From Deltaproteobacteria bacterium (lineage in GTDB: Bacteria; Desulfobacterota; Binatia; HRBIN30; CADEER01): DNA of 64,000 nt. The stretch is from assembly GCA_029262455.1 (NCBI GenBank), contig JAJCZJ010000005.1, positions 1 through 64,000 on the forward strand. Reading direction: 5' to 3'. Positions 1-64,000 of this stretch are shown here, in pieces; positions within the stretch are counted from its first letter, which is position 1, and every line of letters starts with the position of its first letter. Position numbers and translations under genes: made by a program. The notes under the pieces were generated by a model. It saw nothing but the letters and a program-made list of their open reading frames with translations. It was not told where the DNA came from and did no database searches.

Positions 1-6
1 CGCGCG

Positions 7-148
7 GTCCGCGGAGCGCGTACCGCGCACTGGATCAATACCAAAACGGCGCAGCGAGGTCAGCGGAGCGCGAAGCGCGTACGGGAGCAATACCAAAACG
101 GCGCAGCGAGGTCAGCGGAGCGCGTAGCGCGTACGGGAGCAATACCAA
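7..148. repeat. 52-bp tandem repeat, two full copies plus degenerate flanking copies
   Basis: Two adjacent 52-base units occupy 37-88 and 89-140 and differ at a single base. Each begins AATACCAAAACGGCGCAGCG and ends CGCGTACGGGAGC. A diverged partial copy precedes them (about 7-36) and the first eight bases of another follow (141-148). Each unit contains GCGC-rich inverted sequence that could fold. The array lies just beyond the 3' end of the TPR gene and runs to the window edge, so more copies may lie outside. There are no unique spacers, so it is not CRISPR. Confidence 0.9.
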
Positions 149-238
149 CGGGCCGGGGCCATCTGCCTCACCTGCGGATGAAAAACTTTCTTTGACCCGG
201 AAATCCCTGACCACGCGGATCACGACGGTCGGCTCGCC

Positions 239-2599
239 TCAGCAACCGGCGTCGGCGAATAGGTCTTTCAACGAGCTGCGGATTTCGTCGTCCTTTAAGC
301 CGGGCATCGCCGTGCGCAGCGCGGTCAGGCGCTTGCACGCCTCCCCCTGGTCGCCTGCCGCCAAAGTCAACCGGGCCTGCTCGTACTGGCCGCGAAACCA
401 GCCTGTGTCACCCGGTCGCACCTTGTCGGTGTACGCTCGCCAGTGCACCAACGCCTTCTTCGCATCGCCCTGCGCTTCTACGATTCTTGCCAACCCCCGT
501 AGAGCCGCCAGTGTGTTGGGGTTGACACCGAGAACCTCGCGGTATGCCGCCGCCGCCGATTCCAGATCACCTGCCTTCTCCTGCAGCTGCGCAATCGACA
601 CCCGCTGGCGCAGCCCCGGCGCCTCGCCACCGGCTGCGGACACAACCGCGTAGAGGGCCACCGCAACGCGCGCCGCCGGCGCCGCATCGCTCTCGGACTT
701 ACTCATCCGCCCGGCCTTCGCGAAAGACGAGGCCAAACTCCGCAACGCGTCGATGCGCCCTTCTTCTTTCAACGCCGCAGCGCCACTCTTCAATTCCTTC
801 TCAGCATCGGCAAAGCGACCGAGCCGCAACAAAGCGCCCAGCCGCATCCGCACAGCCTGGGGCACTAGATCCTTCTCTTCCGGGAATCGGGCGGCAAAGC
901 CCTCGAGCAGGGCCGCCGTGGCGCCGTCGTCGCCGTCCCCCGACAACGATGCATGTACCGCCTTCAGCAACGTGACCTTGGCGTTGAACTCCTGGACGGG
1001 CACATCTTTGCCCGTATAGGCGGCCGCCCGTACATCGTAGTCCACGACGTCCTTTGCTATCTCATCAAGGATTTCGGTTCGCTGCGACGCATCACTCTCC
1101 TCGCGCAGCATTTCGAACCGGCTCTGCAGCGTCCCAAAGCGCGCTCGCAGCAGGAGAGCTTCGTCTTTGGCGACGGCTGCATACTGCTCGATTGCCGCTG
1201 GGAACTCTCCCGTTGCATGATGGTATTCGCCAAACCGGTAGCGCACCTCGTCCTGGTACTTGTGATTCGGGTGCTGCTCGATCAGATCCCGCATACCGGA
1301 CACATAGCGCGCGACCAGCTCATCTGAAGGCTCCTCCACGGACATGAGCGACTCGAGTGCTTTGAATCGGAGGTAGCGCGCCTCGGCTGCAAACTTTGCC
1401 TTACCCTCGCCCTCCACCGCTTGCGCGAGAGCCGTCGCAGCCGCCTCGTATTTCTGGGCCTTGAATCGACAGACACCGATCCAGTAGCGCGCTTCCCGGT
1501 GGTTGCGCTTCGCATCGGAGCTCTTTCCCGCGAGAATCTTCTCCAACAACGGCTCCGCACCCGAGCAGTCGTCCTTCTGCAACAACATCTGCGCTAGGGT
1601 CCACTGGGCAATTGGCGAGTCGGTTTTCGCCGCCCACTTTGCCGGGTCATCGACCTGCGACAGCATCAGGGCGTCGACCTTCGAAGCCCAGCCCTTGCCG
1701 GCGCGTCGCAACTGCGACATCACCGCGCTGGCTTCTCGCCGATACTCTTCGGCTTGCGCGCCCTTGGCGCGCTCGGCGCGCTCAAACAATGCCTGCAGCT
1801 GGTAGTAGCGAACCACCGCTGACTCATCGCTCGGCACCAGGCCCCCGTTCAGAAGTTCCTTCGAGTAGGAAACCGTCTTCGAGTAATTCCCACCGCGCCA
1901 ATAGCTATCGAGCAGCGCCATGCGCGCCTTCGCTTTGCGCTCAGCCGAGGCCTTGCGCTCCAATACGAGCTTGAAGTCACGCCGTGCCCACTCGTGGTTG
2001 CCTAGTTCCAGGTAGCAAAGTCCGCGACCGAGTAAGCTCTCACTCACCAACTCATCGTTCTGATCGCCTACCGAAAACTGCCCGAAACCCTTCTCTCCAG
2101 CGTTCAGCAGCTCCTTGCGCTTGCCCCCATCGAAAACACGAGCGCCGTAGTAGTTGAGCCAGTTGAGGTAGTAGAGCGCACTCGCCGCAACCGCCTGCGA
2201 GCTCTGAAAGTGTGCGGTCTCATACAGGGCTTCGAGGTCGCCATCCTGATCCATGATGTCGCGCGACATCTTTTCTAGACGATTACTGTGCCTCGAGTAG
2301 ATTCCGTCCAATGGCCCGTGCACCGCATTGAACGCCGATCGCAGGTCGTTCTTCCAAGCGTCTTCGTCGCCTTCACGCTGGATGCGATCGCTCTCGTCGA
2401 TGTAGGCCATCACGACTTCGCCGAGCTTCTCGATCAACGCACGCTCGCCGGTCGCATCGCCCGAGACCGATCGAGCTTCGCCTGCCAGTTGATCGCCGCG
2501 CGACCGGATCCCGGAAAGCGACATCGCACCCGCGACGTCCGAGATCAAAAAACCCGCGGCAACAGCGACCGCGCCGGTAACCAGCAAACGCAGCCTCAC
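239..2599 (-). CDS. periplasmic tetratricopeptide-repeat protein (CpoB/YbgF-like position)
   Basis: This 786-residue protein starts at a GTG that overlaps the stop codon of the vWA gene as GTGA, with an AAGGA ribosome site just upstream. A longer in-frame ATG at 2818 exists, but its first 73 residues only overlap the vWA gene. The N-terminus is a signal peptide (VRLRLL, a hydrophobic stretch, likely cleavage after AGA near residue 25). The rest is helical with many TPR-like hairpins, for example around GRGLCYLELGNHEWARRDF and WIGVCRFKAQKYEAAA. It probably acts as a periplasmic scaffold for the ExbB-ExbD-vWA complex, as the TPR protein CpoB does in Tol-Pal. The role is inferred; the fold and export signal are clear. 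Confidence 0.85.
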   Translation of the reverse strand: MRLRLLVTGAVAVAAGFLISDVAGAMSLSGIRSRGDQLAGEARSVSGDATGERALIEKLGEVVMAYIDESDRIQREGDEDAWKNDLRSAFNAVHGPLDGIYSRHSNRLEKMSRDIMDQDGDLEALYETAHFQSSQAVAASALYYLNWLNYYGARVFDGGKRKELLNAGEKGFGQFSVGDQNDELVSESLLGRGLCYLELGNHEWARRDFKLVLERKASAERKAKARMALLDSYWRGGNYSKTVSYSKELLNGGLVPSDESAVVRYYQLQALFERAERAKGAQAEEYRREASAVMSQLRRAGKGWASKVDALMLSQVDDPAKWAAKTDSPIAQWTLAQMLLQKDDCSGAEPLLEKILAGKSSDAKRNHREARYWIGVCRFKAQKYEAAATALAQAVEGEGKAKFAAEARYLRFKALESLMSVEEPSDELVARYVSGMRDLIEQHPNHKYQDEVRYRFGEYHHATGEFPAAIEQYAAVAKDEALLLRARFGTLQSRFEMLREESDASQRTEILDEIAKDVVDYDVRAAAYTGKDVPVQEFNAKVTLLKAVHASLSGDGDDGATAALLEGFAARFPEEKDLVPQAVRMRLGALLRLGRFADAEKELKSGAAALKEEGRIDALRSLASSFAKAGRMSKSESDAAPAARVAVALYAVVSAAGGEAPGLRQRVSIAQLQEKAGDLESAAAAYREVLGVNPNTLAALRGLARIVEAQGDAKKALVHWRAYTDKVRPGDTGWFRGQYEQARLTLAAGDQGEACKRLTALRTAMPGLKDDEIRSSLKDLFADAGC

Positions 2600-3783
2600 G
2601 AAAGATCCTTCAAGAACTTCGACATCTCCACCTTCCAACGCTGGCCAAAGGTCAGCACCAGAACGTCGCGAATCAGCTGCTTGTCGTCCTCCAACTGAAC
2701 CAACTCCCCGCCGCCGTCCGAAGCCAGCTCGCGGTACGCGGTCGTGGTTTCCTTGTAGTGATCCGGCTTCGGGGAAGGCTCGAACGGCTTGGTGCCGTGC
2801 AACGACTTCCACATCCACTTCGTGAAGCGCAGGTGCATGCCGTCGGTCACGTCGATGGTGCTGAGATTGCCACCATCGGCCTTGAATGATCGTACCAGCG
2901 ATCGGAGATCGTCGACATCCTCCGGATGAGGAGGCGACCCGCCGACCAAGATGACGATCTTCTTCGACTTCTTACGCCAGGACAGATCCCGAACGGCCGT
3001 GTCGATCGCTTCCAGCACCGCCTCTTCGTAATCGCCGCCTCCGGAAGCCGAGATCTGCGAAACGAATCCGAGCAACTTGTCGGTTCGAAAGCTGAGATCG
3101 GTCCAACGCGTGACGTATTCGTCTCCCTCATCGCGGTAGGCAACTATGCCGATCCGACTCGTCGGGACCATGTTCTGGATCGACTTCACCAAAGACGCCG
3201 CTCGATCCTTCACCTGATCGATGACGAACTGCATGCTCTCGGTGGTATCGATCACGAGCACCAGATCGAGGCCAACCTTGCGCAGCCCGCCGACGTAGTC
3301 GCCGAAGTTGCCGCCCAAGCCGCCGATTCCGCCCGATCCGAAAGACAGATTGGCCGACGATATCGCCGGCCCCTTTTTCGAGCGTCCCAGCTTTGGTCCG
3401 ATACCACCAATCTTGGGAATCGCAGGCGCGCGCACGTTGCGAACCCGTGGCCCTCTGGTCCGGCCAGCATCGCGCCGCGGCGCGCGCGCAACGTTCAGGA
3501 GCCCGGCAAAGTCTTCCATCGACGGAGCGCCACCGAGATCGTCGACTCCGACCTCTTCGATAATCTTAACGTCGACTTTTTCGACCTGCCGAACGACGGT
3601 GATCGACAGCGTCGCCAGGGCCACCAACAGTCCAGCGTGGATCAGCGACGACGCGGCGAAGAAGCCGGCTCTGCCGCCACCGCCGCCGGCCCACGGATCA
3701 ATCCGCTCCGGCGCAGTCGCGGCCGCCGCTTTCTTGTCGTCGACCCTATCCACCGTCGGCCCGCGTTTTGACGATGCGCCCAC
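2596..3783 (-). CDS. TonB-like membrane-anchored vWA domain protein
   Basis: This 395-residue protein has a short cytoplasmic N-terminus, one membrane segment at residues 42-65 and a periplasmic von Willebrand A domain at about 170-345. The membrane segment reads AASSLIHAGLLVALATL and keeps the SxxxH spacing (S45, H49) of the TonB helix that contacts ExbB/ExbD. A Gly/Arg/Pro-rich linker (residues 84-160) follows. The vWA domain has a MIDAS-type DTTES at 179-183 and GGGDYEEA at 248-255, so metal binding is likely. There is no TonB C-terminal domain. The GTG start shares one base with the exbD stop, and the 3' end overlaps the TPR gene. I infer a motor-driven protein that replaces TonB or TolA; no substrate is evident. 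Confidence 0.88.
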   Translation of the reverse strand: MGASSKRGPTVDRVDDKKAAAATAPERIDPWAGGGGGRAGFFAASSLIHAGLLVALATLSITVVRQVEKVDVKIIEEVGVDDLGGAPSMEDFAGLLNVARAPRRDAGRTRGPRVRNVRAPAIPKIGGIGPKLGRSKKGPAISSANLSFGSGGIGGLGGNFGDYVGGLRKVGLDLVLVIDTTESMQFVIDQVKDRAASLVKSIQNMVPTSRIGIVAYRDEGDEYVTRWTDLSFRTDKLLGFVSQISASGGGDYEEAVLEAIDTAVRDLSWRKKSKKIVILVGGSPPHPEDVDDLRSLVRSFKADGGNLSTIDVTDGMHLRFTKWMWKSLHGTKPFEPSPKPDHYKETTTAYRELASDGGGELVQLEDDKQLIRDVLVLTFGQRWKVEMSKFLKDLS

Positions 3784-4190
3784 TACTTGGAACTGCGCTC
3801 GGCAGCGATCGCGATCTGTGTCGCTCCGGCCTTCTGGGCTAACGACAACACCCGTACAGCCTCGCCGAACAAGACCTCGCGGTCACCCTCGAGAACAACC
3901 GGCGCCTCTGGATTGGCAACCAGCAGCTCGGCCAGGGCTCCCTCGATGTCTTCGTACGCCGTTAGCACATTGTTGACGTAGATTTCCTGCGTCGGAGTTA
4001 CACTCACCGTGATCTCGCGTGGCGCCGACGCAGTGGAGTCAACTTCCGGCAAGGATATCTTTGCTCCGGACTCGACCATCGCCGCACTACTCACCATGAA
4101 AATAATGAGAAGCACCAAGAAAATGTCAGTCAGCGGAGTAATGTTGATGTCCGCCATGATGGCGCCTTTTTTTGGGCCGCTAAGCGCCAT
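3783..4190 (-). CDS. exbD: ExbD/TolR-family biopolymer transport protein
   Basis: This 135-residue inner-membrane protein has a short cytoplasmic N-terminus, a single membrane helix (INITPLTDIFLVLLIIFMV, with the conserved proton-path Asp) and a periplasmic domain ending near a C-terminal segment rich in A and I. With ExbB it forms a proton-driven motor. The chosen ATG overlaps the end of exbB by 11 bases and gives the usual MA.SG..K..MADIN N-terminus. A second ATG at 4157, preceded by AAAGG at good spacing, is an alternative that shortens the protein by 11 residues. The partner of the motor here is probably the vWA protein encoded next. Confidence 0.93.
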   Translation of the reverse strand: MALSGPKKGAIMADINITPLTDIFLVLLIIFMVSSAAMVESGAKISLPEVDSTASAPREITVSVTPTQEIYVNNVLTAYEDIEGALAELLVANPEAPVVLEGDREVLFGEAVRVLSLAQKAGATQIAIAAERSSK

Positions 4191-4821
4191 ACGCCTGCTT
4201 CCCGACGTGCAAGGCGTCGAGGACACGGTTCGACGCGATCGTCAGCGCGGCCTCGATACGATCGATGCGGGTTTGAAAGTAATTGAAGAAGATCACAGCG
4301 ATAATCGCGACCCCGAGCCCCAATCCGGTCGCCACCAACGCTTCCGAGATCCCGGCGGCCACGACCGCGAATCCACCGCTGCCCATCACGGCCATGTTGT
4401 GGAAGGCCTTGATGATTCCGACCACCGTGCCGAACAGGCCGATGAACGGGGCACTGGCGCCAACCGTTCCGAGAATCCAAAGCGGCCCCTTGAGCGCCTC
4501 GACCTCTTCAAATCGCTTCTCCTCGGTCAGGTCGGCGAGGTACTCGAGAGAATCCGTCGATTGCCGTTCGAGGATATCGGTGAAAATTCGACCTGCGGGG
4601 GTGTCGACCTGCCCCTTCGCCTGACCGAGAGCTTCGCCCACTTCGCCCTTGGCCAGACTGGGACAAATCCCGCTGGCCAAGCCGAGACTCCGTGTCACCA
4701 GGTTGCGCAACGACCACAGCCGCTCAAAGACGATTGTCACTGTCATGATAGAGAAAGCGATCAGAGGGTACGTCGCCATCGCCCCCTGATGAATCATTTC
4801 CAAAACACTCAAACCTTCCAC
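4180..4821 (-). CDS. exbB: ExbB/TolQ/MotA-family proton channel protein
   Basis: The 213-residue protein has three membrane segments: near residues 15-32, about 115-140 (GASAPFIGLFGTVVGIIKAF, the family signature) and 150-180 (GISEALVATGLGLGVAIIAV, with the conserved Glu). It forms the pentameric channel that drives ExbD and a TonB/TolA-type transducer. The GTG start is chosen because GGAGGT lies six bases upstream; an in-frame ATG at 4890 is less likely because it lies within or upstream of the predicted promoter. It is the first gene of a four-gene operon and overlaps exbD. Confidence 0.93.
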   Translation of the reverse strand: MEGLSVLEMIHQGAMATYPLIAFSIMTVTIVFERLWSLRNLVTRSLGLASGICPSLAKGEVGEALGQAKGQVDTPAGRIFTDILERQSTDSLEYLADLTEEKRFEEVEALKGPLWILGTVGASAPFIGLFGTVVGIIKAFHNMAVMGSGGFAVVAAGISEALVATGLGLGVAIIAVIFFNYFQTRIDRIEAALTIASNRVLDALHVGKQAYGA

Positions 4822-4861
4822 TGATGTACCTCCGATCGAGCCGAGATAGGCTGAACATCCG

Positions 4862-4890
4862 ACTATGCGAAGCCAGCCAAACAGTGTCAA
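4862..4890 (-). promoter_or_regulatory. predicted sigma-70-type promoter of the exbB operon
   Basis: On the minus strand TTGACA is followed after exactly 17 bases by CATAGT. The -10 element ends about 40 bases before the GTG start of exbB, leaving room for a short leader with the GGAGGT site. It is the best promoter match in the window and supports reading exbB-exbD-vWA-TPR as one transcript. Confidence 0.6.
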
Positions 4891-5040
4891 TTCGGGTGCG
4901 TGGCAACGGCCAGAACATCATGCCGACCGGCGATTTTTACGGCAGAACCGCAACCTCCCGGCCGCCAATACGGCTCGAAATCGGCTCATGACGAGATCTG
5001 ACGCCGCCGAAGGCCTCGGTATTTGACGGCGAGATCGGCT

Positions 5041-6066
5041 ATGACTGCCAACGTGGAAGAAACACCAACACACGAAGACTCCGGAGCGATCCGGGTCCGG
5101 GCCGGAATCTTTTCACTCGTGGTCGGGGCGGCCCTCCTGGCCATCAAGTTCTATGCGTATCTCCTGACCGACTCGACGGCGGTCCTGTCCGACGCCCTTG
5201 AGAGTATCGTCAACGTCGTCACCGCAATCGCCACGCTCGCCGCTCTGCTCTTCGCGGCCCGGCCGGCCGACAAGAATCACCCGTACGGCCACGGCAAGAT
5301 CGAGTTCATGACGGCCGCCTTCGAAGGCGGCCTGATCACCTTTGCGGCAGTTCTCATCGTCGCCGGCGCCCTCAATGCGCTCTGGGCGGGTACCGCGCCA
5401 CGGTCGCTCGACGCGGGCATCGCGCTGACACTCGGAGCCGGTCTGGCCAACGCAGCGCTCGGCTGGTTTCTCGTCCGCGTCGGGACCAAACACGGGTCTT
5501 TGGCCCTCGTCGCCGACGGACAACATGTCCTTGCCGACTTCTGGACCAGCCTGGGGATCGTCGTAGGGCTTGGACTGGTCCGCGTGACAGGTCTGGCATG
5601 GTTGGACCCAGCCGTCGCGATCCTGGTCAGCCTGCACCTCGCGATGACCGGTTGGCAACTCGTCCGCGAAGCCGCCGGCGGGCTCCTAGACGAAGAGGAT
5701 CCCAGCCTGCTGCAAGAACTGGTCGACGCCATCAACGCCAATCCGATGACGGGCGTCATTCGGGTGCATTACCTCAGAGCGATTCGCAGTGGCGCCTTTC
5801 GCCATATCGACGCACACTTGGTGGTGCCCGAATTCTGGTCCGTCGAAGAAGCACACGAGCTCGCCGACAAGTGGGAGGACCTACTGACCACAGAGCTGCG
5901 CGGCGAAGCGGAGATCGCCGTCCACCTAGACCCCTGCCGCCGCCAATTCTGCCCCGCATGCGACGTCGAGGAATGCCCAATCCGCAAGGAACCGTTCATC
6001 GCCCGAACGGCGATTTCGCTGAAGGAAGCGACTCGGCCCGAACCCGGCCGCCCAGGTGCGGTGTAG
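5041..6066 (+). CDS. cation diffusion facilitator (CDF) family metal efflux transporter
   Basis: This 341-residue inner-membrane transporter exports divalent metals such as Zn, Fe or Mn in exchange for protons. Membrane helices run through the first 210 residues, followed by a cytoplasmic domain. TM2 has DSTAVLSDALES, where a Glu holds the position that is often Asp, and TM5 has DGQHVLADF (HxxxD). The loop HPYGHGKIEFM is typical. After the dimerisation domain there is an extra cysteine cluster, CRRQFCPACDVEEC, which may sense or hand over metal. The ATG at 5041 was chosen over a TTG at 5023. The gene converges on the serine hydrolase gene two bases away. Metal specificity cannot be read from sequence. 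Confidence 0.92.
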   Translation: MTANVEETPTHEDSGAIRVRAGIFSLVVGAALLAIKFYAYLLTDSTAVLSDALESIVNVVTAIATLAALLFAARPADKNHPYGHGKIEFMTAAFEGGLITFAAVLIVAGALNALWAGTAPRSLDAGIALTLGAGLANAALGWFLVRVGTKHGSLALVADGQHVLADFWTSLGIVVGLGLVRVTGLAWLDPAVAILVSLHLAMTGWQLVREAAGGLLDEEDPSLLQELVDAINANPMTGVIRVHYLRAIRSGAFRHIDAHLVVPEFWSVEEAHELADKWEDLLTTELRGEAEIAVHLDPCRRQFCPACDVEECPIRKEPFIARTAISLKEATRPEPGRPGAV

Positions 6067-6068
6067 CC

Positions 6069-7184
6069 CTACGGGTACTGTGCCGCAGCGACCCGCCGGT
6101 AGATCTCGTTGAAGAAAGTAGGACCTGACCCTGGCGGTGCCGCCGTCCCCTGTCGCACGATGATCAAGTTTTCCGAGGGTGATACGAGGACGAGTTGACC
6201 GAGAAAACCCGAGGCGACAAAGACGTCCGGAGGTGCGTCGGGGTAGACCCGGCCGCTCTCGTGGTACGCCAAGGTCACCGGCTCATACCAATCGCCGTCG
6301 GGATTCAACCAGATCAGATAGCCGTAGTTTGCGTTGATCGGATTCGCCTGGCTCGTCGCCGCGTCCACAAAATCCGCACTGAGCAATTGCTCGCCGTTCC
6401 AACGGCCGCGGTTCAACAGCAGGTAACCGAACCGGGCCATGTCGCGGGCGCGAGCCGATATCCCGTAGGCCATCGTCATCTGCCCGGCGCCGTCCGTGCC
6501 GATCACGGCACCCCTCATGCCCAACCGATCCATCAACATCTCACGGGTGAAGGCCTCCGCGGTTTGGCCGGTCGCAACACTCAGTACGCGCTCGAGGCAT
6601 TGGATCGCCATCTGATTGTATTGCCACGTGGTCCCTGGCTCGAAGTGCTGGCCCCGATCGATCGCGTACTGCGTCAGGTCATCGGGTGGAACGAACCCGG
6701 ACAAGCCCGGAAAATCGCCGACAAAATCCCAAGTCCGACCCGAGTCCCCGGTCAGCAGCTGACGCACCGCAAGGGGCTCACTATCTGTCCCGACCCAGTC
6801 ATCGATATAGCGCGCCGCAGCCTCGCCGAGGCTCAGCAGGCCCTGCTGCTCGGCCATCCCGACCGCAACGCTCGAAAACGATTTCGTCACCGAAAACATC
6901 GGAGCGATCGAATCTGCGTCTCGATCTCGCCAGTACTGTTCGTGAATGACGTCGCCATCGTGAACCACGATGAAACTCAGCGAACTCTCGCTCTCGAGCC
7001 AATCACCGACTGCGAGCAATTCTGCCTCATTGCAACTGTGAGCCGCCGGCGTATCAACGGGCCAGACACCCGTCGCATCTACAGTCGCGCGTTGCGGACC
7101 GTCGTCTGAACCACAAGCCACGCAGGACAATACAGCCAGCAGAAGCATCGCCGGGCGGGACTTCCGAAAAATACTCGAGCTCAT
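6069..7184 (-). CDS. beta-lactamase-family serine hydrolase, lipoprotein-like
   Basis: The 371-residue protein begins with a signal peptide containing Cys21 and Cys24 (LLLAVLSCVAC), so it is probably a lipid-anchored or secreted envelope protein. The fold is that of class C beta-lactamases, penicillin-binding esterases and 6-aminohexanoate-dimer hydrolases: the active-site FSVTKSF gives S98xxK101, and WQYNQMA supplies the likely Tyr-x-x-like second motif. Many members are esterases rather than antibiotic-resistance enzymes, and nothing nearby suggests drug resistance. The start could also be a GTG two codons upstream (7190). The substrate is unknown. Confidence 0.88.
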   Translation of the reverse strand: MSSSIFRKSRPAMLLLAVLSCVACGSDDGPQRATVDATGVWPVDTPAAHSCNEAELLAVGDWLESESSLSFIVVHDGDVIHEQYWRDRDADSIAPMFSVTKSFSSVAVGMAEQQGLLSLGEAAARYIDDWVGTDSEPLAVRQLLTGDSGRTWDFVGDFPGLSGFVPPDDLTQYAIDRGQHFEPGTTWQYNQMAIQCLERVLSVATGQTAEAFTREMLMDRLGMRGAVIGTDGAGQMTMAYGISARARDMARFGYLLLNRGRWNGEQLLSADFVDAATSQANPINANYGYLIWLNPDGDWYEPVTLAYHESGRVYPDAPPDVFVASGFLGQLVLVSPSENLIIVRQGTAAPPGSGPTFFNEIYRRVAAAQYP

Positions 7185-7275
7185 CGTCACAACCTAGTCT
7201 CTGTGTCACCTCAAACGCCAACACCGGCACCGACTCGCTTGACATGCAGCCCATTGAAAGCTGTGTCAGTGGTCT

Positions 7276-8226
7276 GTGAGCACAAGAATTCTAGTAGCTG
7301 GCGCTGGAGCACTCGGGTCGGTGTTTGGAGGGTTCCTCCGCCAGGCAGGCCACGATGTCACCCTGCTCGGGCGGGCTCCACATTTGTCGGCGATCGACGC
7401 TCAGGGTCTATCGATCGACGGGATCTGGGGCGATCACAACGTCCGCGGCCTCCGCTGTGCCACCGATCCAGCCGCACTCAACGGTGTCTTCGACGCGGTA
7501 TTACTCACCGTCAAATCCTTCGACACCGAGAGCATGATTCGTGCGACCGAACACTTGGTCGCCCCCGACGGCTTCGCCATCTCGCTACAAAATGGACTCG
7601 GCAACGTCGAGACCGTCGAGTCGGTGGTCGGACCAGAACGCACATTGGGAGCACGCGTGATCTTCGGAGCCGAAATACGCGCCCCCGGCCAGGTTCACGT
7701 CAGTGTCATCGCCGATCCCAACGCCGTTGGCACCCTTCATCCGCGAGCCAACGCTACGCGTGAGCAGGGAGCTCGATTCTGGGCGAGCGAGTTCGATCGA
7801 GCCGGCGTCCCGTCAGGATACACCGACAGCCTGTCGGCAAGGCTGTGGGCCAAGGTGCTCTACAACGCCGCCCTCAATCCGCTTGGGGCTCTTCTCGGGG
7901 TTCACTACGGAGCTCTGACCGAGAGCTCCGAGAGCATCGCAATCATGGACGCGACCATCGACGAGGCCTACACCGTCGCCAGCGCTGACGGCGCCGCGCT
8001 GCCGTGGGGCAGTGCTGGGGAGTATCGCGACGAGTTCTACGAGCGGCTGGTCCCCGCAACCTTCGACCACCGCCCATCGATGCTCCAAGACCTCGAAGCA
8101 GGTCGCCGAACAGAGATCGAAGCGATCAACGGCGCGGTCGTCCGGCGTGGCGCCTCTTATGGGATCGCCGTACCAGTCAACACCACCTTGGTGCGCCTGA
8201 TTCGTCTGCGCCAAGGCAGCCATTGA
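7276..8226 (+). CDS. 2-dehydropantoate 2-reductase family protein (ApbA/PanE)
   Basis: This 316-residue protein starts at GTG and has an N-terminal Rossmann fold with GAGALGSVFGGFL close to the start, then the ApbA C-terminal helical domain (SARLWAKVLYNAALNPLGAL, where Lys and Asn match the PanE active-site region). PanE reduces ketopantoate with NADPH on the way to coenzyme A. No other pantothenate gene is nearby, and the family has many paralogues acting on other 2-oxo acids, so I give no gene symbol. It is divergent from the serine hydrolase gene and followed after 45 bases by the JAMM peptidase gene. Confidence 0.88.
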   Translation: MSTRILVAGAGALGSVFGGFLRQAGHDVTLLGRAPHLSAIDAQGLSIDGIWGDHNVRGLRCATDPAALNGVFDAVLLTVKSFDTESMIRATEHLVAPDGFAISLQNGLGNVETVESVVGPERTLGARVIFGAEIRAPGQVHVSVIADPNAVGTLHPRANATREQGARFWASEFDRAGVPSGYTDSLSARLWAKVLYNAALNPLGALLGVHYGALTESSESIAIMDATIDEAYTVASADGAALPWGSAGEYRDEFYERLVPATFDHRPSMLQDLEAGRRTEIEAINGAVVRRGASYGIAVPVNTTLVRLIRLRQGSH

Positions 8227-8271
8227 CGGACCTCCGTTGACATTGCCGCTAACGCCCGATTTGCTGACGCG

Positions 8272-8730
8272 ATGAGGTTTGCGATCCCGGCGGCGATGTA
8301 TCGTGAACTTTGCGAGCACGCCATCGCGACATTTCCCGACGAGTGTTGTGGCCTCATCATCGAGCGTCGTGGCGAACTTGAAGTGGTCCGGGTCACCAAC
8401 GTGCAGAACGAAAAACACGCGGAGAACCCCACCAATTTTCCGCGCACCGCTACCATCGCCTATACGATGGGGCCGGAGGCCGCGCCGATTCTCGTCGGTC
8501 ATGAACGCGGCGATCTCACGCTGCGAGCGTTCTACCACTCACACCCCCAGCACGAAGCCTACTTTTCCGACGAGGACAAGAAGCAAGCAACCGTCTGGGA
8601 CGAACCTAGCTATCCCGATGCGGCGCAGATCGTCGTCTCGATCTACGATCGAGAGGTTCGCACGGCCAAAGCCTTTCAATGGAATGAAGCTGGGCGCGAC
8701 TTCGTCGAGATCGAGTTGGCCATCGGATGA
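8272..8730 (+). CDS. JAMM/MPN (Mov34) metallopeptidase, M67 family
   Basis: This 152-residue protein is a compact bacterial JAB domain. The zinc site is complete: Glu24 in FPDECCGLI, His89 and His91 in YHSHPQHEAYFSDED, and Asp102, giving the E ... HxH(x10)D arrangement. Bacterial relatives such as Mec+ release cysteine or sulfur from ubiquitin-like sulfur carriers (CysO, MoaD). No carrier or E1-like gene lies beside it, so the partner must be elsewhere or the substrate is different. It sits between PanE-like and alpha/beta hydrolase genes in the same direction. Confidence 0.9.
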   Translation: MRFAIPAAMYRELCEHAIATFPDECCGLIIERRGELEVVRVTNVQNEKHAENPTNFPRTATIAYTMGPEAAPILVGHERGDLTLRAFYHSHPQHEAYFSDEDKKQATVWDEPSYPDAAQIVVSIYDREVRTAKAFQWNEAGRDFVEIELAIG

Positions 8731-8773
8731 GAGATTGCCCCCGGCGAGATCCCTGAAACCGCAGGAGTATTCC

Positions 8774-9502
8774 TTGAAACTAAACTTCGAGACCCACGGC
8801 TCTGGTCCGCGCACCCTGGTCATGACCCATGGTATCTCCGCAAGCGGCAACACCTGGCGGTTTCAGGTACCCGACTTCGAAAAAGTATGCCGCGCCGTCA
8901 CCTGGGACCTGCGTGGACACGGCGATTCCGACAGCCCCGAGGGGCCGTACTCAATTCCCGACATGGCGAGAGACCTCTTGCAGATCGCCGATGAGCTAGG
9001 CGCGGAAAAGATCATTCCTCTCGGGCACTCCGCCGGCGGCGCAATCTCACTGCGCTTCGCGCTCGACTACCCCGAACGGACCGAAGCGCTTGTTCTCGTC
9101 GGGACAGCCAGTGAGGCAAACGAGAAATCGCGCGACTTTTACCAAAAGCTCGCCGGCATCGCCGAAGAGAAAGGCATGGAGCCTGTCGTCAAACGACTCG
9201 GCATGGCCAAGGAGTCAGCCAACCTGGTACCGGCCAACCCCAACGGATTCGCACACGTGACCCGTGCGATGGCGGGCCTCAACGAAGACCCGATGACCGA
9301 GCGTCTGTCAGAAATCAAATGCCCCACTCTGATTCTCGTAGGCGAAAAAGATTTCCTCGGTGCCGGCGGTTCCGTGATCATGAGCCGACGTATCGGGGGG
9401 TCGCAGCTCGAGATCATCCCAGAGCGAGGCCACGGCCTATTCCTGGAAGACCCTCCGGGATTCAACGAACGAGTGGTCCGCTTTCTCGAGTCGCTGAACT
9501 AG
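8774..9502 (+). CDS. alpha/beta hydrolase
   Basis: A 242-residue alpha/beta-hydrolase with the usual landmarks: an oxyanion-hole THG, the nucleophile elbow GHSAGG, the acid in GEKDFLG and the His in ERGHGLFLEDP. It resembles 3-oxoadipate enol-lactonase and haloperoxidase-like members, but substrate cannot be assigned. The start is taken as a TTG because AGGAG lies six bases upstream and the protein then begins MKLNFETHGSG, as family members do; the reading frame extends much further upstream but there overlaps the JAMM gene. It converges with the amidase gene, 16 bases away. Confidence 0.87.
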   Translation: MKLNFETHGSGPRTLVMTHGISASGNTWRFQVPDFEKVCRAVTWDLRGHGDSDSPEGPYSIPDMARDLLQIADELGAEKIIPLGHSAGGAISLRFALDYPERTEALVLVGTASEANEKSRDFYQKLAGIAEEKGMEPVVKRLGMAKESANLVPANPNGFAHVTRAMAGLNEDPMTERLSEIKCPTLILVGEKDFLGAGGSVIMSRRIGGSQLEIIPERGHGLFLEDPPGFNERVVRFLESLN

Positions 9503-9518
9503 TCGCGACGCTCAGAGT

Positions 9519-10979
9519 TCAAAACCCAGGCGAGACGCCGACAGACCCGACGATTCCGGCGAGGTGCGCGGCAAACCCCAAGGCGGTGTAGTCTTCGAGA
9601 TACGGGCTCACCACTTGCACTCCGACCGGGAGGCCTTGGTCCGTCAGTCCCACCGGCACAACCGTGGACGGGAGCCGCGCAACACCGACAGGCCCGAGCC
9701 AGTTGAACAGGTTGATGTACGCCTCCCGTTTTCCGTTGATCTCGATGGTGCGCGTGAAGACTGCGTCCTCCTGCGTGTGCGGGATCGCGGGCACCGGTGT
9801 CACCGGAAGCAGCAACACATCGTAGTGCTCGAAGAACTCCGCCCACGCGGCGCACATCTTCTCGCGTTGCTCGTTCGCACGCATCCAATCGTGATGGCTT
9901 TGCACGGCACCGCGCGCAAAAATCGCGATCGGGCTCTCGTCGGCGGCCGGAGCCTCCGCCGCTAGCATGCGAAAGATGTCGAGTTGATCAGATGGCATTC
10001 CGCTACTCACGATCGGAATGAGCATTTGCCAAAACAACTTGACCGCATCCTCAAGCAGAAATTCGGGACGAGCTTCGTCGGCAACGGGAACACCCGCTTG
10101 GCGCAGCTTGCTCACTGTGCCGCGTAGTACGCCACTCACCCGGTCGTCCATCGGCACGCCGTCCTCGCCCAACCAGGCGGCGACACGGTAGCTACGCAAC
10201 TCGGTGTGGCGCGCTCCGGGCAACCGGCACTGCCATCCCACTGCCTGATTCTCGTCAGCACCGACCAAGACCTCGAGCAGCATGCGCAGATCATCGGGAC
10301 ATCGGCCGATCGGACCGCAAACATTGATGTCCGGTTCGCTCAGACTATCCGGAGGACCTGGGATGTGGCCACGCGACGGAACGATGCCCCAACTCGGCTT
10401 GTGCCCAAACACTCCGCAATAGCTCGAAGGCACACGAATCGATCCGCCAATGTCACTACCAACTTCGCAACTCGTCAACCCTGCCGCGACAGCGGCAGCG
10501 GCTCCGCCCGACGAGCCACCCGGCGTCCTCGCCTGATCCCATGGGTTGTTGGTCGTTCCAAAGATCTCATTGAACGTTTGTAGATCGCCGGCCATGTACG
10601 GCACGTTGGTCTTGGCGAAGATGACAGCCCCCGCCGCGCGCAGCCGTTTGGCAACAACGGAATCTTTTTTCGAGAAATGCTCTGCGTACTCCGGGGCTCC
10701 GGCAGTCGTGCGCAAGCCAGCCACCTCGAAGGTATCCTTCAAAGTCATTGGAACGCCGTGCAGCGGACCCAGCAAGTGACCGCGCTCGAGGGCCGCGTCG
10801 GCCGCCTTCGCCGCCTCGCGTGCACGCTCGTAGTCAAAGGTGACAACAGCATTCAGACCCGGATTGTACTTCTCGACACGCGCGATGAAGCGGTCGAGCA
10901 AATCGACACTACTGACATCACCAACCCGCAAGGCGCGCGCGATATCGACTAAGGAGGACTGTGTAAGATCATTCGCCAT
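9519..10979 (-). CDS. amidase (amidase-signature family)
   Basis: This 486-residue cytoplasmic hydrolase has the Ser-cisSer-Lys triad of the amidase-signature family: Lys81 in VPMTLKDTF, Ser156 in TPGGSSGG and the nucleophile Ser180 in GSDIGGSIR. Length and motif spacing are normal. It resembles stand-alone amidases acting on amides or ureido compounds rather than GatA, since no gatB or gatC is nearby. No signal peptide is present. It is followed (on the same strand, upstream in coordinates) only by the convergent hydrolase, and lies just downstream of miaB, 38 bases away, so the two may be co-transcribed. Confidence 0.92.
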   Translation of the reverse strand: MANDLTQSSLVDIARALRVGDVSSVDLLDRFIARVEKYNPGLNAVVTFDYERAREAAKAADAALERGHLLGPLHGVPMTLKDTFEVAGLRTTAGAPEYAEHFSKKDSVVAKRLRAAGAVIFAKTNVPYMAGDLQTFNEIFGTTNNPWDQARTPGGSSGGAAAAVAAGLTSCEVGSDIGGSIRVPSSYCGVFGHKPSWGIVPSRGHIPGPPDSLSEPDINVCGPIGRCPDDLRMLLEVLVGADENQAVGWQCRLPGARHTELRSYRVAAWLGEDGVPMDDRVSGVLRGTVSKLRQAGVPVADEARPEFLLEDAVKLFWQMLIPIVSSGMPSDQLDIFRMLAAEAPAADESPIAIFARGAVQSHHDWMRANEQREKMCAAWAEFFEHYDVLLLPVTPVPAIPHTQEDAVFTRTIEINGKREAYINLFNWLGPVGVARLPSTVVPVGLTDQGLPVGVQVVSPYLEDYTALGFAAHLAGIVGSVGVSPGF

Positions 10980-11017
10980 CGAAGCCCCGCATCTTCTGCG
11001 CGCCCGCTCACCGTCGG

Positions 11018-12307
11018 CTACTGGTCAGTGGCGCAGATCAGCGTGTGCCCGGTCGAGTCTACAACCCGCACACGTGCGATCGCCCCAACCGCAGAACCCT
11101 GCGCCGGGAATACCGCTGTCTTGAAATGACCGGTCTTGCCGGCCAACCAATCATCACGTCGCCGTGCCGGTCCTTCGATGAGGACGTCGACCTCGCTGCC
11201 AATCTCTTCGCGATTGATCTCCGCCGAGATTTCCTCTTGCAGCCCGATCATGCTCTGCAGACGGCTGCCCTTTTCGTCTTCAGAGACCGTCTCATCCCAA
11301 TCGCCGGCTTTCGTATGGCTGCGCGACGAATACTTGAACATGAACGCGTTGTCGTACCGAACCTGCCGCATCAGATCGAGCGTGCGTTCGAAGTCCGACT
11401 CCTGCTCGCCCGGGAATCCAACGATCATATCCGTCGACAACGCAAGCCCCGGCACCGCGGCACGCAGTCGATCAACGAGTCGCAAATACTCGCTCGTGTT
11501 GTAGCCGCGTTCCATCCGCTGCAGCACCTCGTCCGACCCAGATTGCACAGGCAAGTGCAGCTGCGGGCAGACCTTTTCACAACTCGCCATGGCTTCGATC
11601 GCCGACTCGGTCATGTCACTTGGGTGCGGCGACGTGAAACGGATCCGTTCAATCCCCTCGACGGCGTTCGTCGATCGCAACAGATCGCCAAAGTCACTGT
11701 CGCCATCGCGGTAAGCGTTGACGGTTTGCCCCAGGAAAACAACCTCCGGATAGCCGCCGGCCGCTGCCTCGCGTACTTGGTCGAGCACCACGTCGACCGG
11801 CAAGCTCCGCTCCCGACCGCGAACAAAAGGCACGATGCAGAATGTACAGAACTTGTCACAGCCGCGCATGATCGTGATCCAAGCGCGAACCCCCTCGCCG
11901 CGGTCCGGCGCGACATCGGCGTAAATTTCTTGCTTGTCGAGCCGAACGTCGACAAACGGATCGCCGGCCAGAAGATCCGGCAACCGCCGATAAGCATCCG
12001 GCCCCGTGACGAAGTCCAGATGCGGCGTCTTCTTGAGCAAATCCTCGCGAAAATGCTGCGCCATACAACCGGCAAGGCCGATCTGTACATGCGGACGCTT
12101 GTTTTTGTGCTTTGCCAAAGCCCCCAGGCGGCCGAAGATGCGCTCCTCGGCATGTTCGCGGATTGCACAGGTATTGAGCAGGATGACGTCCGCGGTTTCC
12201 GGGTCCTGGACACTCGTATATCCAGACCGCGACAAATGGCCGCGGATCAATTCGGTATCAGCCAAGTTCATCTGGCATCCGTAAGTCTCGATATAAACGT
12301 TTGGCAT
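11018..12307 (-). CDS. miaB: tRNA-2-methylthio-N6-dimethylallyladenosine synthase
   Basis: MiaB adds a methylthio group to i6A37 of tRNA using two iron-sulfur clusters. The 429-residue protein shows the auxiliary-cluster cysteines C11, C47 and C81 (YGCQMN, NTCAIR, GCMAQ), the radical-SAM cluster C150/C154/C157 (GCDKFCTFC) and a C-terminal TRAM region. The ATG chosen gives the standard MPNVYIETYGCQMN start; the frame is open for 33 more codons upstream but without family resemblance. It is divergent from the methyltransferase gene. Confidence 0.96.
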   Translation of the reverse strand: MPNVYIETYGCQMNLADTELIRGHLSRSGYTSVQDPETADVILLNTCAIREHAEERIFGRLGALAKHKNKRPHVQIGLAGCMAQHFREDLLKKTPHLDFVTGPDAYRRLPDLLAGDPFVDVRLDKQEIYADVAPDRGEGVRAWITIMRGCDKFCTFCIVPFVRGRERSLPVDVVLDQVREAAAGGYPEVVFLGQTVNAYRDGDSDFGDLLRSTNAVEGIERIRFTSPHPSDMTESAIEAMASCEKVCPQLHLPVQSGSDEVLQRMERGYNTSEYLRLVDRLRAAVPGLALSTDMIVGFPGEQESDFERTLDLMRQVRYDNAFMFKYSSRSHTKAGDWDETVSEDEKGSRLQSMIGLQEEISAEINREEIGSEVDVLIEGPARRRDDWLAGKTGHFKTAVFPAQGSAVGAIARVRVVDSTGHTLICATDQ

Positions 12308-12463
12308 GCGGGCAACCGGACCGATGTTTGTAACACGTCCCGCCAGTCCGAAGAAGTCCCCATAGTTTCGGTCACATTGCGTCGAGCGGGCGCCTCTAAA
12401 CATCAAACTCGATTTCCAGAGCAGACTCGACTTGGCCCCCCCAGCCTGTCTACTTTGGGCAGA

Positions 12464-13300
12464 ATGAGTGCACCGAAATGCCGCCTATGTCAGTCCACGC
12501 GTGTCAAAAGCCTGTTCCTCAAGGACGGTATTCCGTACTACGCGTGCTACGCGTGTGATTTCGTATTTTCGACCCCGATCGAGAACGCGAATTTCCAAGA
12601 CGAGCTAGTTGACTACGAGCCCGCCTATCTCGACTACCTCGAGGTCTCGGACGAAGACGCCCACAACATGGAGCGCCTCTTGGACTGGGCCGGCCGCTAT
12701 GGTCCGATCACCGACGGGAAGGTCCTGGATGTCGGCAGCGGCAGTGGCAAGTTCGTACTCTACCTTCGCGAACTGGGAATCGACGCAATCGGTCTCGAGC
12801 CGTCGCATCCACTCTTCGACCGATATCTGAAACAGCACAACTGCTTCTTCGAGAATACCGCGGACGGGTTCGCCGAAGAACATCGCAACGAGTTCGACTA
12901 CATTTTCGCCTGTGACGTAGTCGAACACATCAACAGACCCGACCAATTCTTGGAGGCAGCCGCACGCCTCATCCGACCGCCCGGGGTGCTGTTCGTCAGC
13001 ACACCCGACGTAGGCAGCTTGTTGGCTCGCCTATCGGGACACCGATGGCACTATTACAATCGCTACCACCTGTCGTACTTTTCGCGTAAGACCCTAGCAC
13101 CACTCGCTGCCAGTCAGGGCTTCGAAGAGATCGCCTTCGACAGGCTGCCGAGAATGAAGTCGATTCGTTACCTCACCAAGTACGTCAACGACTTCATGTC
13201 CAGCGCAAGCAGTCTGCGCTTGCCGGAGCGACTCTCCGATGTCGTCGTTCCCGTAAACCTTCACGACACCATGTACCTCGCATTCAAATTCATCGCGTAG
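12464..13300 (+). CDS. class I SAM-dependent methyltransferase with N-terminal Cys4 zinc knuckle
   Basis: A 278-residue protein. The first 35 residues hold two CxxC pairs (CRLC and CYAC), a zinc-ribbon-like module. Then follows a Rossmann methyltransferase domain with motif I VLDVGSGSGKFVLYL, an acidic post-I residue in GLEPSHP, and FACDVVEHINRPDQFL. This architecture is common in enzymes that methylate sugars, quinone-like or small acceptors, often in surface-polysaccharide loci. No such locus surrounds it, and the substrate is unknown. Confidence 0.9.
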   Translation: MSAPKCRLCQSTRVKSLFLKDGIPYYACYACDFVFSTPIENANFQDELVDYEPAYLDYLEVSDEDAHNMERLLDWAGRYGPITDGKVLDVGSGSGKFVLYLRELGIDAIGLEPSHPLFDRYLKQHNCFFENTADGFAEEHRNEFDYIFACDVVEHINRPDQFLEAAARLIRPPGVLFVSTPDVGSLLARLSGHRWHYYNRYHLSYFSRKTLAPLAASQGFEEIAFDRLPRMKSIRYLTKYVNDFMSSASSLRLPERLSDVVVPVNLHDTMYLAFKFIA

Positions 13301-13513
13301 CGGCCGCACATCGCTCTGAAAAGACCGAGCGACCTCGCGCAATCGGCGGCGGCGCGAGACCTCCGAAATTGGTGACTCGCCTGCCACGCTTGACAACGAG
13401 CCCGGCCCGGCGCCACGATTTAGTTGGGTCAGACGCGCCGATGCGGCGTGCGCCCTTTCCGGAAGGGCGGGTTCGACCGACTCAAACAGACGAACCATCA
13501 CCGGGAGGCGACG

Positions 13514-13921
13514 ATGAACGCAGTCGGAATCACCTGCATTACGTTGGGGGTCTTCATTATTTGCTCCCGAGGCCCGCTCATTGTGGTTCCGGGCGCTACC
13601 CTGCGGTGGTTCCATTGGTTAATCGAGACGAACACCAAGATCCGAATGCTGGGCGGTATGGTTCTGATTCTCGGAGCCGCAATGATCTGGGCCGGCGCAA
13701 CCGAGCCGGGGACTCTCGCAACAGTCCTGACCTGGTTCGGCTGGTTCCTTGTCGGAATCGCCCTGCTCGCGCTCGAGTTCTTCCCCAACTTCTACCGAGA
13801 GATCGCCAGTGCGATTCTCCCCGACTACGACGAGGAGAGCCTCCTCGGTTGGCGTTTTATCGGCCTACTCGGAGTCAGCTTCGGAGCACTGATGGTCTAC
13901 ATCGGGATGCAGGCACTCTGA
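13514..13921 (+). CDS. small integral membrane protein, four predicted helices
   Basis: This 135-residue protein has hydrophobic segments near residues 3-18, 43-62, 68-88 and 113-133. It is not recognised as a named family. The ATG is preceded by GGGAGG five bases away, so this start is firm even though the frame stays open upstream. Charged loops (WLIETNTKIR, LPDYDEESLLG) separate the helices. It stands alone between a methyltransferase and the convergent SnoaL gene. Confidence 0.8.
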   Translation: MNAVGITCITLGVFIICSRGPLIVVPGATLRWFHWLIETNTKIRMLGGMVLILGAAMIWAGATEPGTLATVLTWFGWFLVGIALLALEFFPNFYREIASAILPDYDEESLLGWRFIGLLGVSFGALMVYIGMQAL

Positions 13922-13991
13922 ACAAGCCGCCAAGCGACCCCTGACATTCGCCGGCAACAACGTCGGCGCCACGCGTTTCGCCGAGGCCAGT

Positions 13992-14387
13992 CTAGGACCA
14001 GAACTCGTCGACGGCGTACAAATCCCAGACGAACTCCCATAGTTCGACGGCTACGCCTTCCCGCATGCGAATCTTGAGGCACGTAGGGTTGTCGAGCTCG
14101 AGCTCGCCGCGGCGACCGTAACCGCGGAAAAACGCAACTGCGTATTCGTCATTCGCAAGGACCTCTTCAAGCTCGAGAGCGAAGCTCCCATCGGTGAGCT
14201 CGGTCACATTCGCCAAGAAGGTAAAGATCCCATCGTGACCAGTGTGGGAACCAGCAAGGCCACCACGATTTCCGGGGAAATGCCACACCGCATCCTCCGC
14301 AATCGAGTCTCGAATCGCCTCGATATCGTGCCCCCGAAATGCTGCAAATAGGGTCTTAACTCGTACCGCATTCGGATGTTCGCTCAC
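13992..14387 (-). CDS. SnoaL-like / NTF2-fold ketosteroid-isomerase-related protein
   Basis: The 131-residue protein starts MSEHPNAVRVKTLFAAFRGHD, a very typical opening for NTF2-like proteins, and continues with AVWHFPGNRGGLAGSHTGHDGI and a C-terminal LWEFVWDLYAVDEFW. The GTG at 14387 was chosen on this basis; a TTG at 14405 would overlap the preceding gene as TTGA. Members are isomerases, dehydratases or binding proteins for hydrophobic molecules; the function here is unknown. It is the last gene of the LemA-TPM operon. Confidence 0.85.
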   Translation of the reverse strand: MSEHPNAVRVKTLFAAFRGHDIEAIRDSIAEDAVWHFPGNRGGLAGSHTGHDGIFTFLANVTELTDGSFALELEEVLANDEYAVAFFRGYGRRGELELDNPTCLKIRMREGVAVELWEFVWDLYAVDEFWS

Positions 14388-14401
14388 GCCTTCACCGATC
14401 T

Positions 14402-15034
14402 TCAATCCTCCAGGACCAACTCACGTCGGATCTCGTCTTCGTTGTCGTCACCGGCAGGGAGGGGATGCGAGAGAATCTCACCGCAGCGCCGGACGGCGTC
14501 GACGATGCCATCGGTCGGATTGCCACTTTCGATCCCAGCCAAAACAAGATCGACGATGTCTCCCCAGCTTTCTCCGGGTTCGAGTACGTCATTGATCCCC
14601 TGGTCTGCCAGAACCACGACCCGATGCTCCAAGAGAGCAACGAGAATCAGAATCCCGCTCTTGCCGGACGTGTGACGCAGACCGAGCTCGGCGAAGCCCG
14701 CCGAAGCGCGGCGCTGCGCGCAAAGTTCCATCGTCGCGTCAGAAATAAATACCCGTCTAGGCAAGTCGAATCGTGTCACAAGGTGACCGATCGCAACCGC
14801 CAACGCTTGCGCCGCAAGATACGCGACCATCGGTAGCTCTGGCGCAAACAACACCAAAGCCAAGAAGGTCAAAGCCGCCAGCACCGCACCACATCGCCAC
14901 CCGGCGGCGCCGTAGTCGTCGCAGGCATGGACAATAGCGACAACGATCTCACCCGTCGTACTGCCCTCGGCAAGTTTGACCGCTTCGACAATCCGGGCGC
15001 GGCTTGGTGGATCGAAAATTTGTGACGGTTTCAT
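14402..15034 (-). CDS. TPM-domain membrane protein (TLP18.3/Psb32/MOLO-1 fold)
   Basis: The 210-residue protein carries the first half of a TPM domain at the N-terminus (ARIVEAVKLAEGSTTGEIVVAIV), two membrane helices at about 45-85, and a continuation with DQGINDVLEPGESWGDIVD. There is no signal peptide. Its ATG directly abuts the stop of the other TPM gene. Such short TPM proteins usually follow LemA and a larger TPM protein, as here. The molecular activity of bacterial TPM proteins is not settled. Confidence 0.87.
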   Translation of the reverse strand: MKPSQIFDPPSRARIVEAVKLAEGSTTGEIVVAIVHACDDYGAAGWRCGAVLAALTFLALVLFAPELPMVAYLAAQALAVAIGHLVTRFDLPRRVFISDATMELCAQRRASAGFAELGLRHTSGKSGILILVALLEHRVVVLADQGINDVLEPGESWGDIVDLVLAGIESGNPTDGIVDAVRRCGEILSHPLPAGDDNEDEIRRELVLED

Positions 15035-15937
15035 CTACCAACTCCCCGACGCACCGCCACCACCAAAACCGCCACCGCCACCACCGAACCCGCCACCACC
15101 AAAGCCTCCTCCACCGCCACCAAAACCGCCGCGGCTACCCCACCCACCGGCCGGAAAACCGTGGATCACCCTCCTGTGCCCGCCACCACCCGAGGTTCCG
15201 CCGCCGAGCGTGCCGAAAAAACCTGCGAGCGCTGACGACAGAGCCGCCAGCGGCAATAACTTCAGCATCGCGAACGCCATACAAAAGGCAAAGATGGCAC
15301 CCACGACAGCCCCGACGAACCGCGACCGCTTCGACAGGGCAGAACCGATCGTCCCACCGAAGATAGCGCAAAAGAAAATGACGCCCATGGGATCACCACT
15401 CGCCGGCGCTCGGCGGCGCGAAGGACGGCGCTCGGCCGGAATCACTTCTCCGCGAGCGGCTGCCATCACAGCCCGGGCGCCGCGCACGATGCCCTCGCCC
15501 ATTCGACCGGCTCGGAAGCTCGGTATCATCTGCTCGCGCAGGATCCGAGCCGCGATCGCATCCGGAACGACGCCTTCGAGACCGTATCCTACTTCGATGC
15601 GCGCTTTGCGGTCCTGCGCCGCAACCGCAACGACGGCGCCATTGTCGAGCCCCTTGTGGCCGATCTTCCACGCCTCGACGACACGTAGCGTGAAGGCAGC
15701 AATATCCTCACCATCGAGGGTCGGAACTGTCAGCACTACTACCTGATGGGAAGTCTCGGTTTCAAAAGACTCGAAGTCGCGTTCGAGCGCCTGCCTCTCA
15801 GTCGCCGACAGCAGACCCGCAAGGTCGTTGACTCGGCCGCCCAACGGCGGGACTGGAACGACGGCAAGCGCCGCGACCGCGAACAAACAGATTGCCGCGG
15901 TCGCAACCCACCGAGCACGATGGTTGGCTCGATTCAG
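15035..15937 (-). CDS. TPM-domain protein with Gly-rich C-terminus (YgcG family)
   Basis: The exported TPM domain (VNDLAGLLSATERQAL ... RIEVGYGLEGVVPDAIAARIL) is followed by two membrane segments and a glycine-rich tail. The first conventional start is a TTG at 15886, but that removes the basic n-region of the signal peptide. I place the start at CTG 15937: it overlaps the lemA stop as CTGA, has GGAGGT six bases upstream and yields LNRANHRARWVATAA before the hydrophobic core. This gives 300 residues. The C-terminal tail is a string of GGGGFGGGG blocks, as in many family members. It is probably translationally coupled to lemA. Confidence 0.87.
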   Translation of the reverse strand: MNRANHRARWVATAAICLFAVAALAVVPVPPLGGRVNDLAGLLSATERQALERDFESFETETSHQVVVLTVPTLDGEDIAAFTLRVVEAWKIGHKGLDNGAVVAVAAQDRKARIEVGYGLEGVVPDAIAARILREQMIPSFRAGRMGEGIVRGARAVMAAARGEVIPAERRPSRRRAPASGDPMGVIFFCAIFGGTIGSALSKRSRFVGAVVGAIFAFCMAFAMLKLLPLAALSSALAGFFGTLGGGTSGGGGHRRVIHGFPAGGWGSRGGFGGGGGGFGGGGFGGGGGGFGGGGASGSW

Positions 15938-16512
15938 AACTTCACCTCCGGCGGAACCTCACTGACGCCTTCGCGCGCCTCGAACGTCGGCTTCGGTCCC
16001 ATGCCGATCGCCTTCGCCGTCAGCACGGTCGGGAACGAACGCACCAAGGTATTGAATTCGCGCACAGTGTCTATGTAGCGCCCGCGCGCCACCGTGATTC
16101 GATTCTCCGTCCCCTCGATCTGCGCTTGCAAATCGCGGAACGAGTCACTTGCCTTCAACGTCGGATAGTTTTCGGCCACTGCAAACAGGCGCGACAACGC
16201 GCTCGAGAGTTGTCCCTGCGCTTCCACGAATCGATTGAAGGAATCTTCGTTCTCAAGCAGTTCAGGCGTTAGTTTCACGCTGGTCGCTTTCGAACGAGCC
16301 GTAATCACAGCCTCGAGCGTTCCCTTCTCAAAGTCGGCCGCGCCTTTGACGGTGTTGACCAGATTGGGAATCAGATCGGCCCGGCGCTGATACTGGTTCG
16401 CCACCTCCGCCCACGCCGCCTTCACCGTCTCATCGCCAGCTTGAATCTTGTTGTAACCACACCCCGGCAACAATGCCGCGAGCAACACTAAGCATACGAT
16501 TCGTCTCGTCAT
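15934..16512 (-). CDS. lemA: LemA family lipoprotein
   Basis: A 192-residue LemA protein. The start MTRRIVCLVLLAALLPGCGYN is a lipoprotein signal with the modified Cys near residue 18. The helical core has the family blocks NQYQRRADLIPNLVNTVKG and FNTLVRSFPTVLTAKA. LemA is commonly paired with TPM and YgcG-type proteins, as in this operon, but has no defined biochemical role. It is the first gene of a leftward operon and is divergent from a membrane protein gene. Confidence 0.94.
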   Translation of the reverse strand: MTRRIVCLVLLAALLPGCGYNKIQAGDETVKAAWAEVANQYQRRADLIPNLVNTVKGAADFEKGTLEAVITARSKATSVKLTPELLENEDSFNRFVEAQGQLSSALSRLFAVAENYPTLKASDSFRDLQAQIEGTENRITVARGRYIDTVREFNTLVRSFPTVLTAKAIGMGPKPTFEAREGVSEVPPEVKF

Positions 16513-16617
16513 TGTTCTCCCTCAGATCCCAGAGCCTTCCCGCATCGAGCCCCAGCTCAAGTCGTTCGACCAAGAAAAGTCACTTTACCGAAGTTCGGCC
16601 ACCGAAAATACCTTCGC

Positions 16618-16635
16618 CGGGCAAGGCCTTGCCCG
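16618..16635. repeat. 18-bp perfect palindrome in the lemA divergent region
   Basis: CGGGCAAGGCCTTGCCCG reads the same on both strands. It lies 28 bases before the start of the membrane protein gene and about 105 bases before lemA. It could be an operator for a dimeric regulator; no neighbouring regulator gene is available to test this. Confidence 0.6.
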
Positions 16636-16662
16636 ACCGCACCTCCCTGGTAACGTCGTTTC

Positions 16663-17202
16663 ATGCACCGCAAATCCTGGAACCTAGCACTTATCAACAT
16701 TATCGGCGGCATCGCCGTGATCTCGAGCTACGTGCACGGCCTACTGACCACGGAAGCGCGGGCCGGAGCATTGTGGGGCGGCGTACCCGAGGAATTGCAA
16801 TCGTTCTACACAATCTCGATGCTGTGCGCCGCCGCCGGATACTTCCCCTTTACCTACTTTTTCGTACGCTGCGTCGACCCCGACGACAGTCGCTTCGCAG
16901 GCGGAACGGGTTTCACTCTGGTCTCAGTCTGCTACGTAGCGATTCTCGCAGCTTCGTCGTTCTGGCTACCGATGACAACACAAATGTCTCGCTCGCCAAG
17001 CACTTTTCTTTGGATTCTGATCCGACTCGATCTGGCGGTCGTCGCACTCGGAACCATCGGCTTGATCGTCGCGGCTACGACGATTCAGCCTCGCACCTTC
17101 CGCCCAGTCACGAGGATCGCGGCCCTGGTCGGACTTGCCTTCTTCGCCGTCCAGACGGTCTTGCTCGACGCTATCGTCTGGCCGGCCTATTTTCCCCGCT
17201 AG
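16663..17202 (+). CDS. integral membrane protein of unknown function
   Basis: A 179-residue protein with about five hydrophobic segments (near 8-30, 48-68, 80-100, 110-132 and 142-165). It has recognisable loops (SYVHGLLTTEARAGALWGG, RCVDPDDSRFAGGTG) but I cannot place it in a named family. The start ATG is the first in the frame after the palindrome. It is monocistronic as far as can be seen, divergent from lemA and followed by the DUF4197 gene. Confidence 0.75.
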   Translation: MHRKSWNLALINIIGGIAVISSYVHGLLTTEARAGALWGGVPEELQSFYTISMLCAAAGYFPFTYFFVRCVDPDDSRFAGGTGFTLVSVCYVAILAASSFWLPMTTQMSRSPSTFLWILIRLDLAVVALGTIGLIVAATTIQPRTFRPVTRIAALVGLAFFAVQTVLLDAIVWPAYFPR

Positions 17203-17245
17203 CGCTCGCCGCACAGCAGCCAGCTTCGAAGCTTTCCGTCGCGAT

Positions 17246-17275
17246 TTGGGTAGCGCGCCCTAGGTGCGCTATAAC
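17246..17275 (+). promoter_or_regulatory. possible promoter of the DUF4197 gene
   Basis: TTGGGT and TATAAC are separated by 18 bases. The -10 element lies 64 bases before the ATG, upstream of the paired TTCGCGCGAAGA repeats. The -35 match is weak. Confidence 0.4.
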
Positions 17276-17296
17276 CGCCCAGGGTTAGCGCGAAAG

Positions 17297-17320
17297 TTCG
17301 CGCGAAGATTCGCGCGAAGA
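17297..17320. repeat. two tandem copies of a palindromic 12-mer in the DUF4197 leader
   Basis: TTCGCGCGAAGA occurs twice head to tail, so two TTCGCGCGAA palindromes lie one helical turn apart. A partial copy (GCGCGAAAG) precedes them. They are 20 to 43 bases before the start codon and downstream of a possible promoter, a good place for a repressor or leader structure. Confidence 0.6.
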
Positions 17321-17339
17321 AATCAACGACGGAGGCGGG

Positions 17340-18065
17340 ATGAAGAAGCGACGTTTTAAAGCGATCTGTGCACTGGTGATCGCAGGCACCGTGACATCCT
17401 GTGCCGACATCCAGTCGGTGCAAGACCTCACCGCAATCCTGGCCCAGGGAATGGCGTCGTCGTCCGACGGAAACATCGCGGCCGGACTCAAGGAAGCGCT
17501 ACGGGTCGGAACCGAGCGGACCATCGCTTCTACCTCCAGGACGGGTGGCTTCGAAAACAACCCCCTCATTCGCATCGCCTTGCCCAGCGAGCTCCAAACC
17601 ATGGCCAAGGGGCTTCGCTTGGTTGGAATGGGCTCACAAGTTGACGCGCTGGACAACGCCATGAATCAGGCCGCGGAAAAAGCTAGCGCCGAGGCAAAAC
17701 CCATTTTTTGGAACGCCATTACATCGATGACACTGACCGATGCTACCGGCATCCTACAAGGCGGAAATACGGCGGCGACGGACTATTTCAAGCGCCGTAC
17801 CAGCGCGTCGCTCGAGCAACGGTTCCGACCCGTGATCGAAACCAACATGCAACAGGTCGGCCTCTACCAAAACTACAAGACATTGCTTGACGCGTATTCG
17901 AACCTACCTCTGGTGAACGCGCCGTCTCTCGACCTCACCGAGCACGTCACCGACGCCACGTTAGGCGGCATTTTCAAAGTCCTCGGACAGGAAGAAACCC
18001 GAATTCGCCAAGATCCAGCCGCTCGGAGCACCGAATTGCTCAAAGAGGTTTTCGGCCGTCGATAG
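17340..18065 (+). CDS. DUF4197 family exported protein
   Basis: The 241-residue protein begins with a signal peptide (MKKRRFKAICALVIAG, then TSCAD, a likely lipidated Cys). The remainder matches the DUF4197 pattern: GLKEALRVGTERTI, LGRTGGF-like TSRTGGFENNPLIRIALP, a TDATGILQGGNTAATDYFKRRT block and a C-terminal TLGGIFKVLGQEETRIRQDP. GGAGGCGGG precedes the ATG. The family is widespread in Gram-negative bacteria and uncharacterised. The gene heads a rightward run that continues with the zinc ribbon, BtuF-like, CaiB and glycosyltransferase genes. Confidence 0.92.
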   Translation: MKKRRFKAICALVIAGTVTSCADIQSVQDLTAILAQGMASSSDGNIAAGLKEALRVGTERTIASTSRTGGFENNPLIRIALPSELQTMAKGLRLVGMGSQVDALDNAMNQAAEKASAEAKPIFWNAITSMTLTDATGILQGGNTAATDYFKRRTSASLEQRFRPVIETNMQQVGLYQNYKTLLDAYSNLPLVNAPSLDLTEHVTDATLGGIFKVLGQEETRIRQDPAARSTELLKEVFGRR

Positions 18066-18140
18066 AAGTCCATGAATCAAGCCGCCGGGCCGAGGTCTGG
18101 TAGAGACCGACGCCCTGCGCTAGTGCGGAGCGACAATTCC

Positions 18141-18338
18141 ATGAAACAGTTCGAACAAATGGAAGCGAGCCTTCTCTTCTGCCCAAAGTGCAAGGAGGCC
18201 ACCCCAGTGCGCAAAAGACTCCTGCTCGTTTTGAGCGAGGGTGAGAAGTTCGACTACGTCTGCAGCCATTGCGGTACAGTCTCCGGCGACAAAGTCGAAC
18301 GCAGCGCCCCCAACCAACTGACACCCTCGAGATTCTAG
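18141..18338 (+). CDS. small zinc-ribbon cytoplasmic protein
   Basis: A 65-residue protein: MKQFEQMEASLLFCPKCKE, then KRLLLVLSEGEKFDYVCSHCGTVSGDKVE. Two CxxC pairs form a zinc ribbon. Very similar small proteins are common in deltaproteobacteria and have no known function. The frame is open 23 codons upstream, but conservation starts at this ATG. The next gene starts one base after its stop. Confidence 0.82.
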   Translation: MKQFEQMEASLLFCPKCKEATPVRKRLLLVLSEGEKFDYVCSHCGTVSGDKVERSAPNQLTPSRF

Positions 18339-18339
18339 C

Positions 18340-19269
18340 TTGCCACTCAGAGTCGCATCGCTTTTACCGAGCGCCACTGAGATCGTCTGCGCGCTCGGAA
18401 TGTCCGAGTCGCTGGTCGGTATTTCGCACGAATGCGATTTTCCCGCCGAGATCAGCGATAGACCGATCCTGACCGAAGCCAAGATCGATGCGAGCGGTAC
18501 TTCCCGCGAAATCGACACGCAGGTGCGATCGTTGGTCGGCGACGGGCTGTCGGTCTACCGCATCCGCGAGGACGCACTGCGGGAAGCTGCCCCCGACGTC
18601 ATCATCACCCAGGATCAATGTGAGGTCTGTGCCGTATCCACCGCCGACGTGCAGTCGAGTGCCGAGCGCCTCCTGGGCAAGAGCACTGAGATTGTATCGC
18701 TGAGCCCGAATACCATGGAGAGCGTGCTGCAATCCTTCGCAACCGTCGCGACGGCTCTCGGCCAAACCGCAGCCGGTAGTGACTTGGTCTCCCACTCACG
18801 TGACCGGCTCGAAGCGATCTCCACCGGAACCAAGCGATCGCGGAGCAAACCCCGCGTCGCGTGCATTGAGTGGCTCGATCCGCCGATGGTGGCCGGCAAC
18901 TGGATTCCCGAGATGGTGACCTTATGCGGCGGCGTCTACGAGCAAGCTGCTCCCGGAGAGCACAGCAAGACCATCGACTGGCAAGATGTGCTCGACTACG
19001 CACCGGACGTCGTGCTGCTCATGCCGTGCGGATTCAAGCTCGAGCAAACCAAGCGCGAGATCCCTGGGCTGCGTGAAAATGCATTGTGGCAGCAACTACC
19101 GGCGGTCAAGAACAACCGAGTCTATGCCGTCGACGGCAACGCCTACCTCAATCGCCCCGGACCTCGCATCATCGATAGCGCCGAACTGATCGCCGGACTC
19201 GTACAGCCCGACCTGTTCGCAACTCTGATCCCGCCCGGTAGCTACGAGCCCTGCTCAGCGCGCATCTAA
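18340..19269 (+). CDS. cobalamin-binding-protein-like (BtuF fold) protein without signal peptide
   Basis: This 309-residue protein has the fold of periplasmic cobalamin/siderophore-binding proteins (RVASLLPSATEIVCALG at the start, VAGNWIPEMVTLCGG mid-way, VYAVDGNAYLNRPGPR near the end). It lacks any signal peptide, starting directly with the first beta strand from a TTG. It also has ITQDQCEVCAVS, a CxxC that such signal-less members share. No btuC or btuD permease genes are near. It is likely a cytoplasmic ligand-binding protein; cobalamin or heme binding is a guess. It abuts the zinc-ribbon gene. Confidence 0.85.
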   Translation: MPLRVASLLPSATEIVCALGMSESLVGISHECDFPAEISDRPILTEAKIDASGTSREIDTQVRSLVGDGLSVYRIREDALREAAPDVIITQDQCEVCAVSTADVQSSAERLLGKSTEIVSLSPNTMESVLQSFATVATALGQTAAGSDLVSHSRDRLEAISTGTKRSRSKPRVACIEWLDPPMVAGNWIPEMVTLCGGVYEQAAPGEHSKTIDWQDVLDYAPDVVLLMPCGFKLEQTKREIPGLRENALWQQLPAVKNNRVYAVDGNAYLNRPGPRIIDSAELIAGLVQPDLFATLIPPGSYEPCSARI

Positions 19270-19286
19270 CCAAGGAAGATGCCCAA

Positions 19287-20495
19287 GTGACAACGCTTCC
19301 GCTGAAAGGCCTTCAAGTCATCGATCTGGGGTTTTGGATCGCTGGGCCCGCCACCGCAGGGATTCTGGCCGACTGGGGTGCTGACGTCATCAAGGTCGAG
19401 CCGCCGGAGGGCGACCCATTTCGCGGCGTTTTCCTTTCCGGCGCAGCGAAACAAGTACCGTTCAATCCCCCTTTCGAACTCGACAACCGCGGCAAGCGAA
19501 GCATTGGGCTCAACGTGCTCCACGACGAAGGCAAGGCCGCGCTCGAGAAGCTGATCCGGAAATCGGATGTACTCATCACCAATCTACGCGAGAGTGCGCT
19601 GCAACGCGCCGGGATCGACTGGGAAGAGGTCCACCGCCTAAACCCACGCCTCGTCTACTGCCATGTCAGCGGCTACGGCAGAGCCGGCAAAGACATGGAC
19701 CGTCCGGCCTACGATGTTGGAGCCCTATGGGCGCGGGGAGCGGTTGCCATGTCGCTGGTTCCGCCCGGCACCGATCCCCCGCAGCCGCGCGGCGGTATCG
19801 GCGACCACGTCACCGCGTTGGGTGCCGCAGGCGCGGTCTGTGCGGCGCTCGTTGGACGTCAGACGACAGGTGAAGGCCAGCTGGTCAGCACCTCGCTGCT
19901 ACGCAATGGATTGTACATGCTCGGCTGGGACGTCAATACGCGGCTGCGCTTCGGTCGGTCGGAACCTCCTTTTGAGCGCAAACGGGCGCCAAACCCGATC
20001 ATCAATTGTTATCGTTGCGCGGACGACCGCTGGCTGTGGCTACTCGGTCTACAAGGCGACCGCCATTGGCCCGATCTGGTCGCGGCAGTACAACGCCCCG
20101 ACCTTCTGAGTGATTGCCGCTTCGCCGATCTAAAAAGCCGCACCAAGAACAGCATGGAATGTGTCAACGAGCTCGACGACATCTTTGCTACCCATCCCCT
20201 GGAGCACTGGGAAGCGGCGTTAGACGGCTCCGGCATGTGGTGGGCCCCGGTCCAGAATCTGGTCCAAGTCGTCGACGAGGATGAGCAAGTTCGCGCCGCC
20301 GGTGCATTCGTAAGAACCCCCGTCGCTGACGGCGAGGCCGAGATGCTGGCAACACCGGTCGACTTCGGTGGGGAAGTCCCGATCCCGGCATCGATGGCAC
20401 CGGAGTTCGGCCAGCATACCGAAGAAATTCTGCTCGAGCTGGGTTACGACTGGCCCGCAATCGCCGCACTGCGCGACAAGGGCGCGATTACATAG
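19287..20495 (+). CDS. CaiB/BaiF family (class III) CoA transferase
   Basis: The 402-residue enzyme moves CoA between carboxylic acids through an aspartyl-CoA intermediate. It begins LPLKGLQVIDLGFWIAGPAT, shows GADVIKVEPPEGDPFR and NRGKRSIGLNV, and has the likely catalytic Asp in RPAYDVGALWARG. The GTG start has AAGGAAG upstream. It follows the BtuF-like gene by 17 bases and precedes the glycosyltransferase by 9. Donor and acceptor are not identifiable, but acyl-CoA genes lie at 28-34 kb. Confidence 0.93.
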   Translation: MTTLPLKGLQVIDLGFWIAGPATAGILADWGADVIKVEPPEGDPFRGVFLSGAAKQVPFNPPFELDNRGKRSIGLNVLHDEGKAALEKLIRKSDVLITNLRESALQRAGIDWEEVHRLNPRLVYCHVSGYGRAGKDMDRPAYDVGALWARGAVAMSLVPPGTDPPQPRGGIGDHVTALGAAGAVCAALVGRQTTGEGQLVSTSLLRNGLYMLGWDVNTRLRFGRSEPPFERKRAPNPIINCYRCADDRWLWLLGLQGDRHWPDLVAAVQRPDLLSDCRFADLKSRTKNSMECVNELDDIFATHPLEHWEAALDGSGMWWAPVQNLVQVVDEDEQVRAAGAFVRTPVADGEAEMLATPVDFGGEVPIPASMAPEFGQHTEEILLELGYDWPAIAALRDKGAIT

Positions 20496-20504
20496 CTCCG
20501 CACA

Positions 20505-22709
20505 ATGCGAGAGGTCCTCGTATCGCTAGCTTCACTCGTTCTCGGCCTCGCAGGCGTCGAGCGCTGCATGGCAGGAAAGTTACAGGCCGGCCTTGGGCTA
20601 CTTCTAGCGTCGGCGGCGGTTTTTCACCTTCTCCTTCGCCCAGCATCCGAAAGCACGGCCGCATCGAACGACACAGATCGTAGCCAGTGGATCGAGATTG
20701 GGCTGGTCGCTGCGCTTCTGGTTTTTTTCCGCTTCTTTCGCATGGTCCCGCCTGGAATGTGGGGCGACGACGCGATCAACGGCCTGCTCGCTTTCGATAT
20801 CATCGACGGCGAGATCCATTCGCCGTTCGAGCTCGTCAAACATTCGCACAGCTACTTTCACGCGATCAGCAACTACCTGATCGCCGCATCCTTCGAAGTC
20901 TTCGGCGCATCTCTGGGATCGCTCCGCCTTCCCGGCGTACTCCTGGGTTGCGTCGCCGGGCTCGGCGTCTACGGCATTGCCCGCCAGCTCTTCGGCCCCG
21001 CAGTCGCGGTGATCGCCGGGATCCTAATCGCATCCGCACCGTCGCAAATCGCCCACGCCAAAACTCTTGTTCAGATCATCTTCGGTACAACACTCTTGAT
21101 CATCGCCGTCTATCTATTCGTGCGCGGAACCCGGCGACAACAATCAAAGTGGATCGTCCTATCCGCGGTTCCGCTGGCGCTCACCATCTATACCTACCAC
21201 TCGGCGAAAATAGCTCCGTTGATCATGGCCCCACTGCTTCTCGCCGACCTCCGCCGGCGCGGGGGTTTCAAGCGCACCGCTCTCTTCGCTGGGCTTTTCT
21301 TGATTTGCCTAGCTCCAGCAATCCACTCGTATTGGCACCAGCCTGAGGCACTCACCGGTCGGATTCGAGCCGTATCCGCGCTCGAATCTGCGGACAACAA
21401 AGTAGGACTGAGCAAATCCATCTTGCCAACCCTCGGAATCTTTCATTTCCGACAAGGGCCTGTGCGCTATCATTGGTTCGGTCCAGGGCACGACCCAGCG
21501 CTCACTTGGATCGCCGCAGCGTTCGTTCTGAGTGGTATGATCGAAAGCTTGCGACGCTTGCGCCAACCAGCTCACCAGCTGCTGTTGCTTTGGTTTGTCG
21601 TCGGAATGATTCCCGCCTTGTTTTCGAGTGAAGCGCCGCGTGCATATCGCGCTTTCCTGGCCACACCGCCCCTCTACATTTGGGCAGCGATGCCACTGGC
21701 CGTGATGTGGACCACCGCACAAGTTGGGGGACTGCGCCTGGCATTGCGCGGTATCGTTGTCGCCGCACTTTGTGGGACATTGGTCTACGACTACAACTAC
21801 TACTTCCACCGCGCCTATACATTTCCGGCCAGTCGATGGTTGCTCGGCGAACGTATCGTCGAACTCGCCCGCATCGTGCGAGACGCGGGCGACGGTTGGA
21901 CCGGATACAATATGACTCCGACCTTCAACTCTGACTACGAAAGCCTACGCTTGCTCGGTCGCATGTGGAACCTCGAATTACACGACACACCGAGCATGCA
22001 CGCGGCTCTGAACCTAGCCACTCTACCCAAAAAAGGTGCGATCTTTCTTTCCGCACCCGGCAGCCACGTGGCGATCAAAGCACTCGCTCAAACCTTTACC
22101 GACACCCGGCTCGAGCGCCGCTGGGACCCAGAACCCCAGATGTGGTGGGGCGGCGCATTCTGGCCATTCGAGAAAGAAGAGAAGAGACACGAGCCGGTCA
22201 TCGCAGCGACTCACGTCCCGCGAAAGAGTCTTGAAGAGCAAAGGAGATCGCCGGCCGCTCTACCTGTGCAAGTTCGGTGTTACGACGGCGAGGAAATCCG
22301 CGAATGGCGCGAGCTATTTCCCTTTTACGGATTCTGGCCCGACACCTTCACTAAGGCGTCTACGTGCCACTGGAGCGCCGGGCTCCGGGTTCCGGAAAAG
22401 GGGCGACGAACCTTGCACATCGAATCGAAACCAGCCGTCCGCGTCATGTTAAACGGGCGTAAGTTTGACCTCCGTCGCCCTCTCCCCCCGGGAGACCACG
22501 CGATTGCCTTCGCGACAAGCAAACCACGCAAACGAATTGTTCTTCGTGTTCGCTGGAAGAACGAGCACGGTCACTGGGAGATCATTCCGCCAGCCGCTTG
22601 GCTCCCCAGGTCGGAACTCGCAAATCGAACCGGCGCAAACGGTCCGCATCCCCGCCCATTTCAGCGGCCCATAGCTCCCAACAAGGGTGGCAAGAAGGCC
22701 CGCCCCTGA
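20505..22709 (+). CDS. GT39/ArnT-like membrane glycosyltransferase
   Basis: This 734-residue protein has about twelve hydrophobic helices in its first 450 residues and a soluble C-terminal domain. The first outer loop has WGDDAINGLLAFDI, the acidic pair expected of dolichyl-phosphate-mannose-type glycosyltransferases, followed by KHSHSYFHAISNYLIAASF. Such enzymes use a polyprenyl-phosphate sugar to modify lipid or protein in the periplasm. The soluble tail (residues 470-734) may bind the acceptor. Its last 49 bases overlap the convergent GST gene. Confidence 0.87.
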   Translation: MREVLVSLASLVLGLAGVERCMAGKLQAGLGLLLASAAVFHLLLRPASESTAASNDTDRSQWIEIGLVAALLVFFRFFRMVPPGMWGDDAINGLLAFDIIDGEIHSPFELVKHSHSYFHAISNYLIAASFEVFGASLGSLRLPGVLLGCVAGLGVYGIARQLFGPAVAVIAGILIASAPSQIAHAKTLVQIIFGTTLLIIAVYLFVRGTRRQQSKWIVLSAVPLALTIYTYHSAKIAPLIMAPLLLADLRRRGGFKRTALFAGLFLICLAPAIHSYWHQPEALTGRIRAVSALESADNKVGLSKSILPTLGIFHFRQGPVRYHWFGPGHDPALTWIAAAFVLSGMIESLRRLRQPAHQLLLLWFVVGMIPALFSSEAPRAYRAFLATPPLYIWAAMPLAVMWTTAQVGGLRLALRGIVVAALCGTLVYDYNYYFHRAYTFPASRWLLGERIVELARIVRDAGDGWTGYNMTPTFNSDYESLRLLGRMWNLELHDTPSMHAALNLATLPKKGAIFLSAPGSHVAIKALAQTFTDTRLERRWDPEPQMWWGGAFWPFEKEEKRHEPVIAATHVPRKSLEEQRRSPAALPVQVRCYDGEEIREWRELFPFYGFWPDTFTKASTCHWSAGLRVPEKGRRTLHIESKPAVRVMLNGRKFDLRRPLPPGDHAIAFATSKPRKRIVLRVRWKNEHGHWEIIPPAAWLPRSELANRTGANGPHPRPFQRPIAPNKGGKKARP

Positions 22710-23449
22710 TCCAACTCCTCCAACAACCACGATCCCAGACCGACTTTGATCAGGCCTTCGATTCGCACATCGCGCCAATGCAGATAGTCGTTGTCAAAGA
22801 TCGGATCCTCGAGCGTCCGGCTCGCTTCCAGCCCGGCCATGGCGTCTGCCAGATCTCGTTGGACGGACGGACGCTGGTTCATCCGATCTAGCCAAGCGAC
22901 GAGCTTCGCGTGTTCCGGCGCGATCGGATATCCGCCGAACAGCATCACCGTTAGATGCGGAAGAATCGTCGCTTCCGCCAACGAGAATGCATCGCCGGCA
23001 AAAAACTCGCGATCGCCCAACTCACGCGCCAAAAACGCATATGTCCCCTCCACCAATCGCAACGCTGATTCCTCCAGTGCCGGAAACTTCTCGAGCACAT
23101 CAGGACGAGCGATTTTGATCAAAAAGACCACGATGCCAGCCATGTCGATATCGCTGTCCGCAATTTTTTCCAGCCGCCGGCACCGCGCCCGCTCCGCAGC
23201 TTCGGCGGGCAGCAGCGGAATCTCGGGGTAGCGATCCTCGAGATACGCACAGATCACCGCAGAGTCGTAGATCACCGTCCCATCATCGACCAGCGACGGA
23301 ACTTCACCACGAGGACTCACGGCGAGCAACTGGTCGCGTTGCTTCTTGGTCAGGATCTCGTGTTTCTCGAACTCCAGCCCTTTCTCGTACAAGGCCAGTC
23401 GCACCTTGCGAGCATATGGACTCAACGGATTATCGTACAGTTTGAGCAT
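22661..23449 (-). CDS. glutathione S-transferase family protein
   Basis: A 262-residue GST: N-terminal thioredoxin-like domain (MLKLYDNPLSPYARKVRLAL, GEVPSLVDDGTVIYDSAVIC with the cis-Pro and Ser-Ala glutathione site) and an all-helical C-terminal domain (GDREFFAGDAFSLAEATILPHL). A further 60-residue tail continues past the usual end. It overlaps the glycosyltransferase gene tail to tail and is divergent from a MocR-type regulator, which may control it. Confidence 0.9.
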   Translation of the reverse strand: MLKLYDNPLSPYARKVRLALYEKGLEFEKHEILTKKQRDQLLAVSPRGEVPSLVDDGTVIYDSAVICAYLEDRYPEIPLLPAEAAERARCRRLEKIADSDIDMAGIVVFLIKIARPDVLEKFPALEESALRLVEGTYAFLARELGDREFFAGDAFSLAEATILPHLTVMLFGGYPIAPEHAKLVAWLDRMNQRPSVQRDLADAMAGLEASRTLEDPIFDNDYLHWRDVRIEGLIKVGLGSWLLEELDQGRAFLPPLLGAMGR

Positions 23450-23676
23450 CTCGTATTCCTCCAGATTGGGCCCTGCCTACGGCACATCGGGTTTGAGCAG
23501 TTTCTTGCTTATCGGTCCACGCCGCATTGTTCGAGCGTCGCCGCAGGGGGTCCAGGACGCCGTCTCGGCGCAATCGTCGACGAACCCTGGCTGGGGAAGG
23601 AGGATTCCTGGCAGGCAATTGGCTGCTGTCGGGAACCGCTGCCGGCGCAGAATGGTTTCTTTCCAGGGAATTTCTC

Positions 23677-23717
23677 CGGTACTTGAAAAAGGCCGGTTCT
23701 TCTCTAGTCTACGGTAC
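23677..23717 (+). promoter_or_regulatory. promoter with repeated CGGTAC boxes upstream of the MocR gene
   Basis: TTGAAA (23683-23688) and TAGTCT (23705-23710) are 16 bases apart. The -35 element is embedded in CGGTACTTG, and CGGTACCACTTG follows the -10 element, so two CGGTAC boxes lie 35 bases apart around the promoter. MocR regulators often bind direct repeats near their own and a divergent promoter, so autoregulation is plausible. Confidence 0.45.
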
Positions 23718-23733
23718 CACTTGGATTTCTCCG

Positions 23734-25263
23734 ATGTGGACTCTCGACGGCGAAGGCCCCCTCTACCAGCAAGTCTATCGGGCGGTGCGACGCGCCATCC
23801 TCAATACCGATCTCGCGCCGGGCACCCGCGTGCCGTCGACACGCGCCTTCGCCAGTGACCTCGGGGTGTCGCGCAACACCGTGATCCTTGCCTACGACCA
23901 ACTCCTCTCCGAGGGATACATCGCCACACGCGAGGGCTCGGGCACGTTCGTCGCCACCGACCTCCCAGAAGATCTGACCGAAGCGATCCGTTCGGATCGC
24001 GGCGACGCCCAAAGCGACGATATCTTCACACCGCGCCTGTCCGCCTACGCACGGCGGTTCAGGAATTTGACCAACGGTCGTCAGCTCTCGTGGCAGTCAC
24101 ACGAACCGATGCACCGCTTCGACTTTCGCTATGGTCGGCCAAACTTCTTCGATTTCCCGCACGACACATGGTGCCGCGTCCTCGGCAGGCGAGCGCGGCG
24201 AGCGTCCATCCATCAGCTGGACTACGGCCCACCAAATGGTCGAGAGGAACTACGTTCGGCGATCTCCGAATATCTCTGGCGCAGCCGAGGCGTGGTCTGT
24301 ACCCCCGAGCAGGTAATCATCGTCAACGGCTCGCAGCAGGCCCTCGATCTCGCAGCCCGTACACTCGTAGACCCCGGCCAACGGGTCGTAATCGAAGAGC
24401 CGCACTATCCCGGCGCGCGAATCGCTTTCGAAACAGCAGGCGCCGAGATCGTTGCCGGCAACGTAGACGAGGAAGGACTGCAGGTCGCAACGTTGCCTAC
24501 CGACGACTCTATCCGACTCGCGTACGTTACACCCGCGCACCAGTTCCCAACCGGAGCCAGCATGCCGATCCAGCGACGCGTCGAAGTGTTGGCGTGGGCC
24601 GAAAAGTGTGGAGCACTGATTTTTGAGGACGACTACGACAGCGAGTTTCGATACACCGGCCGTCCCGTCGAAGCGCTACAAGGACTCGATCGCGCTGGCC
24701 GCGTCATCTACGCCGGGACGTTTTCGAAATTGATGTTCCCCGCCTTGCGGCTCGGCTACATGGTGCTGCCAGCAGCCCTCGTCCAGCCGATGACGGCGGC
24801 GAAAGCTGCAACCGACACAGGCTGCCCATCGCTCGAGCAATTGGCACTCGCAGACTTCATGAAAGAAGGACACTTCGATCGCCACCTTCGTCGCAGCCGC
24901 ACCCGGAACGCACGACGGCGCGAAGCCTTGTTGAGCGCATTGCAGGAGCACCTCGGCGACCAAGTAGAAATCGGCGGTGTCAACGCTGGCCTTCATATTC
25001 TCGCCTGGCTCCGCGGCTTCGCGACCCGGCGCCTACCCGCACTCAGGAGACGGGCCGCCGAGCGCGGCGTCGGCATCTATCCAGTGACTCCATACTATCG
25101 CCAGCCACCGAAGAAAGCCGGACTTCTCTTGGGCTTCGCATCGCTGCAGGAAAAGGAGATCCAACAAGGGATCGCCCGGCTGGCAGAGATCATCAAACAA
25201 CCGCCGCCAAACCCGAAGCCCGCCGAATCCGGCAAGCCTAGCGATCTCGGCCAGGCTGATTGA
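23734..25263 (+). CDS. MocR/PdxR-like transcriptional regulator (GntR wHTH plus class I aminotransferase domain)
   Basis: The 509-residue protein has an N-terminal GntR winged helix (LYQQVYRAVRRAIL ... ASDLGVSRNTVILAYDQLLSEGYI) and, after a linker, a fold-type I aminotransferase domain. PLP-binding positions are visible in GSQQALDLAARTL, FEDDYDSEFRY and the Lys of YAGTFSKLMFPALRLGY. MocR proteins sense PLP and amino-type ligands and usually activate a divergent gene. Here that is a GST gene. The ATG at 23734 starts the winged helix; the frame is open upstream without family similarity. The 3' end overlaps the convergent VOC gene by 26 bases. Confidence 0.93.
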   Translation: MWTLDGEGPLYQQVYRAVRRAILNTDLAPGTRVPSTRAFASDLGVSRNTVILAYDQLLSEGYIATREGSGTFVATDLPEDLTEAIRSDRGDAQSDDIFTPRLSAYARRFRNLTNGRQLSWQSHEPMHRFDFRYGRPNFFDFPHDTWCRVLGRRARRASIHQLDYGPPNGREELRSAISEYLWRSRGVVCTPEQVIIVNGSQQALDLAARTLVDPGQRVVIEEPHYPGARIAFETAGAEIVAGNVDEEGLQVATLPTDDSIRLAYVTPAHQFPTGASMPIQRRVEVLAWAEKCGALIFEDDYDSEFRYTGRPVEALQGLDRAGRVIYAGTFSKLMFPALRLGYMVLPAALVQPMTAAKAATDTGCPSLEQLALADFMKEGHFDRHLRRSRTRNARRREALLSALQEHLGDQVEIGGVNAGLHILAWLRGFATRRLPALRRRAAERGVGIYPVTPYYRQPPKKAGLLLGFASLQEKEIQQGIARLAEIIKQPPPNPKPAESGKPSDLGQAD

Positions 25264-25600
25264 GCTCGATCATGTTGCCGGCCGGGTCGTGCAAGAAAAC
25301 TTGCCGGCCAGCGCCCGGGATATCCAAAATATCGCTGACTTCGATCCCACTTTCCCGCAACTGCTTTTGGGAGGATTCGATATCACGCACATGCAGTGCG
25401 AAATGTTGCCCCTTGGGCGCGATATGGTCCTCAACCTGGATCAGGTGAATCTGCTGTCCTCCACAATCGAGCCACAGCCCCGGAAATCCGAAGTCGGGCC
25501 GCGCCAGCTTCGCCATGCGAAGGACACCGACGTAGAACGATTCCGCGCGACCGACGTCGTCGACATTGATCGACACGTGGTGAACACCCTTCCATTCCAT
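25238..25600 (-). CDS. glyoxalase/VOC superfamily protein
   Basis: The 120-residue single VOC domain has the metal-ligand pattern His in GVHHVSINVDDV, His in GQHFALHVRDI and Glu in GNMIELNQP. It could be a lyase, epimerase or dioxygenase; dimerisation of the half-module would complete the sites. The start is placed at ATG 25600, giving the normal MEWKGVHHVSIN; an upstream ATG would add twelve residues. Confidence 0.88.
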   Translation of the reverse strand: MEWKGVHHVSINVDDVGRAESFYVGVLRMAKLARPDFGFPGLWLDCGGQQIHLIQVEDHIAPKGQHFALHVRDIESSQKQLRESGIEVSDILDIPGAGRQVFLHDPAGNMIELNQPGRDR

Positions 25601-25660
25601 GTCGGCAATTAACGTCGACCAGCAAAGAAAATGCAAGCCGCGAGTTGGTAGTCTGGACGG

Positions 25661-26131
25661 TCAACCATCGTTCAGATCCGAACGAAAATCCGGGTGTTCG
25701 GAGAGCCACTGGGCCGCGCCGCGCATCGACTCTTCGTTCTTCTGATTAATGAACTTGTAGATGCGTGCTTCGAACCATCGCAAGATCGGCTTATTGATCT
25801 CGAACGACTCGCGAAAAGTAAGCCGCGTTTGATTCGGACCGATCGACGCGAGGTCCACCGATCCCGTCAACCCGCCGCGCAGCATGATGTACTCGTAACC
25901 CCGGTTCGGACGAACATTCTTGACCAACTCAAACGACTCACCGCGGCGACCGAACGGCATGGGATACTCGACCCGACGAACCAACCCATTCCCGTCCGCA
26001 TCACCCGGATAGACGACCTCAACCTCGAGCACAGCCGGTGCGTATTCCTTCCAGAGATCGTAACTCTGAAACAGTGCCCAAAGCCGCGCCGCCGAATACG
26101 GAAGCTCGATCGAGTACTCGTGATGTTGCAT
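25661..26131 (-). CDS. SRPBCC (START-like) family protein
   Basis: This 156-residue protein begins MQHHEYSIELPYSAARLWALF, a standard SRPBCC opening in which the first helix caps a hydrophobic cavity, and continues with a helix-grip beta sheet (GSVDLASIGPNQTRLTFRESFEI) and the long C-terminal helix (WFEARIYKFINQKNEESMRG). Such proteins bind lipids, polyketides or steroids. The ligand is unknown. The frame continues upstream without family similarity. A strong hairpin lies in its leader region (26213-26240). Confidence 0.85.
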   Translation of the reverse strand: MQHHEYSIELPYSAARLWALFQSYDLWKEYAPAVLEVEVVYPGDADGNGLVRRVEYPMPFGRRGESFELVKNVRPNRGYEYIMLRGGLTGSVDLASIGPNQTRLTFRESFEINKPILRWFEARIYKFINQKNEESMRGAAQWLSEHPDFRSDLNDG

Positions 26132-26212
26132 CGCCAACACGCAGGCTACCCAACAAAAACGGGAGCCCGCAAGGGCAAGACCAAGCGTCGTGGTCACGGC
26201 AAGAAAAAGAGC

Positions 26213-26240
26213 GAGCCGGCGGTCAAATGACCGCCGGCTC
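26213..26240. terminator. 13-bp perfect inverted repeat, terminator-like on the minus strand
   Basis: GAGCCGGCGGTCA and its exact complement TGACCGCCGGCTC are separated by two bases. On the minus strand the stem is followed by GCTCTTTTTCTTG, a T-rich tail. It lies between two divergently transcribed genes, upstream of the SRPBCC gene, so it may be an attenuator in that gene's leader rather than an end-of-gene terminator. Confidence 0.55.
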
Positions 26241-26376
26241 TTGGGGGAGGAGGAGTGGGGAATGCACCGTTTCCAGTACAATCCCCGAGTAGCGCCGCGG
26301 AGGGGGGTCCGCTGTGTGCTACTTGTGGATTTTGACGCGGCACTTCTGAATTGATTCGAAATTTCTGAGAACAATC

Positions 26377-27201
26377 GTGAAAACGACCAATTATCTACGG
26401 CAGTTGGGCATTTTTCTGCTCATCGTCGCCGCCACCACTGGAGGATTTTTAACCATGGACCCGCTTTCACGGCTGATCTTCTTTCCCGAAAAGCACCTCG
26501 CCGCGACCCCAGCCGATCTTGGACTCGCCTACGAAGACGTCGATCTAGTGAACGCAGATGGTGAGCAAACGCACGGTTGGTTCGTACCCGGACCTGGCAA
26601 ACAGGTGCTGCTCTGGTTCCACGGCAACGCTGGCAACATTAGTCACCGCCTCGACAATCTTCGCCTCTTGCACGACATGGTCGGCACGTCGATTCTCATC
26701 ATCGATTACGGGGGCTTCGGACGCTCCAGCGGAATCCCTTCGGAGCACCGCATGTATTCGGACGCGCGACTGGCGTTGACTTTCATCACGGAACGCGGCT
26801 TCGCACCGAGCCAGACGATTTACTTTGGCCGTTCACTCGGCAGTGCAGTCGCCATCCAGCTCGCTACCGAATCCGCTCCTGCGCGACTGATTCTAGAAAC
26901 TCCCTTCGAATCGATCCGCGCGATGGCTGGGACTCTCGTGCCAAGCGCAATGGCGCGCGTCATTCCGCAGCGTTTCGACAATCTGTCCAAAGTCCCCGGC
27001 CTCTCTTGTCCCGTTCTGTTCATCCACGGAGACCGCGACGAACTCGTGCCCTTCGCGCACTCAGAAACCCTCTACCGCGCTTCGCCCGAGCCCAAAGAAT
27101 TCCACCGCATCGCAGGCGCCGGGCACAACGACACGTATATCATCGGCGGTTCCGCTTACTTCGCCGCGATCGCATCTTTCATCGCACCCGAAAACGGCTG
27201 A
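26377..27201 (+). CDS. membrane-anchored alpha/beta hydrolase (Bem46/ABHD17-like)
   Basis: A 274-residue hydrolase with one N-terminal membrane segment (residues 9-27) that probably anchors it facing the periplasm. The catalytic elements are the nucleophile in FGRSLGSAVA, the acid in HGDRDELVPF and the His in GAGHNDTY; WFHGNAGN provides the oxyanion hole. The Bem46 group includes thioesterases and peptidase-like enzymes. It starts at a GTG after a weak ribosome site, divergent from the SRPBCC gene. Confidence 0.87.
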   Translation: MKTTNYLRQLGIFLLIVAATTGGFLTMDPLSRLIFFPEKHLAATPADLGLAYEDVDLVNADGEQTHGWFVPGPGKQVLLWFHGNAGNISHRLDNLRLLHDMVGTSILIIDYGGFGRSSGIPSEHRMYSDARLALTFITERGFAPSQTIYFGRSLGSAVAIQLATESAPARLILETPFESIRAMAGTLVPSAMARVIPQRFDNLSKVPGLSCPVLFIHGDRDELVPFAHSETLYRASPEPKEFHRIAGAGHNDTYIIGGSAYFAAIASFIAPENG

Positions 27202-27271
27202 TCGATTCGCCGAGCCGACTGCTCATGCGCCGACACTACCTCGCGCTGCCGCCAGCTGTTACAGTGGCCCG

Positions 27272-27958
27272 ATGCCTGATGGAAAGATCGCCCCGGCAAA
27301 TCCTTCCGCGACCATCGTTCTCCTCAGAGACGCTGACCGCGGACTGGAGGTTCTGCTCGTACGCCGCAGCAAACGGTTGACTTTTCACGGCGGGGCTTGG
27401 GTTTTCCCAGGCGGGCGAATCGATCCAGAAGACTACCCCGCTGGCGACACTTCCGACCTGTTCGCCGCAGCGCAGCAGGCTGCCGTGCGCGAATTGAAAG
27501 AAGAAGCGGGCCTCGACGCTACGATCGCAAACCTGCGCCCTGTTTCACGCTGGATAACGCCGATCTTTTTGCCAAAGCGGTTCGACACTTGGTTCTTCCT
27601 TGCCCAGGCTGAGAGCCACGATGTCGTGGTGGACGGTGGCGAGATTCGCGAGTTTCGCTGGACCACACCAGCCGAGGCACTCAATGAAAGAAGGGTCGGA
27701 GCAATCGAGCTACCGCCACCGACGTTCGTCACGCTTACCCTCCTTGCCGAGCACAAGTCTTCCGACGCGGCGCTGTCACAAGTCCCGAGATCACCCGTCC
27801 GGCAATACACGCCAAAGATCTGCACCATTGAAGGCGGCGCGTGCTCTCTCTACGAAGGCGACGCGGGATATGAAGAGGGCAACCCGGACCTGCCGGGCCA
27901 AAGGCATCGTCTGTGGCTCCTCGACACCGACTGGCGTTACGAGGACGGCGTCAGCTAG
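27272..27958 (+). CDS. NUDIX hydrolase (NUDT7/NUDT19-like)
   Basis: The 228-residue protein has a NUDIX fold starting SATIVLLRD and a NUDIX box GGRIDPED ... AAVRELKEEAGL in which about twenty residues are inserted between the GG and the RE-EE-G helix. This insertion resembles the eukaryotic CoA-diphosphatase group (NUDT19) and related bacterial enzymes acting on CoA esters. An acyl-CoA dehydrogenase gene follows on the other strand, so a role in CoA-ester turnover fits but is inferred. Confidence 0.86.
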   Translation: MPDGKIAPANPSATIVLLRDADRGLEVLLVRRSKRLTFHGGAWVFPGGRIDPEDYPAGDTSDLFAAAQQAAVRELKEEAGLDATIANLRPVSRWITPIFLPKRFDTWFFLAQAESHDVVVDGGEIREFRWTTPAEALNERRVGAIELPPPTFVTLTLLAEHKSSDAALSQVPRSPVRQYTPKICTIEGGACSLYEGDAGYEEGNPDLPGQRHRLWLLDTDWRYEDGVS

Positions 27959-27985
27959 CAGCCCGTTGAGATGCTGCGGCCCGGC

Positions 27986-29143
27986 TCAGCGCGGCAACCC
28001 GAGGACTCTTTGGGCGATGATGTTGCGCTGAACCTCCGAGGTCCCCGCATAGATCGAAGCGGCACGCGACCACAACAGCTCGTGCGTCCAAAAGCCGTCG
28101 GCCTCTGCTCGCGGATCGCCCTCCAACAGGGTAGCTCCAAGTCCTACGATTTCGAATGCGCGGTCCATGATACGTTGCTCGAGCTCACTCCAGTAGAGTT
28201 TCAGAATCGAACCTTCCGGACCGGGTTGACCCGTGCGCACAATGCCTGAAGCATTGCGGTACGCATTTAGCTCCGCAATACGGACCTCGACCGCCAGTCG
28301 GGCGAGCGTCTGCCGCACCAGGGGATCGGTGCACCGACCCGCGGTCATCGAATACTCGATGAGGGCGCGGAGTTCTCTGCCAAGTCGTGCGTGCGGTGCG
28401 GTTCCACCTCGCTCGTGCATTAACGTGGTGATGACGACATCCCACCCGCGATCAATCTCGCCAACTACGTTCTCCAGGGGTACCGCCACTTCGTCAAAGA
28501 AGACTTCGTTAAACCAGGCCTCCCCGGTAATCTCCACCAGCGGGCGAATGGTAATCCCCGCACTCCGGAGATCGACGAGCAAGAACGTAAGGCCTTCGTG
28601 GGGCTTGGCGTCGAGATTAGTCCTCACAACCAAAATGCACCAGTCGGCGTGCTGGGCGAAACTGGTCCAGATCTTCTGCCCTGTGACGACAATGGAGTCG
28701 CCGCGAACCTCTCCGCGCATCCGGATCGCGGCGAGATCAGATCCCGCATTCGGCTCCGAAAACCCCTGACACCAAATGTCATCACCGCGGAGAATACGCG
28801 GCAGAAATCGTTGCCGTTGCGCCTCTGTGCCGCAGTGGATCAAGGTCGGCCCCACCAGTCCGAGCGCCACCGAGAGATTCAGGCTATCAGGCGATCCCGC
28901 ACGAATGCATTCTTCGTTGAAAATTAGCTGGTGAATCGTGTCGGCGCCGCAGCCGCCATAGACCTTCGGCCAAGAAATGCCGGCCCACCCCGCCTCGAAG
29001 AGACATCCCTGCCACTCGCGGGACAGGGCCACTTTTTCTGCGGACTCCCGCGGCGGCTCAACACGCAAGGGAAGAGTCTCGTCCAACCAGTGCCGCAACT
29101 TGGCGCGAAACGCTTGTTGCTCGACACTAAGACGAAAATCCAT
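27986..29143 (-). CDS. acyl-CoA dehydrogenase
   Basis: This 385-residue flavoenzyme oxidises an acyl-CoA at C2-C3. The FAD/substrate motifs are WCQGFSEPNAGSDLA and GQKIWTSFAQHADWC, and the C-terminal block is YAGTSEVQRNIIAQRVLGLP. In that block the Glu that is the base in short and medium-chain enzymes is Ala, as in many long-chain, steroid or branched-chain homologues where the base lies elsewhere. The gene is 11 bases downstream of the RND exporter and likely belongs to its operon. Confidence 0.93.
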   Translation of the reverse strand: MDFRLSVEQQAFRAKLRHWLDETLPLRVEPPRESAEKVALSREWQGCLFEAGWAGISWPKVYGGCGADTIHQLIFNEECIRAGSPDSLNLSVALGLVGPTLIHCGTEAQRQRFLPRILRGDDIWCQGFSEPNAGSDLAAIRMRGEVRGDSIVVTGQKIWTSFAQHADWCILVVRTNLDAKPHEGLTFLLVDLRSAGITIRPLVEITGEAWFNEVFFDEVAVPLENVVGEIDRGWDVVITTLMHERGGTAPHARLGRELRALIEYSMTAGRCTDPLVRQTLARLAVEVRIAELNAYRNASGIVRTGQPGPEGSILKLYWSELEQRIMDRAFEIVGLGATLLEGDPRAEADGFWTHELLWSRAASIYAGTSEVQRNIIAQRVLGLPR

Positions 29144-29154
29144 TTCCGAGACAA

Positions 29155-31527
29155 CTACTCAGCGTTTGCTGCCGCCGCCTCTTGCTGCCTCTGAATCGCA
29201 AACTTCGGTCGCATCAACGAGACCAAGGCCGGAATGAACACCAGCGCGCCGACGGCGTGAAAAATCATCAGCATCATCAACAGCCAAGCCATCTGCGCTT
29301 CGAACTTGAGCGGATGGAACAACCAGAAGATCATGCTGGCGCAGATGGTCGCACCGGTGAACATGATTGCGTGTCCGGTCGTGCCAATCGCTCGACGATT
29401 GGCCTCGTCGAAGTCGCCGACGATCTCGTACTCTTCGACGATCCGGCTTAGGACATAATAGCCGTAGTCGATGCCGATGCCGATACCGATCGCAGCGACA
29501 GGCAGGGAGTTAATGTTGAAGTCGATCCCCATGAAGTACATCACTGCTTCGGAAAGCGGCTGCGCGACAATGGATGGAATCAAGACGATCAACGCGCCCG
29601 CGACAGACCAGTAGGTGAGGAAGCTCAGAATGAATACGACGGCAAAAATCAGAGGAACATTGATTCGATAGGACCAGTCCACCTCTTCGATCTGAGCAGC
29701 AAGAATTCCGAACAAGCCACCAGCCAGTCGATACCGGACGTCGTCATCGGGACTCGTATTGTTCGCAATGTAGTCCTTGGCGCGGGCAATCGCCTTGGAG
29801 ATCGTGTCGTGATCGTACTCCTTGTAATACACAGTGATCGTTGCGTTGTCGTAGTTGGGCGTGAAGAAGCGATCCATCTCACCGCGCCGTGTCCCAGCCG
29901 TCAGCATGAAGAAGAGCTGCGAGACGTGCATATCCTCGGTGGGCAACATCTCCCATTTCGGATCGCCTTCATGAAACGCACGAAACACTGTCTTCAGCAT
30001 CGTCGTTGCCGTGGTCGACCCGCCCGCATTCTCGCCCTGCTCCATGTGGCGTTGAAAGCGATCCAGATCGTTCAACGTCTTCGCATCCTTGATCGCACCC
30101 GGCCTCTTGCCTTCGACGATGATGACGAGCTGCGTATTACCGGCGAAGTACTCGTTCGCCTTAGCCGTAGCCACGTTGTACGGGTGGTCCGGGTACAGCA
30201 ACGCCATCCCGGGCGAAGTGTCTCCCGTCTTGAGCTGATGCGCGAAATATGCGGCAAAGACCATCGTGAAGATGAAAAAGCCGACCACAACCCATCGCCA
30301 GTTGCCAATCGCCAGGCGCGTCAAGAAGCCACTCGACGCATGGGCGAGCCGATCGAAGATGTTCTCACCGCGTTCCTTATCCGGGGGCTTGACGAACGAA
30401 AGGATGATCGGGTGGAGCGTCACGACGGAGAAGAAGATCGAGATGATCCAGAAGCTCGCCACAAACGCCAGCTTCTGCATGATCGGAATCGACGCTACGG
30501 CAATCGTCAGAATGGCTAAGCCGTCCGACATGATCGCGACCATCGCCGGCGCATAGAGGCTAATATACGACTTGACGATCGCGGCGTCCTTGTCGCCGAG
30601 TTCGTGAAACTCCTCGTGGTACCGTTCCATCGACTGCACTGAGTGACTCAGCGCCCGGGCCGTTATCAAAACGAAAACCACAATCACCAACGGGTCCATG
30701 GTGTACCCGCAGAGACCAGCAAAACCGAGCCCCCAAACTGCGCTGATCAGGCCTGACAAGACCGGAATCCAAACGCCCTGAAAGCTTCGGAAGTAAAACC
30801 AAAGCAACAGAACGATCGCCGCTCCAGTCGCCGCCAGGTAGAAGGGCATCTTCTCGAGCTCTTCCTGGAAGTACGCGAACAGGATCGGCGGTCCCGACAC
30901 GTAGATTTTCACCTTGCCGTCGGCCTCCTCGCGCTCGACGATCTCCTGAATCTGACTCCACATTCCAGCGAGGTCGATGTACTCCTCCCAGAATCCGGCG
31001 ACGATCTGAGTGGCCTTGTCGTCATTCGATACGAAAAATCCGCGCACTCCTTCGGTACTGTCGATTTTGCGCCGGAAGAATTCGAGCTCTTCTTCGTCGC
31101 GCGGTAGCCTGGGGTAGGTCAACGGCACCGTTTTGATGCCAGCCCCTGTCGCAATCGTAGTCTTCAACTTGGGATGCGTGATCGAGATCACCTGCTCGCC
31201 GTTGACACCCGGGACCTTGTGCAGGAGCTCGACCGTAATCCGATCGACCTTTTTGATGATCTCGGTATCGCCAAACACATCACCGTCGACAGCTTCTACC
31301 GTCATCAACAGAACGTTGGAGGTCCCGAAGGTGTGTCGATACTTTTGGTATACCTGAATGTAGGGGTGATCAGGCGGGTACAAGTCCAGGAAGTTGGTAT
31401 AGATCTTCAGCCGAAAAACGGTAAACCAAACGAAAAACAGAGTCGCCGCCAGGATCAGCAGGCCGACCTGGATACGGTACTTCAAAAGAAAATAGAGATA
31501 CTTCTCAATGTACTTTTTCGGCAGCAC
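29155..31527 (-). CDS. RND/MMPL-type exporter, lipid or hydrophobe export
   Basis: A 790-residue transporter of the RND superfamily with the twin arrangement of one helix, a large periplasmic loop, then five helices, repeated once (residues 15-35, 235-385, 405-425, 625-775). It lacks the long HAE1 architecture and resembles MMPL and HpnN-like proteins that move lipids or hydrophobic compounds. GIGIGIDYGYYV near residue 690 is in the second sterol-sensing-like half. The Ycf48-like gene lies immediately upstream, separated by two bases. Substrate unknown. Confidence 0.88.
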   Translation of the reverse strand: MLPKKYIEKYLYFLLKYRIQVGLLILAATLFFVWFTVFRLKIYTNFLDLYPPDHPYIQVYQKYRHTFGTSNVLLMTVEAVDGDVFGDTEIIKKVDRITVELLHKVPGVNGEQVISITHPKLKTTIATGAGIKTVPLTYPRLPRDEEELEFFRRKIDSTEGVRGFFVSNDDKATQIVAGFWEEYIDLAGMWSQIQEIVEREEADGKVKIYVSGPPILFAYFQEELEKMPFYLAATGAAIVLLLWFYFRSFQGVWIPVLSGLISAVWGLGFAGLCGYTMDPLVIVVFVLITARALSHSVQSMERYHEEFHELGDKDAAIVKSYISLYAPAMVAIMSDGLAILTIAVASIPIMQKLAFVASFWIISIFFSVVTLHPIILSFVKPPDKERGENIFDRLAHASSGFLTRLAIGNWRWVVVGFFIFTMVFAAYFAHQLKTGDTSPGMALLYPDHPYNVATAKANEYFAGNTQLVIIVEGKRPGAIKDAKTLNDLDRFQRHMEQGENAGGSTTATTMLKTVFRAFHEGDPKWEMLPTEDMHVSQLFFMLTAGTRRGEMDRFFTPNYDNATITVYYKEYDHDTISKAIARAKDYIANNTSPDDDVRYRLAGGLFGILAAQIEEVDWSYRINVPLIFAVVFILSFLTYWSVAGALIVLIPSIVAQPLSEAVMYFMGIDFNINSLPVAAIGIGIGIDYGYYVLSRIVEEYEIVGDFDEANRRAIGTTGHAIMFTGATICASMIFWLFHPLKFEAQMAWLLMMLMIFHAVGALVFIPALVSLMRPKFAIQRQQEAAAANAE

Positions 31528-31529
31528 GA

Positions 31530-32549
31530 TCAGTCCCCGTCCGCATCAAATCTGACGCGTCCTTCTTCGATCATTATTCGCCGGCCGCGCGCGCCAACGA
31601 TCGCCCCGCGCTGCCCCTCCAAAACCACCAGGTCGCGAAACCACGGAAGCGCCCAGTTCTTGCTAGCTTCCAGACGTTTCCAACTCTTGCCAGAATCGTG
31701 ACTGAGAAACACGGATCCGATCTCGCCGACCGCAACGCCAAACTGGCCGACCACGGAAATCGAGTAGAGGCTCGGATTCTCGAAGGCTTGGCCAAAGCCA
31801 ACCTGCTCGAGCGCCCGCATCTCCGTCGAACCGTTCAACACCTCCCAGGTGTCACCGAAGTCTCGGCTATACAAGATCAGCGCATCGATCCCGACGACCC
31901 AACATCGATCCGCACTCACGCAGCGGATTCCAAACAGTGTCTTATCGACACCGCTTTGAACCTTTTCCCAGTTCGCGCCGCCGTCATGACTGCGAAAGAC
32001 CATTCCGATCTCGCCGGCCACCATGACGCGTTGCCGATCAACCGCCGTTACCGAGTTCAAGATCACGTCCTCACTGAGGCTGTGATCCTGCCAGGTTTCA
32101 CCACCGTCACTGGTCACGAGGATCACACCCCAGTCCCCGACGGCGACGCCGAACGATTCATCGACAAAGTCGACGCTGAACAGATGCTTCTTGCTCGGCG
32201 AGCGCTGGACGGTCCAAGTATCTCCACCGTTGGAGGTGTGGACGATCGATCCAGACCGCCCCACCGCCCATCCTTGGCTCTCATCGACAAAGTCGATCGA
32301 AAACAGCTGCTCCAGAAGGCCCGACGACTGATGCTTCCAACTGGCACCGCCGTCCCGCGTCGCAGCAATCGTCCCAAACGACCCACACACCCATCCCTTC
32401 TCGGGCGATGCAAACGATACACTGTAAAGGTTGTCCTGGATCTTGTCTCCAGTTTCCGCCTCCAACTCACCCACCGCGCAAGCGAGCACAGCGGTCAGAG
32501 TCGCGGCGGCTCTCCACTCACGCAGAGTCGGCCAGCGCCAATCAAACAC
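31530..32549 (-). CDS. Ycf48/BNR-repeat exported protein
   Basis: A 339-residue secreted beta-propeller. After a signal peptide (hydrophobic core near residues 15-26) there are six Asp-box type repeats: TRDGGASW, TSNGGDTW, TSDGGETW, SHDGGANW, SRDFGDTW and SHDSGKSW. In non-photosynthetic bacteria this type is commonly encoded next to an MMPL/RND exporter, as here, and likely acts with it in the periplasm. The GTG start has AGGGGG upstream. It is divergent from the acyl-CoA ligase gene. Confidence 0.9.
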   Translation of the reverse strand: MFDWRWPTLREWRAAATLTAVLACAVGELEAETGDKIQDNLYSVSFASPEKGWVCGSFGTIAATRDGGASWKHQSSGLLEQLFSIDFVDESQGWAVGRSGSIVHTSNGGDTWTVQRSPSKKHLFSVDFVDESFGVAVGDWGVILVTSDGGETWQDHSLSEDVILNSVTAVDRQRVMVAGEIGMVFRSHDGGANWEKVQSGVDKTLFGIRCVSADRCWVVGIDALILYSRDFGDTWEVLNGSTEMRALEQVGFGQAFENPSLYSISVVGQFGVAVGEIGSVFLSHDSGKSWKRLEASKNWALPWFRDLVVLEGQRGAIVGARGRRIMIEEGRVRFDADGD

Positions 32550-32671
32550 TCGTTTGTCCCCCTAGAAAGATCGCGCAAGATAGGTCAGCAACTCGGAGGC
32601 TGTCAACAACAGGGGCCGTCCTGCGACCAATTGCGGGCGGGCAATGCTGGCCACACCAGCCGATCCGCGCT

Positions 32672-34288
32672 ATGCGGGCTTCGATGACGCGCCTGCACCC
32701 GACCCGGCCCACTGGCGGCTACCCGATAGAATCCGCATCGGTCCTCAACCAATTGTTTCTGGATACGTGTGCAAACGCAGGCGCCAAAGTCGCCATCGTC
32801 GATAAGCGCGAGAGAATGTCCTTCGCGACCTGGCGGCGGCGCTCAAATTCGCTGGCGACGGCACTGCAGCGATGGGGCGTCCGACGCGGCGACGTGGTGG
32901 CCTTCCAACTGCCGAATTGGTGGGAAACGTCCGTCCTGTTCACGGCGGTCACCCGCCTCGGGGCGATCGTCAATCCGCTGCTCCCGATCTTGCGCGAACG
33001 CGAATTGGCTTTCGCGCTGCGGCAGTCCGGGACAGCCCACTTTTTTGTCCCCGGAGACTACCGCGGGTACGACTACTTGGCGCTTGCCCGGAGGGTTCTC
33101 GATCAAGGAATTCAAGCTCGGCTCGGCATCATCCGCGGCACCCAAGGAGCCGAGTTCGCTGAAGCACTCACAGGAGATCCCGAGACGTCGACCTCAGACG
33201 ACACCGGCCGCCGCACCAAGGCAGGAGACCTCCTTCTACTAATGTACACGTCGGGAACCACAGCCGACCCGAAGGGCGTCCTCCACACGCATGCGAGCCT
33301 GATCGCCGAAATCCGAAGCCTCGCGAGGATCCACGGGCTCACTTCGAAGGATTCAACCCTGATGCCCTCCCCGCTGACACATATCTCGGGCGTCTTACAC
33401 GGGATCATGTGTCCGGCGATCCTCGGGACCACCGCTGTACTCATGGATCGCTGGCGCGGGGATCTCGCCTACGATCTCATCCAACGCGAAGAGACCACCT
33501 ACATGGTCGGAGCGCCGATTTTCCTGCAGGACCTGATCGCCACAGCAAAAGACCAAGCCGGGTCGAAAACACATCTCCGGATGTTCTCGTGCGGCGGGGC
33601 GAGCGTATCAGCCGAACTCATGAGAAGCGCGCAAGAGACTCTCGGCTGCACCGCCAAGCGGGTATACGGCTCGACCGAGTTCCCGACCATTACCACCACG
33701 CCGTCCGGCGACGTCACGGATCGCGGAATGACAACAGAAGGGGCGCCGATCGCTCCCAACGAGATTCGGATCGTCCGCGACGGGCAACTTCAACCCGCAA
33801 ACGAGGTGGGAGAAATCCAAGCCAGGGGCCCCGAGTGCTTCGTCGGCTATGCCGACAAGGAGCTCAACCGAGAAGCCTTCACCGACGACGGCTGGTTTCG
33901 CAGTGGAGATCTCGGCCAGATCGACACCGACGGCTACCTCACGGTGACCGGTCGCATGAAAGAAATCGTCATTCGCAAGGGTGAAAAAATCAGCGTCCGC
34001 GAAGTTGAGCAAGCCTTGGAGGAGCATCCCGACATCCTGGAAGCCTGCGTCGTCGGCGTACCCGACACCAAACTCGGCGAGCGCGCGTGCGCCGCCGTCG
34101 CAATCACACCTGGCGCAATCGCCGCCGAAGATGGCCTCGCCCAGCACCTGATCGGCAAAGGGCTCTCACGCCAAAAAATCCCCGAGCAGTGGAAGATCGT
34201 CGAGGCACTACCTCGCACCGCGAGTGGAAAGATTCACCGCGCAGCGGTCCGACAGCTATTCGAAAATAGCGTCGGCGCTTCTTCTTGA
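32672..34288 (+). CDS. acyl-CoA synthetase (AMP-dependent ligase)
   Basis: The 538-residue protein is a full ANL adenylating enzyme. It has the phosphate loop YTSGTTADPK (residues 192-201), YGSTEFPTITT for the ATP site, WFRSGDLGQIDTDGY, and the C-terminal catalytic Lys in PRTASGKIHR. It is closest to cyclohexanecarboxylate/benzoate and medium-chain acyl-CoA ligases by pattern. A second ATG at 32684 is an equally good start. The stop codon lies in the left arm of a terminator hairpin. It is divergent from the exporter pair. Confidence 0.92.
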   Translation: MRASMTRLHPTRPTGGYPIESASVLNQLFLDTCANAGAKVAIVDKRERMSFATWRRRSNSLATALQRWGVRRGDVVAFQLPNWWETSVLFTAVTRLGAIVNPLLPILRERELAFALRQSGTAHFFVPGDYRGYDYLALARRVLDQGIQARLGIIRGTQGAEFAEALTGDPETSTSDDTGRRTKAGDLLLLMYTSGTTADPKGVLHTHASLIAEIRSLARIHGLTSKDSTLMPSPLTHISGVLHGIMCPAILGTTAVLMDRWRGDLAYDLIQREETTYMVGAPIFLQDLIATAKDQAGSKTHLRMFSCGGASVSAELMRSAQETLGCTAKRVYGSTEFPTITTTPSGDVTDRGMTTEGAPIAPNEIRIVRDGQLQPANEVGEIQARGPECFVGYADKELNREAFTDDGWFRSGDLGQIDTDGYLTVTGRMKEIVIRKGEKISVREVEQALEEHPDILEACVVGVPDTKLGERACAAVAITPGAIAAEDGLAQHLIGKGLSRQKIPEQWKIVEALPRTASGKIHRAAVRQLFENSVGASS

Positions 34289-34317
34289 GGGGAGCGCGCA
34301 GCGGCGCTCCCCTCAAG
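34284..34317. terminator. bidirectional terminator hairpin
   Basis: CTTGAGGGGAGCG (34284-34296) pairs exactly with CGCTCCCCTCAAG (34305-34317) around an eight-base loop. It lies between the convergent acyl-CoA ligase and OmpA genes, and the ligase stop TGA is inside the stem. There is no strong T-run on either side. Confidence 0.75.
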
Positions 34318-34321
34318 AGAA

Positions 34322-35395
34322 TTATTCAGCGACTCGCAACTCGACGCGGCGGTTTTGAGCACGCCCCTCACGAGTCGTATTAGAAGCCACCGGGCGCGAC
34401 TCGCCAAAGCCGCTCGTCTGAAGTCGTCCGCCGCTGATGCCGTTCGATTCCAGATATTTTTGAACCGAGGCAGAGCGCCGTCGCGACAACCCGAGGTTGT
34501 AGGCCTCGGCTCCGACAGAGTCAGTGTGCCCTTCGATCGATACCTTGACATCGCCAGCTTCGTTGAGCGAACGAACAGCCTCGTCGAGAATCGGCGTCGC
34601 ATCCGAGGACAGTCGATCACTGTCAAAAGCAAAGTTGACTCCGCGCAACACGATCCGCTTCTTGATAGGCGGCATCTCGACCGCCGGCTCCGGCGCCGGT
34701 GGCGGGGGTGGCGGCGGGGGTGGTGGCGGAGGAGGTGGTGGTGGTGCCGCCTCAGGCGCGAACAGAACATGCTGGAGATTTAAGCCGGTCACGAAGTACT
34801 CGAGATGCCTGTCCTGGTGAGCCGGGTCCAAATTTCCAGGCATGTACGCTTCGTTACGCCGAATGAAGATTCCCAGCGAGGTCGCTGACGTGATCAGTAG
34901 ATTGACTCCCGCCTCGAGGCTGAACCCAGGCCCTGCACCGCGAACCGCCCCAGCTCCCAAATCGGTGAAGATACCACCGTGGGCCCCACCAAAGATTTCT
35001 TTGGAGGAATCCAGCAATGAGACCCGAAACCCACCGGTTCCAGCGAAAATGGTCTGGACATCACTCTCGACCACTCGGCGGCGCAATATCCGGTCGGCAC
35101 CAACTCTCGGCTCAGAGCCGGCGGCGAACGTAAAGTCTTGATCCCGGGCCTCCAAGAAACCAAACTCGCTCCGAAGCATCGGCGTGAAGGCAAAGCTGCC
35201 CTTGTGGAACCGATATCCAATCGATGGCGCGACGACACCGCCGATCTTGGCGACGTCCTGAAACTCGGAAACCGGTAGCCCCGCACCCAGATCGAGCCCG
35301 AGCACTATCCCGTTTTCGTTTCCGCCACCTTGTGATTGGACCGCAATTGCCAAAATGGTGAGTACAGACACCACGAGGCGTAGGAGTTTTCGCAT
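34322..35395 (-). CDS. OmpA-family outer-membrane protein with polyproline linker
   Basis: A 357-residue protein: signal peptide, an eight-strand-barrel-like domain of about 190 residues, a run of sixteen prolines, and an OmpA C-terminal peptidoglycan-binding domain (VNFAFDSDRL, EGHTDSVGAEAYNLGLSRRR, SGFGESRPVASN, NRRVEL). It links the outer membrane to the cell wall. The long polyproline tract will need EF-P for translation. The stop lies at the edge of the terminator hairpin. Confidence 0.93.
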   Translation of the reverse strand: MRKLLRLVVSVLTILAIAVQSQGGGNENGIVLGLDLGAGLPVSEFQDVAKIGGVVAPSIGYRFHKGSFAFTPMLRSEFGFLEARDQDFTFAAGSEPRVGADRILRRRVVESDVQTIFAGTGGFRVSLLDSSKEIFGGAHGGIFTDLGAGAVRGAGPGFSLEAGVNLLITSATSLGIFIRRNEAYMPGNLDPAHQDRHLEYFVTGLNLQHVLFAPEAAPPPPPPPPPPPPPPPPAPEPAVEMPPIKKRIVLRGVNFAFDSDRLSSDATPILDEAVRSLNEAGDVKVSIEGHTDSVGAEAYNLGLSRRRSASVQKYLESNGISGGRLQTSGFGESRPVASNTTREGRAQNRRVELRVAE

Positions 35396-35426
35396 ACGAC
35401 CTCTCCCCCCGCTGTAAGTTTCGAAT

Positions 35427-35455
35427 CTCTAACCATTTCGAGGGACTGCTGTAAA
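35427..35455 (-). promoter_or_regulatory. predicted promoter of the OmpA gene
   Basis: On the minus strand TTTACA is followed after 17 bases by TTAGAG, ending about 32 bases before the ATG of the OmpA gene. This would separate it from the heptosyltransferase upstream. Confidence 0.45.
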
Positions 35456-35477
35456 GGGCTCGCGCGACGAAGCGAAA

Positions 35478-36509
35478 CTACGTCTGAACGAGCAACGGCT
35501 CGAGGCGGGCGAGTACTTCGTCGACCAGCACCGATCTCAAGCAGTCGTAGTGGCCAAAGCGGCACGTCCTCTGCAAACAAGGGCTACACGCAATCGGATG
35601 CTGCAGAACCTCCGCACGTCGGCCCAAAGGCCCCGTTCGATCGGATCGAGTTGAGCCGAAAATCCCGATCGTCGGAACCCCAAGGGCAGCCGCGACGTGC
35701 ATCGCCCCCGAATCGTTGCCGACGAATCCGGCGCAGAGTGAGAGAAGCGCGATCAACTCGCCAACCGAGGTCTCCCCAGCCGCTACTAGCGCCGGGAACT
35801 CGCAAGACTCCGCAATCGTCCGACTCCGCGCTGCCTCGCCAGGCGAACCGATGAGCACAGTCTCGATTCCGAGCCTCGCCAACCGATCAATCAGCTCCGA
35901 AAAACGCTCAGCCGGCCACTCCTTCGCAGGCCCATAAGCTGCGGCGGCAGCCAAAGCCACCAGAGGACCGTTGCGACGTCGCCGCTGCTCCAGCCAAGCA
36001 CGCATTGCCTCCACATGAGCCACCGACACCGGCAGGATCGGGTCCGGCGGCGCCCCCGAAAAACCAAACGCCTCCTGAACCAATGCGTGGTGCTCGTGAA
36101 ATTGATGTTGCGTCAACAGCTCTGGCGAACGCCGGAAACGATCGGTCAGCAACCAGCCCCGCGCATCGCCCGAATAGCCGACTCGGCGCGGGATGCCGGC
36201 CAAGGCGACCGATAGCGCCGAGCTGAAGCTGCGCGGGAAGACGACCGCAACGTCAAACGAGCCCTCGCTCAGCCGCTTCGCCGACCTGGCTAGCGCGATG
36301 AGTCCTGCCAGCCCCGATCGCTGCTCGAACGAAATGACTTCGTCGATCCAGTCTGCACCATCATAAAAGCCTGCTAGCTCGCGTCTAACGAGCACCGCAA
36401 TATGAGCTTCGGGAAACCGTTGCCGCAAAGCCCACGTCGCCGGCGTGGTCATGACCAGGTCACCGAGCCAGTTCACCTGCCTCACCAGGATTCGTTCGCC
36501 ACGACGCAT
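35478..36509 (-). CDS. waaF: LPS heptosyltransferase (GT9, WaaF-like)
   Basis: The 343-residue enzyme transfers heptose to the LPS inner core. It opens ILVRQVNWLGDLVMTTPA, the GT9 pattern with the catalytic Asp, has AAYGPAKEWPAERFSELI and ends with GNDSGAMHVAAALGVPTIGIFGST, the nucleotide-sugar site. Near the C-terminus CSPCLQRTC..GHYDCL is typical of heptosyltransferase II. The start is set at ATG 36509; a GTG nine bases earlier is possible and lies close to a GGAGG. It follows the double-hotdog gene by 21 bases. Position of transfer cannot be proven from sequence. Confidence 0.9.
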   Translation of the reverse strand: MRRGERILVRQVNWLGDLVMTTPATWALRQRFPEAHIAVLVRRELAGFYDGADWIDEVISFEQRSGLAGLIALARSAKRLSEGSFDVAVVFPRSFSSALSVALAGIPRRVGYSGDARGWLLTDRFRRSPELLTQHQFHEHHALVQEAFGFSGAPPDPILPVSVAHVEAMRAWLEQRRRRNGPLVALAAAAAYGPAKEWPAERFSELIDRLARLGIETVLIGSPGEAARSRTIAESCEFPALVAAGETSVGELIALLSLCAGFVGNDSGAMHVAAALGVPTIGIFGSTRSDRTGPLGRRAEVLQHPIACSPCLQRTCRFGHYDCLRSVLVDEVLARLEPLLVQT

Positions 36510-36530
36510 TGGAGACACCCGCCTCCCCCA

Positions 36531-37343
36531 CTACACCGGCCCGCAGAAGACTCGAACAGTCGCGATGAGTTCCGCTTGATTGTGCGCGGAGACCCGGGCC
36601 TCCGCACTTTCAGAACCCGCATCGGCGACCGCGACCGAGATTCGAAGCAAATCGCCCGGTTTCGTAAACTGCCGAACTTTGACCTGCCGCACTTCGCGAA
36701 AGGTCGGAGGCTGGTCTTCGTCGCGGTTTCTTCCAATCGCCGTCGCCCCGACCCTGCACATCGCTTCAATCAAAAGCGTCGCAGGAACTACCGGTTGTCG
36801 CGGAAAATGATCACAAAACAGAGCGGCATCGGCGGAAACGCGAAAATCAGCGCCAAAATCACCAGACTCGTCTGCCTCGATCTCACCAAGTACAGCAGCC
36901 GGGACCGCGTCCTGCGCAGACCACAGCGCCATGGGATCGGGGCCGACCAACTTCTCGAAGCGAGCCTCCGCAGCGGCGGGGTCGTCAAACATCTCCATCG
37001 GCAGCAGCGGGCCTATACAACGTCGCATCTCAGCGACCAGCTCGCCTTCGCAAGAGGCTGCCCCCCGATAGAGAATCGCGCGCCGATCAGACCGCTCGAT
37101 GGTCGCCGACAGGTCGATGATCCCCCGAGGGAGTCGCAACTCCCCAAAATTCAGATGCCCAACAGTCGCTCCGACAGGTCGAACGCTGAACTTCGACGCC
37201 CGCATCGCCGCCCATCCAGCAAGCTGCCCCACGGCCTCGACAATCAACCAGTCCGGGGCTCCCCCAAACTGACTGGGCACAGCAAAGCGACCCTCAATGG
37301 ATCCGTCGCCAAGACTGTAGATCTGATCGATGAAGCTGAACAT
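36531..37343 (-). CDS. double-hotdog FabZ-like dehydratase
   Basis: A 270-residue protein made of two hotdog domains. The second (residues about 165-270) has the FabZ site CDHFPRQPVVPATLLIEAM, keeping the catalytic His and the Glu. The first (residues about 1-130) has the matching position in QFGGAPDWLIVEAVGQLAG but without the His, so it is probably structural. Single FabZ works as a dimer, so this is a fused pair with one active site. The neighbouring heptosyltransferase suggests a role in LPS or lipid assembly, or in a special hydroxy-fatty acid. Confidence 0.8.
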   Translation of the reverse strand: MFSFIDQIYSLGDGSIEGRFAVPSQFGGAPDWLIVEAVGQLAGWAAMRASKFSVRPVGATVGHLNFGELRLPRGIIDLSATIERSDRRAILYRGAASCEGELVAEMRRCIGPLLPMEMFDDPAAAEARFEKLVGPDPMALWSAQDAVPAAVLGEIEADESGDFGADFRVSADAALFCDHFPRQPVVPATLLIEAMCRVGATAIGRNRDEDQPPTFREVRQVKVRQFTKPGDLLRISVAVADAGSESAEARVSAHNQAELIATVRVFCGPV

Positions 37344-37409
37344 CCAAGCGCGCCAGCTTCGCCGTTTGCCCCGCGAGTCGCAAGGCAGGGACGATAATCC
37401 CCTATCTGA

Positions 37410-37802
37410 TTAGTTCGACAGCATACCGCCGCCGGCGCTATCCCAAGTGAAGGTCCGAAGGCCACGGTCCGAACTAGCCACGCCCATCCAAGTCGGACTG
37501 CCTACACCGTTGTTCGCCGTGATGGTGATCACAACCGTCGCCGACTTGCGGAAGTTCGGAAGGTTCGCTTCGCAAGCCGCGTCCGCGCACGCCAGGTACG
37601 CGCCTTCCGCAATGAAGTACGCCTCCTCGGCGTTGGCAGCGTTTCGCAAATCGGAATTGGCCCGCGCGTCAAACGCACTCGTCTGATACTCGAAGAATTG
37701 GGGTATCGCTATCGCAACCAAAATCGCCACGACCGCCACAACGACCATCAACTCGAGTAGGGTGAATCCCTTGTTGAGGGGCAATCTGTCGTTCGGTCTC
37801 AT
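37410..37802 (-). CDS. type IV pilin/pseudopilin-like protein
   Basis: The 130-residue protein has a class III prepilin signal: short leader MRPNDRLPLNKG, cleavage before FTLLELMVVVAVVAILVA, with Glu5 of the mature form conserved. The mature body has two Cys residues close together (CADAACEAN). AGGAAGG precedes the ATG. No pilus assembly or prepilin peptidase gene is in the window, so the partners lie elsewhere. Confidence 0.9.
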   Translation of the reverse strand: MRPNDRLPLNKGFTLLELMVVVAVVAILVAIAIPQFFEYQTSAFDARANSDLRNAANAEEAYFIAEGAYLACADAACEANLPNFRKSATVVITITANNGVGSPTWMGVASSDRGLRTFTWDSAGGGMLSN

Positions 37803-38027
37803 GGTGTTCGTTCCTTCCTGTTGCCGGGTCCGGTTTGGTTGCAGATCTTTCACCTTCCACCTGTGCAAGCTCCGTACCCAACGCGCCGGAAACCCACCCA
37901 CTGGAAGAGAAAATCGGCGCGATATAGAGTCTGCTGTGCGCCCCGGCGCCAAATTACCGCAGGGGCAATTCCCGTCTTGCGAGGATCGCACTGCACCCGA
38001 CAAGTGCTTGGCGAAGGAGGCTCAGCC

Positions 38028-38051
38028 ATGAAACTAACGCCATGCGAGTGA
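38028..38051 (+). CDS. seven-codon leader ORF overlapping the photolyase start
   Basis: ATG AAA CTA ACG CCA TGC GAG TGA encodes MKLTPCE. AAGGAGG lies seven bases before its ATG, ideal spacing, whereas the photolyase ATG at 38042 is out of frame with it and has no ribosome site of its own. The leader stop is nine bases inside the photolyase gene. This layout suits translational coupling or a controlled restart. Function is inferred. Confidence 0.5.
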   Translation: MKLTPCE

Positions 38052-39430
38052 TTCACTGGTTCCGCAATGACCTACGCCTGCGAGACAACACAGGGCTCTC
38101 CGCAGCGTGCTCAAAAGCATCCGCCTTGCTGCCGATCTTTATCGTCGACCCGAAATTACTCGAGCTGCACCGATCCCCAAATCGACGCGCCTATCTCGCG
38201 AGCTGCCTAGAGGAGCTCGACACAGAACTGCGATCAGTCGGCAGCGCCCTGATCGTCACCTCGGGCGAACCCGCAACAGTTCTCGCGAAGCTCGCAACGG
38301 AAGCCCACGCCGATTACCTCACGTTCAATCGCGACTACACACCTTTCACCACACGTCGTGACCAGCAGGTGACCAAGGCCGTGGAAGCATGCGGCACGCG
38401 GGTGGAGTCATTCAAGGACCGGGTCATCTTCGAATCGGACGAAGTCCTAACCAAGTCGGGGCAACCGTTTAGAATCTTCACTCCGTTTCGAAACGCGTGG
38501 CTATCGAAACTCACCAACGCGCCGCGGCCAGCGAACCTTAGAGTAAAGGTTCCACCGCCCGTGGATATCGACGTACTTGCCGCCGAGCTGCCATTTGACG
38601 AGGCTGAAGCTGTCGCCCCGCCTTTTCCAGCCGGCGGGGCTCGCGCGAGCCGACGCCTTGCCACTTTTCTCGGAGATCCAGTCACCCAATACCTCGACGC
38701 CCGGGATCGCCCAGCCTTGCAGGGAACATCGCAGTTATCCGCAGCTCTGCGCTTCGGTACCTTGTCGATCCGCGATTGCGTCTACAGCGCAATCGATCGC
38801 AGCCGTGATCCAAAAGCCGCCAGCGGTGCCGCAAAGTGGTGCGACGAGCTCATTTGGCGCGACTTCTATCAAGGTCTGCTCGCCACGCACCCACGAATCC
38901 TCAAGAACGCTTTTCGGCGCGAATACGACGCGATCTCATGGAATGACGACCCGCAGTCCCTCAAAGCGTGGCAGCACGGGCAAACCGGGTACCCCATCGT
39001 CGATGCCGCAATGAGACAGTTGGTGCAAACCGGCTGGATGCACAATCGCTGTCGAATGATCGTCGCCAGTTTCCTGGTCAAGGATCTCCTGATCGACTGG
39101 CGCCACGGCGAGCGCTTCTTCATGCACCATCTCTTTGACGGCGATCCAGCCGCCAACAACGGCGGATGGCAATGGGCAGCATCAACAGGGACCGACGCCC
39201 AGCCCTATTTCCGAGTCTTCAACCCGGTCCTGCAAGGAAAAAAGTTCGACCCCGACGGCGAGTACGTACGGCGCTTCGTTCCCGAGATCGCCGAAATCTC
39301 GAATCGTCACATCCATTGCCCCTGGCAGTCACCAAACCCACCCGCCGCTTACCCAGCACCCATCGTCGACCACTCAGAGCGCCGTATCGCCGCCATCGCC
39401 CGTTTCGAAGCGGCTCGTTCCAAGGGTTGA
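38042..39430 (+). CDS. phr: deoxyribodipyrimidine photolyase
   Basis: This 462-residue flavoprotein uses light to split UV-induced pyrimidine dimers. The N-terminal antenna domain starts VIHWFRNDLRLRDNTGL and the C-terminal FAD domain has TSQLSAALRFGTLSIR, ELIWRDFYQGLL, GYPIVDAAMRQLVQTGWMHNR and GGWQWAASTGTDAQPYFRVFNP. All hallmark blocks of class I CPD photolyase are present. The start depends on an upstream seven-codon ORF. The next gene is a B12-dependent light regulator of the type that controls photolyase elsewhere. Confidence 0.96.
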   Translation: MRVIHWFRNDLRLRDNTGLSAACSKASALLPIFIVDPKLLELHRSPNRRAYLASCLEELDTELRSVGSALIVTSGEPATVLAKLATEAHADYLTFNRDYTPFTTRRDQQVTKAVEACGTRVESFKDRVIFESDEVLTKSGQPFRIFTPFRNAWLSKLTNAPRPANLRVKVPPPVDIDVLAAELPFDEAEAVAPPFPAGGARASRRLATFLGDPVTQYLDARDRPALQGTSQLSAALRFGTLSIRDCVYSAIDRSRDPKAASGAAKWCDELIWRDFYQGLLATHPRILKNAFRREYDAISWNDDPQSLKAWQHGQTGYPIVDAAMRQLVQTGWMHNRCRMIVASFLVKDLLIDWRHGERFFMHHLFDGDPAANNGGWQWAASTGTDAQPYFRVFNPVLQGKKFDPDGEYVRRFVPEIAEISNRHIHCPWQSPNPPAAYPAPIVDHSERRIAAIARFEAARSKG

Positions 39431-39478
39431 AAGCGACATAGCTCGCTCGACAGCTCACAATTCTGGCCACTGTCGTCT

Positions 39479-39522
39479 TTTGTCCAGACAAAGATTGACA
39501 CAGGCTGTCTGCCTGCTACTCT
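39479..39522 (+). promoter_or_regulatory. promoter and inverted repeat upstream of the CarH/LitR-like gene
   Basis: TTGACA (39495-39500) and TACTCT (39517-39522) are 16 bases apart and end six bases before the ATG, so the transcript would be nearly leaderless. Just upstream, TTTGTC and GACAAA form an inverted repeat around CA (39479-39492), with another GACA/TGTC repeat overlapping the promoter spacer. This is where a MerR-type repressor would bind its own gene. Confidence 0.5.
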
Positions 39523-39528
39523 ACCTGG

Positions 39529-40470
39529 ATGAACGGTCTACCGAAGGCGGCGACACTCCCTCTCCGAACCGTGAGCCGGCTCACGGGACTGACACCCGAC
39601 ATTCTGCGGGCCTGGGAAAAGCGATACCAAGTCGTGGCGCCTATCCGCGGCCCTCGGGGCGCTCGCCTCTACACAAGAGAGGACGTCTTTCATCTTCAAC
39701 TGCTCGCTGGTGCGGTGGCGGCGGGACGATCGATCGGCGACGTCGCCAAGCTCGACCGCCTCGCGCTCGAGGAATTACTCGCCGAGAATAGCGGCTCGGG
39801 ACCCGACGAGGCTTCAGATGCCGCCAAAAAGGCGGTCGCGACAGCCCTAGAGGCCCTCGAACACTTCGACCCCACGAGGCTGCACCAAACTCTGTCCGAC
39901 GCGATGATGGCGTTTGGAATCATGCGCTTCATTCACGCGATCGGCGCCCCGCTACTCACCACGGTCGGGTCGAGATGGAGCGACGGTTCACTGTCGATCG
40001 CCGACGAACACCTCCTGACAGGATCCCTGCGAGGCCTGCTCGGCGGCCTTCTACACAGCCGTCAGCACTCAGCCGGCCCTAGGATCGTGTTCGGCACGCC
40101 AAGCGGGGAGCACCATGAATTTGGCATCCTGATGACAGCACTGATCGCCGCTGACACCGGACTGGGCGTGGCCTACCTCGGCCCCAACTTGCCGGCTGCG
40201 GACATCATCGAGGCCGCTGACCGCTGCGACGCAAGTGCGGTAGCCCTCAGCGTCGTCAACTCGGCCAATCACGAGGCAGCCACGCGCGAGATACAACATG
40301 TGGCAACCAAACTCGGCATCACGACCGAACTCTGGATCGGCGGAGGGGATGCGACGGCTGTGTCACAGGACCTCAAGACGGAAGCCGTCTTCGAGATCCC
40401 GAGCTTCGAAGCTGCTCGGGCCGCAATGATACGCTTGCGGGCCTCATCGTTGGGTTCGTCCGCACAGTAG
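39529..40470 (+). CDS. MerR-family B12-dependent photoreceptor regulator (CarH/LitR-like)
   Basis: The 313-residue protein has an N-terminal MerR helix-turn-helix (LRTVSRLTGLTPDILRAWEKRY), a four-helix cap and a Rossmann B12 domain. The cap has the Wx9EH signature (W150, E160, H161) that binds adenosylcobalamin in CarH, and the B12 domain has the ExHxxG motif (E194, H196, G199) carrying the lower ligand. In the dark such proteins bind DNA as tetramers; light breaks the Co-C bond and relieves repression. The residue after W150 is Ser, where the Thermus protein has its second His ligand. It lies between the photolyase gene and the PlsC/SRPBCC genes. Confidence 0.93.
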   Translation: MNGLPKAATLPLRTVSRLTGLTPDILRAWEKRYQVVAPIRGPRGARLYTREDVFHLQLLAGAVAAGRSIGDVAKLDRLALEELLAENSGSGPDEASDAAKKAVATALEALEHFDPTRLHQTLSDAMMAFGIMRFIHAIGAPLLTTVGSRWSDGSLSIADEHLLTGSLRGLLGGLLHSRQHSAGPRIVFGTPSGEHHEFGILMTALIAADTGLGVAYLGPNLPAADIIEAADRCDASAVALSVVNSANHEAATREIQHVATKLGITTELWIGGGDATAVSQDLKTEAVFEIPSFEAARAAMIRLRASSLGSSAQ

Positions 40471-40550
40471 TACCAGGCAAACACCCCTAAGCGTTTACGA
40501 CACCATATCAAATCAGATCGAAAACTTATTTCGCAAAATCGGAGGCAGTG

Positions 40551-40955
40551 ATGAACTACGACGTTGGAGAACACAACGAACGAGATATCGCGAGCGGCTT
40601 TCTTGGCGACGGCATGGGTGAGGTCGAAAACCTCATGGCAAGCGGAGAAATGCTACCCGCGCAGCTTCCCATCCAAGCCGATTGGTCCCCTTGTAAAAAA
40701 CTGGCGGCTTCGGTCCTCGCCTCGGCGCTGGTTGAGCTTCGCGACCATGGGCACGATCAATCTTACCAAAAGAGAATCGACGAAGACCTGGACTGGATCC
40801 GCTCTGACGACACGGAATGGCCCTTCAGCTTTCTTAGGATCTGCGACCTAATCGGCCTTCAACCCGAGTGGGCCCGACAGAACGTCGATCGTTGGCTGGC
40901 GATCCCGCCCTCTGAGCGCAAGCGGCCGAGCACACCTTACCGTCAGGCCGCCTGA
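40551..40955 (+). CDS. conserved hypothetical protein with a WPFSF motif
   Basis: A 134-residue soluble acidic protein. Its central part AVLASALVELRDHG and the motif DWIRSDDTEWPFSFLRICDLIGLQPEW match a recurrent uncharacterised family (pattern W-x-x-SDD-x-x-WPFSF-x-x-x-C-x-x-x-G). GGAGG lies five bases before the ATG. There are no domains I can name. It sits in the light-response cluster between the CarH/LitR-like gene and plsC, so it may be part of the regulon. Confidence 0.8.
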   Translation: MNYDVGEHNERDIASGFLGDGMGEVENLMASGEMLPAQLPIQADWSPCKKLAASVLASALVELRDHGHDQSYQKRIDEDLDWIRSDDTEWPFSFLRICDLIGLQPEWARQNVDRWLAIPPSERKRPSTPYRQAA

Positions 40956-40986
40956 GCGTTGCCCATTGACCTTTCATGTCGTTTCA

Positions 40987-42015
40987 ATGAGCAGAGACAC
41001 AACCATGCGATTCGTGAGGAGGGTCACGACAATACCGCTCTACCTGACGATCGCAACTTCTCTGCCGTTGGTCCTGCTTGCGCTGCTGCCCATCACTGTG
41101 ATCGCCGACGCGCTGACGCATTCCAGCTGGTCGCGGACTCGAGCACTCTCCATGATCGCGACGTATTTCTTCTGCGAGGCGATCGGTATCATAGCCGCCG
41201 GCGGCATCTGGTTGCGATCTAAAGTGCAGCCCAGTCTATCAGAAGACCGATACATCGATCTCAACTTTCGACTGCAGTCCTGCTGGGCGAATACTCTGTA
41301 CTCCAGTGCCGCACTGATTTTCAGCTTCAAGACCGAGGTCCAGGGAAGTGAATCGCTCAGCCGCGGTCGCTTCCTGCTGTTCCCCAGACACGTGAGCACC
41401 GGAGACACAATTCTGCCCGCCGTCTTTGTCACCAAAGCGCGGGGGATTGCACTCCGATATGTTCTCAAGAAAGAGCTTCTTTGGGACCCTTGCCTCGATA
41501 TCGTCGGGCATCGCCTTCGCAACTTTTTTGTCACCCGGAACTCTGATCGGCGATCCGACGAAATCGACGGGATCCGCAGTCTCGCTTCGGACCTCGCCCC
41601 CAAAGAAGGTGTCTTGATCTACCCGGAGGGGACCCGCTTCTCAGAGCCGAAGCAGAAGCGCATCATCGTCAAGTTACGGGACAGTGGAAACGACGAACTA
41701 GCCGAAAGGGCCGAGCAGATGAGCCATGTCCTTCCACCACGGCTCGGCGGTCCAATCGCGCTGATCAGCGGAACCCCGTCCCTGGATATCGTCTTCATGG
41801 CGCACACCGGGTTCGAGGGAATTGAAACACTCTTCGACCTATTCAATGGATCGCTGATCGGACGATCAATCAAAATCGGGTTCCGTCGCGTCCCACACGA
41901 TGAAATCCCGAGGGACCCGTCCTTACTACCCCGATGGCTATTTGACCAATGGATCCTGCTCGATCGGTGGGTCCACGATTCCCTCGAAGCCGAACGTAGG
42001 CTCGCTTCATCATGA
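40987..42015 (+). CDS. PlsC-type 1-acyl-glycerol-phosphate acyltransferase-like membrane protein
   Basis: This 342-residue protein has two N-terminal membrane segments (near 15-45 and 55-80) and a PlsC domain with the catalytic HX4D motif FPRHVSTGDTIL and the substrate motif IYPEGTRFSE. It would esterify a glycerophospholipid or related lipid. The C-terminal 120 residues go beyond the core domain. Starts at 40987 and 41005 are equally plausible. The stop overlaps the next gene as ATGA, so the two are translationally coupled. Confidence 0.87.
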   Translation: MSRDTTMRFVRRVTTIPLYLTIATSLPLVLLALLPITVIADALTHSSWSRTRALSMIATYFFCEAIGIIAAGGIWLRSKVQPSLSEDRYIDLNFRLQSCWANTLYSSAALIFSFKTEVQGSESLSRGRFLLFPRHVSTGDTILPAVFVTKARGIALRYVLKKELLWDPCLDIVGHRLRNFFVTRNSDRRSDEIDGIRSLASDLAPKEGVLIYPEGTRFSEPKQKRIIVKLRDSGNDELAERAEQMSHVLPPRLGGPIALISGTPSLDIVFMAHTGFEGIETLFDLFNGSLIGRSIKIGFRRVPHDEIPRDPSLLPRWLFDQWILLDRWVHDSLEAERRLASS

Positions 42016-42509
42016 CCGTTTCCCAACACGATCACTGGCACTCCATCCCGGGCGAGCTGATCTGCGGGGATTGGATCCCGAGACCTGTCGACGAAGTTTT
42101 TTCATTCTTCAGTGACCCATACAATCTAGAAAGAATCACACCCCCATTTCTTCGGTTTCGCGTTTCCGCAACAACCGATGATCCGGTCCGGCAAGGTACC
42201 TTGATCGACTACAGATTGCGTCTCCACGGTGTCCCGATCCGCTGGCGAACCAGAATCGAAGAATGGCTACCGCAGCAAAGGTTCGTCGATCGACAACTGA
42301 GCGGCCCTTACAAGCTTTGGCATCATACGCACGACTTCGAAGCGTACGACGGTGGCACACGTATTCGGGATCACGTCCGCTACCAGTTGCCTTTCGGCCG
42401 CATCGGCACTTTCGTCGCGGGCTCGTTGGTTCTACGCGAAATCAACGAAATTTTTCTTTATCGACGCAACGAAACGAGAAATTTCTTCGGCGCGAGCGAA
42501 CCCGGCTGA
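42012..42509 (+). CDS. SRPBCC (ligand-binding START-like) protein
   Basis: The 165-residue protein has the pattern of the small SRPBCC proteins found in light-response and lipid loci: WIPRPVDEVFSFFSDPYNLERITPPFL, GTLIDYRLRLHGVPIRWRTRI and HVRYQLPFGRIGTFVAGSL. It forms a hydrophobic cavity and may bind or modify a lipid product of the coupled PlsC enzyme. The ATG overlaps the plsC stop by four bases. Confidence 0.88.
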   Translation: MTVSQHDHWHSIPGELICGDWIPRPVDEVFSFFSDPYNLERITPPFLRFRVSATTDDPVRQGTLIDYRLRLHGVPIRWRTRIEEWLPQQRFVDRQLSGPYKLWHHTHDFEAYDGGTRIRDHVRYQLPFGRIGTFVAGSLVLREINEIFLYRRNETRNFFGASEPG

Positions 42510-42711
42510 CGTCCTCATTGCGGGCATCCCGCCCAGTCAGGCCATACCGCGCCGGCGCAGTTCACCAAAGCCGCCACCTTGTCGCGGATCTCGGGCCACG
42601 CTCCACAACCTATCCAAATTTTCTGGGAACGCACGACGCGGCGGACCGAGCGCGGTAAGGACCCTTCCTTCCGCTTTGACGGCAGTCTCATGCTCGGCCC
42701 GCCGCACCTCT

Positions 42712-43506
42712 TCAGGCTTGCTCCACGCCAACCATGTCGAGTCCGCGATGGCCGTGGCGAGCCAGCAGGATCAATCCCACACAGCCTGCCATCGCCATCA
42801 CCGCAGCAGCGAACTGTAAGCCGATCTGGCTGTCGAATCTCAGCTGCTCCAACAACAATTTGATCAGCCCATCGAGCACCAAAAACCAGCAAAACAATTC
42901 ACCCTCGGCGCGCATCCGACTTCGCATGAGACACAACAACGACGCCACGGCGAGAGAAGTCAGACCAAAATAGATCTGCAGCGGGTGGATGGGCAAACTC
43001 GCGACAGCCTGGGGATCCAACCATCCGCGCTCGACATGCGCCAACCACGCTGGGCTGCCAACCGGAAACCGCATCGCCCAAGGCAACGTAGACGGCGGCC
43101 CGTGACAACAGCCCACGACGAAACAACCGATTCGCATGACGCCCATGGCCAATGCGATTCCAGGAGCTTGTGCGTCCGCCAATCGCATTAAAGACGCCTC
43201 CGGCGGCAAACATCGCTTCAACAAAGGAGCTGCCGTGACGATCGCAATGATGCCGCCCGGGTAACGATAGCCGTGCGACAGCTCCCACCAAGGATCCCAC
43301 CAGACTACACCGCCCCGCTCGACCGCTGCGAACAACTTCGCTCCGGCCAAACCAACAACAGCCGTTCCGACGACCAAAAATACGACGCGCCCACCCGGTA
43401 CCCCGAGTTCAACCATCATCCGCCCACTGGTCATCGCACCCACGAAGCAGGCCACTACGATGAACAAAGGGTAGACAGGAATATCGCCGTAAAGGTCGGT
43501 GAACAT
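42712..43506 (-). CDS. prolipoprotein diacylglyceryl transferase-like (Lgt) protein, non-canonical
   Basis: A 264-residue protein with about seven membrane segments and the Lgt-family blocks VMRIGCFVVGCCHG and PIHPLQIYFGL. The segment RYPGGII stands where E. coli Lgt has its essential His103 followed by GG, and RIGCF replaces RIGNF, so two functionally important positions differ. Such GCC-type paralogues are common, and their activity is uncertain. The gene starts seven bases after the lipoprotein gene stop, so both are in one operon. Confidence 0.8.
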   Translation of the reverse strand: MFTDLYGDIPVYPLFIVVACFVGAMTSGRMMVELGVPGGRVVFLVVGTAVVGLAGAKLFAAVERGGVVWWDPWWELSHGYRYPGGIIAIVTAAPLLKRCLPPEASLMRLADAQAPGIALAMGVMRIGCFVVGCCHGPPSTLPWAMRFPVGSPAWLAHVERGWLDPQAVASLPIHPLQIYFGLTSLAVASLLCLMRSRMRAEGELFCWFLVLDGLIKLLLEQLRFDSQIGLQFAAAVMAMAGCVGLILLARHGHRGLDMVGVEQA

Positions 43507-43513
43507 CTACGCT

Positions 43514-44551
43514 CTACTCGCACGAAGCAATCGCGTCGGAACCACAAATCGCCGCTTCAAAATCCGCCACTCCGTCCACCTGGTAGTCAAAGGCCACCCC
43601 CGACGTTCCGAACTCCACCCGTGCCTCGGCGAGATCGCCAACCACGACATCCATGGCGCCTTCAATCGGGCAGGACCCTGATAACGCTAGCGCCGCGGTT
43701 GTCCGGATCCGCAATCGTCCAAGGCAGTCGATGTCTGCCTCCCCATCGACCGAGATCTCCGTCAGGCCATCCAACGCTACCCGGCGCGTCATCCGGACCC
43801 CTTCCATCAATCCAGCGAAACGCGAGCCACGCTGAAGGTCGGCGACATCGATGTCGCCAGCGGCATCCACTGACTCAGTACACGGATTGCCTGAAGACAC
43901 GATGTCCATCGAGAGCGAGTGCATCCGAATTTCAAAGTCGCCACTCGCATCACGCGTACGAAGATCACCATCGAGGCGCACCTCGCCATCGTTCTCTGAG
44001 CATCCGCCCAGCGCGGGCCGAGAAACCTGAGTCAATCGACGGGTTTCCGAAGTCCCGACAACCGAGCCGTCCTGCAACAGCTCCTCGCGGTAGTCTGCAA
44101 ACGAAAAGGTCACAGCGACGCCTTCCGGCACGGATCGACCACAAATCCCAGTCGCCTCGTACGTCGCATCGAGTCGCCCGTTCGCTATCGCAGTCAATCC
44201 GGTCTCGTCATCCACCACACCACAGTTCTGAGAAGCGGTCGTGACAAACGTCCGCCCACCATCCTCGCGACAATCGCCGTCGATCACTCCACCGAGCGGA
44301 CAATCAACTCGCACCGCACGACTCGAGCGTCCAGATCCGATACCGGACCGCGCCCCAGCCTGCATCGCTGCCGCACTACCGAGAAGCGCATCCAAGGCCG
44401 ACGTCATCGTGATGACCACCCCGGCGGCCGCCTGGATCGCCGCATCCCCCTGCAGCACCTCAACAGGCCCACGCCCACCATCGCCCGACCCACCGCCACA
44501 CCCAGGGCCGATCAATCCTACGCCGAGAATAAGAAGAAGTCCCTTGTTCAT
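43514..44551 (-). CDS. putative lipoprotein, cysteine-rich, function unknown
   Basis: A 345-residue exported protein. The start MNKGLLLILGVGLIGPGCGGG is a signal peptide followed by a Gly-rich segment; the Cys lies after GPG, an atypical lipobox. The body is rich in beta-prone segments with about ten more Cys (NCGVV, ICGRS, GCSEN, SCPIE), which could form disulfides in the periplasm. I recognise no family. AGGAG precedes the ATG by seven bases. It is followed at once by the Lgt-like gene. Confidence 0.78.
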   Translation of the reverse strand: MNKGLLLILGVGLIGPGCGGGSGDGGRGPVEVLQGDAAIQAAAGVVITMTSALDALLGSAAAMQAGARSGIGSGRSSRAVRVDCPLGGVIDGDCREDGGRTFVTTASQNCGVVDDETGLTAIANGRLDATYEATGICGRSVPEGVAVTFSFADYREELLQDGSVVGTSETRRLTQVSRPALGGCSENDGEVRLDGDLRTRDASGDFEIRMHSLSMDIVSSGNPCTESVDAAGDIDVADLQRGSRFAGLMEGVRMTRRVALDGLTEISVDGEADIDCLGRLRIRTTAALALSGSCPIEGAMDVVVGDLAEARVEFGTSGVAFDYQVDGVADFEAAICGSDAIASCE

Positions 44552-45053
44552 CCCACGTCTCCTGTTCAAGCAAGGTCCAAGTCGAACACTCAGACACCTC
44601 ACCCAAACAGGCGTTAAACGTGCCTTAACATCGTTGGATGTCAGCGAAGCTGGGTTCGAGAGCGGCAAAAACCCTAGCAAAATCAGGGCTATCGAACGCC
44701 TGAGCCAAACGGAATCGACATCGGTTCAAATCCCGCCAGGGACGCCTTCCCACCAAGACGGGCCTACTGCTCAACTTCGGCACCCAACGCCTCGAGCACG
44801 AACGATTCGTCCATCGTCCCACCGCCTAATCTGCGGCCATCGGCGTCATCTGCGGATGAAGAGGCCATTTGATCGCCTGGCAGTGCCGGCAAAGAAGATG
44901 ATCCTACGGCACAATGATTGAGAGCGTGACCAAGTTCTCGCGCGCGGCGCCCTTGATGGCGCTCAAAGGGATCGAAGAATCGAAGGACGCGTGCTGGTGT
45001 AGCGACCGACTCGTCAAACTGGTCCTTGGACTTGATCGCGGCGGCGCCTTCTT
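44552..45053. other. 500-bp gap with no convincing gene
   Basis: This is the longest gap in the window. It holds an open minus-strand frame ending in a 34-codon ATG ORF (44769-44873; MASSSADDADG ... LGAEVEQ) whose last half looks codon-biased but has no ribosome site. It also holds GGTTCAAATCCCGCC at about 44724-44738, which matches a tRNA T-loop and 3' half but lacks a matching 5' half. The strong plus-strand frames here are spurious. Confidence 0.5.
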
Positions 45054-45782
45054 CTATCGCCGCTTCCTGGCTTTCTTCGTTGCGACTCTTTTGGTCGGTT
45101 TCTTTTTCGTAGCCTTCTTTGCCGGCTTTCTCTTTGCGACTTTCTTCGCCAGCTTCTTCTTCGGCTTCGCGGCTTTCTTCGCGACCTTCTTCGCTGGCTT
45201 TTTCTTCGGCTTCGAGACTTTCTTGGCCGGCTTGCTCGCCGCCGATTTTCGCTTCGGCGCAACCTTCTTCTTGACCGCTTTGCGTTTGGCCGGGGCCGGC
45301 GACTTTTTCTTGGCCGGCGACTTCTTCTTCGACGGGCCCTTGGCTAGTGGCTTACTCTCCTCGTAGAACAGCGACGAGTCGAGCCCCTTCCAAGAGCAAT
45401 AACGCTGGATCCCCTCGCCGCCGAGCTCGAAGGCGAGTTCGAGCACCAGCGCATCGTCGAGCTTGCCGATGTCCGGAATCCAATCCGGGATCACATCGTT
45501 GGGGTCGAGGAAATAGTACACCGCCTCGGCCAGGAGGCTGATGGTATAGAATGGAATCTGCGGGCAGTTTCCGGCCGCGTGATCGGCCAGCAGCTTGAGC
45601 GCCAGAACCATCTGGCCCCCCAACCGTGGATGGTCCTCGGCTAAGGCTCGGGTGCGGGCGACCTCGGCTTGTGACAGCAACACCTCGACATCGCGCGGCG
45701 CCATGTCTTTGGCGTTGGACTCAAGGTAGGCCCGGAAATCCGACTTTCTCAAAAACGGCTGGGTCTTGTCGACACTCGGCAT
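45054..45782 (-). CDS. DUF1232 (YkvA) protein with lysine-rich histone-like tail
   Basis: The 242-residue protein has a DUF1232 domain at about 75-115 (FYTISLLAEAVYYFLDPNDVIPDWIPDIGKLDD) preceded by a helical segment. From residue 145 to the end the chain is about half lysine in KKxAKK-type repeats with Ala and Pro, like the tail of histone H1 or bacterial AlgP. The tail may bind nucleic acid or acidic polymers. DUF1232 proteins are often membrane-associated; the combination with such a tail is unusual. The start ATG is clear. Confidence 0.85.
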   Translation of the reverse strand: MPSVDKTQPFLRKSDFRAYLESNAKDMAPRDVEVLLSQAEVARTRALAEDHPRLGGQMVLALKLLADHAAGNCPQIPFYTISLLAEAVYYFLDPNDVIPDWIPDIGKLDDALVLELAFELGGEGIQRYCSWKGLDSSLFYEESKPLAKGPSKKKSPAKKKSPAPAKRKAVKKKVAPKRKSAASKPAKKVSKPKKKPAKKVAKKAAKPKKKLAKKVAKRKPAKKATKKKPTKRVATKKARKRR

Positions 45783-45836
45783 TCCCGAAGCGATTCAAGA
45801 AATCGCCTCGCGAGTCAAGGGTTCGCGTTGCCTAAC

Positions 45837-46559
45837 CTAATCCGTCCCTACCGCGCCTCGCTCGGCCAGCGCCGCACGCGCGACCCGGGTTACATAGACT
45901 GTGACCGCAACCGTCGCTAGCAGTCCGACGACGTAAAGAGCCCATTCTCCAGAAGTACGGGTCCGCCCCTCAGCCCCCAGCGTCGCCAGGTCGCCCGCCA
46001 AGGAGCCGATATACACGTACATCAGGGTTCCCGGCATCATGCCGATCCACGACGCGAAGAAATAATCCCGCAAAGATACTTTCGTCACCGAGAACGCATA
46101 ATTCAGCAGGTTGAACGGAAAGATCGGAGACAGCCTGGTCAACCCAACGATCTTCCAACCCTCCTTCGCCACAGCCTGGTCGATCACACGAAACTTCTCG
46201 TTGCCTTCGATCTTCTTGCCGACCCAATCACGCGCGAGATAGCGACCAACGAGGAACGCACAAGTCGCGCCCAGAGTCGCTGCAATCGAGACGATGATCG
46301 ATCCGCGCACGACACCAAAAACCACTCCTGCCCCAAGGGTCAGCACCGATCCCGGCAGGAACAACACGGTCACCACGATGTAAATTGCGATGAATATCAC
46401 CGGGCCGAGTGGGCCCAACCCAGCGATCCAATCGAGTGCCTCGGTGAGCCGGGACTGCACGTCGAAATAGTAGGCTGCCGCCAAGATTGCGACGACGGCA
46501 AGGCCTATCAAGACCGGTCGCGCGGCCGAGGTTTTCGCTTCGTTCTCAGTATCGGCCAT
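45837..46559 (-). CDS. TVP38/TMEM64 (VTT, DedA-like) membrane protein
   Basis: A 240-residue inner-membrane protein with the VTT pattern: VIFIAIYIVVTVLFLPGSVL, GAGVVFGVVRGSI, the AxxGATCAFLVGRYLAR block and FPFNLLNYAFSVTKVSLRDY. DedA-family proteins move lipids across the membrane. Its ATG abuts the stop of the oxidoreductase gene, which commonly accompanies or is fused to such proteins. Confidence 0.9.
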   Translation of the reverse strand: MADTENEAKTSAARPVLIGLAVVAILAAAYYFDVQSRLTEALDWIAGLGPLGPVIFIAIYIVVTVLFLPGSVLTLGAGVVFGVVRGSIIVSIAATLGATCAFLVGRYLARDWVGKKIEGNEKFRVIDQAVAKEGWKIVGLTRLSPIFPFNLLNYAFSVTKVSLRDYFFASWIGMMPGTLMYVYIGSLAGDLATLGAEGRTRTSGEWALYVVGLLATVAVTVYVTRVARAALAERGAVGTD

Positions 46560-48077
46560 CTAGCGCGTCCAGGCCAAGAGCCGTTCGAAGAGCGACTTGA
46601 CGAGCGGCGTCAGCCGGGTGCGATTGTAAGCATCGCCAAGTTTGCGAATCGCCTCGGCCTGCGTCGGGTACGGATGAATGACACTCGCAATCGTACCGAG
46701 ACCAACCTTGCCAACGATCGCCAAGGTCAGCTCGCTGATCATGTCGCCGGCGTGCCGCGCAACGATCGTCGCACCGAGAATCTCATCGCTGCCCTTGCGG
46801 CAATAGATCTTGACGAACCCCTCGTCCTCCCCGTCGGCGATCGCTCGATCGACATCCTCGAACTTCTGCAAGTACGTGTCGATCTCGACTCCTCCTTCCG
46901 CCGCCTCGTGCTCATAAAGCCCGACGTGAGCGATCTCCGGTTCGGTGTACGTACACCACGGAACCTGTAAAGCGCTCAATTTCTTGCGACCGAAGAACAA
47001 GGCGTTTTGGATCACGATGCGAGCCGCAAAATCTGCGGTGTGAGTAAACTTGTATTTCAGACAGATATCGCCGGCGGCAAAGATGTTGGGGTTCGTCGTG
47101 CGCAGATTGTCGTCCACCTTGACGCCGTTGCGGTCAAACTCGACCCCGACGGTTTCGAGATTCAACCCCTCGATATTCGGCGCGCGCCCGACGCTAAGCA
47201 GCAGCTGGTCGGATCGAATTTCTCGCTCGGCTCCCTCGTGCTCAACCACGACGATTCGCTTTTCACCCTCGCGTCGGACCGATTTGATCTTCGCCGACAA
47301 AACCAAGTCGACGCCGTCCTTGCGGAATGCATCCTGCACAATCGCCGCAGCGTCCGCGTCCTCGCGCGATAGAATGTGATCCGCCATATCGATCAGCGAC
47401 ACGTGCGAGCCGAGACGACGAAAGGCCTGCGCCATCTCACAACCGATCGGGCCGCCGCCAATGACAGTCAAACGCTCGGGCAGCTCGGTCAATTCAAAGA
47501 CATTCTCGTTGGTCAGGTAACCCGCGTCGGCTAGCCCATCAATCGGAATCGCCGCCGCCCTGGCACCCGTCGCGAGCACGGCCTTCTTGAAACGAAGGGC
47601 TGTGCCACCGACGTCGATCGTATCCGGGCCACTGAACTTACCGTCGCCGATAAAAACGTCGACGCCTTTGTCACGCAGCGTGGCGGCGCTATCGACCACA
47701 CTAATGCGCGCACGCAGTTGGCGCATCCGTTTCATCACCGCGCCGAAATCCGCCTTGGCTCCGTCCGGGACGACGACTCCGAAGTCGCCAGCGGAGTTGA
47801 TTTCACCCATGACCCGCGAAGAACGAATAATGCACTTCGAGGGCACACATCCAACGTTGAGACAGTCGCCACCCAGCAAATGCCGCTCAACCAATGCCAC
47901 GCGCGCGCCCAGCCCTGCGGCAGCAGCCGCTGTAACCAACCCCGCTGTCCCCCCGCCGACAACAACGAGATTGTAGCGATCGGCGGGCTGCGGGTTCACA
48001 TGGGCCGGCGGGTGAACATTGGCCACTAGGGCGGTGTTGTACTCGTCCATCGGACGAATCAGCGGATTCTCACTCAT
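46560..48077 (-). CDS. FAD-dependent pyridine nucleotide-disulfide oxidoreductase (mercuric reductase/LpdA-like)
   Basis: The 505-residue flavoenzyme has FAD motif VVGGGTAGLVTAAAAA, the redox-active disulfide in GGDCLNVGCVPSK, an NAD(P) motif VIGGGPIGCEMAQAF and the dimer-interface motif HPYPTQAEAI. It lacks the N-terminal heavy-metal domain and C-terminal Cys pair of true mercuric reductases, so mercury detoxification is unlikely. The ATG follows GGGAG at six bases. The gene and the downstream VTT membrane protein form an operon seen in many bacteria, possibly linking redox to the membrane quinone pool. Confidence 0.9.
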   Translation of the reverse strand: MSENPLIRPMDEYNTALVANVHPPAHVNPQPADRYNLVVVGGGTAGLVTAAAAAGLGARVALVERHLLGGDCLNVGCVPSKCIIRSSRVMGEINSAGDFGVVVPDGAKADFGAVMKRMRQLRARISVVDSAATLRDKGVDVFIGDGKFSGPDTIDVGGTALRFKKAVLATGARAAAIPIDGLADAGYLTNENVFELTELPERLTVIGGGPIGCEMAQAFRRLGSHVSLIDMADHILSREDADAAAIVQDAFRKDGVDLVLSAKIKSVRREGEKRIVVVEHEGAEREIRSDQLLLSVGRAPNIEGLNLETVGVEFDRNGVKVDDNLRTTNPNIFAAGDICLKYKFTHTADFAARIVIQNALFFGRKKLSALQVPWCTYTEPEIAHVGLYEHEAAEGGVEIDTYLQKFEDVDRAIADGEDEGFVKIYCRKGSDEILGATIVARHAGDMISELTLAIVGKVGLGTIASVIHPYPTQAEAIRKLGDAYNRTRLTPLVKSLFERLLAWTR

Positions 48078-48267
48078 GTCGTTCTCCCGTTGTCCACCGC
48101 AATACCGTAGAGCCCGGTGAAAGTTACAATAGCTCCGCAAGCGAAGTGCTCGTCGGGTCCCCTCGAAAAAACGAATGCTGCGGCCGTAGTCAATCGCAGC
48201 CGTTTCACGTTGTCTAACCAAAGCAGGGCGATCTTGGTTCCAGGAGCAAGCAAGAAAGAGCTGCAAC

Positions 48268-48984
48268 TCATCGCGTCGCCGTAAGCCGAAAGTTGCGATA
48301 GTACGCCACCGCGTTACCACAGGTGTTGTCGGCATCGGTCAGCAGTGCCAGCCCGACCAACGGTGGCGGCTCGGCACCCCAGTGCCTGCGGTACTCGGCG
48401 CGAACATCCACCGACTCGCTACGCCACTCCGTCGTCGTCCCTCGCCGCCGCGAGATCAGCATCGTCGGAGTACGGAACGGATTTCGCCATACCGTCCCCT
48501 CGGGTACACGGCTGCTCCAGACGTACGCCAGCGAGCGCCCCGGCAGCACTTCGCCCTGAACCTTCTCGGCCAGGCTGTGCAACGATCGCTCGATAAAAGT
48601 CGCCTGTCGCGAGTCGTAGCGAAACATCAGCACGACTCTCGCCGCGAAGTCGTCACCGGCACGAGACTTTTCATCCTCGATGTCGAGCCCCTTCTCGACG
48701 CGCCACTGCCAGCGGAGCACCGGTGTGCGCTCCAGATCGACCGACTCCAAGTCGACAGCCAACCCCGAGGCCCCGCACCGACTTTCCGCCCGCAGAGCGG
48801 CCGACGCCCCCTCACCAACGACTTGATAGGTCGTCCCCCGCTCGACCGACGGGATGGAGAGAGGACGCCACGCGTCACTACCCGGCGACGGCAGCAAAAC
48901 CTCGCTCGGATCGGCCTGCGCGACAGACGCAAGAACCAGCGACAACAGTGAGAGGCGGACCCGCAGGCTTCGATAAGGGATCAT
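48268..48984 (-). CDS. DUF3047 exported protein
   Basis: This 238-residue protein has a signal peptide (MIPYRSLRVRLSLLSLVLAS) and the DUF3047 body: LRWQWRVEKG, GDDFAARVVLMFRYD, YVWSSRVPEGTVWRNPF and VGLALLTDADNTCGNAVAYYR. The family is widespread and uncharacterised. An ATG at 49005 would add seven residues and is equally possible. It is divergent from the trans-aconitate methyltransferase-like gene across a 21-bp palindrome. Confidence 0.88.
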   Translation of the reverse strand: MIPYRSLRVRLSLLSLVLASVAQADPSEVLLPSPGSDAWRPLSIPSVERGTTYQVVGEGASAALRAESRCGASGLAVDLESVDLERTPVLRWQWRVEKGLDIEDEKSRAGDDFAARVVLMFRYDSRQATFIERSLHSLAEKVQGEVLPGRSLAYVWSSRVPEGTVWRNPFRTPTMLISRRRGTTTEWRSESVDVRAEYRRHWGAEPPPLVGLALLTDADNTCGNAVAYYRNFRLTATR

Positions 48985-49019
48985 CTTGTTCTCTATGCAA
49001 TACATGACCCACCCACCTT

Positions 49020-49040
49020 GAACGAACCACCGGTTCGTTC
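49020..49040. promoter_or_regulatory. 21-bp inverted repeat between the DUF3047 and methyltransferase genes
   Basis: GAACGAACC and GGTTCGTTC, exact complements nine bases long, flank ACC. It lies 12 bases before the plus-strand ATG and 35 bases before the minus-strand start. Form and position resemble TetR-family operators, so one regulator could control both genes. No regulator gene is adjacent. Confidence 0.65.
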
Positions 49041-49052
49041 CAATCTCGCATA

Positions 49053-49829
49053 ATGGCAGAAAAAGACAGCTGGAACCCCGAACAGTACGAACGCTTCAAG
49101 CGCGAAAGGCAGGCGCCGTTTTTTGACCTGCTCTCGATGGTCGACGGTCGCTCCGCGATGCGGGTGATCGACCTCGGATGCGGCACAGGCGAGCTGACTG
49201 CAAAGCTCCACGAGACGCTCGCGGCAAGTGAGACAAGCGGTCTGGACAACTCGGCGGCAATGCTCGAAAAGTCAGCACCGTTTCAAAGCGACAGGTTGCG
49301 CTTTCTCACCGCCGATATCGCAAGCTTCAATCCGGTTGACGAGGTCGACCTAGTTTTCTCCAACGCCGCTCTCCACTGGATCGCAGACCATCCGGCACTA
49401 CTGCAGCGGTGGACCGACCGACTGGGACCGGGCGGACAACTCGCAGTACAAGTACCCGCCAACCACGACCAGGCGACCCATACTGTCGCCGCGGAGGTCG
49501 CGGCCAGCAAACCGTTTCGCGAGGAGCTTCAGGGGTACGTCGCACCGGTTCATGTTCTCCCGCCCGAAGAATACGCAAGAATCCTCTACGATCTCGGGTA
49601 CCAGGAGCAGCGAGTGGTGATCCGAGTCTATGGGCACATCCTGAGTAGCCCCGAGGACGTCGTCGAGTGGGTCAAGGGCACGACGCTCACGGTCTACAAG
49701 GAGCGCCTTAAGTCAGAAAGCTACCAAGCATTTCTCGCAACCTACCGCGATCGCCTACTCGCCGAGCTGCCGGATCGGAAACCGTTCTTCTTTCCGTTCA
49801 AGCGAATCTTTCTCTGGGGCCGAAAATAA
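49053..49829 (+). CDS. tam: trans-aconitate 2-methyltransferase-like enzyme
   Basis: The 258-residue methyltransferase matches Tam closely: WNPEQYERFKRERQAPFFDLL, motif I RVIDLGCGTGELTAKL, FSNAALHWIADHPALLQRW, and PGGQLAVQVPANHDQATH. Tam methylates trans-aconitate, a toxic by-product of the citrate cycle. The protein carries the full-length C-terminal half. There is no ribosome site, so the mRNA may be leaderless. It ends at a terminator hairpin. Confidence 0.88.
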   Translation: MAEKDSWNPEQYERFKRERQAPFFDLLSMVDGRSAMRVIDLGCGTGELTAKLHETLAASETSGLDNSAAMLEKSAPFQSDRLRFLTADIASFNPVDEVDLVFSNAALHWIADHPALLQRWTDRLGPGGQLAVQVPANHDQATHTVAAEVAASKPFREELQGYVAPVHVLPPEEYARILYDLGYQEQRVVIRVYGHILSSPEDVVEWVKGTTLTVYKERLKSESYQAFLATYRDRLLAELPDRKPFFFPFKRIFLWGRK

Positions 49830-49864
49830 GAATGGGCCGGCGAAATAAGGTCGCCGGCCCATTC
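49830..49864. terminator. bidirectional terminator hairpin
   Basis: GAATGGGCCGGCGA (49830-49843) pairs exactly with TCGCCGGCCCATTC (49851-49864) around a seven-base loop. It follows the tam stop directly and lies between convergent genes. On the minus strand it is followed by TTATTTTC, a fair T-tract. Confidence 0.8.
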
Positions 49865-49884
49865 TCCTGCGAAACTAGCTCCGA

Positions 49885-50841
49885 TTAATCGTCGATACGC
49901 AACGCCGTCGCTACGTCGCCGCCTAGGGAGTCGAAGTCGACCAACCCTTGCACCAGCTGCCCCGGACCGTCGAGCTGCTCCCAAGCCGCGCAATCAAACG
50001 GCTCACCCGAAAGTCCCTCGGCGCCCTCGCTATCGAGCAGAGGAGTCAAACCCTTCATGCCGAAGACTCTACCAGTAGTGAAAACCACCTCCGTGCGCGG
50101 TCGATAGCAGTCGAACCGGTCGTCATCGTCAAGGCCAGGCCCGCACTCCGGCAACTCAAAGCACTCTTCGTAGATCGCGCTCGCTCCTTGGCGGATGCGT
50201 CCCTGTTGCTGGATAAAACGGAACTCCAAGGCGCCGGGGGGTACGGAGTCGCCAAGCCCGAACTCGAGCACGTCATCTTCCTCTGGGGTGACTCCCTCGA
50301 CCGCCGTCACTCGCGTATCGATGCCCTCGCTGTCGCTGCCCGTGCAGAACAGACGACCCTGGATCGACTCCAACTCAATCTTCAGACAAATGTAATCCAA
50401 AATCGGCTTCATGCCGATGACAACGAAACCCGGCGCCAGCTGATTCTCAGGCGTCACCCCGATGGTAACCGGAGCAACTCCAGTGACTGGATCCTGAGCC
50501 CCAGCCAATAGACACAGACCGGGCGGGATGTCGGTAAACTTACCACCCGGATCGAGTCCGTCGGCCAACAGAGAAGGCAAAAAGTCGAACCCACCGGGCA
50601 TCGGCAAGGAACTGAACAACTGTGTCCCGGAGTCTTCCGCGGACTCCGGCTGAGTCCACCCAAACGGTCGTGCACCCAGTCCGGCGGGAACGTCGATCCC
50701 GCGGCAAATCGGCACCGGTGTTGGCGTCGGCGGGCCTTGTGTGGGAGTCGGCATCAAGATGGCCTCGTCGTTGCTCTCGCCGCAGCCGACGACGGCGACC
50801 AGGCCACTGATCAACACAGCAACCAAAATTCGGTTCGACAT
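49885..50841 (-). CDS. putative lipoprotein, function unknown
   Basis: A 318-residue protein with a good lipoprotein signal, LVAVVGCGES, followed by a PTPT/PTPVP linker and a body of unknown fold. Residues such as CRGIDVPAGLG, YICLKIELESIQGRLFCTG and CFELPECGPGLDDDDRFDC hold Cys pairs. Such short Thr-Pro linkers after a lipobox are common in surface lipoproteins. GGGGAGGG precedes the ATG. No family recognised. Confidence 0.78.
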   Translation of the reverse strand: MSNRILVAVLISGLVAVVGCGESNDEAILMPTPTQGPPTPTPVPICRGIDVPAGLGARPFGWTQPESAEDSGTQLFSSLPMPGGFDFLPSLLADGLDPGGKFTDIPPGLCLLAGAQDPVTGVAPVTIGVTPENQLAPGFVVIGMKPILDYICLKIELESIQGRLFCTGSDSEGIDTRVTAVEGVTPEEDDVLEFGLGDSVPPGALEFRFIQQQGRIRQGASAIYEECFELPECGPGLDDDDRFDCYRPRTEVVFTTGRVFGMKGLTPLLDSEGAEGLSGEPFDCAAWEQLDGPGQLVQGLVDFDSLGGDVATALRIDD

Positions 50842-51067
50842 CAGACCCTCCCCGTATTGCAACCCGCGCTCAACGCGCTTCCAAGATGCTGCGGTCCAGA
50901 AAAAACTCTCCGGTCTTGATGCCACTGCAATCAAAGCTGCACGCGACATCCCCGGCGGCTCTCGTAACGACTTCGCCCGACCCTTGTCAAGCAAACGTGT
51001 CGTTAGGACATGCCCGGGCAGCCACGAATGCTTGACTTGTGATCATCAGCCGGCCACGAGAGAAGCA

Positions 51068-51820
51068 ATGGGACGGGATCTCGCAGAACTGGCCCAACGC
51101 TGGCGCAAAGCAGAAAACGCGGTGGTATTGACTGGCGCCGGACTGTCCACGGCCTCGGGCATCCCGGACTTCCGGTCGCCCGGGGGGCGCTGGGAGCGCT
51201 ATCAGCCCGTGACGATTCAAGAATTCACCTCCAGCGAGGAATCTCGCCGCGAATACTGGAGCTACAAGGGCGAGACATGGGCGGTTATTTCTGAGGCTCA
51301 GCCAAACCCCGCCCACCTCGCCCTCGCATCGATCGCCAACGCAGCGCGCATTGAGTTGCTGGTCACGCAAAACGTCGATGGTCTGCACGAACGCAGTGGA
51401 TTTCCCGTCGATCGGCTCATCAATATCCATGGCTCCGATTCCGCCGTCACATGCTTGAGCTGCAATCGCCGCGAACCACGAGCCCACGCCCAAGCCCTGT
51501 GGGAGAGCGGTCACAAGATCCCACTCTGCGAGTGCGGCGGCCCGTGGAAACCTGCGACGATATCGTTCGGCCAGGGACTGATCGAAACGGACCTGAATAA
51601 GTCCTTCGAAGCTGCAGCCGCGTGCGATCTCTTCGTCGCCGCTGGGACCTCGCTCGTCGTCGGCCCAATCAACGAAATGTTCTCCATGGCGCGCCGCACC
51701 GGCGCCTACACCGCCATCATCACCGGCTCGGAGACCCCGTTCGACGGTCAGGCATCGTGCAAGATCGAAGACCCTTTGGAACAAATTCTTCCCGCAATCG
51801 CCGATCGAGTCCTCGCGTGA
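51068..51820 (+). CDS. cobB: NAD-dependent protein deacetylase/deacylase (sirtuin)
   Basis: The 250-residue sirtuin removes acyl groups from lysines using NAD. It has GAGLSTASGIPDFRSP, TQNVDGLHERSG, INIHGS for the catalytic His, the zinc site CLSC ... CEC (CxC in the second pair), and GTSLVVGP. It is short and without extensions. The ATG is preceded only by a weak GAG. An alcohol dehydrogenase gene follows after ten bases, probably on the same transcript. Confidence 0.92.
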   Translation: MGRDLAELAQRWRKAENAVVLTGAGLSTASGIPDFRSPGGRWERYQPVTIQEFTSSEESRREYWSYKGETWAVISEAQPNPAHLALASIANAARIELLVTQNVDGLHERSGFPVDRLINIHGSDSAVTCLSCNRREPRAHAQALWESGHKIPLCECGGPWKPATISFGQGLIETDLNKSFEAAAACDLFVAAGTSLVVGPINEMFSMARRTGAYTAIITGSETPFDGQASCKIEDPLEQILPAIADRVLA

Positions 51821-51830
51821 GCGCGACGCG

Positions 51831-52784
51831 ATGAAAGCGCTGGTGTGGGATGGCGACGCGCTCACGCTCCGCGACCGTCCAGACCCAAGTCAGTCGGGAA
51901 ACGACGCTATCGTGAGAGTTCACCTTGCTGGCATTTGCAACACCGACCTCGAGATCGTCCGCGGATACATGGGATTTCGTGGTACGCCAGGTCACGAGAT
52001 CGTCGGAACCGTGATCGCCGGCCCCGATGCGTGGCTGGGCGCTCGTGTCGTCGCGGAAATCAATTTCGCGTGCGGCACCTGTTCGATGTGCCGTCGTGAC
52101 CTCGGCCGTCACTGCCCTACGCGTCGCGTCATGGGCATCCTCGACGCCGACGGCGGCTTCGCCGAATATGTCGCGGTCCCGCTCGAAAATCTTCACCGCG
52201 TTCCCGATAGCATCGCCGACGACCAAGCCGTGTTTGTCGAACCGCTTGCCGCAGCCTTCGAAATCTTGGCTCAACTCGACGTCACTCGCGGGCAATCATG
52301 TACTGTTCTCGGCGATGGCAAACTCGGGCTCCTCGCCGCACAAGTGCTTTCGTCCGCTGGAGTTCGCGTACGGGCCGTCGGCAAACACCCGGACAAACTA
52401 GCCATCCTCGCCCGGCGCGATATCGAAACCGTTCTCTTGGAAGATTGGGACCGCGAGCCCGCCGAAATCGTCGTAGAGGCAACTGGTTCCGCGGCGGGAT
52501 TTGCGACCGCCGTCGCCTCGACCCTGCCGCGCGGCACACTGGTCTTGAAAACAACCGTCGCAGAGCAGCCCGGCATCGACCTGGCGCCGATTGTCATCAA
52601 CGAAATCAACGTGCTCGGATCACGCTGCGGCCTCTTTCCCCCCGCTCTTGCAGCGCTCACTTCGAATAGCATCGACGTGAAATCACTGATCTCCGAAACG
52701 TTGCCGCTGAAGCGATCCATCGACGCATTCGAAGTTGCACAGCAGCGAGAATCGCTCAAAGTAGTGATCGCAGTCGCCGACTGA
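51831..52784 (+). CDS. zinc-dependent alcohol dehydrogenase (MDR family)
   Basis: A 317-residue medium-chain dehydrogenase. The catalytic-zinc site is in GICNTDLEI (Cys), GHEIVG (His-Glu) and VFVEPLAAAFE (Glu); structural zinc cysteines appear in CGTCSMCRRDLGRHC. The NAD fold has VLGDGKLGLLAAQVL. It is closer to polyol/glucose-type and threonine-dehydrogenase-like members than to ethanol dehydrogenases, but the substrate cannot be assigned. It lies 10 bases after the sirtuin gene and converges with the RND pump gene five bases away. Confidence 0.9.
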   Translation: MKALVWDGDALTLRDRPDPSQSGNDAIVRVHLAGICNTDLEIVRGYMGFRGTPGHEIVGTVIAGPDAWLGARVVAEINFACGTCSMCRRDLGRHCPTRRVMGILDADGGFAEYVAVPLENLHRVPDSIADDQAVFVEPLAAAFEILAQLDVTRGQSCTVLGDGKLGLLAAQVLSSAGVRVRAVGKHPDKLAILARRDIETVLLEDWDREPAEIVVEATGSAAGFATAVASTLPRGTLVLKTTVAEQPGIDLAPIVINEINVLGSRCGLFPPALAALTSNSIDVKSLISETLPLKRSIDAFEVAQQRESLKVVIAVAD

Positions 52785-52788
52785 CGCC

Positions 52789-55700
52789 TCACGAGCGACG
52801 TCGCGACAACCGGTCGCCAGCACCTCGAACCATGACATGCACCGCGGGAATGATGAGCAGAGTAAATACGGTCGAGAACAGCAGGCCTCCGACAACTGCC
52901 GCGCCGATTGGCTGCCGTGTCTCCGCTCCGGCGCCGGTCGCCAGCACCAGCGGCAGTGCGCCGAGGATCGAAGTCACACTGGTCATCAGAATCGGCCGAA
53001 ATCTCGTACGCCCCGCGTCGCGCGCAGCCGTCACCAAATCCGCCCCCTTCGCTTGCGCGCGATTGGCATAGTCCACCAACAAGATCGAGTTCTTGGCGAC
53101 CAACCCGACGAGCAGAATCATGCCGACCTGCGTGAAGATATTGATTGTGTGATCCGCAACATAGAGAGCGCCAAGGGCGCCGAGCAGAGCGAGCGGCACA
53201 CTGAGCAAGATCGTGATCGGGTCGACGAAGCTCTCGAACTGCGCGGCCAGCACCAAGTAGATGAACAGCAACGAGATCCCAAACGTCGCGTAAAGTTCCG
53301 CCGACGACTCGCGAAAGTCGCGCGAGTTGCCGGCCAGCGCCAACGCGAAACCATCGGGCATCTCCTGGCGCGCAATCTTCTCGATCTCTTCGAGCACCGG
53401 CCCAAGCGAGTGGTGCGCGGCGATGCTGCCCGTGATCTTGACGCCGCGCACGAGCTCGTAGTGGTTGAGGGACTCGGGTGCCGTCGTCGAACGAACACGG
53501 ATCAGACTCGACAAAGGTACCATCGCACCATTCACAGAGCGCACGTGAATGTCGCCGATCTGTTCCGGCACAGCACGAAACTTCGGCGCCAACGACGGGA
53601 TGACGTCGTACTGTCGATTGCGCAGTACAAACTCACTCACCTCACCTTCGGCCAATGCGATCTGCAACGCCTCAGCCACCGCGCGCACCGGCACCCCCAA
53701 GTCCGCAGCGCGATCTCGATCGAAGAGCACTTCGATCTGCGGACTCTCCAGCCGCAGATCGCGATCGATGTTCACCACCCCCGAGACAGCCGCGACGCGA
53801 TCGAGAATCGACTGGGACACCCGGTCGAATTCATCAAGGCTCGCCGCCGAGCTCATCAATACAACTTCGATATCGTAGAAGGACCGTTGTCCCAGTGATG
53901 GGAGGTTGATCGGGTAGGCGAGCACTCCGGGGAGCTCTTTGAATCGCCCGTACAGTTCCGACACGACCTCCTGCTGCGACTTGTCGCGCTCTTCCCAGGG
54001 GACCAGTCGCCCATACACAAAACCACGCGAAGTGCTCCGAGATCCGCCCGAAGACAGTCCGATAGCTGAATAGAGATGGGCGATCTCTTCGGTCACGAGG
54101 AACGCCTCTTCAATCTGCAACAGATTTTCGCGCGTGTAGGCCAGGGTCGCCCCCTGCGGGGCCTGCAGGACGGTAAGAATCTTTCCGCGGTCCTCCGTCG
54201 GCACCAAGGAATCGGGAAGACTGGAGAAGAGCGCTACTGATCCCACAGCGTTGGCGATCAGAAAAAAAACAATCGGCACAGGGTGCCTTACCGCCACGCC
54301 GAGGAGGCGATCGTAGCCTCGGTTCAAGCTCGCAAGTGCGCTCTCGATACCATTCCACACACGCCCGTGCTTGGTCGAAACCTTCAGATAGCGACCGCAC
54401 AGAACCGGCACCAAAGACAGCGCAACGAACGTAGACAATACCACGGCCGCAGCCATGGTGATCGAGAACTCTCGGAAGAGTCGCCCCGTCCCGCCGGTCA
54501 TCAGAGACAAGGGCACCAACACAGCAACCAAGGCTACCGTGGTCGCAATGACGGCAAAGAAGACCTCCCGAGCGCCGCGGCGCGCTGCGACTTCACGGCC
54601 TTCGCCGTTTTCTTGCCGGCGATAGGAGTTCTCCAACACGACGATCGCATCGTCGACGAGAAGCCCGATCGCCAGGACGAACGCGAGCAAGGTCAGCACA
54701 TTGATCGAAAAGCCCAAGATGCTCATCGCGGCAAACGTGCCGATCAGAGACACAGGGATCGCAACCGATGGAATGAGCGTGGCAACCGGCGATCGCAGAA
54801 ACACCAAGTTGACCAAGATCACCAGGGCGAACGCAATGCCGAGAGTCCGCAACACCTCACGCAGCGACGCCTCGACGAACACCGTATTGTCGAGAGCCGT
54901 ATCGAGCATGACCCCGGCCGGCAAAGTTTCACGGATTTTGATGATCGCTTCGCGCAGACGCCGAGTCAGCGCTAGCTCGTTGGTGTTGGACTGGCGAATC
55001 ACACCGATCGCGACAATCGGGCGCCCATCGAAGCGTGTGATCGTGTCGTAGTTCGCGGAACCAAGCTCGACATTGCCGATATCCTTGATGCGCACGGGCG
55101 CGACACCATCCCAACGTACGACCAAGTTTTCAAACTCGACCGCGTCGTCCATCTGAGCATTGGCCAGAACGGTAAACTTGCGCGTGGTCGCCTCGAGTTG
55201 GCCGGCCGGCAACTGAAGATTGTTCTCACGAATCGCACGACTGACAGCGGCCGGGTCAACTCCATGCGCTGCCATGCGTTCCGGATCGAGCCACACCCGC
55301 ATCGCATAGGTGCGCTGGCCGCCAACCAAAATACCCGCAACTCCCGGCAGGATCTGCAGGGGCGTTTTGACATAGCGCTCGGCGATGTCGGTCAAATCGA
55401 TCGCCGCCAACTGCTCACTGCGCACCTGTAGCCAGATAATCGGGCGCGCGTCGGCGCTCGACTTGCGCACCACTGGGCGTTCGGCCGAACTCGGCAACCG
55501 ATTGATCGCGCGCTGCACGGCGTTCGACACATCTGTCGCAGCGAGATCGAGGTCTCGTCCCGGCTCGAACTCGATCGTAACCGTCGAGCCGCCGAACTGG
55601 CTCTGCGACTCGATGCTGCGGACTCCGTCGACGCCGTTCAACGCCTGCTCGACAGGCTCCGTGACGCTACTCTCCACCGTCTCCGCACTAGCCCCAACGT

Positions 55701-55851
55701 ACGTCGTTGAGATGGAGACAATCGGGCTGTCGACATCCGGGTACTCGCGGACAGGCAGGCGCTGAAAACCAGTGACACCGGCGAGGACGATCAACAGGCT
55801 CATCACCGTCGCCAGCACCGGCCGCGACAGCGAGAGATCAGAAAGAGTCAT
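52789..55851 (-). CDS. RND efflux pump inner-membrane transporter (HAE1/AcrB family)
   Basis: The 1020-residue protein is a full HAE1 transporter of twelve helices and two large periplasmic loops. The proton-relay motif LLVDDAIVVLENSYR in TM4 keeps the two Asp, and VTEPVEQALNGVDGV and YVGASAETVESSV are typical. It exports drugs, bile-like compounds or solvents with the adaptor encoded upstream. No outer-membrane channel is in this operon, so a shared TolC-type channel is implied. The ATG follows 25 bases after the adaptor stop. Confidence 0.94.
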   Translation of the reverse strand: MTLSDLSLSRPVLATVMSLLIVLAGVTGFQRLPVREYPDVDSPIVSISTTYVGASAETVESSVTEPVEQALNGVDGVRSIESQSQFGGSTVTIEFEPGRDLDLAATDVSNAVQRAINRLPSSAERPVVRKSSADARPIIWLQVRSEQLAAIDLTDIAERYVKTPLQILPGVAGILVGGQRTYAMRVWLDPERMAAHGVDPAAVSRAIRENNLQLPAGQLEATTRKFTVLANAQMDDAVEFENLVVRWDGVAPVRIKDIGNVELGSANYDTITRFDGRPIVAIGVIRQSNTNELALTRRLREAIIKIRETLPAGVMLDTALDNTVFVEASLREVLRTLGIAFALVILVNLVFLRSPVATLIPSVAIPVSLIGTFAAMSILGFSINVLTLLAFVLAIGLLVDDAIVVLENSYRRQENGEGREVAARRGAREVFFAVIATTVALVAVLVPLSLMTGGTGRLFREFSITMAAAVVLSTFVALSLVPVLCGRYLKVSTKHGRVWNGIESALASLNRGYDRLLGVAVRHPVPIVFFLIANAVGSVALFSSLPDSLVPTEDRGKILTVLQAPQGATLAYTRENLLQIEEAFLVTEEIAHLYSAIGLSSGGSRSTSRGFVYGRLVPWEERDKSQQEVVSELYGRFKELPGVLAYPINLPSLGQRSFYDIEVVLMSSAASLDEFDRVSQSILDRVAAVSGVVNIDRDLRLESPQIEVLFDRDRAADLGVPVRAVAEALQIALAEGEVSEFVLRNRQYDVIPSLAPKFRAVPEQIGDIHVRSVNGAMVPLSSLIRVRSTTAPESLNHYELVRGVKITGSIAAHHSLGPVLEEIEKIARQEMPDGFALALAGNSRDFRESSAELYATFGISLLFIYLVLAAQFESFVDPITILLSVPLALLGALGALYVADHTINIFTQVGMILLVGLVAKNSILLVDYANRAQAKGADLVTAARDAGRTRFRPILMTSVTSILGALPLVLATGAGAETRQPIGAAVVGGLLFSTVFTLLIIPAVHVMVRGAGDRLSRRRS

Positions 55852-55876
55852 CCCCGCACTCCGGGCAGCGCCCGCG

Positions 55877-56986
55877 TCACAGCTCGCATGCAGCGCCCGA
55901 CAGACCGAGCGCGAGTTTCGGATTCGTTACCGGCTTGTAGGGACGCGGATCCGCAATCGATCCCGGGCGGACGTGCTGATGGCCCGTGACAACAACCCTC
56001 TCACCGGCCTGCACACCGCCGCGCAATTCAATACGGTCTGAAAAATGCTGTCCTGTCGTAACCTCTCGCTCTTCGATCCCATGGTCGCCATCGCGCACGA
56101 CATAGACCAACTTCTGTGTGCCACGACGCACGATCGCCTCGCTCGGAACGCTCAAAGCGCCATCGTCGCGCCCAACCTCGAGGGAAATTCGCGCCGACAT
56201 CCCCGCACGGAGTTGGCCTTGCTCGTTGGACACAGTCGCCTGAACCCGAACGGCTCGCGTCGTCCGATCGATCATCGGATCGATAATGCTGACCGCCGCA
56301 TCGAAGCGGGCCGTACAGTCGCCAGCGATGCCACGGATTTCTTGACCAGAGCGAATCTTGCCCGCATCGCGCTCCGGCAAAGTGAACACCAGCCGCAGCG
56401 GATCTGTCTGGGTCAGCCGCACCAACGGATCCCCGGCATCGACGAATGCGCCAAGACTGACTTCACGCAATCCGAGTTGACCGGTGAACGGCGCCGTAAT
56501 CTCGGTTTGTTGCAACGAGGTCTTCGATTCTTCGAGCGCGCCCGACTCTTGCTCAAAAAGAGAAGCAGCATTGTCGAGCTCCTGCCGTGAGACCAACCCG
56601 CGCTCGTGCAAGGACTGCAAACGTTGCAAGGCCTCACGTGCATTCTTGTGCCGAGCACGAGCCACCGATAGCTTCGCCCTCTCTTGACGACTATCAACCC
56701 GGGCCAAGACCCGACCACCTTCAACTTCGCCACCCTCGGGAACGTCCAAAAAGGTCACGACACCGCTGACCTCTGAGGCAACCATCGTCGACTGCGGACT
56801 CTCGAGCGTCCCCACCGCCGAAAGCAGCCTAGGAACCGACGTCGGGGTCAGGTCGACGATCTCCACGACGACCAGTGACGGTCCGGAATGAGCCGCCCCG
56901 TCGGCGGGGCTCCCCTCGCAGCCGGCCAAAAAGCCCCCCAGCGCAGCGATCGTGACCGCTGCGAATGCGCGAATACCTAGCTTCAT
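55877..56986 (-). CDS. RND efflux periplasmic adaptor (HlyD/MFP) lipoprotein
   Basis: This 369-residue adaptor begins MKLGIRAFAAVTIAALGGFLAGC, a lipoprotein signal, then lipoyl and hairpin (long coiled coil around 110-160) and beta-barrel domains: GTLESPQSTMVASEVSGVV, GLVSRQELDNAASLFEQESG, APFTGQLGLREVSLGAFV and VPSEAIVRRGTQ. It links the RND pump to an outer-membrane channel. ATG 56986 was chosen because it starts the lipoprotein signal; the frame is open further upstream. Confidence 0.92.
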   Translation of the reverse strand: MKLGIRAFAAVTIAALGGFLAGCEGSPADGAAHSGPSLVVVEIVDLTPTSVPRLLSAVGTLESPQSTMVASEVSGVVTFLDVPEGGEVEGGRVLARVDSRQERAKLSVARARHKNAREALQRLQSLHERGLVSRQELDNAASLFEQESGALEESKTSLQQTEITAPFTGQLGLREVSLGAFVDAGDPLVRLTQTDPLRLVFTLPERDAGKIRSGQEIRGIAGDCTARFDAAVSIIDPMIDRTTRAVRVQATVSNEQGQLRAGMSARISLEVGRDDGALSVPSEAIVRRGTQKLVYVVRDGDHGIEEREVTTGQHFSDRIELRGGVQAGERVVVTGHQHVRPGSIADPRPYKPVTNPKLALGLSGAACEL

Positions 56987-57142
56987 TGAGGTCTGAGGGT
57001 CTGCCAAGGTCGGTCCGGGTTCTTCGGTATCTCTCGAAAAGTGAAGGAACAGCACTCGATCGATTCGACGAGCCGCACTTCACCCTAGCGATCGCCCACG
57101 GTACGCGAAAGCCCCCAAACGAAAGCACAGCCCTGCGTCAAT

Positions 57143-57577
57143 CTATTCGGCTAGCGTCACACGGCTAGCCCAGTACATCCGGACGACGAGATACGTCAGC
57201 AGGCCCGACGGACCCAGCATCAATGTCAGAAAAAGCGCCGGAACCAGAGCCCACTGCGGCACCCCGCGCCGGCCGGCATCGCGGGCTTCCCAGGCGCCGA
57301 CGAACAGGTCGAAGACGAGATAGTGCACCCAGCCGGCGAGTGCGCCGTGCGGACTGTCGAAAAGGAGCATCACCCCGTTCAAGGTCGTAAAACTGGCGCC
57401 ATCGGGCGGCGGCGGCGCTGTCACAGCCAGCCACACGTAGACCGCGCCCAGCAAGCACGGGATCCAGATCGAATGAACGACCCACTGCGTCCAGCGCGAC
57501 CAAGGCGCCACCATCAACATCAACCATGCGGGCATGACCGAAGCGTTCAAGATTGGAAATAGTGCATCTGGCGACAT
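57143..57577 (-). CDS. ABA4-like (DUF4281) integral membrane protein
   Basis: The 144-residue membrane protein has about four helices and the pattern GWVHYLVFDLFVGAWEARDAGRRGVP ... LFLTLMLGPSGLLTYLVVRMYW. ABA4 is a plant neoxanthin-synthesis factor; bacterial members are found in carotenoid and other loci, but the role is unknown. The ATG has GAGAG nearby. It is divergent from the GNAT gene. Confidence 0.85.
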   Translation of the reverse strand: MSPDALFPILNASVMPAWLMLMVAPWSRWTQWVVHSIWIPCLLGAVYVWLAVTAPPPPDGASFTTLNGVMLLFDSPHGALAGWVHYLVFDLFVGAWEARDAGRRGVPQWALVPALFLTLMLGPSGLLTYLVVRMYWASRVTLAE

Positions 57578-57659
57578 CGATCTCTCGTTTCTTGGTGTCT
57601 GGTTTCTCTGGGCGCCGCACACCTGATAGCTGTGGCGGACAATCAGGTGATCAGAAACC

Positions 57660-58127
57660 ATGGCCGATATGCTCGTCAAGCTCTATGAACTTCCACCTCT
57701 CGAACCAGCGTTGGCATCTTGTCGCGGGGCGGGCGTCGACATTCGGCGTGGGCGCGCTCCTGAGAAACCTATTCTCCTGGAATGGGTTCGCACACACTTC
57801 GAATTCTGGGTCAGCGAAGTCGAGGTCTGTTTCAGTCGAAGCCCGGTGAGCTGCCACATCGCCCTGCACGAGCGCAAGCTCCTCGGGTTCGCGTGCTACG
57901 ACGCTTTCGCCCCCAATTTTTTCGGACCAACCGGCGTAGCTGAAAGCGACCGGCACAAAGGAGTTGGAACAGCCCTACTGCTGGCAGCACTGTACAGCCA
58001 AAGGGCCCAAGGCTACGCCTACGCCATCATCGGTGGGGTCGGCCCGGCCGCCTTTTATGAAAAGCGCGTCGGAGCGACATTGATCCCCGACTCTGATCCT
58101 GGCCCTTACGCCGACTTGCTCACCTGA
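57660..58127 (+). CDS. GNAT family N-acetyltransferase
   Basis: A 155-residue acetyltransferase with the GNAT core: beta strands around LLGFACYDAFAPNFFGPTGV, the acetyl-CoA loop RHKGVGTALLLAALYSQRAQG, and YAYAIIGGVGPAAFYEKRVGA. Substrate unknown. It starts at ATG 57660; the MutS-like gene starts 8 bases after its stop. Confidence 0.87.
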   Translation: MADMLVKLYELPPLEPALASCRGAGVDIRRGRAPEKPILLEWVRTHFEFWVSEVEVCFSRSPVSCHIALHERKLLGFACYDAFAPNFFGPTGVAESDRHKGVGTALLLAALYSQRAQGYAYAIIGGVGPAAFYEKRVGATLIPDSDPGPYADLLT

Positions 58128-58135
58128 GCCACAGC

Positions 58136-59935
58136 ATGCCAGAGACACGATCGCAGCCCGCCTCGGAGCTGTACCCGACGCGTTTACACAGCGCCAAAGC
58201 CTCGGTCGCCGAACTGCTCAAACTCGAAGAGCGGATCAGCAACCTGCGACTCGCCACATTCATCTTCGGCGGCGTCGTGGCGTGGCTGATCTGGGGGTGG
58301 GGCCTGATTTCGACCTGGTCTATCGCCCTCCCAATCGCCATCTTTGTCGCACTCATCGTCCGACACGGGCGCACCATCTCGCAACGTGAACGCCAGCAGA
58401 GGATCGTGGCCTTCTACGAGCACGGCATGGCTAGAATCGAGGCGCGCTGGACCGACTTCGGCACCACAGGAGATCGCTTCGTCGACCCCGGACATCCTTA
58501 CACTTCCGACCTCGATGTTTTCGGCCACGGCTCCCTGTTCCAGTTGTTGTGCACCGCGCGCACCGCAATCGGCCAAACCACTCTCGCCGACTGGTTGCAG
58601 GGTCCTGCACCTCCCCATGAGGTCCGCGCTCGCCAAGCCGCCGTCGATGAGATCATGTATGACGTCGATCGGCGCGAGGCACTTGCGCTCGTCGGTGACG
58701 AAGTCGCACCGGATATCGATCCAACCCACCTCGTCAAATGGGCGACCGGCCCAGATCGATCCACTCCCCATGTCTTGCGCTGGGTCTGTGTCGGCCTGGT
58801 GCTGACCAGCGCTCTGAGCTTTGTCGCCGTCCGCCTCGGGCTAGTCCCGATCGCCGTCTTTCTCGCAGCTGCAGCGTTGCAGACCGCCTTTGGTCGTTCG
58901 CAGCAATCGATCGTAAAGAGCGTTCAACGATCACTAGGGCTACCGTCGGCGGAGCTCGCCGCCCTGGCGAGGCTTCTCGAACAGATCGAGGACAGCAGCT
59001 TCCGTTCACCAAAACTCGTCGCGTTGCAGAAGTCGCTCGCCACCGACGGACAACCCGCATCGAGCCGCATCGCCAAGCTCCAGCGACTTATCGAACTACT
59101 CGATGCGCGGCGCAATCAAATGTTCGCCGCCATCGCACCGCTGCTGCTCTGGGGTACTCAATTCAGCCTCGCCATCGAGGCATGGCGCCAAAACAACGGC
59201 CCCAACGTGCCTCAGTGGCTCGACGCCGTAGGCGAGTACGAAAGTCTATGTGCGCTCGCCGCGTTCACCTACGAACAGACCGAGACGAACTTTCCGACCC
59301 TGGGAGACGGCCACGCGCACTTCGACGCCAAGGGCCTCCGGCATCCGCTCATGGCCATGGATCAGTGCGTCGCCAACGACGTTCTGCTGAACACCGACAA
59401 CGCCCTTCTCGTCATCAGCGGTTCGAACATGTCCGGCAAGAGCACCCTGCTGCGCACCATCGGTACGAACGCCGTGCTGGCACAAATGGGGGCGCCGGCG
59501 TGCGCCAAAACCCTCACCCTTTCAGGCCTCCAGATCGGCACTTCCATGCGCACGCAAGACTCGCTGCTCGACGGCACTTCTCGCTTCTACGCAGAGATCA
59601 AACGTCTCAAGCAAATCGTCGATCTGGTCGACAACGATCTTCCACTCCTGTTTTTGCTCGACGAGGTTCTCCACGGCACCAATTCCCACGATCGTCGTAT
59701 CGGTGCCGAGGCCATCGTCACGGCCCTGGTCGAGCAGCAAGCCATCGGTCTGATTACGACTCACGATTTGACCTTGACCCAAGTGGCGGACAACCTCGGG
59801 CCCTTGGCGCGCAACGTCCATTTCGCCGATCATCTCGTCGACGGTGAGATGCACTTCGACTACACGATGCACGACGGCCCAGTGCAACGTAGCAACGCGC
59901 TCGGGCTCATGCGGGCCATCGGGCTCAAAGTATGA
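58136..59935 (+). CDS. membrane-anchored MutS-like ATPase
   Basis: A 599-residue protein with four hydrophobic segments (two near residues 40-75, two near 220-250) and a C-terminal MutS ATPase domain: Walker A SGSNMSGKSTLLRT, Walker B LLFLLDEVLHGTNSHDR and the TTHDLTLTQ His switch. The mismatch-recognition and connector domains of MutS are missing, so it is not a mismatch-repair sensor. Such membrane MutS-like proteins occur in several phyla without known function. The ATG follows the GNAT stop by eight bases. Confidence 0.87.
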   Translation: MPETRSQPASELYPTRLHSAKASVAELLKLEERISNLRLATFIFGGVVAWLIWGWGLISTWSIALPIAIFVALIVRHGRTISQRERQQRIVAFYEHGMARIEARWTDFGTTGDRFVDPGHPYTSDLDVFGHGSLFQLLCTARTAIGQTTLADWLQGPAPPHEVRARQAAVDEIMYDVDRREALALVGDEVAPDIDPTHLVKWATGPDRSTPHVLRWVCVGLVLTSALSFVAVRLGLVPIAVFLAAAALQTAFGRSQQSIVKSVQRSLGLPSAELAALARLLEQIEDSSFRSPKLVALQKSLATDGQPASSRIAKLQRLIELLDARRNQMFAAIAPLLLWGTQFSLAIEAWRQNNGPNVPQWLDAVGEYESLCALAAFTYEQTETNFPTLGDGHAHFDAKGLRHPLMAMDQCVANDVLLNTDNALLVISGSNMSGKSTLLRTIGTNAVLAQMGAPACAKTLTLSGLQIGTSMRTQDSLLDGTSRFYAEIKRLKQIVDLVDNDLPLLFLLDEVLHGTNSHDRRIGAEAIVTALVEQQAIGLITTHDLTLTQVADNLGPLARNVHFADHLVDGEMHFDYTMHDGPVQRSNALGLMRAIGLKV

Positions 59936-59981
59936 GCCGCAGGGCTTGGAGCGCACCGAAGTCAGTGATAGGCGCAATTCG

Positions 59982-60395
59982 ATGAGCAAGGAATTAGAAG
60001 AGGGACTCGATCTACAACTGGATTTCGACAAGTTGGCCAAGGTAGCGGCCAACGCTCCCGACGTACTGCCGGTCGCGGTTCAGCATATCGACACCAAAGA
60101 GGTCATCCTCGTCGCCTACGCCAACCAGCTCGCGTTGGAGACGGCGATCGCTACCAAGACCGCGGTCTTCTGGAGCACCTCGCGCAACGAACTTTGGGAA
60201 AAGGGCAAGACGTCTGGGGAGATGTTCGACTTGCATGAGATTCGCGTCAACTGCGAGCAAAACTCGCTGCTGTACATCGTACGGCCGCGACGCGGCGACA
60301 TCTGCCACACCAAGAACCAAAAGGGCGAACCGAGGAACTGTTACTACCGTCGCCTCGTCATCGAGAGCGGCAAGCTCGAAAACCTAGACCCGTAG
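59982..60395 (+). CDS. HisI-family (phosphoribosyl-AMP cyclohydrolase-like) protein with altered metal ligands
   Basis: The 137-residue protein matches HisI: AYANQLALETAIATK, FWSTSRNELWEKGKTSGE, then three zinc cysteines C91, C108 and C120 (NCEQN, ICHTK, NCYYR). The DCDxD motif that binds magnesium and water in histidine-pathway HisI is NCEQN here (N90, E92, N94). That changes all three Asp. The protein may still be a cyclohydrolase or may act on a different purine-like substrate. No other his gene is near. The ATG is 46 bases after the MutS-like gene. Confidence 0.87.
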   Translation: MSKELEEGLDLQLDFDKLAKVAANAPDVLPVAVQHIDTKEVILVAYANQLALETAIATKTAVFWSTSRNELWEKGKTSGEMFDLHEIRVNCEQNSLLYIVRPRRGDICHTKNQKGEPRNCYYRRLVIESGKLENLDP

Positions 60396-60408
60396 GAATA
60401 CCATACCG

Positions 60409-60544
60409 CTCGGGAGGGCTCCGCCCGAGCCGCGTTAGCGGCTTGACCGTAGCCCCTTGGGGGCCCAAACGGACCGAACCCCAGCAGCTGAGGTGCTCGC
60501 CGCAAGGTTCGAGACCTTGCCGTTGCACGGCTCCGGGGGAGCCT
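60409..60544. repeat. cluster of three hairpins between convergent genes
   Basis: GCTCGGG pairs with CCCGAGC (60409-60431), GCAAGGT with ACCTTGC (60503-60521) and GGCTCC with GGAGCC (60530-60544). The stretch lies between the HisI-like gene and the convergent GST gene and may act as a terminator or as a folded repeat. No T-run is evident. Confidence 0.5.
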
Positions 60545-60570
60545 CGCCCTCCCAAAAATTGATCAGAAAC

Positions 60571-61224
60571 CTACGCCGTCATTGCACCGGCTGCTGCTTG
60601 CGCCAGATCCGCCGACACCTGCGCCACGCTTGGCCGCGCCTGCAACCGCGCGAACCAAGCGCGCACGTTCTCCAACTCTGCCGGCACCGGTGCTCCGAGC
60701 GTAGCCGCCGCGAACACGAACACACCTGTCCCAATGTCCGCCACGGTCAAGTCGCCACAGTAATACTCCCGGTCGGCGAGCTCCGCGTCGAATTTCGAGT
60801 ACAGCGCCACTAACCCTTCGCGTGCACTCGCAGCGCGAGCCTCCACGCTGGCGTCGCCGCTGTTGGGATAGAAGCTCGTCTCGATCAAGTCCCAAATAAA
60901 TGGGAACCACATCTCATCGGCGGCCGCCTCCTGCTGCCGGCAGCGCACGCGTTCCGCAGCACCTTGCGGAAACAACGGCGGTGCAGGGTACTTCTCCTCA
61001 AGATACTCAGCGATCAAAGTCGAATCGCAAACGACCGTGTTACCATCGATCAGCACCGGGACCTCGCCCTTCGGATTCAGTCGCGCCACTTCTGGATGAT
61101 GCGGGATATAACGAGTCTCGCGACTCCAATCGACCTGGATCAACTCGTGCTCCAGACCCTTCTCCGCCAACGCAATCCGCGTCTTGGCGGAAAACAACGA
61201 CAACGGTCCCGAATACAGTCTCAT
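60571..61224 (-). CDS. glutathione S-transferase family protein
   Basis: This 217-residue GST has an N-terminal thioredoxin fold (MRLYSGPLSLFSAKTRIAL, GEVPVLIDGNTVVCDSTLIA with the cis-Pro and Ser glutathione contacts) and a helical C-terminal domain (YYCGDLTVADIGTGVFVF, FARLQARPSV). GGGAG lies six bases before the chosen ATG; upstream in-frame ATG codons at 61239 and 61269 are less likely. Substrate unknown; this is the second GST in the window. Confidence 0.9.
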   Translation of the reverse strand: MRLYSGPLSLFSAKTRIALAEKGLEHELIQVDWSRETRYIPHHPEVARLNPKGEVPVLIDGNTVVCDSTLIAEYLEEKYPAPPLFPQGAAERVRCRQQEAAADEMWFPFIWDLIETSFYPNSGDASVEARAASAREGLVALYSKFDAELADREYYCGDLTVADIGTGVFVFAAATLGAPVPAELENVRAWFARLQARPSVAQVSADLAQAAAGAMTA

Positions 61225-61349
61225 GGCTTTCTCCCGCATTTCAACATCACCGAACAATGCGTTACACACCGGAAATTCCCAAGATCCAGTCCGGGCGAGA
61301 CGGTTGGTACCAGTCCACCGCGAGTCACGATACTGAAGGCAACAGACCG

Positions 61350-61829
61350 CTAGCCCGAAGACCCCTCATCGTCATGGTGCGGATGGAGCTCTGCATGTTC
61401 TTCGGGGGATTGCGGTCGAGTGTCATACCGAGCTCCAACACTTAGGATCAAGCGTCCGAGGTATTTCACGTTGGCGCACTGGTCCACTTCCGCCGCGTCG
61501 CAGGCCGCTGCGTCGGGGATGTAGAAGCGGATCGGTCCTCCTTTGTCCGCCGGCAGTGGCGCGTCACCGAGTCGGTATGCGATGATCGCTTCGCGGACGG
61601 CGCTCAGCGGGACGCTCGACGAGAAGCCGCCGTCGGTCGACTCGCAGGTGAGGTGGGTTACGTTCGGTTTGAGGCCGGCGCGGTTCAAAACCGATCGCAG
61701 GAGCACGCCACCGTCGTTGCGGCCGGGGATGTGATCGGAGATGTCGGCGATCTGATCCGGCAGCGCGGCGAGATCTTCGAAGGTGAGAGTTGCTTGGGAC
61801 AGTACTGCGCCTTCGATTCTTAGTGGCAT
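61350..61829 (-). CDS. molybdopterin-dependent oxidoreductase domain (sulfite-oxidase fold) protein
   Basis: A 159-residue protein resembling the Moco-binding domain of sulfite oxidase and MsrP: LRIEGAVLSQATLTFEDLAALP, VLLRSVLNRAGLKPNVTHLTCESTDGGF with the Moco-ligand Cys in HLTCES, and FYIPDAAACDA ... VKYLGRLILS. It is short and has no export signal, so enzyme activity is uncertain. A His-rich tail (HPHHDD) ends it. The start could be GTG 61838. Confidence 0.82.
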   Translation of the reverse strand: MPLRIEGAVLSQATLTFEDLAALPDQIADISDHIPGRNDGGVLLRSVLNRAGLKPNVTHLTCESTDGGFSSSVPLSAVREAIIAYRLGDAPLPADKGGPIRFYIPDAAACDAAEVDQCANVKYLGRLILSVGARYDTRPQSPEEHAELHPHHDDEGSSG

Positions 61830-61867
61830 AGCGACCACCCCCCAATTTCGCTCGCCTCCTTGCCTAG

Positions 61868-62341
61868 CTAGGCTTGGCCGCGGAAGGCTTTGATCACGTC
61901 TTCGGGCGCTTGGACCAGCTCGATCAAAACACCCTCACCGCCGATCGGGGAATCTTCGTTGCCCTTCGGGTGAATGAAGCAAACGTCGAAACCTGCGGCG
62001 CCTTTGCGGATACCGCCGGGGGTAAATCGCGTGCCCTTTGCGGTCAACCAATCCACGGCAGTCTTCAAGTCATCGATCCACAGTCCGACGTGATTGAGCG
62101 CCGGTTCGTGCACCTTCGGGCGCTTCTCCGGATCGATCGGCTGCATCAAGTCGACTTCGATCTTGAAGGGGCCGCTGCCGGCCTCGACAATGTCTTCGTC
62201 GACATTTTCCTTCTCGCTGCGGAAGTTGCCGGTCGGGTGTAGGCCCAGGGTGTCGACCCAGAGCTTGCGCAGCGCACCCTTATCGAGTCCACCGATCGCG
62301 ATTTGTTGGATACCTAATACGGAAAATGGTCGTTCGCTCAT
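61868..62341 (-). CDS. glyoxalase/VOC superfamily protein
   Basis: A 157-residue protein of two VOC half-modules: [13 protein letters not shown] ... [23 protein letters not shown] ... [12 protein letters not shown]. The second-module His and C-terminal Glu ligands are kept, while the first His is Gln, so metal binding may be altered. It resembles methylmalonyl-CoA epimerase-like and lactoylglutathione-lyase-like proteins. The start is a clear ATG. It is divergent from the PLP enzyme gene. Confidence 0.85.
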
Positions 62342-62448
62342 TTGTTGCCTCCGATCGAGTCAGTCTGCCAACGTATCCGCGACGCGACGTCCAGACAAGT
62401 TCGGGGTGGCAGAGTCTACAGTCCAAATTGAATCAGCTTCCAACGTAG

Positions 62449-62466
62449 GTCAGGCTCTAGCCTGAC
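62449..62466. promoter_or_regulatory. palindrome upstream of the PLP-lyase-like gene
   Basis: GTCAGGCT and AGCCTGAC flank CT. It lies about 100 bases before the PLP enzyme start and is a candidate operator or part of a leader structure. The leader after it is GC-rich with CGCAAAG, but I see no full riboswitch. Confidence 0.45.
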
Positions 62467-62568
62467 AATGCCTTTCCCAGGGAGCGACTGCGGGCGCAAA
62501 GGAGGGACCCCCGAAGGCTGGCATTGGGCGGTCCGGTCGACGTAAGGTTCAGGTCTGGAGGGATTTTA

Positions 62569-63792
62569 ATGGAACTGCCGAAGAAGGGCTCATCTGTCGA
62601 CGCGATCGTCGGCAAGATGAAGGAGAGAAAAGCGGCCGATGCCGACTGGCGCGGCGGCAAGACGTTTAGCCTGGTTTACCCAGCGGGTGAAGAAGTCGAT
62701 CACGCCCTGCATGAATTCAACAATCTCTATCTCTACGAGAATGCGCTCAATCCGTTCCGCTTCCCGAGCCTGCATACGATGGAGAAGGAAGTCGTCGCAA
62801 TGACGACCAACATGCTGCACGGTGACGAGAACGCCGCGGGGTCGATGACCTCCGGCGGCACCGAAAGTATCTTGATGGCGGTCAAGACGGCGCGCGATCG
62901 AGCTCGCGCCGAGCGCGGCATCACAGCGCCCCAGCTCCTCGCTCCAGTCTCGGCTCACCCGGCTTTCGCCAAGGCCTGCATCTACCTCGGACTGGAGCAC
63001 GTGCAGATCCCGCTTGCGGACGACTTGCGGGCAGATGTCGGTGCCGCAGAAAAACTCATCACCGACCGCACCGCCATCATGGTCGGGTCGGCGCCGAACT
63101 ACCCACACGGCATGATCGATCCGATTCCCGAGCTGGCGGCGATGGCTTCCGAGCGCAATATCCATTTTCACACCGACGCTTGCGTCGGCGGGTTCCTGCT
63201 GCCCTTTCTCGAAAAGAACGGACACCCAGTTCCGCCCTTCGACTTCCGCGTGCCGGGCGTCACCACCATCTCTGCCGACGTCCACAAGTACGGCTATTGC
63301 ACCAAGGGAGCATCGGTCATCGCGCACCGCCACAAGGACACCGCGCAGTACCAGATGTTCCTCTACGACAAGTGGCCCGGCGGAGTTTACGGTTCCTTTG
63401 CCATGGCCGGTGCCAGGCCCGCCGCGCCCGTCGCCGCCGCCTGGGGGATCATGAATTTCCTCGGCGAAGAAGGCTACTGCCGACTGGCAGGGCGCGCCCT
63501 CGCAGCGGCCCAAAAACTGCGCGCTGGTATCGAGGCAATTCCACAGCTGCGCATCTGGGGAGACCCAATCGCCTCGCTGCTGGCCTTTGGATCCGACGAA
63601 CTCGACATCATGGCGGTGGGTGATGTCATGGACGACCACGGCTGGCACCTCGACCGCCAGGAGAACCCTTCCGCCCTGCATATGATGGTATCTCCGGAGC
63701 ACGAGCGTATTGCCGATCAATTTCTCGCCGACCTCGCAGCGGCCGTCGCCGAGCACGGGAAATCGCGCGGCGTTGAAGCACGCTACTCTTAA
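62569..63792 (+). CDS. PLP-dependent lyase/decarboxylase, sphingosine-phosphate-lyase-like
   Basis: The 407-residue fold-type I PLP enzyme has SGGTESILMAVKTARDRAR, the Asp loop HFHTDACVGGFLLP and the PLP Lys in SADVHKYGYCTKGAS. The pattern is that of sphingosine-1-phosphate lyase and group II decarboxylase relatives; it could cleave a phosphorylated amino alcohol or decarboxylate an amino acid. GGAGGG lies seven bases before the ATG. It is soluble: no membrane anchor is seen, unlike the eukaryotic S1P lyase. Confidence 0.88.
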   Translation: MELPKKGSSVDAIVGKMKERKAADADWRGGKTFSLVYPAGEEVDHALHEFNNLYLYENALNPFRFPSLHTMEKEVVAMTTNMLHGDENAAGSMTSGGTESILMAVKTARDRARAERGITAPQLLAPVSAHPAFAKACIYLGLEHVQIPLADDLRADVGAAEKLITDRTAIMVGSAPNYPHGMIDPIPELAAMASERNIHFHTDACVGGFLLPFLEKNGHPVPPFDFRVPGVTTISADVHKYGYCTKGASVIAHRHKDTAQYQMFLYDKWPGGVYGSFAMAGARPAAPVAAAWGIMNFLGEEGYCRLAGRALAAAQKLRAGIEAIPQLRIWGDPIASLLAFGSDELDIMAVGDVMDDHGWHLDRQENPSALHMMVSPEHERIADQFLADLAAAVAEHGKSRGVEARYS

Positions 63793-63825
63793 TCGCTGAT
63801 CACGAGCCGAAGGAAACGAGCCGAT

Positions 63826-64000
63826 ATGAAAGCCAAGTCCATGTGGTTGGGGCCCATCGTTGTTGCGCTGGTCGCGGCCCTCGCAAGCGCGCAAGACACG
63901 ACATCGCCGGTAGGCGACGAGGAACGCGCCAAGGATATCGCAGCCCGTCGCGCCGAGCGCGACGCAAACCGCCTCGAGAGACTCCCGAGCCGTCCGGTCA
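63826..64000 (+). CDS. start of an exported protein, truncated by the window end
   Basis: An ATG preceded by AAGGAAACGAG opens a frame of 58 codons that runs off the edge. MKAKSMWLGPIVVALVAALA followed by SAQD is a signal peptide with likely cleavage after ASA, and the following part is charged (RAKDIAARRAERDANRLERL). The rest is outside the window, so no family can be given. Confidence 0.75.
   Translation, partial: MKAKSMWLGPIVVALVAALASAQDTTSPVGDEERAKDIAARRAERDANRLERLPSRPV

Follow-up and report, generated by a model that had tools for sequence, protein, structure and literature searches.

NCEQN in place of DCDxD marks an overlooked variant of the histidine biosynthesis protein HisI

The closest described relatives of the protein considered here are the PR-AMP cyclohydrolases (PRA-CH), among which the plant enzyme HISN2 (MtHISN2) is described in some detail (PMC8102479). 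There, three Cys hold the catalytic zinc, an Asp triad forms what is likely the Mg site in vivo, His143 acts as general base, and the stretches S100-R-S102 and W107-TKGETS113 contact the substrate. The same paper cites D'Ordine et al. for the universal conservation of the Asp triad and, again citing other work, describes the Asp-bound Mg2+ of PR-AMP cyclohydrolase as essential. The cyclohydrolase step is elsewhere described as zinc dependent (PMC10242683). HisI paralogues are also reported from a zinc-starvation (Zur) context, where those described retain the zinc ligands (Haas et al. 2009, PMC2770081). A search of the open-licence PMC literature found no description of an NCEQN or Asp-less HisI.

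The window, i.e. the whole 64,000-nucleotide stretch of DNA that was analysed, includes such a gene at positions 59982-60395 (+), reading from an ATG start to a stop and encoding a HisI-like protein of 137 aa. An in-frame GTG at 59844 is listed as a longer start but the proteins of relatives begin at the ATG (MSKELEEG...). The protein matches the PRA-CH profile PF01502 with 82.8 bits (cut-off 27), which places it in the superfamily. Its match to the NCBIfam HisI equivalog PRK00051 reaches 91.8 bits for a cut-off of 126, so that annotation with the current equivalog model can leave a gap at this point of histidine synthesis. All 80 members of our NCEQN alignment match PRK00051, the bit score being given for the window protein only; one further locus (L063), whose sequence includes unknown residues, was left out of that alignment. 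Because of this score and of its altered Asp triad, the protein was not classed with the canonical HisI equivalogs.

Alignment with 1ZPS and MtHISN2 places the Asp triad of DCDxD at N90, E92 and N94, and the zinc Cys at C91, C108 and C120. Thus Asp is replaced by Asn at two of the three sites and by Glu at one, the middle carboxylate being retained. The preliminary description, made from the letters of the window, had recognized a HisI-like protein with NCEQN for DCDxD, three conserved zinc Cys and three altered Asp, and the PF01502 match and this alignment confirm each point; the catalytic His is kept as well. It had also placed the gene far from other his genes. Indeed, no other his gene was found within the window, where the gene is directly adjacent to a MutS-domain gene and to a GST gene. 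The former, directly upstream at 58136-59935 (+), encodes a 599-aa MutS domain V protein with a sub-threshold match to MutS domain III.

The conservation of these residues was assessed over 148 NCEQN rows, which represent 146 distinct sequences since two rows are genes that were reached twice. The motif itself, N90-C91-E92-Q93-N94 (60249..60263 (+)), is invariant at N90, C91, Q93 and N94 (148/148), and E92 is present in 147 of the 148 rows, the remaining one carrying D. NC(E/D)QN is therefore found in 146 distinct sequences from several phyla (145 with E and 1 with D), which rules out chance or sequencing error as its source, and every member has altered ligands at the second metal site. The zinc site and its surroundings are equally constant: C108-H109-T110 (60303..60311 (+)) includes the second zinc Cys and the counterpart of the general-base His143 of MtHISN2 (C108 and H109 148/148), and C120-Y121-Y122-R123 (60339..60350 (+)) includes the third zinc Cys (C120, Y122 and R123 148/148). 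The counterpart of the phosphate-binding SRS stretch S100-S102 of MtHISN2 is S65-T66-S67-R68 (60174..60185 (+); S65 148/148, S67 147/148), and that of WTKGETS is W72-x-K74-G75-K76-T77-S78-G79 (60195..60218 (+)), with W72, K74, G75 and S78 in 148/148. With zinc, His and substrate residues invariant in this way, the possibility of a pseudoenzyme was rejected.

The NCEQN proteins also differ from their DCDxD relatives in charge. Position 76, the Glu of WTKGETS, is K in 86, A in 23 and E in 21 of the 148 NCEQN rows, and E in 54 of the 92 DCDxD rows. The basic stretch R101-P102-R103-R104 (60282..60293 (+)) is typical of the NCEQN clade (R101 137/148, R103 109/148, R104 112/148), and position 111 is K in 108 and R in 23 of the 148 rows; R101, R103, R104 and K111 are usual in NCEQN rows but not in DCDxD rows. 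A five-residue insert at 114-118 (60321..60335 (+)) ends in an invariant R118 (148/148) and is a gap in all 92 DCDxD rows. Over the segment that starts with the motif and ends just beyond the third Cys, NCEQN proteins carry a net charge (K+R minus D+E) of +5.3 (sd 1.5, n=108), compared with -1.5 (sd 2.1, n=92) for DCDxD proteins, the latter class being defined by the motif itself. Every fetched protein belonged to one of the three classes NCEQN, DCDxD and DDDQD.

An AlphaFold2 model built with the 80 NCEQN sequences has a mean pLDDT of 90.8 and a pTM of 0.81, with lower confidence for the insert and loop at residues 101-120 (block means of 79). The only strong PDB matches of this model, as judged by Foldseek and by VIA-align (Z 13.6-14.0, the next entry having 4.4), are HisI and HisIE entries. 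1ZPS, 7BGM/7BGN and 6J22/6J2L head both comparisons, and the predicted model thus has the beta-grasp fold of HisI.

NCEQN also marks a clade, as the preliminary description had suggested that a HisI tree might reveal. In a quick maximum likelihood tree of 99 of the 202 sequences, calculated from 87 columns after removal of those of the motif and the insert, a branch with an SH-aLRT of 99 separates 55 NCEQN rows from 42 DCDxD and 2 DDDQD rows; the inner order of this tree is weak. It splits the NCEQN rows from the window's class but two acquisitions within that class were not retained as an explanation, since a single clade was not rejected by the AU test (p 0.57). According to the titles of the records, NCEQN genes occur in Kiritimatiellae, Lentisphaerae, Verrucomicrobia, Chloroflexi/Dehalococcoidia, Planctomycetota, Gemmatimonadetes, Chitinivibrionales and Ca. 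Euphemobacter MAGs, among which single records may be binning errors.

The window's genome (7.34 Mb in 127 contigs, with a stated completeness of 100%) has a single PF01502 match, the window gene, although this type of search may miss genes, a control genome named Bacillus subtilis having given no match. The same genome carries hisD, hisB (IGPD domain), hisH, hisA and hisF on one contig and hisG on another. Between hisA and hisF lies an open frame of 178 aa without a Pfam match (L113, 10567-11103 (-)), which may be non-coding. As to copy number, the window gene is therefore the only PRA-CH found in its genome, which is one half of what the preliminary description had named as speaking against its own reading, complementation of a hisI mutant being the other.

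A similar picture emerges from the relatives. The type carried by each genome was first assigned from PF01502 bits, after which all NCEQN matches in the two genome samples concerned (17 and 56) and the best 30 high scorers of each search were checked in sequence. Among 58 related genomes, 53 have a PF01502 match; in 17 of them the score lies between 77 and 85 bits and in 36 between 111 and 123 bits, and no genome combines the two ranges; one genome (G047) carries two matches in the high, canonical range. All 17 low scorers proved to be NCEQN and the best 30 of the 36 high scorers DCDxD. In two families (f10 and f11), some genera have the NCEQN type and others the DCDxD type. In the phylum of genome G096, 136 of 145 sampled genomes have a match, with 56 low and 81 high scorers; in sequence, the 56 low scorers are 55 NCEQN and one NCDQN, and a single genome (G128) belongs to both sets. 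Finally, for 50 of the 80 loci found with the NCEQN search, the 50 source genomes were examined, and 49 of them have one PRA-CH, the exception being G091. The 80 loci are biased towards the motif, an NCEQN peptide being among the search patterns, but the 17 and 56 genomes are free of this bias; the samples of 58, 50 and 145 genomes partly overlap.

In both exceptions, the second copy is of the third type, DDDQD, in which the first zinc Cys has become Asp. These genes, at 5487-5918 of L206 (G128) and 5198-5641 of L208 (G091), occur beside an NCEQN gene in the genome and their product is a candidate HisI that would have lost a zinc ligand. In L206, three CobW-family genes lie near the DDDQD gene, as in zinc-starvation clusters described by Haas et al. 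A separate oddity concerns two canonical genes (L100 in G039 and L105 in G037), whose frames are 246 and 231 aa instead of the usual ~126.

Where the canonical gene is present in the window's class, it adjoins hisG (30 of 30 fetched loci, the best 30 of the 36). We compared this position in 17 NCEQN and 9 chosen DCDxD loci, LpxD being named by Pfam and unseen in one locus of each kind (L222 and L095). In 8 of the 9 canonical loci, lpxD lies in the opposite direction on the far side of hisI, with 427-691 bp from the lpxD match to hisG. In 16 of the 17 NCEQN genomes, lpxD adjoins hisG with no hisI, only 2-405 bp separating them, and a further PRA-CH was not detected anywhere in these genomes. 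The simplest account is that the canonical hisI was lost after, or together with, the gain of an NCEQN gene elsewhere.

HisG as well as HisA and HisF are present in all 17 NCEQN genomes of this class. In the wider collection, 19 of the 77 NCEQN loci with room for it have hisF in the same orientation, ending no more than 300 bp upstream, and 15 of 76 have trpE starting no more than 600 bp downstream; both genes, which were named by Pfam, are found in 13. A further 40 NCEQN genes with short flanks have hisF in 11 cases, and some other his gene occurs within the fetched flanks of 28 of the 80 loci. No hisF lies just upstream in 58 of the 80 loci, and the window gene is among these isolated copies. 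The genomic link to histidine synthesis is therefore provided by the sole copy in genomes with his genes and by the hisF neighbours, though the window gene itself is not adjacent to a his gene.

We also looked for a conserved gene of the HisE kind in the hisF-NCEQN neighbourhoods; of the neighbours that could be named, those that recurred were hisF, trpE and a GATase gene. Of 32 genomes that together represent both HisI types, 31, among them that of the window, had no HisE (TIGR03188) above its cut-off, so that this gap in the pathway as searched is shared by the two types. PF01503 gave only weak matches in these genomes (at most 37 bits), mostly to frames of at least 260 aa, the long ones presumably being MazG. 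HisE likewise went undetected in 8 of 9 genomes with DCDxD only, and a link between NCEQN and a missing HisE was therefore rejected.

The Chloroflexota (the phylum of genome G071) depart from this pattern. A match in the NCEQN score range is present in nine of 151 genomes, of which eight carry a DCDxD gene as well, whole in six and partial in two (G390 and G342); the NCEQN sequence was confirmed in all eight. No his gene was found, at the threshold used, in the stretches fetched around the NCEQN gene of these eight genomes, and an A_deaminase-family gene occurs within the stretch in six (L194-L199). In L196 it ends ~20 bp from the NCEQN gene on the opposite strand. Given the double carriage, the lack of his context and this neighbour, the NCEQN protein need not be the main HisI there, and a paralogue is possible in these eight genomes. 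Other Chloroflexota loci (L016, L069, L076 and L077) come from genomes with NCEQN alone.

All the genomic evidence, with the exception of the Chloroflexota double carriers, points to a HisI-like role, and this function is strongly suggested. Since it is the sole PRA-CH of a genome with his genes, belongs to a type that, among the relatives, excludes the canonical hisI and keeps the zinc, His and substrate residues, the window gene very probably encodes the PR-AMP cyclohydrolase step. The preliminary description had seen in it a paralogue of a canonical hisI, perhaps a subfamily with a new substrate or a different metal. The subfamily is real, but neither the sole PRA-CH, the accompanying his genes nor the hisF-adjacent orthologues support a new substrate. 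A neofunctionalized enzyme opening another purine-like ring, with something else serving histidine synthesis, would be in keeping with the altered charge of the pocket, in particular the change of Glu to Lys in the WTKGETS stretch, and with the eight Chloroflexota genomes, six having an A_deaminase-family gene nearby. It is nevertheless improbable in view of the mutual exclusion in the 53 matched relatives, the empty hisI slot, the hisF and trpE neighbours, and a genome whose his pathway is otherwise present (hisE not being found); as a description of the window gene, a paralogue was rejected on the strength of its sole copy, the exclusion and the slot. It is more improbable still, indeed barely credible, that the gene is a zinc-starvation spare of the Zur regulon. 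Such HisI paralogues do exist (PMC2770081) but the window gene is the only copy, has MutS-domain and GST genes as neighbours and encodes all the zinc ligands, and the DDDQD protein near the CobW genes of G128 would suit this role better.

A different question is how the altered site would work. It is possible, though less likely than not, that the same reaction is performed with N90, E92 and N94 still binding a divalent ion (Mg, Mn, Ca or another), more weakly or differently, the basic loop serving only substrate affinity. Asn can serve as a metal ligand, a carboxylate persists in the middle (E in 147 of the 148 rows, D in the other) and the entire five-residue motif is invariant, as expected of a binding site. 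However, two of three carboxylates are gone in every member, and the surroundings have changed from net negative to net positive, which is unfavourable to a cation. We consider it likely, on sequence and genomic grounds, that the NCEQN clade is a PR-AMP cyclohydrolase which replaces the canonical DCDxD enzyme and in which the protein supplies, in part or in whole, the charge of the Mg. Zinc would be held by Cys91 of one subunit together with Cys108 and Cys120, the active site being built by two chains, and the zinc-bound water, activated by His109 as base, would attack the adenine ring of PR-AMP at C6, in the manner of HisI. Arg118, Arg101, Arg103, Arg104 and Lys111 would offer the N1-phosphoribosyl group some or all of the positive charge otherwise offered by the Asp-bound Mg2+, and N90, E92 and N94 would be a hydrogen-bonding remnant of the metal site. 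That Arg and Lys supply the charge is probable; whether the former Mg site can do without any divalent metal is a point on which we lean neither way. The kept carboxylate and the invariant motif speak for some role of N90, E92 and N94, be it as metal ligands or as hydrogen-bonding partners.

The NCEQN type is thus a real and clearly marked variant of a known enzyme, one that has been overlooked. As a natural clade spanning several phyla, with two of the three Mg carboxylates lost and apparently replacing the canonical enzyme, it makes the role of the metal testable by comparison and raises the question of whether the charge of a protein can take the place of Mg2+.

In many ways the window protein resembles HisI of Methanothermobacter thermautotrophicus (1ZPS), with an identity of ~33% and, for the predicted model, an rmsd of 2.2 over 107 residues (Z 13.7). 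The two share the three zinc Cys, the catalytic His and the SxS and WxKGxxS substrate stretches. Where 1ZPS has Asp85, Asp87 and Asp89, the window protein has Asn, Glu and Asn; it also carries the five-residue Arg insert between the second and third zinc Cys and is more basic around the active site. The domain and zinc site are likewise those of plant HISN2 (7BGM/7BGN) and of Shigella HisIE (6J2L), and the residues that contact AMP in HISN2 are kept except for its Glu111 and Arg101. In contrast to both of these proteins, which have DCDxD and a fused HisE domain, the window protein is a lone domain from a genome in which no HisE was found. The Zur-linked HisI paralogues, as described by Haas et al. 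(2009, PMC2770081), belong to the same PRA-CH family but coexist with another HisI, whereas the window gene stands alone.
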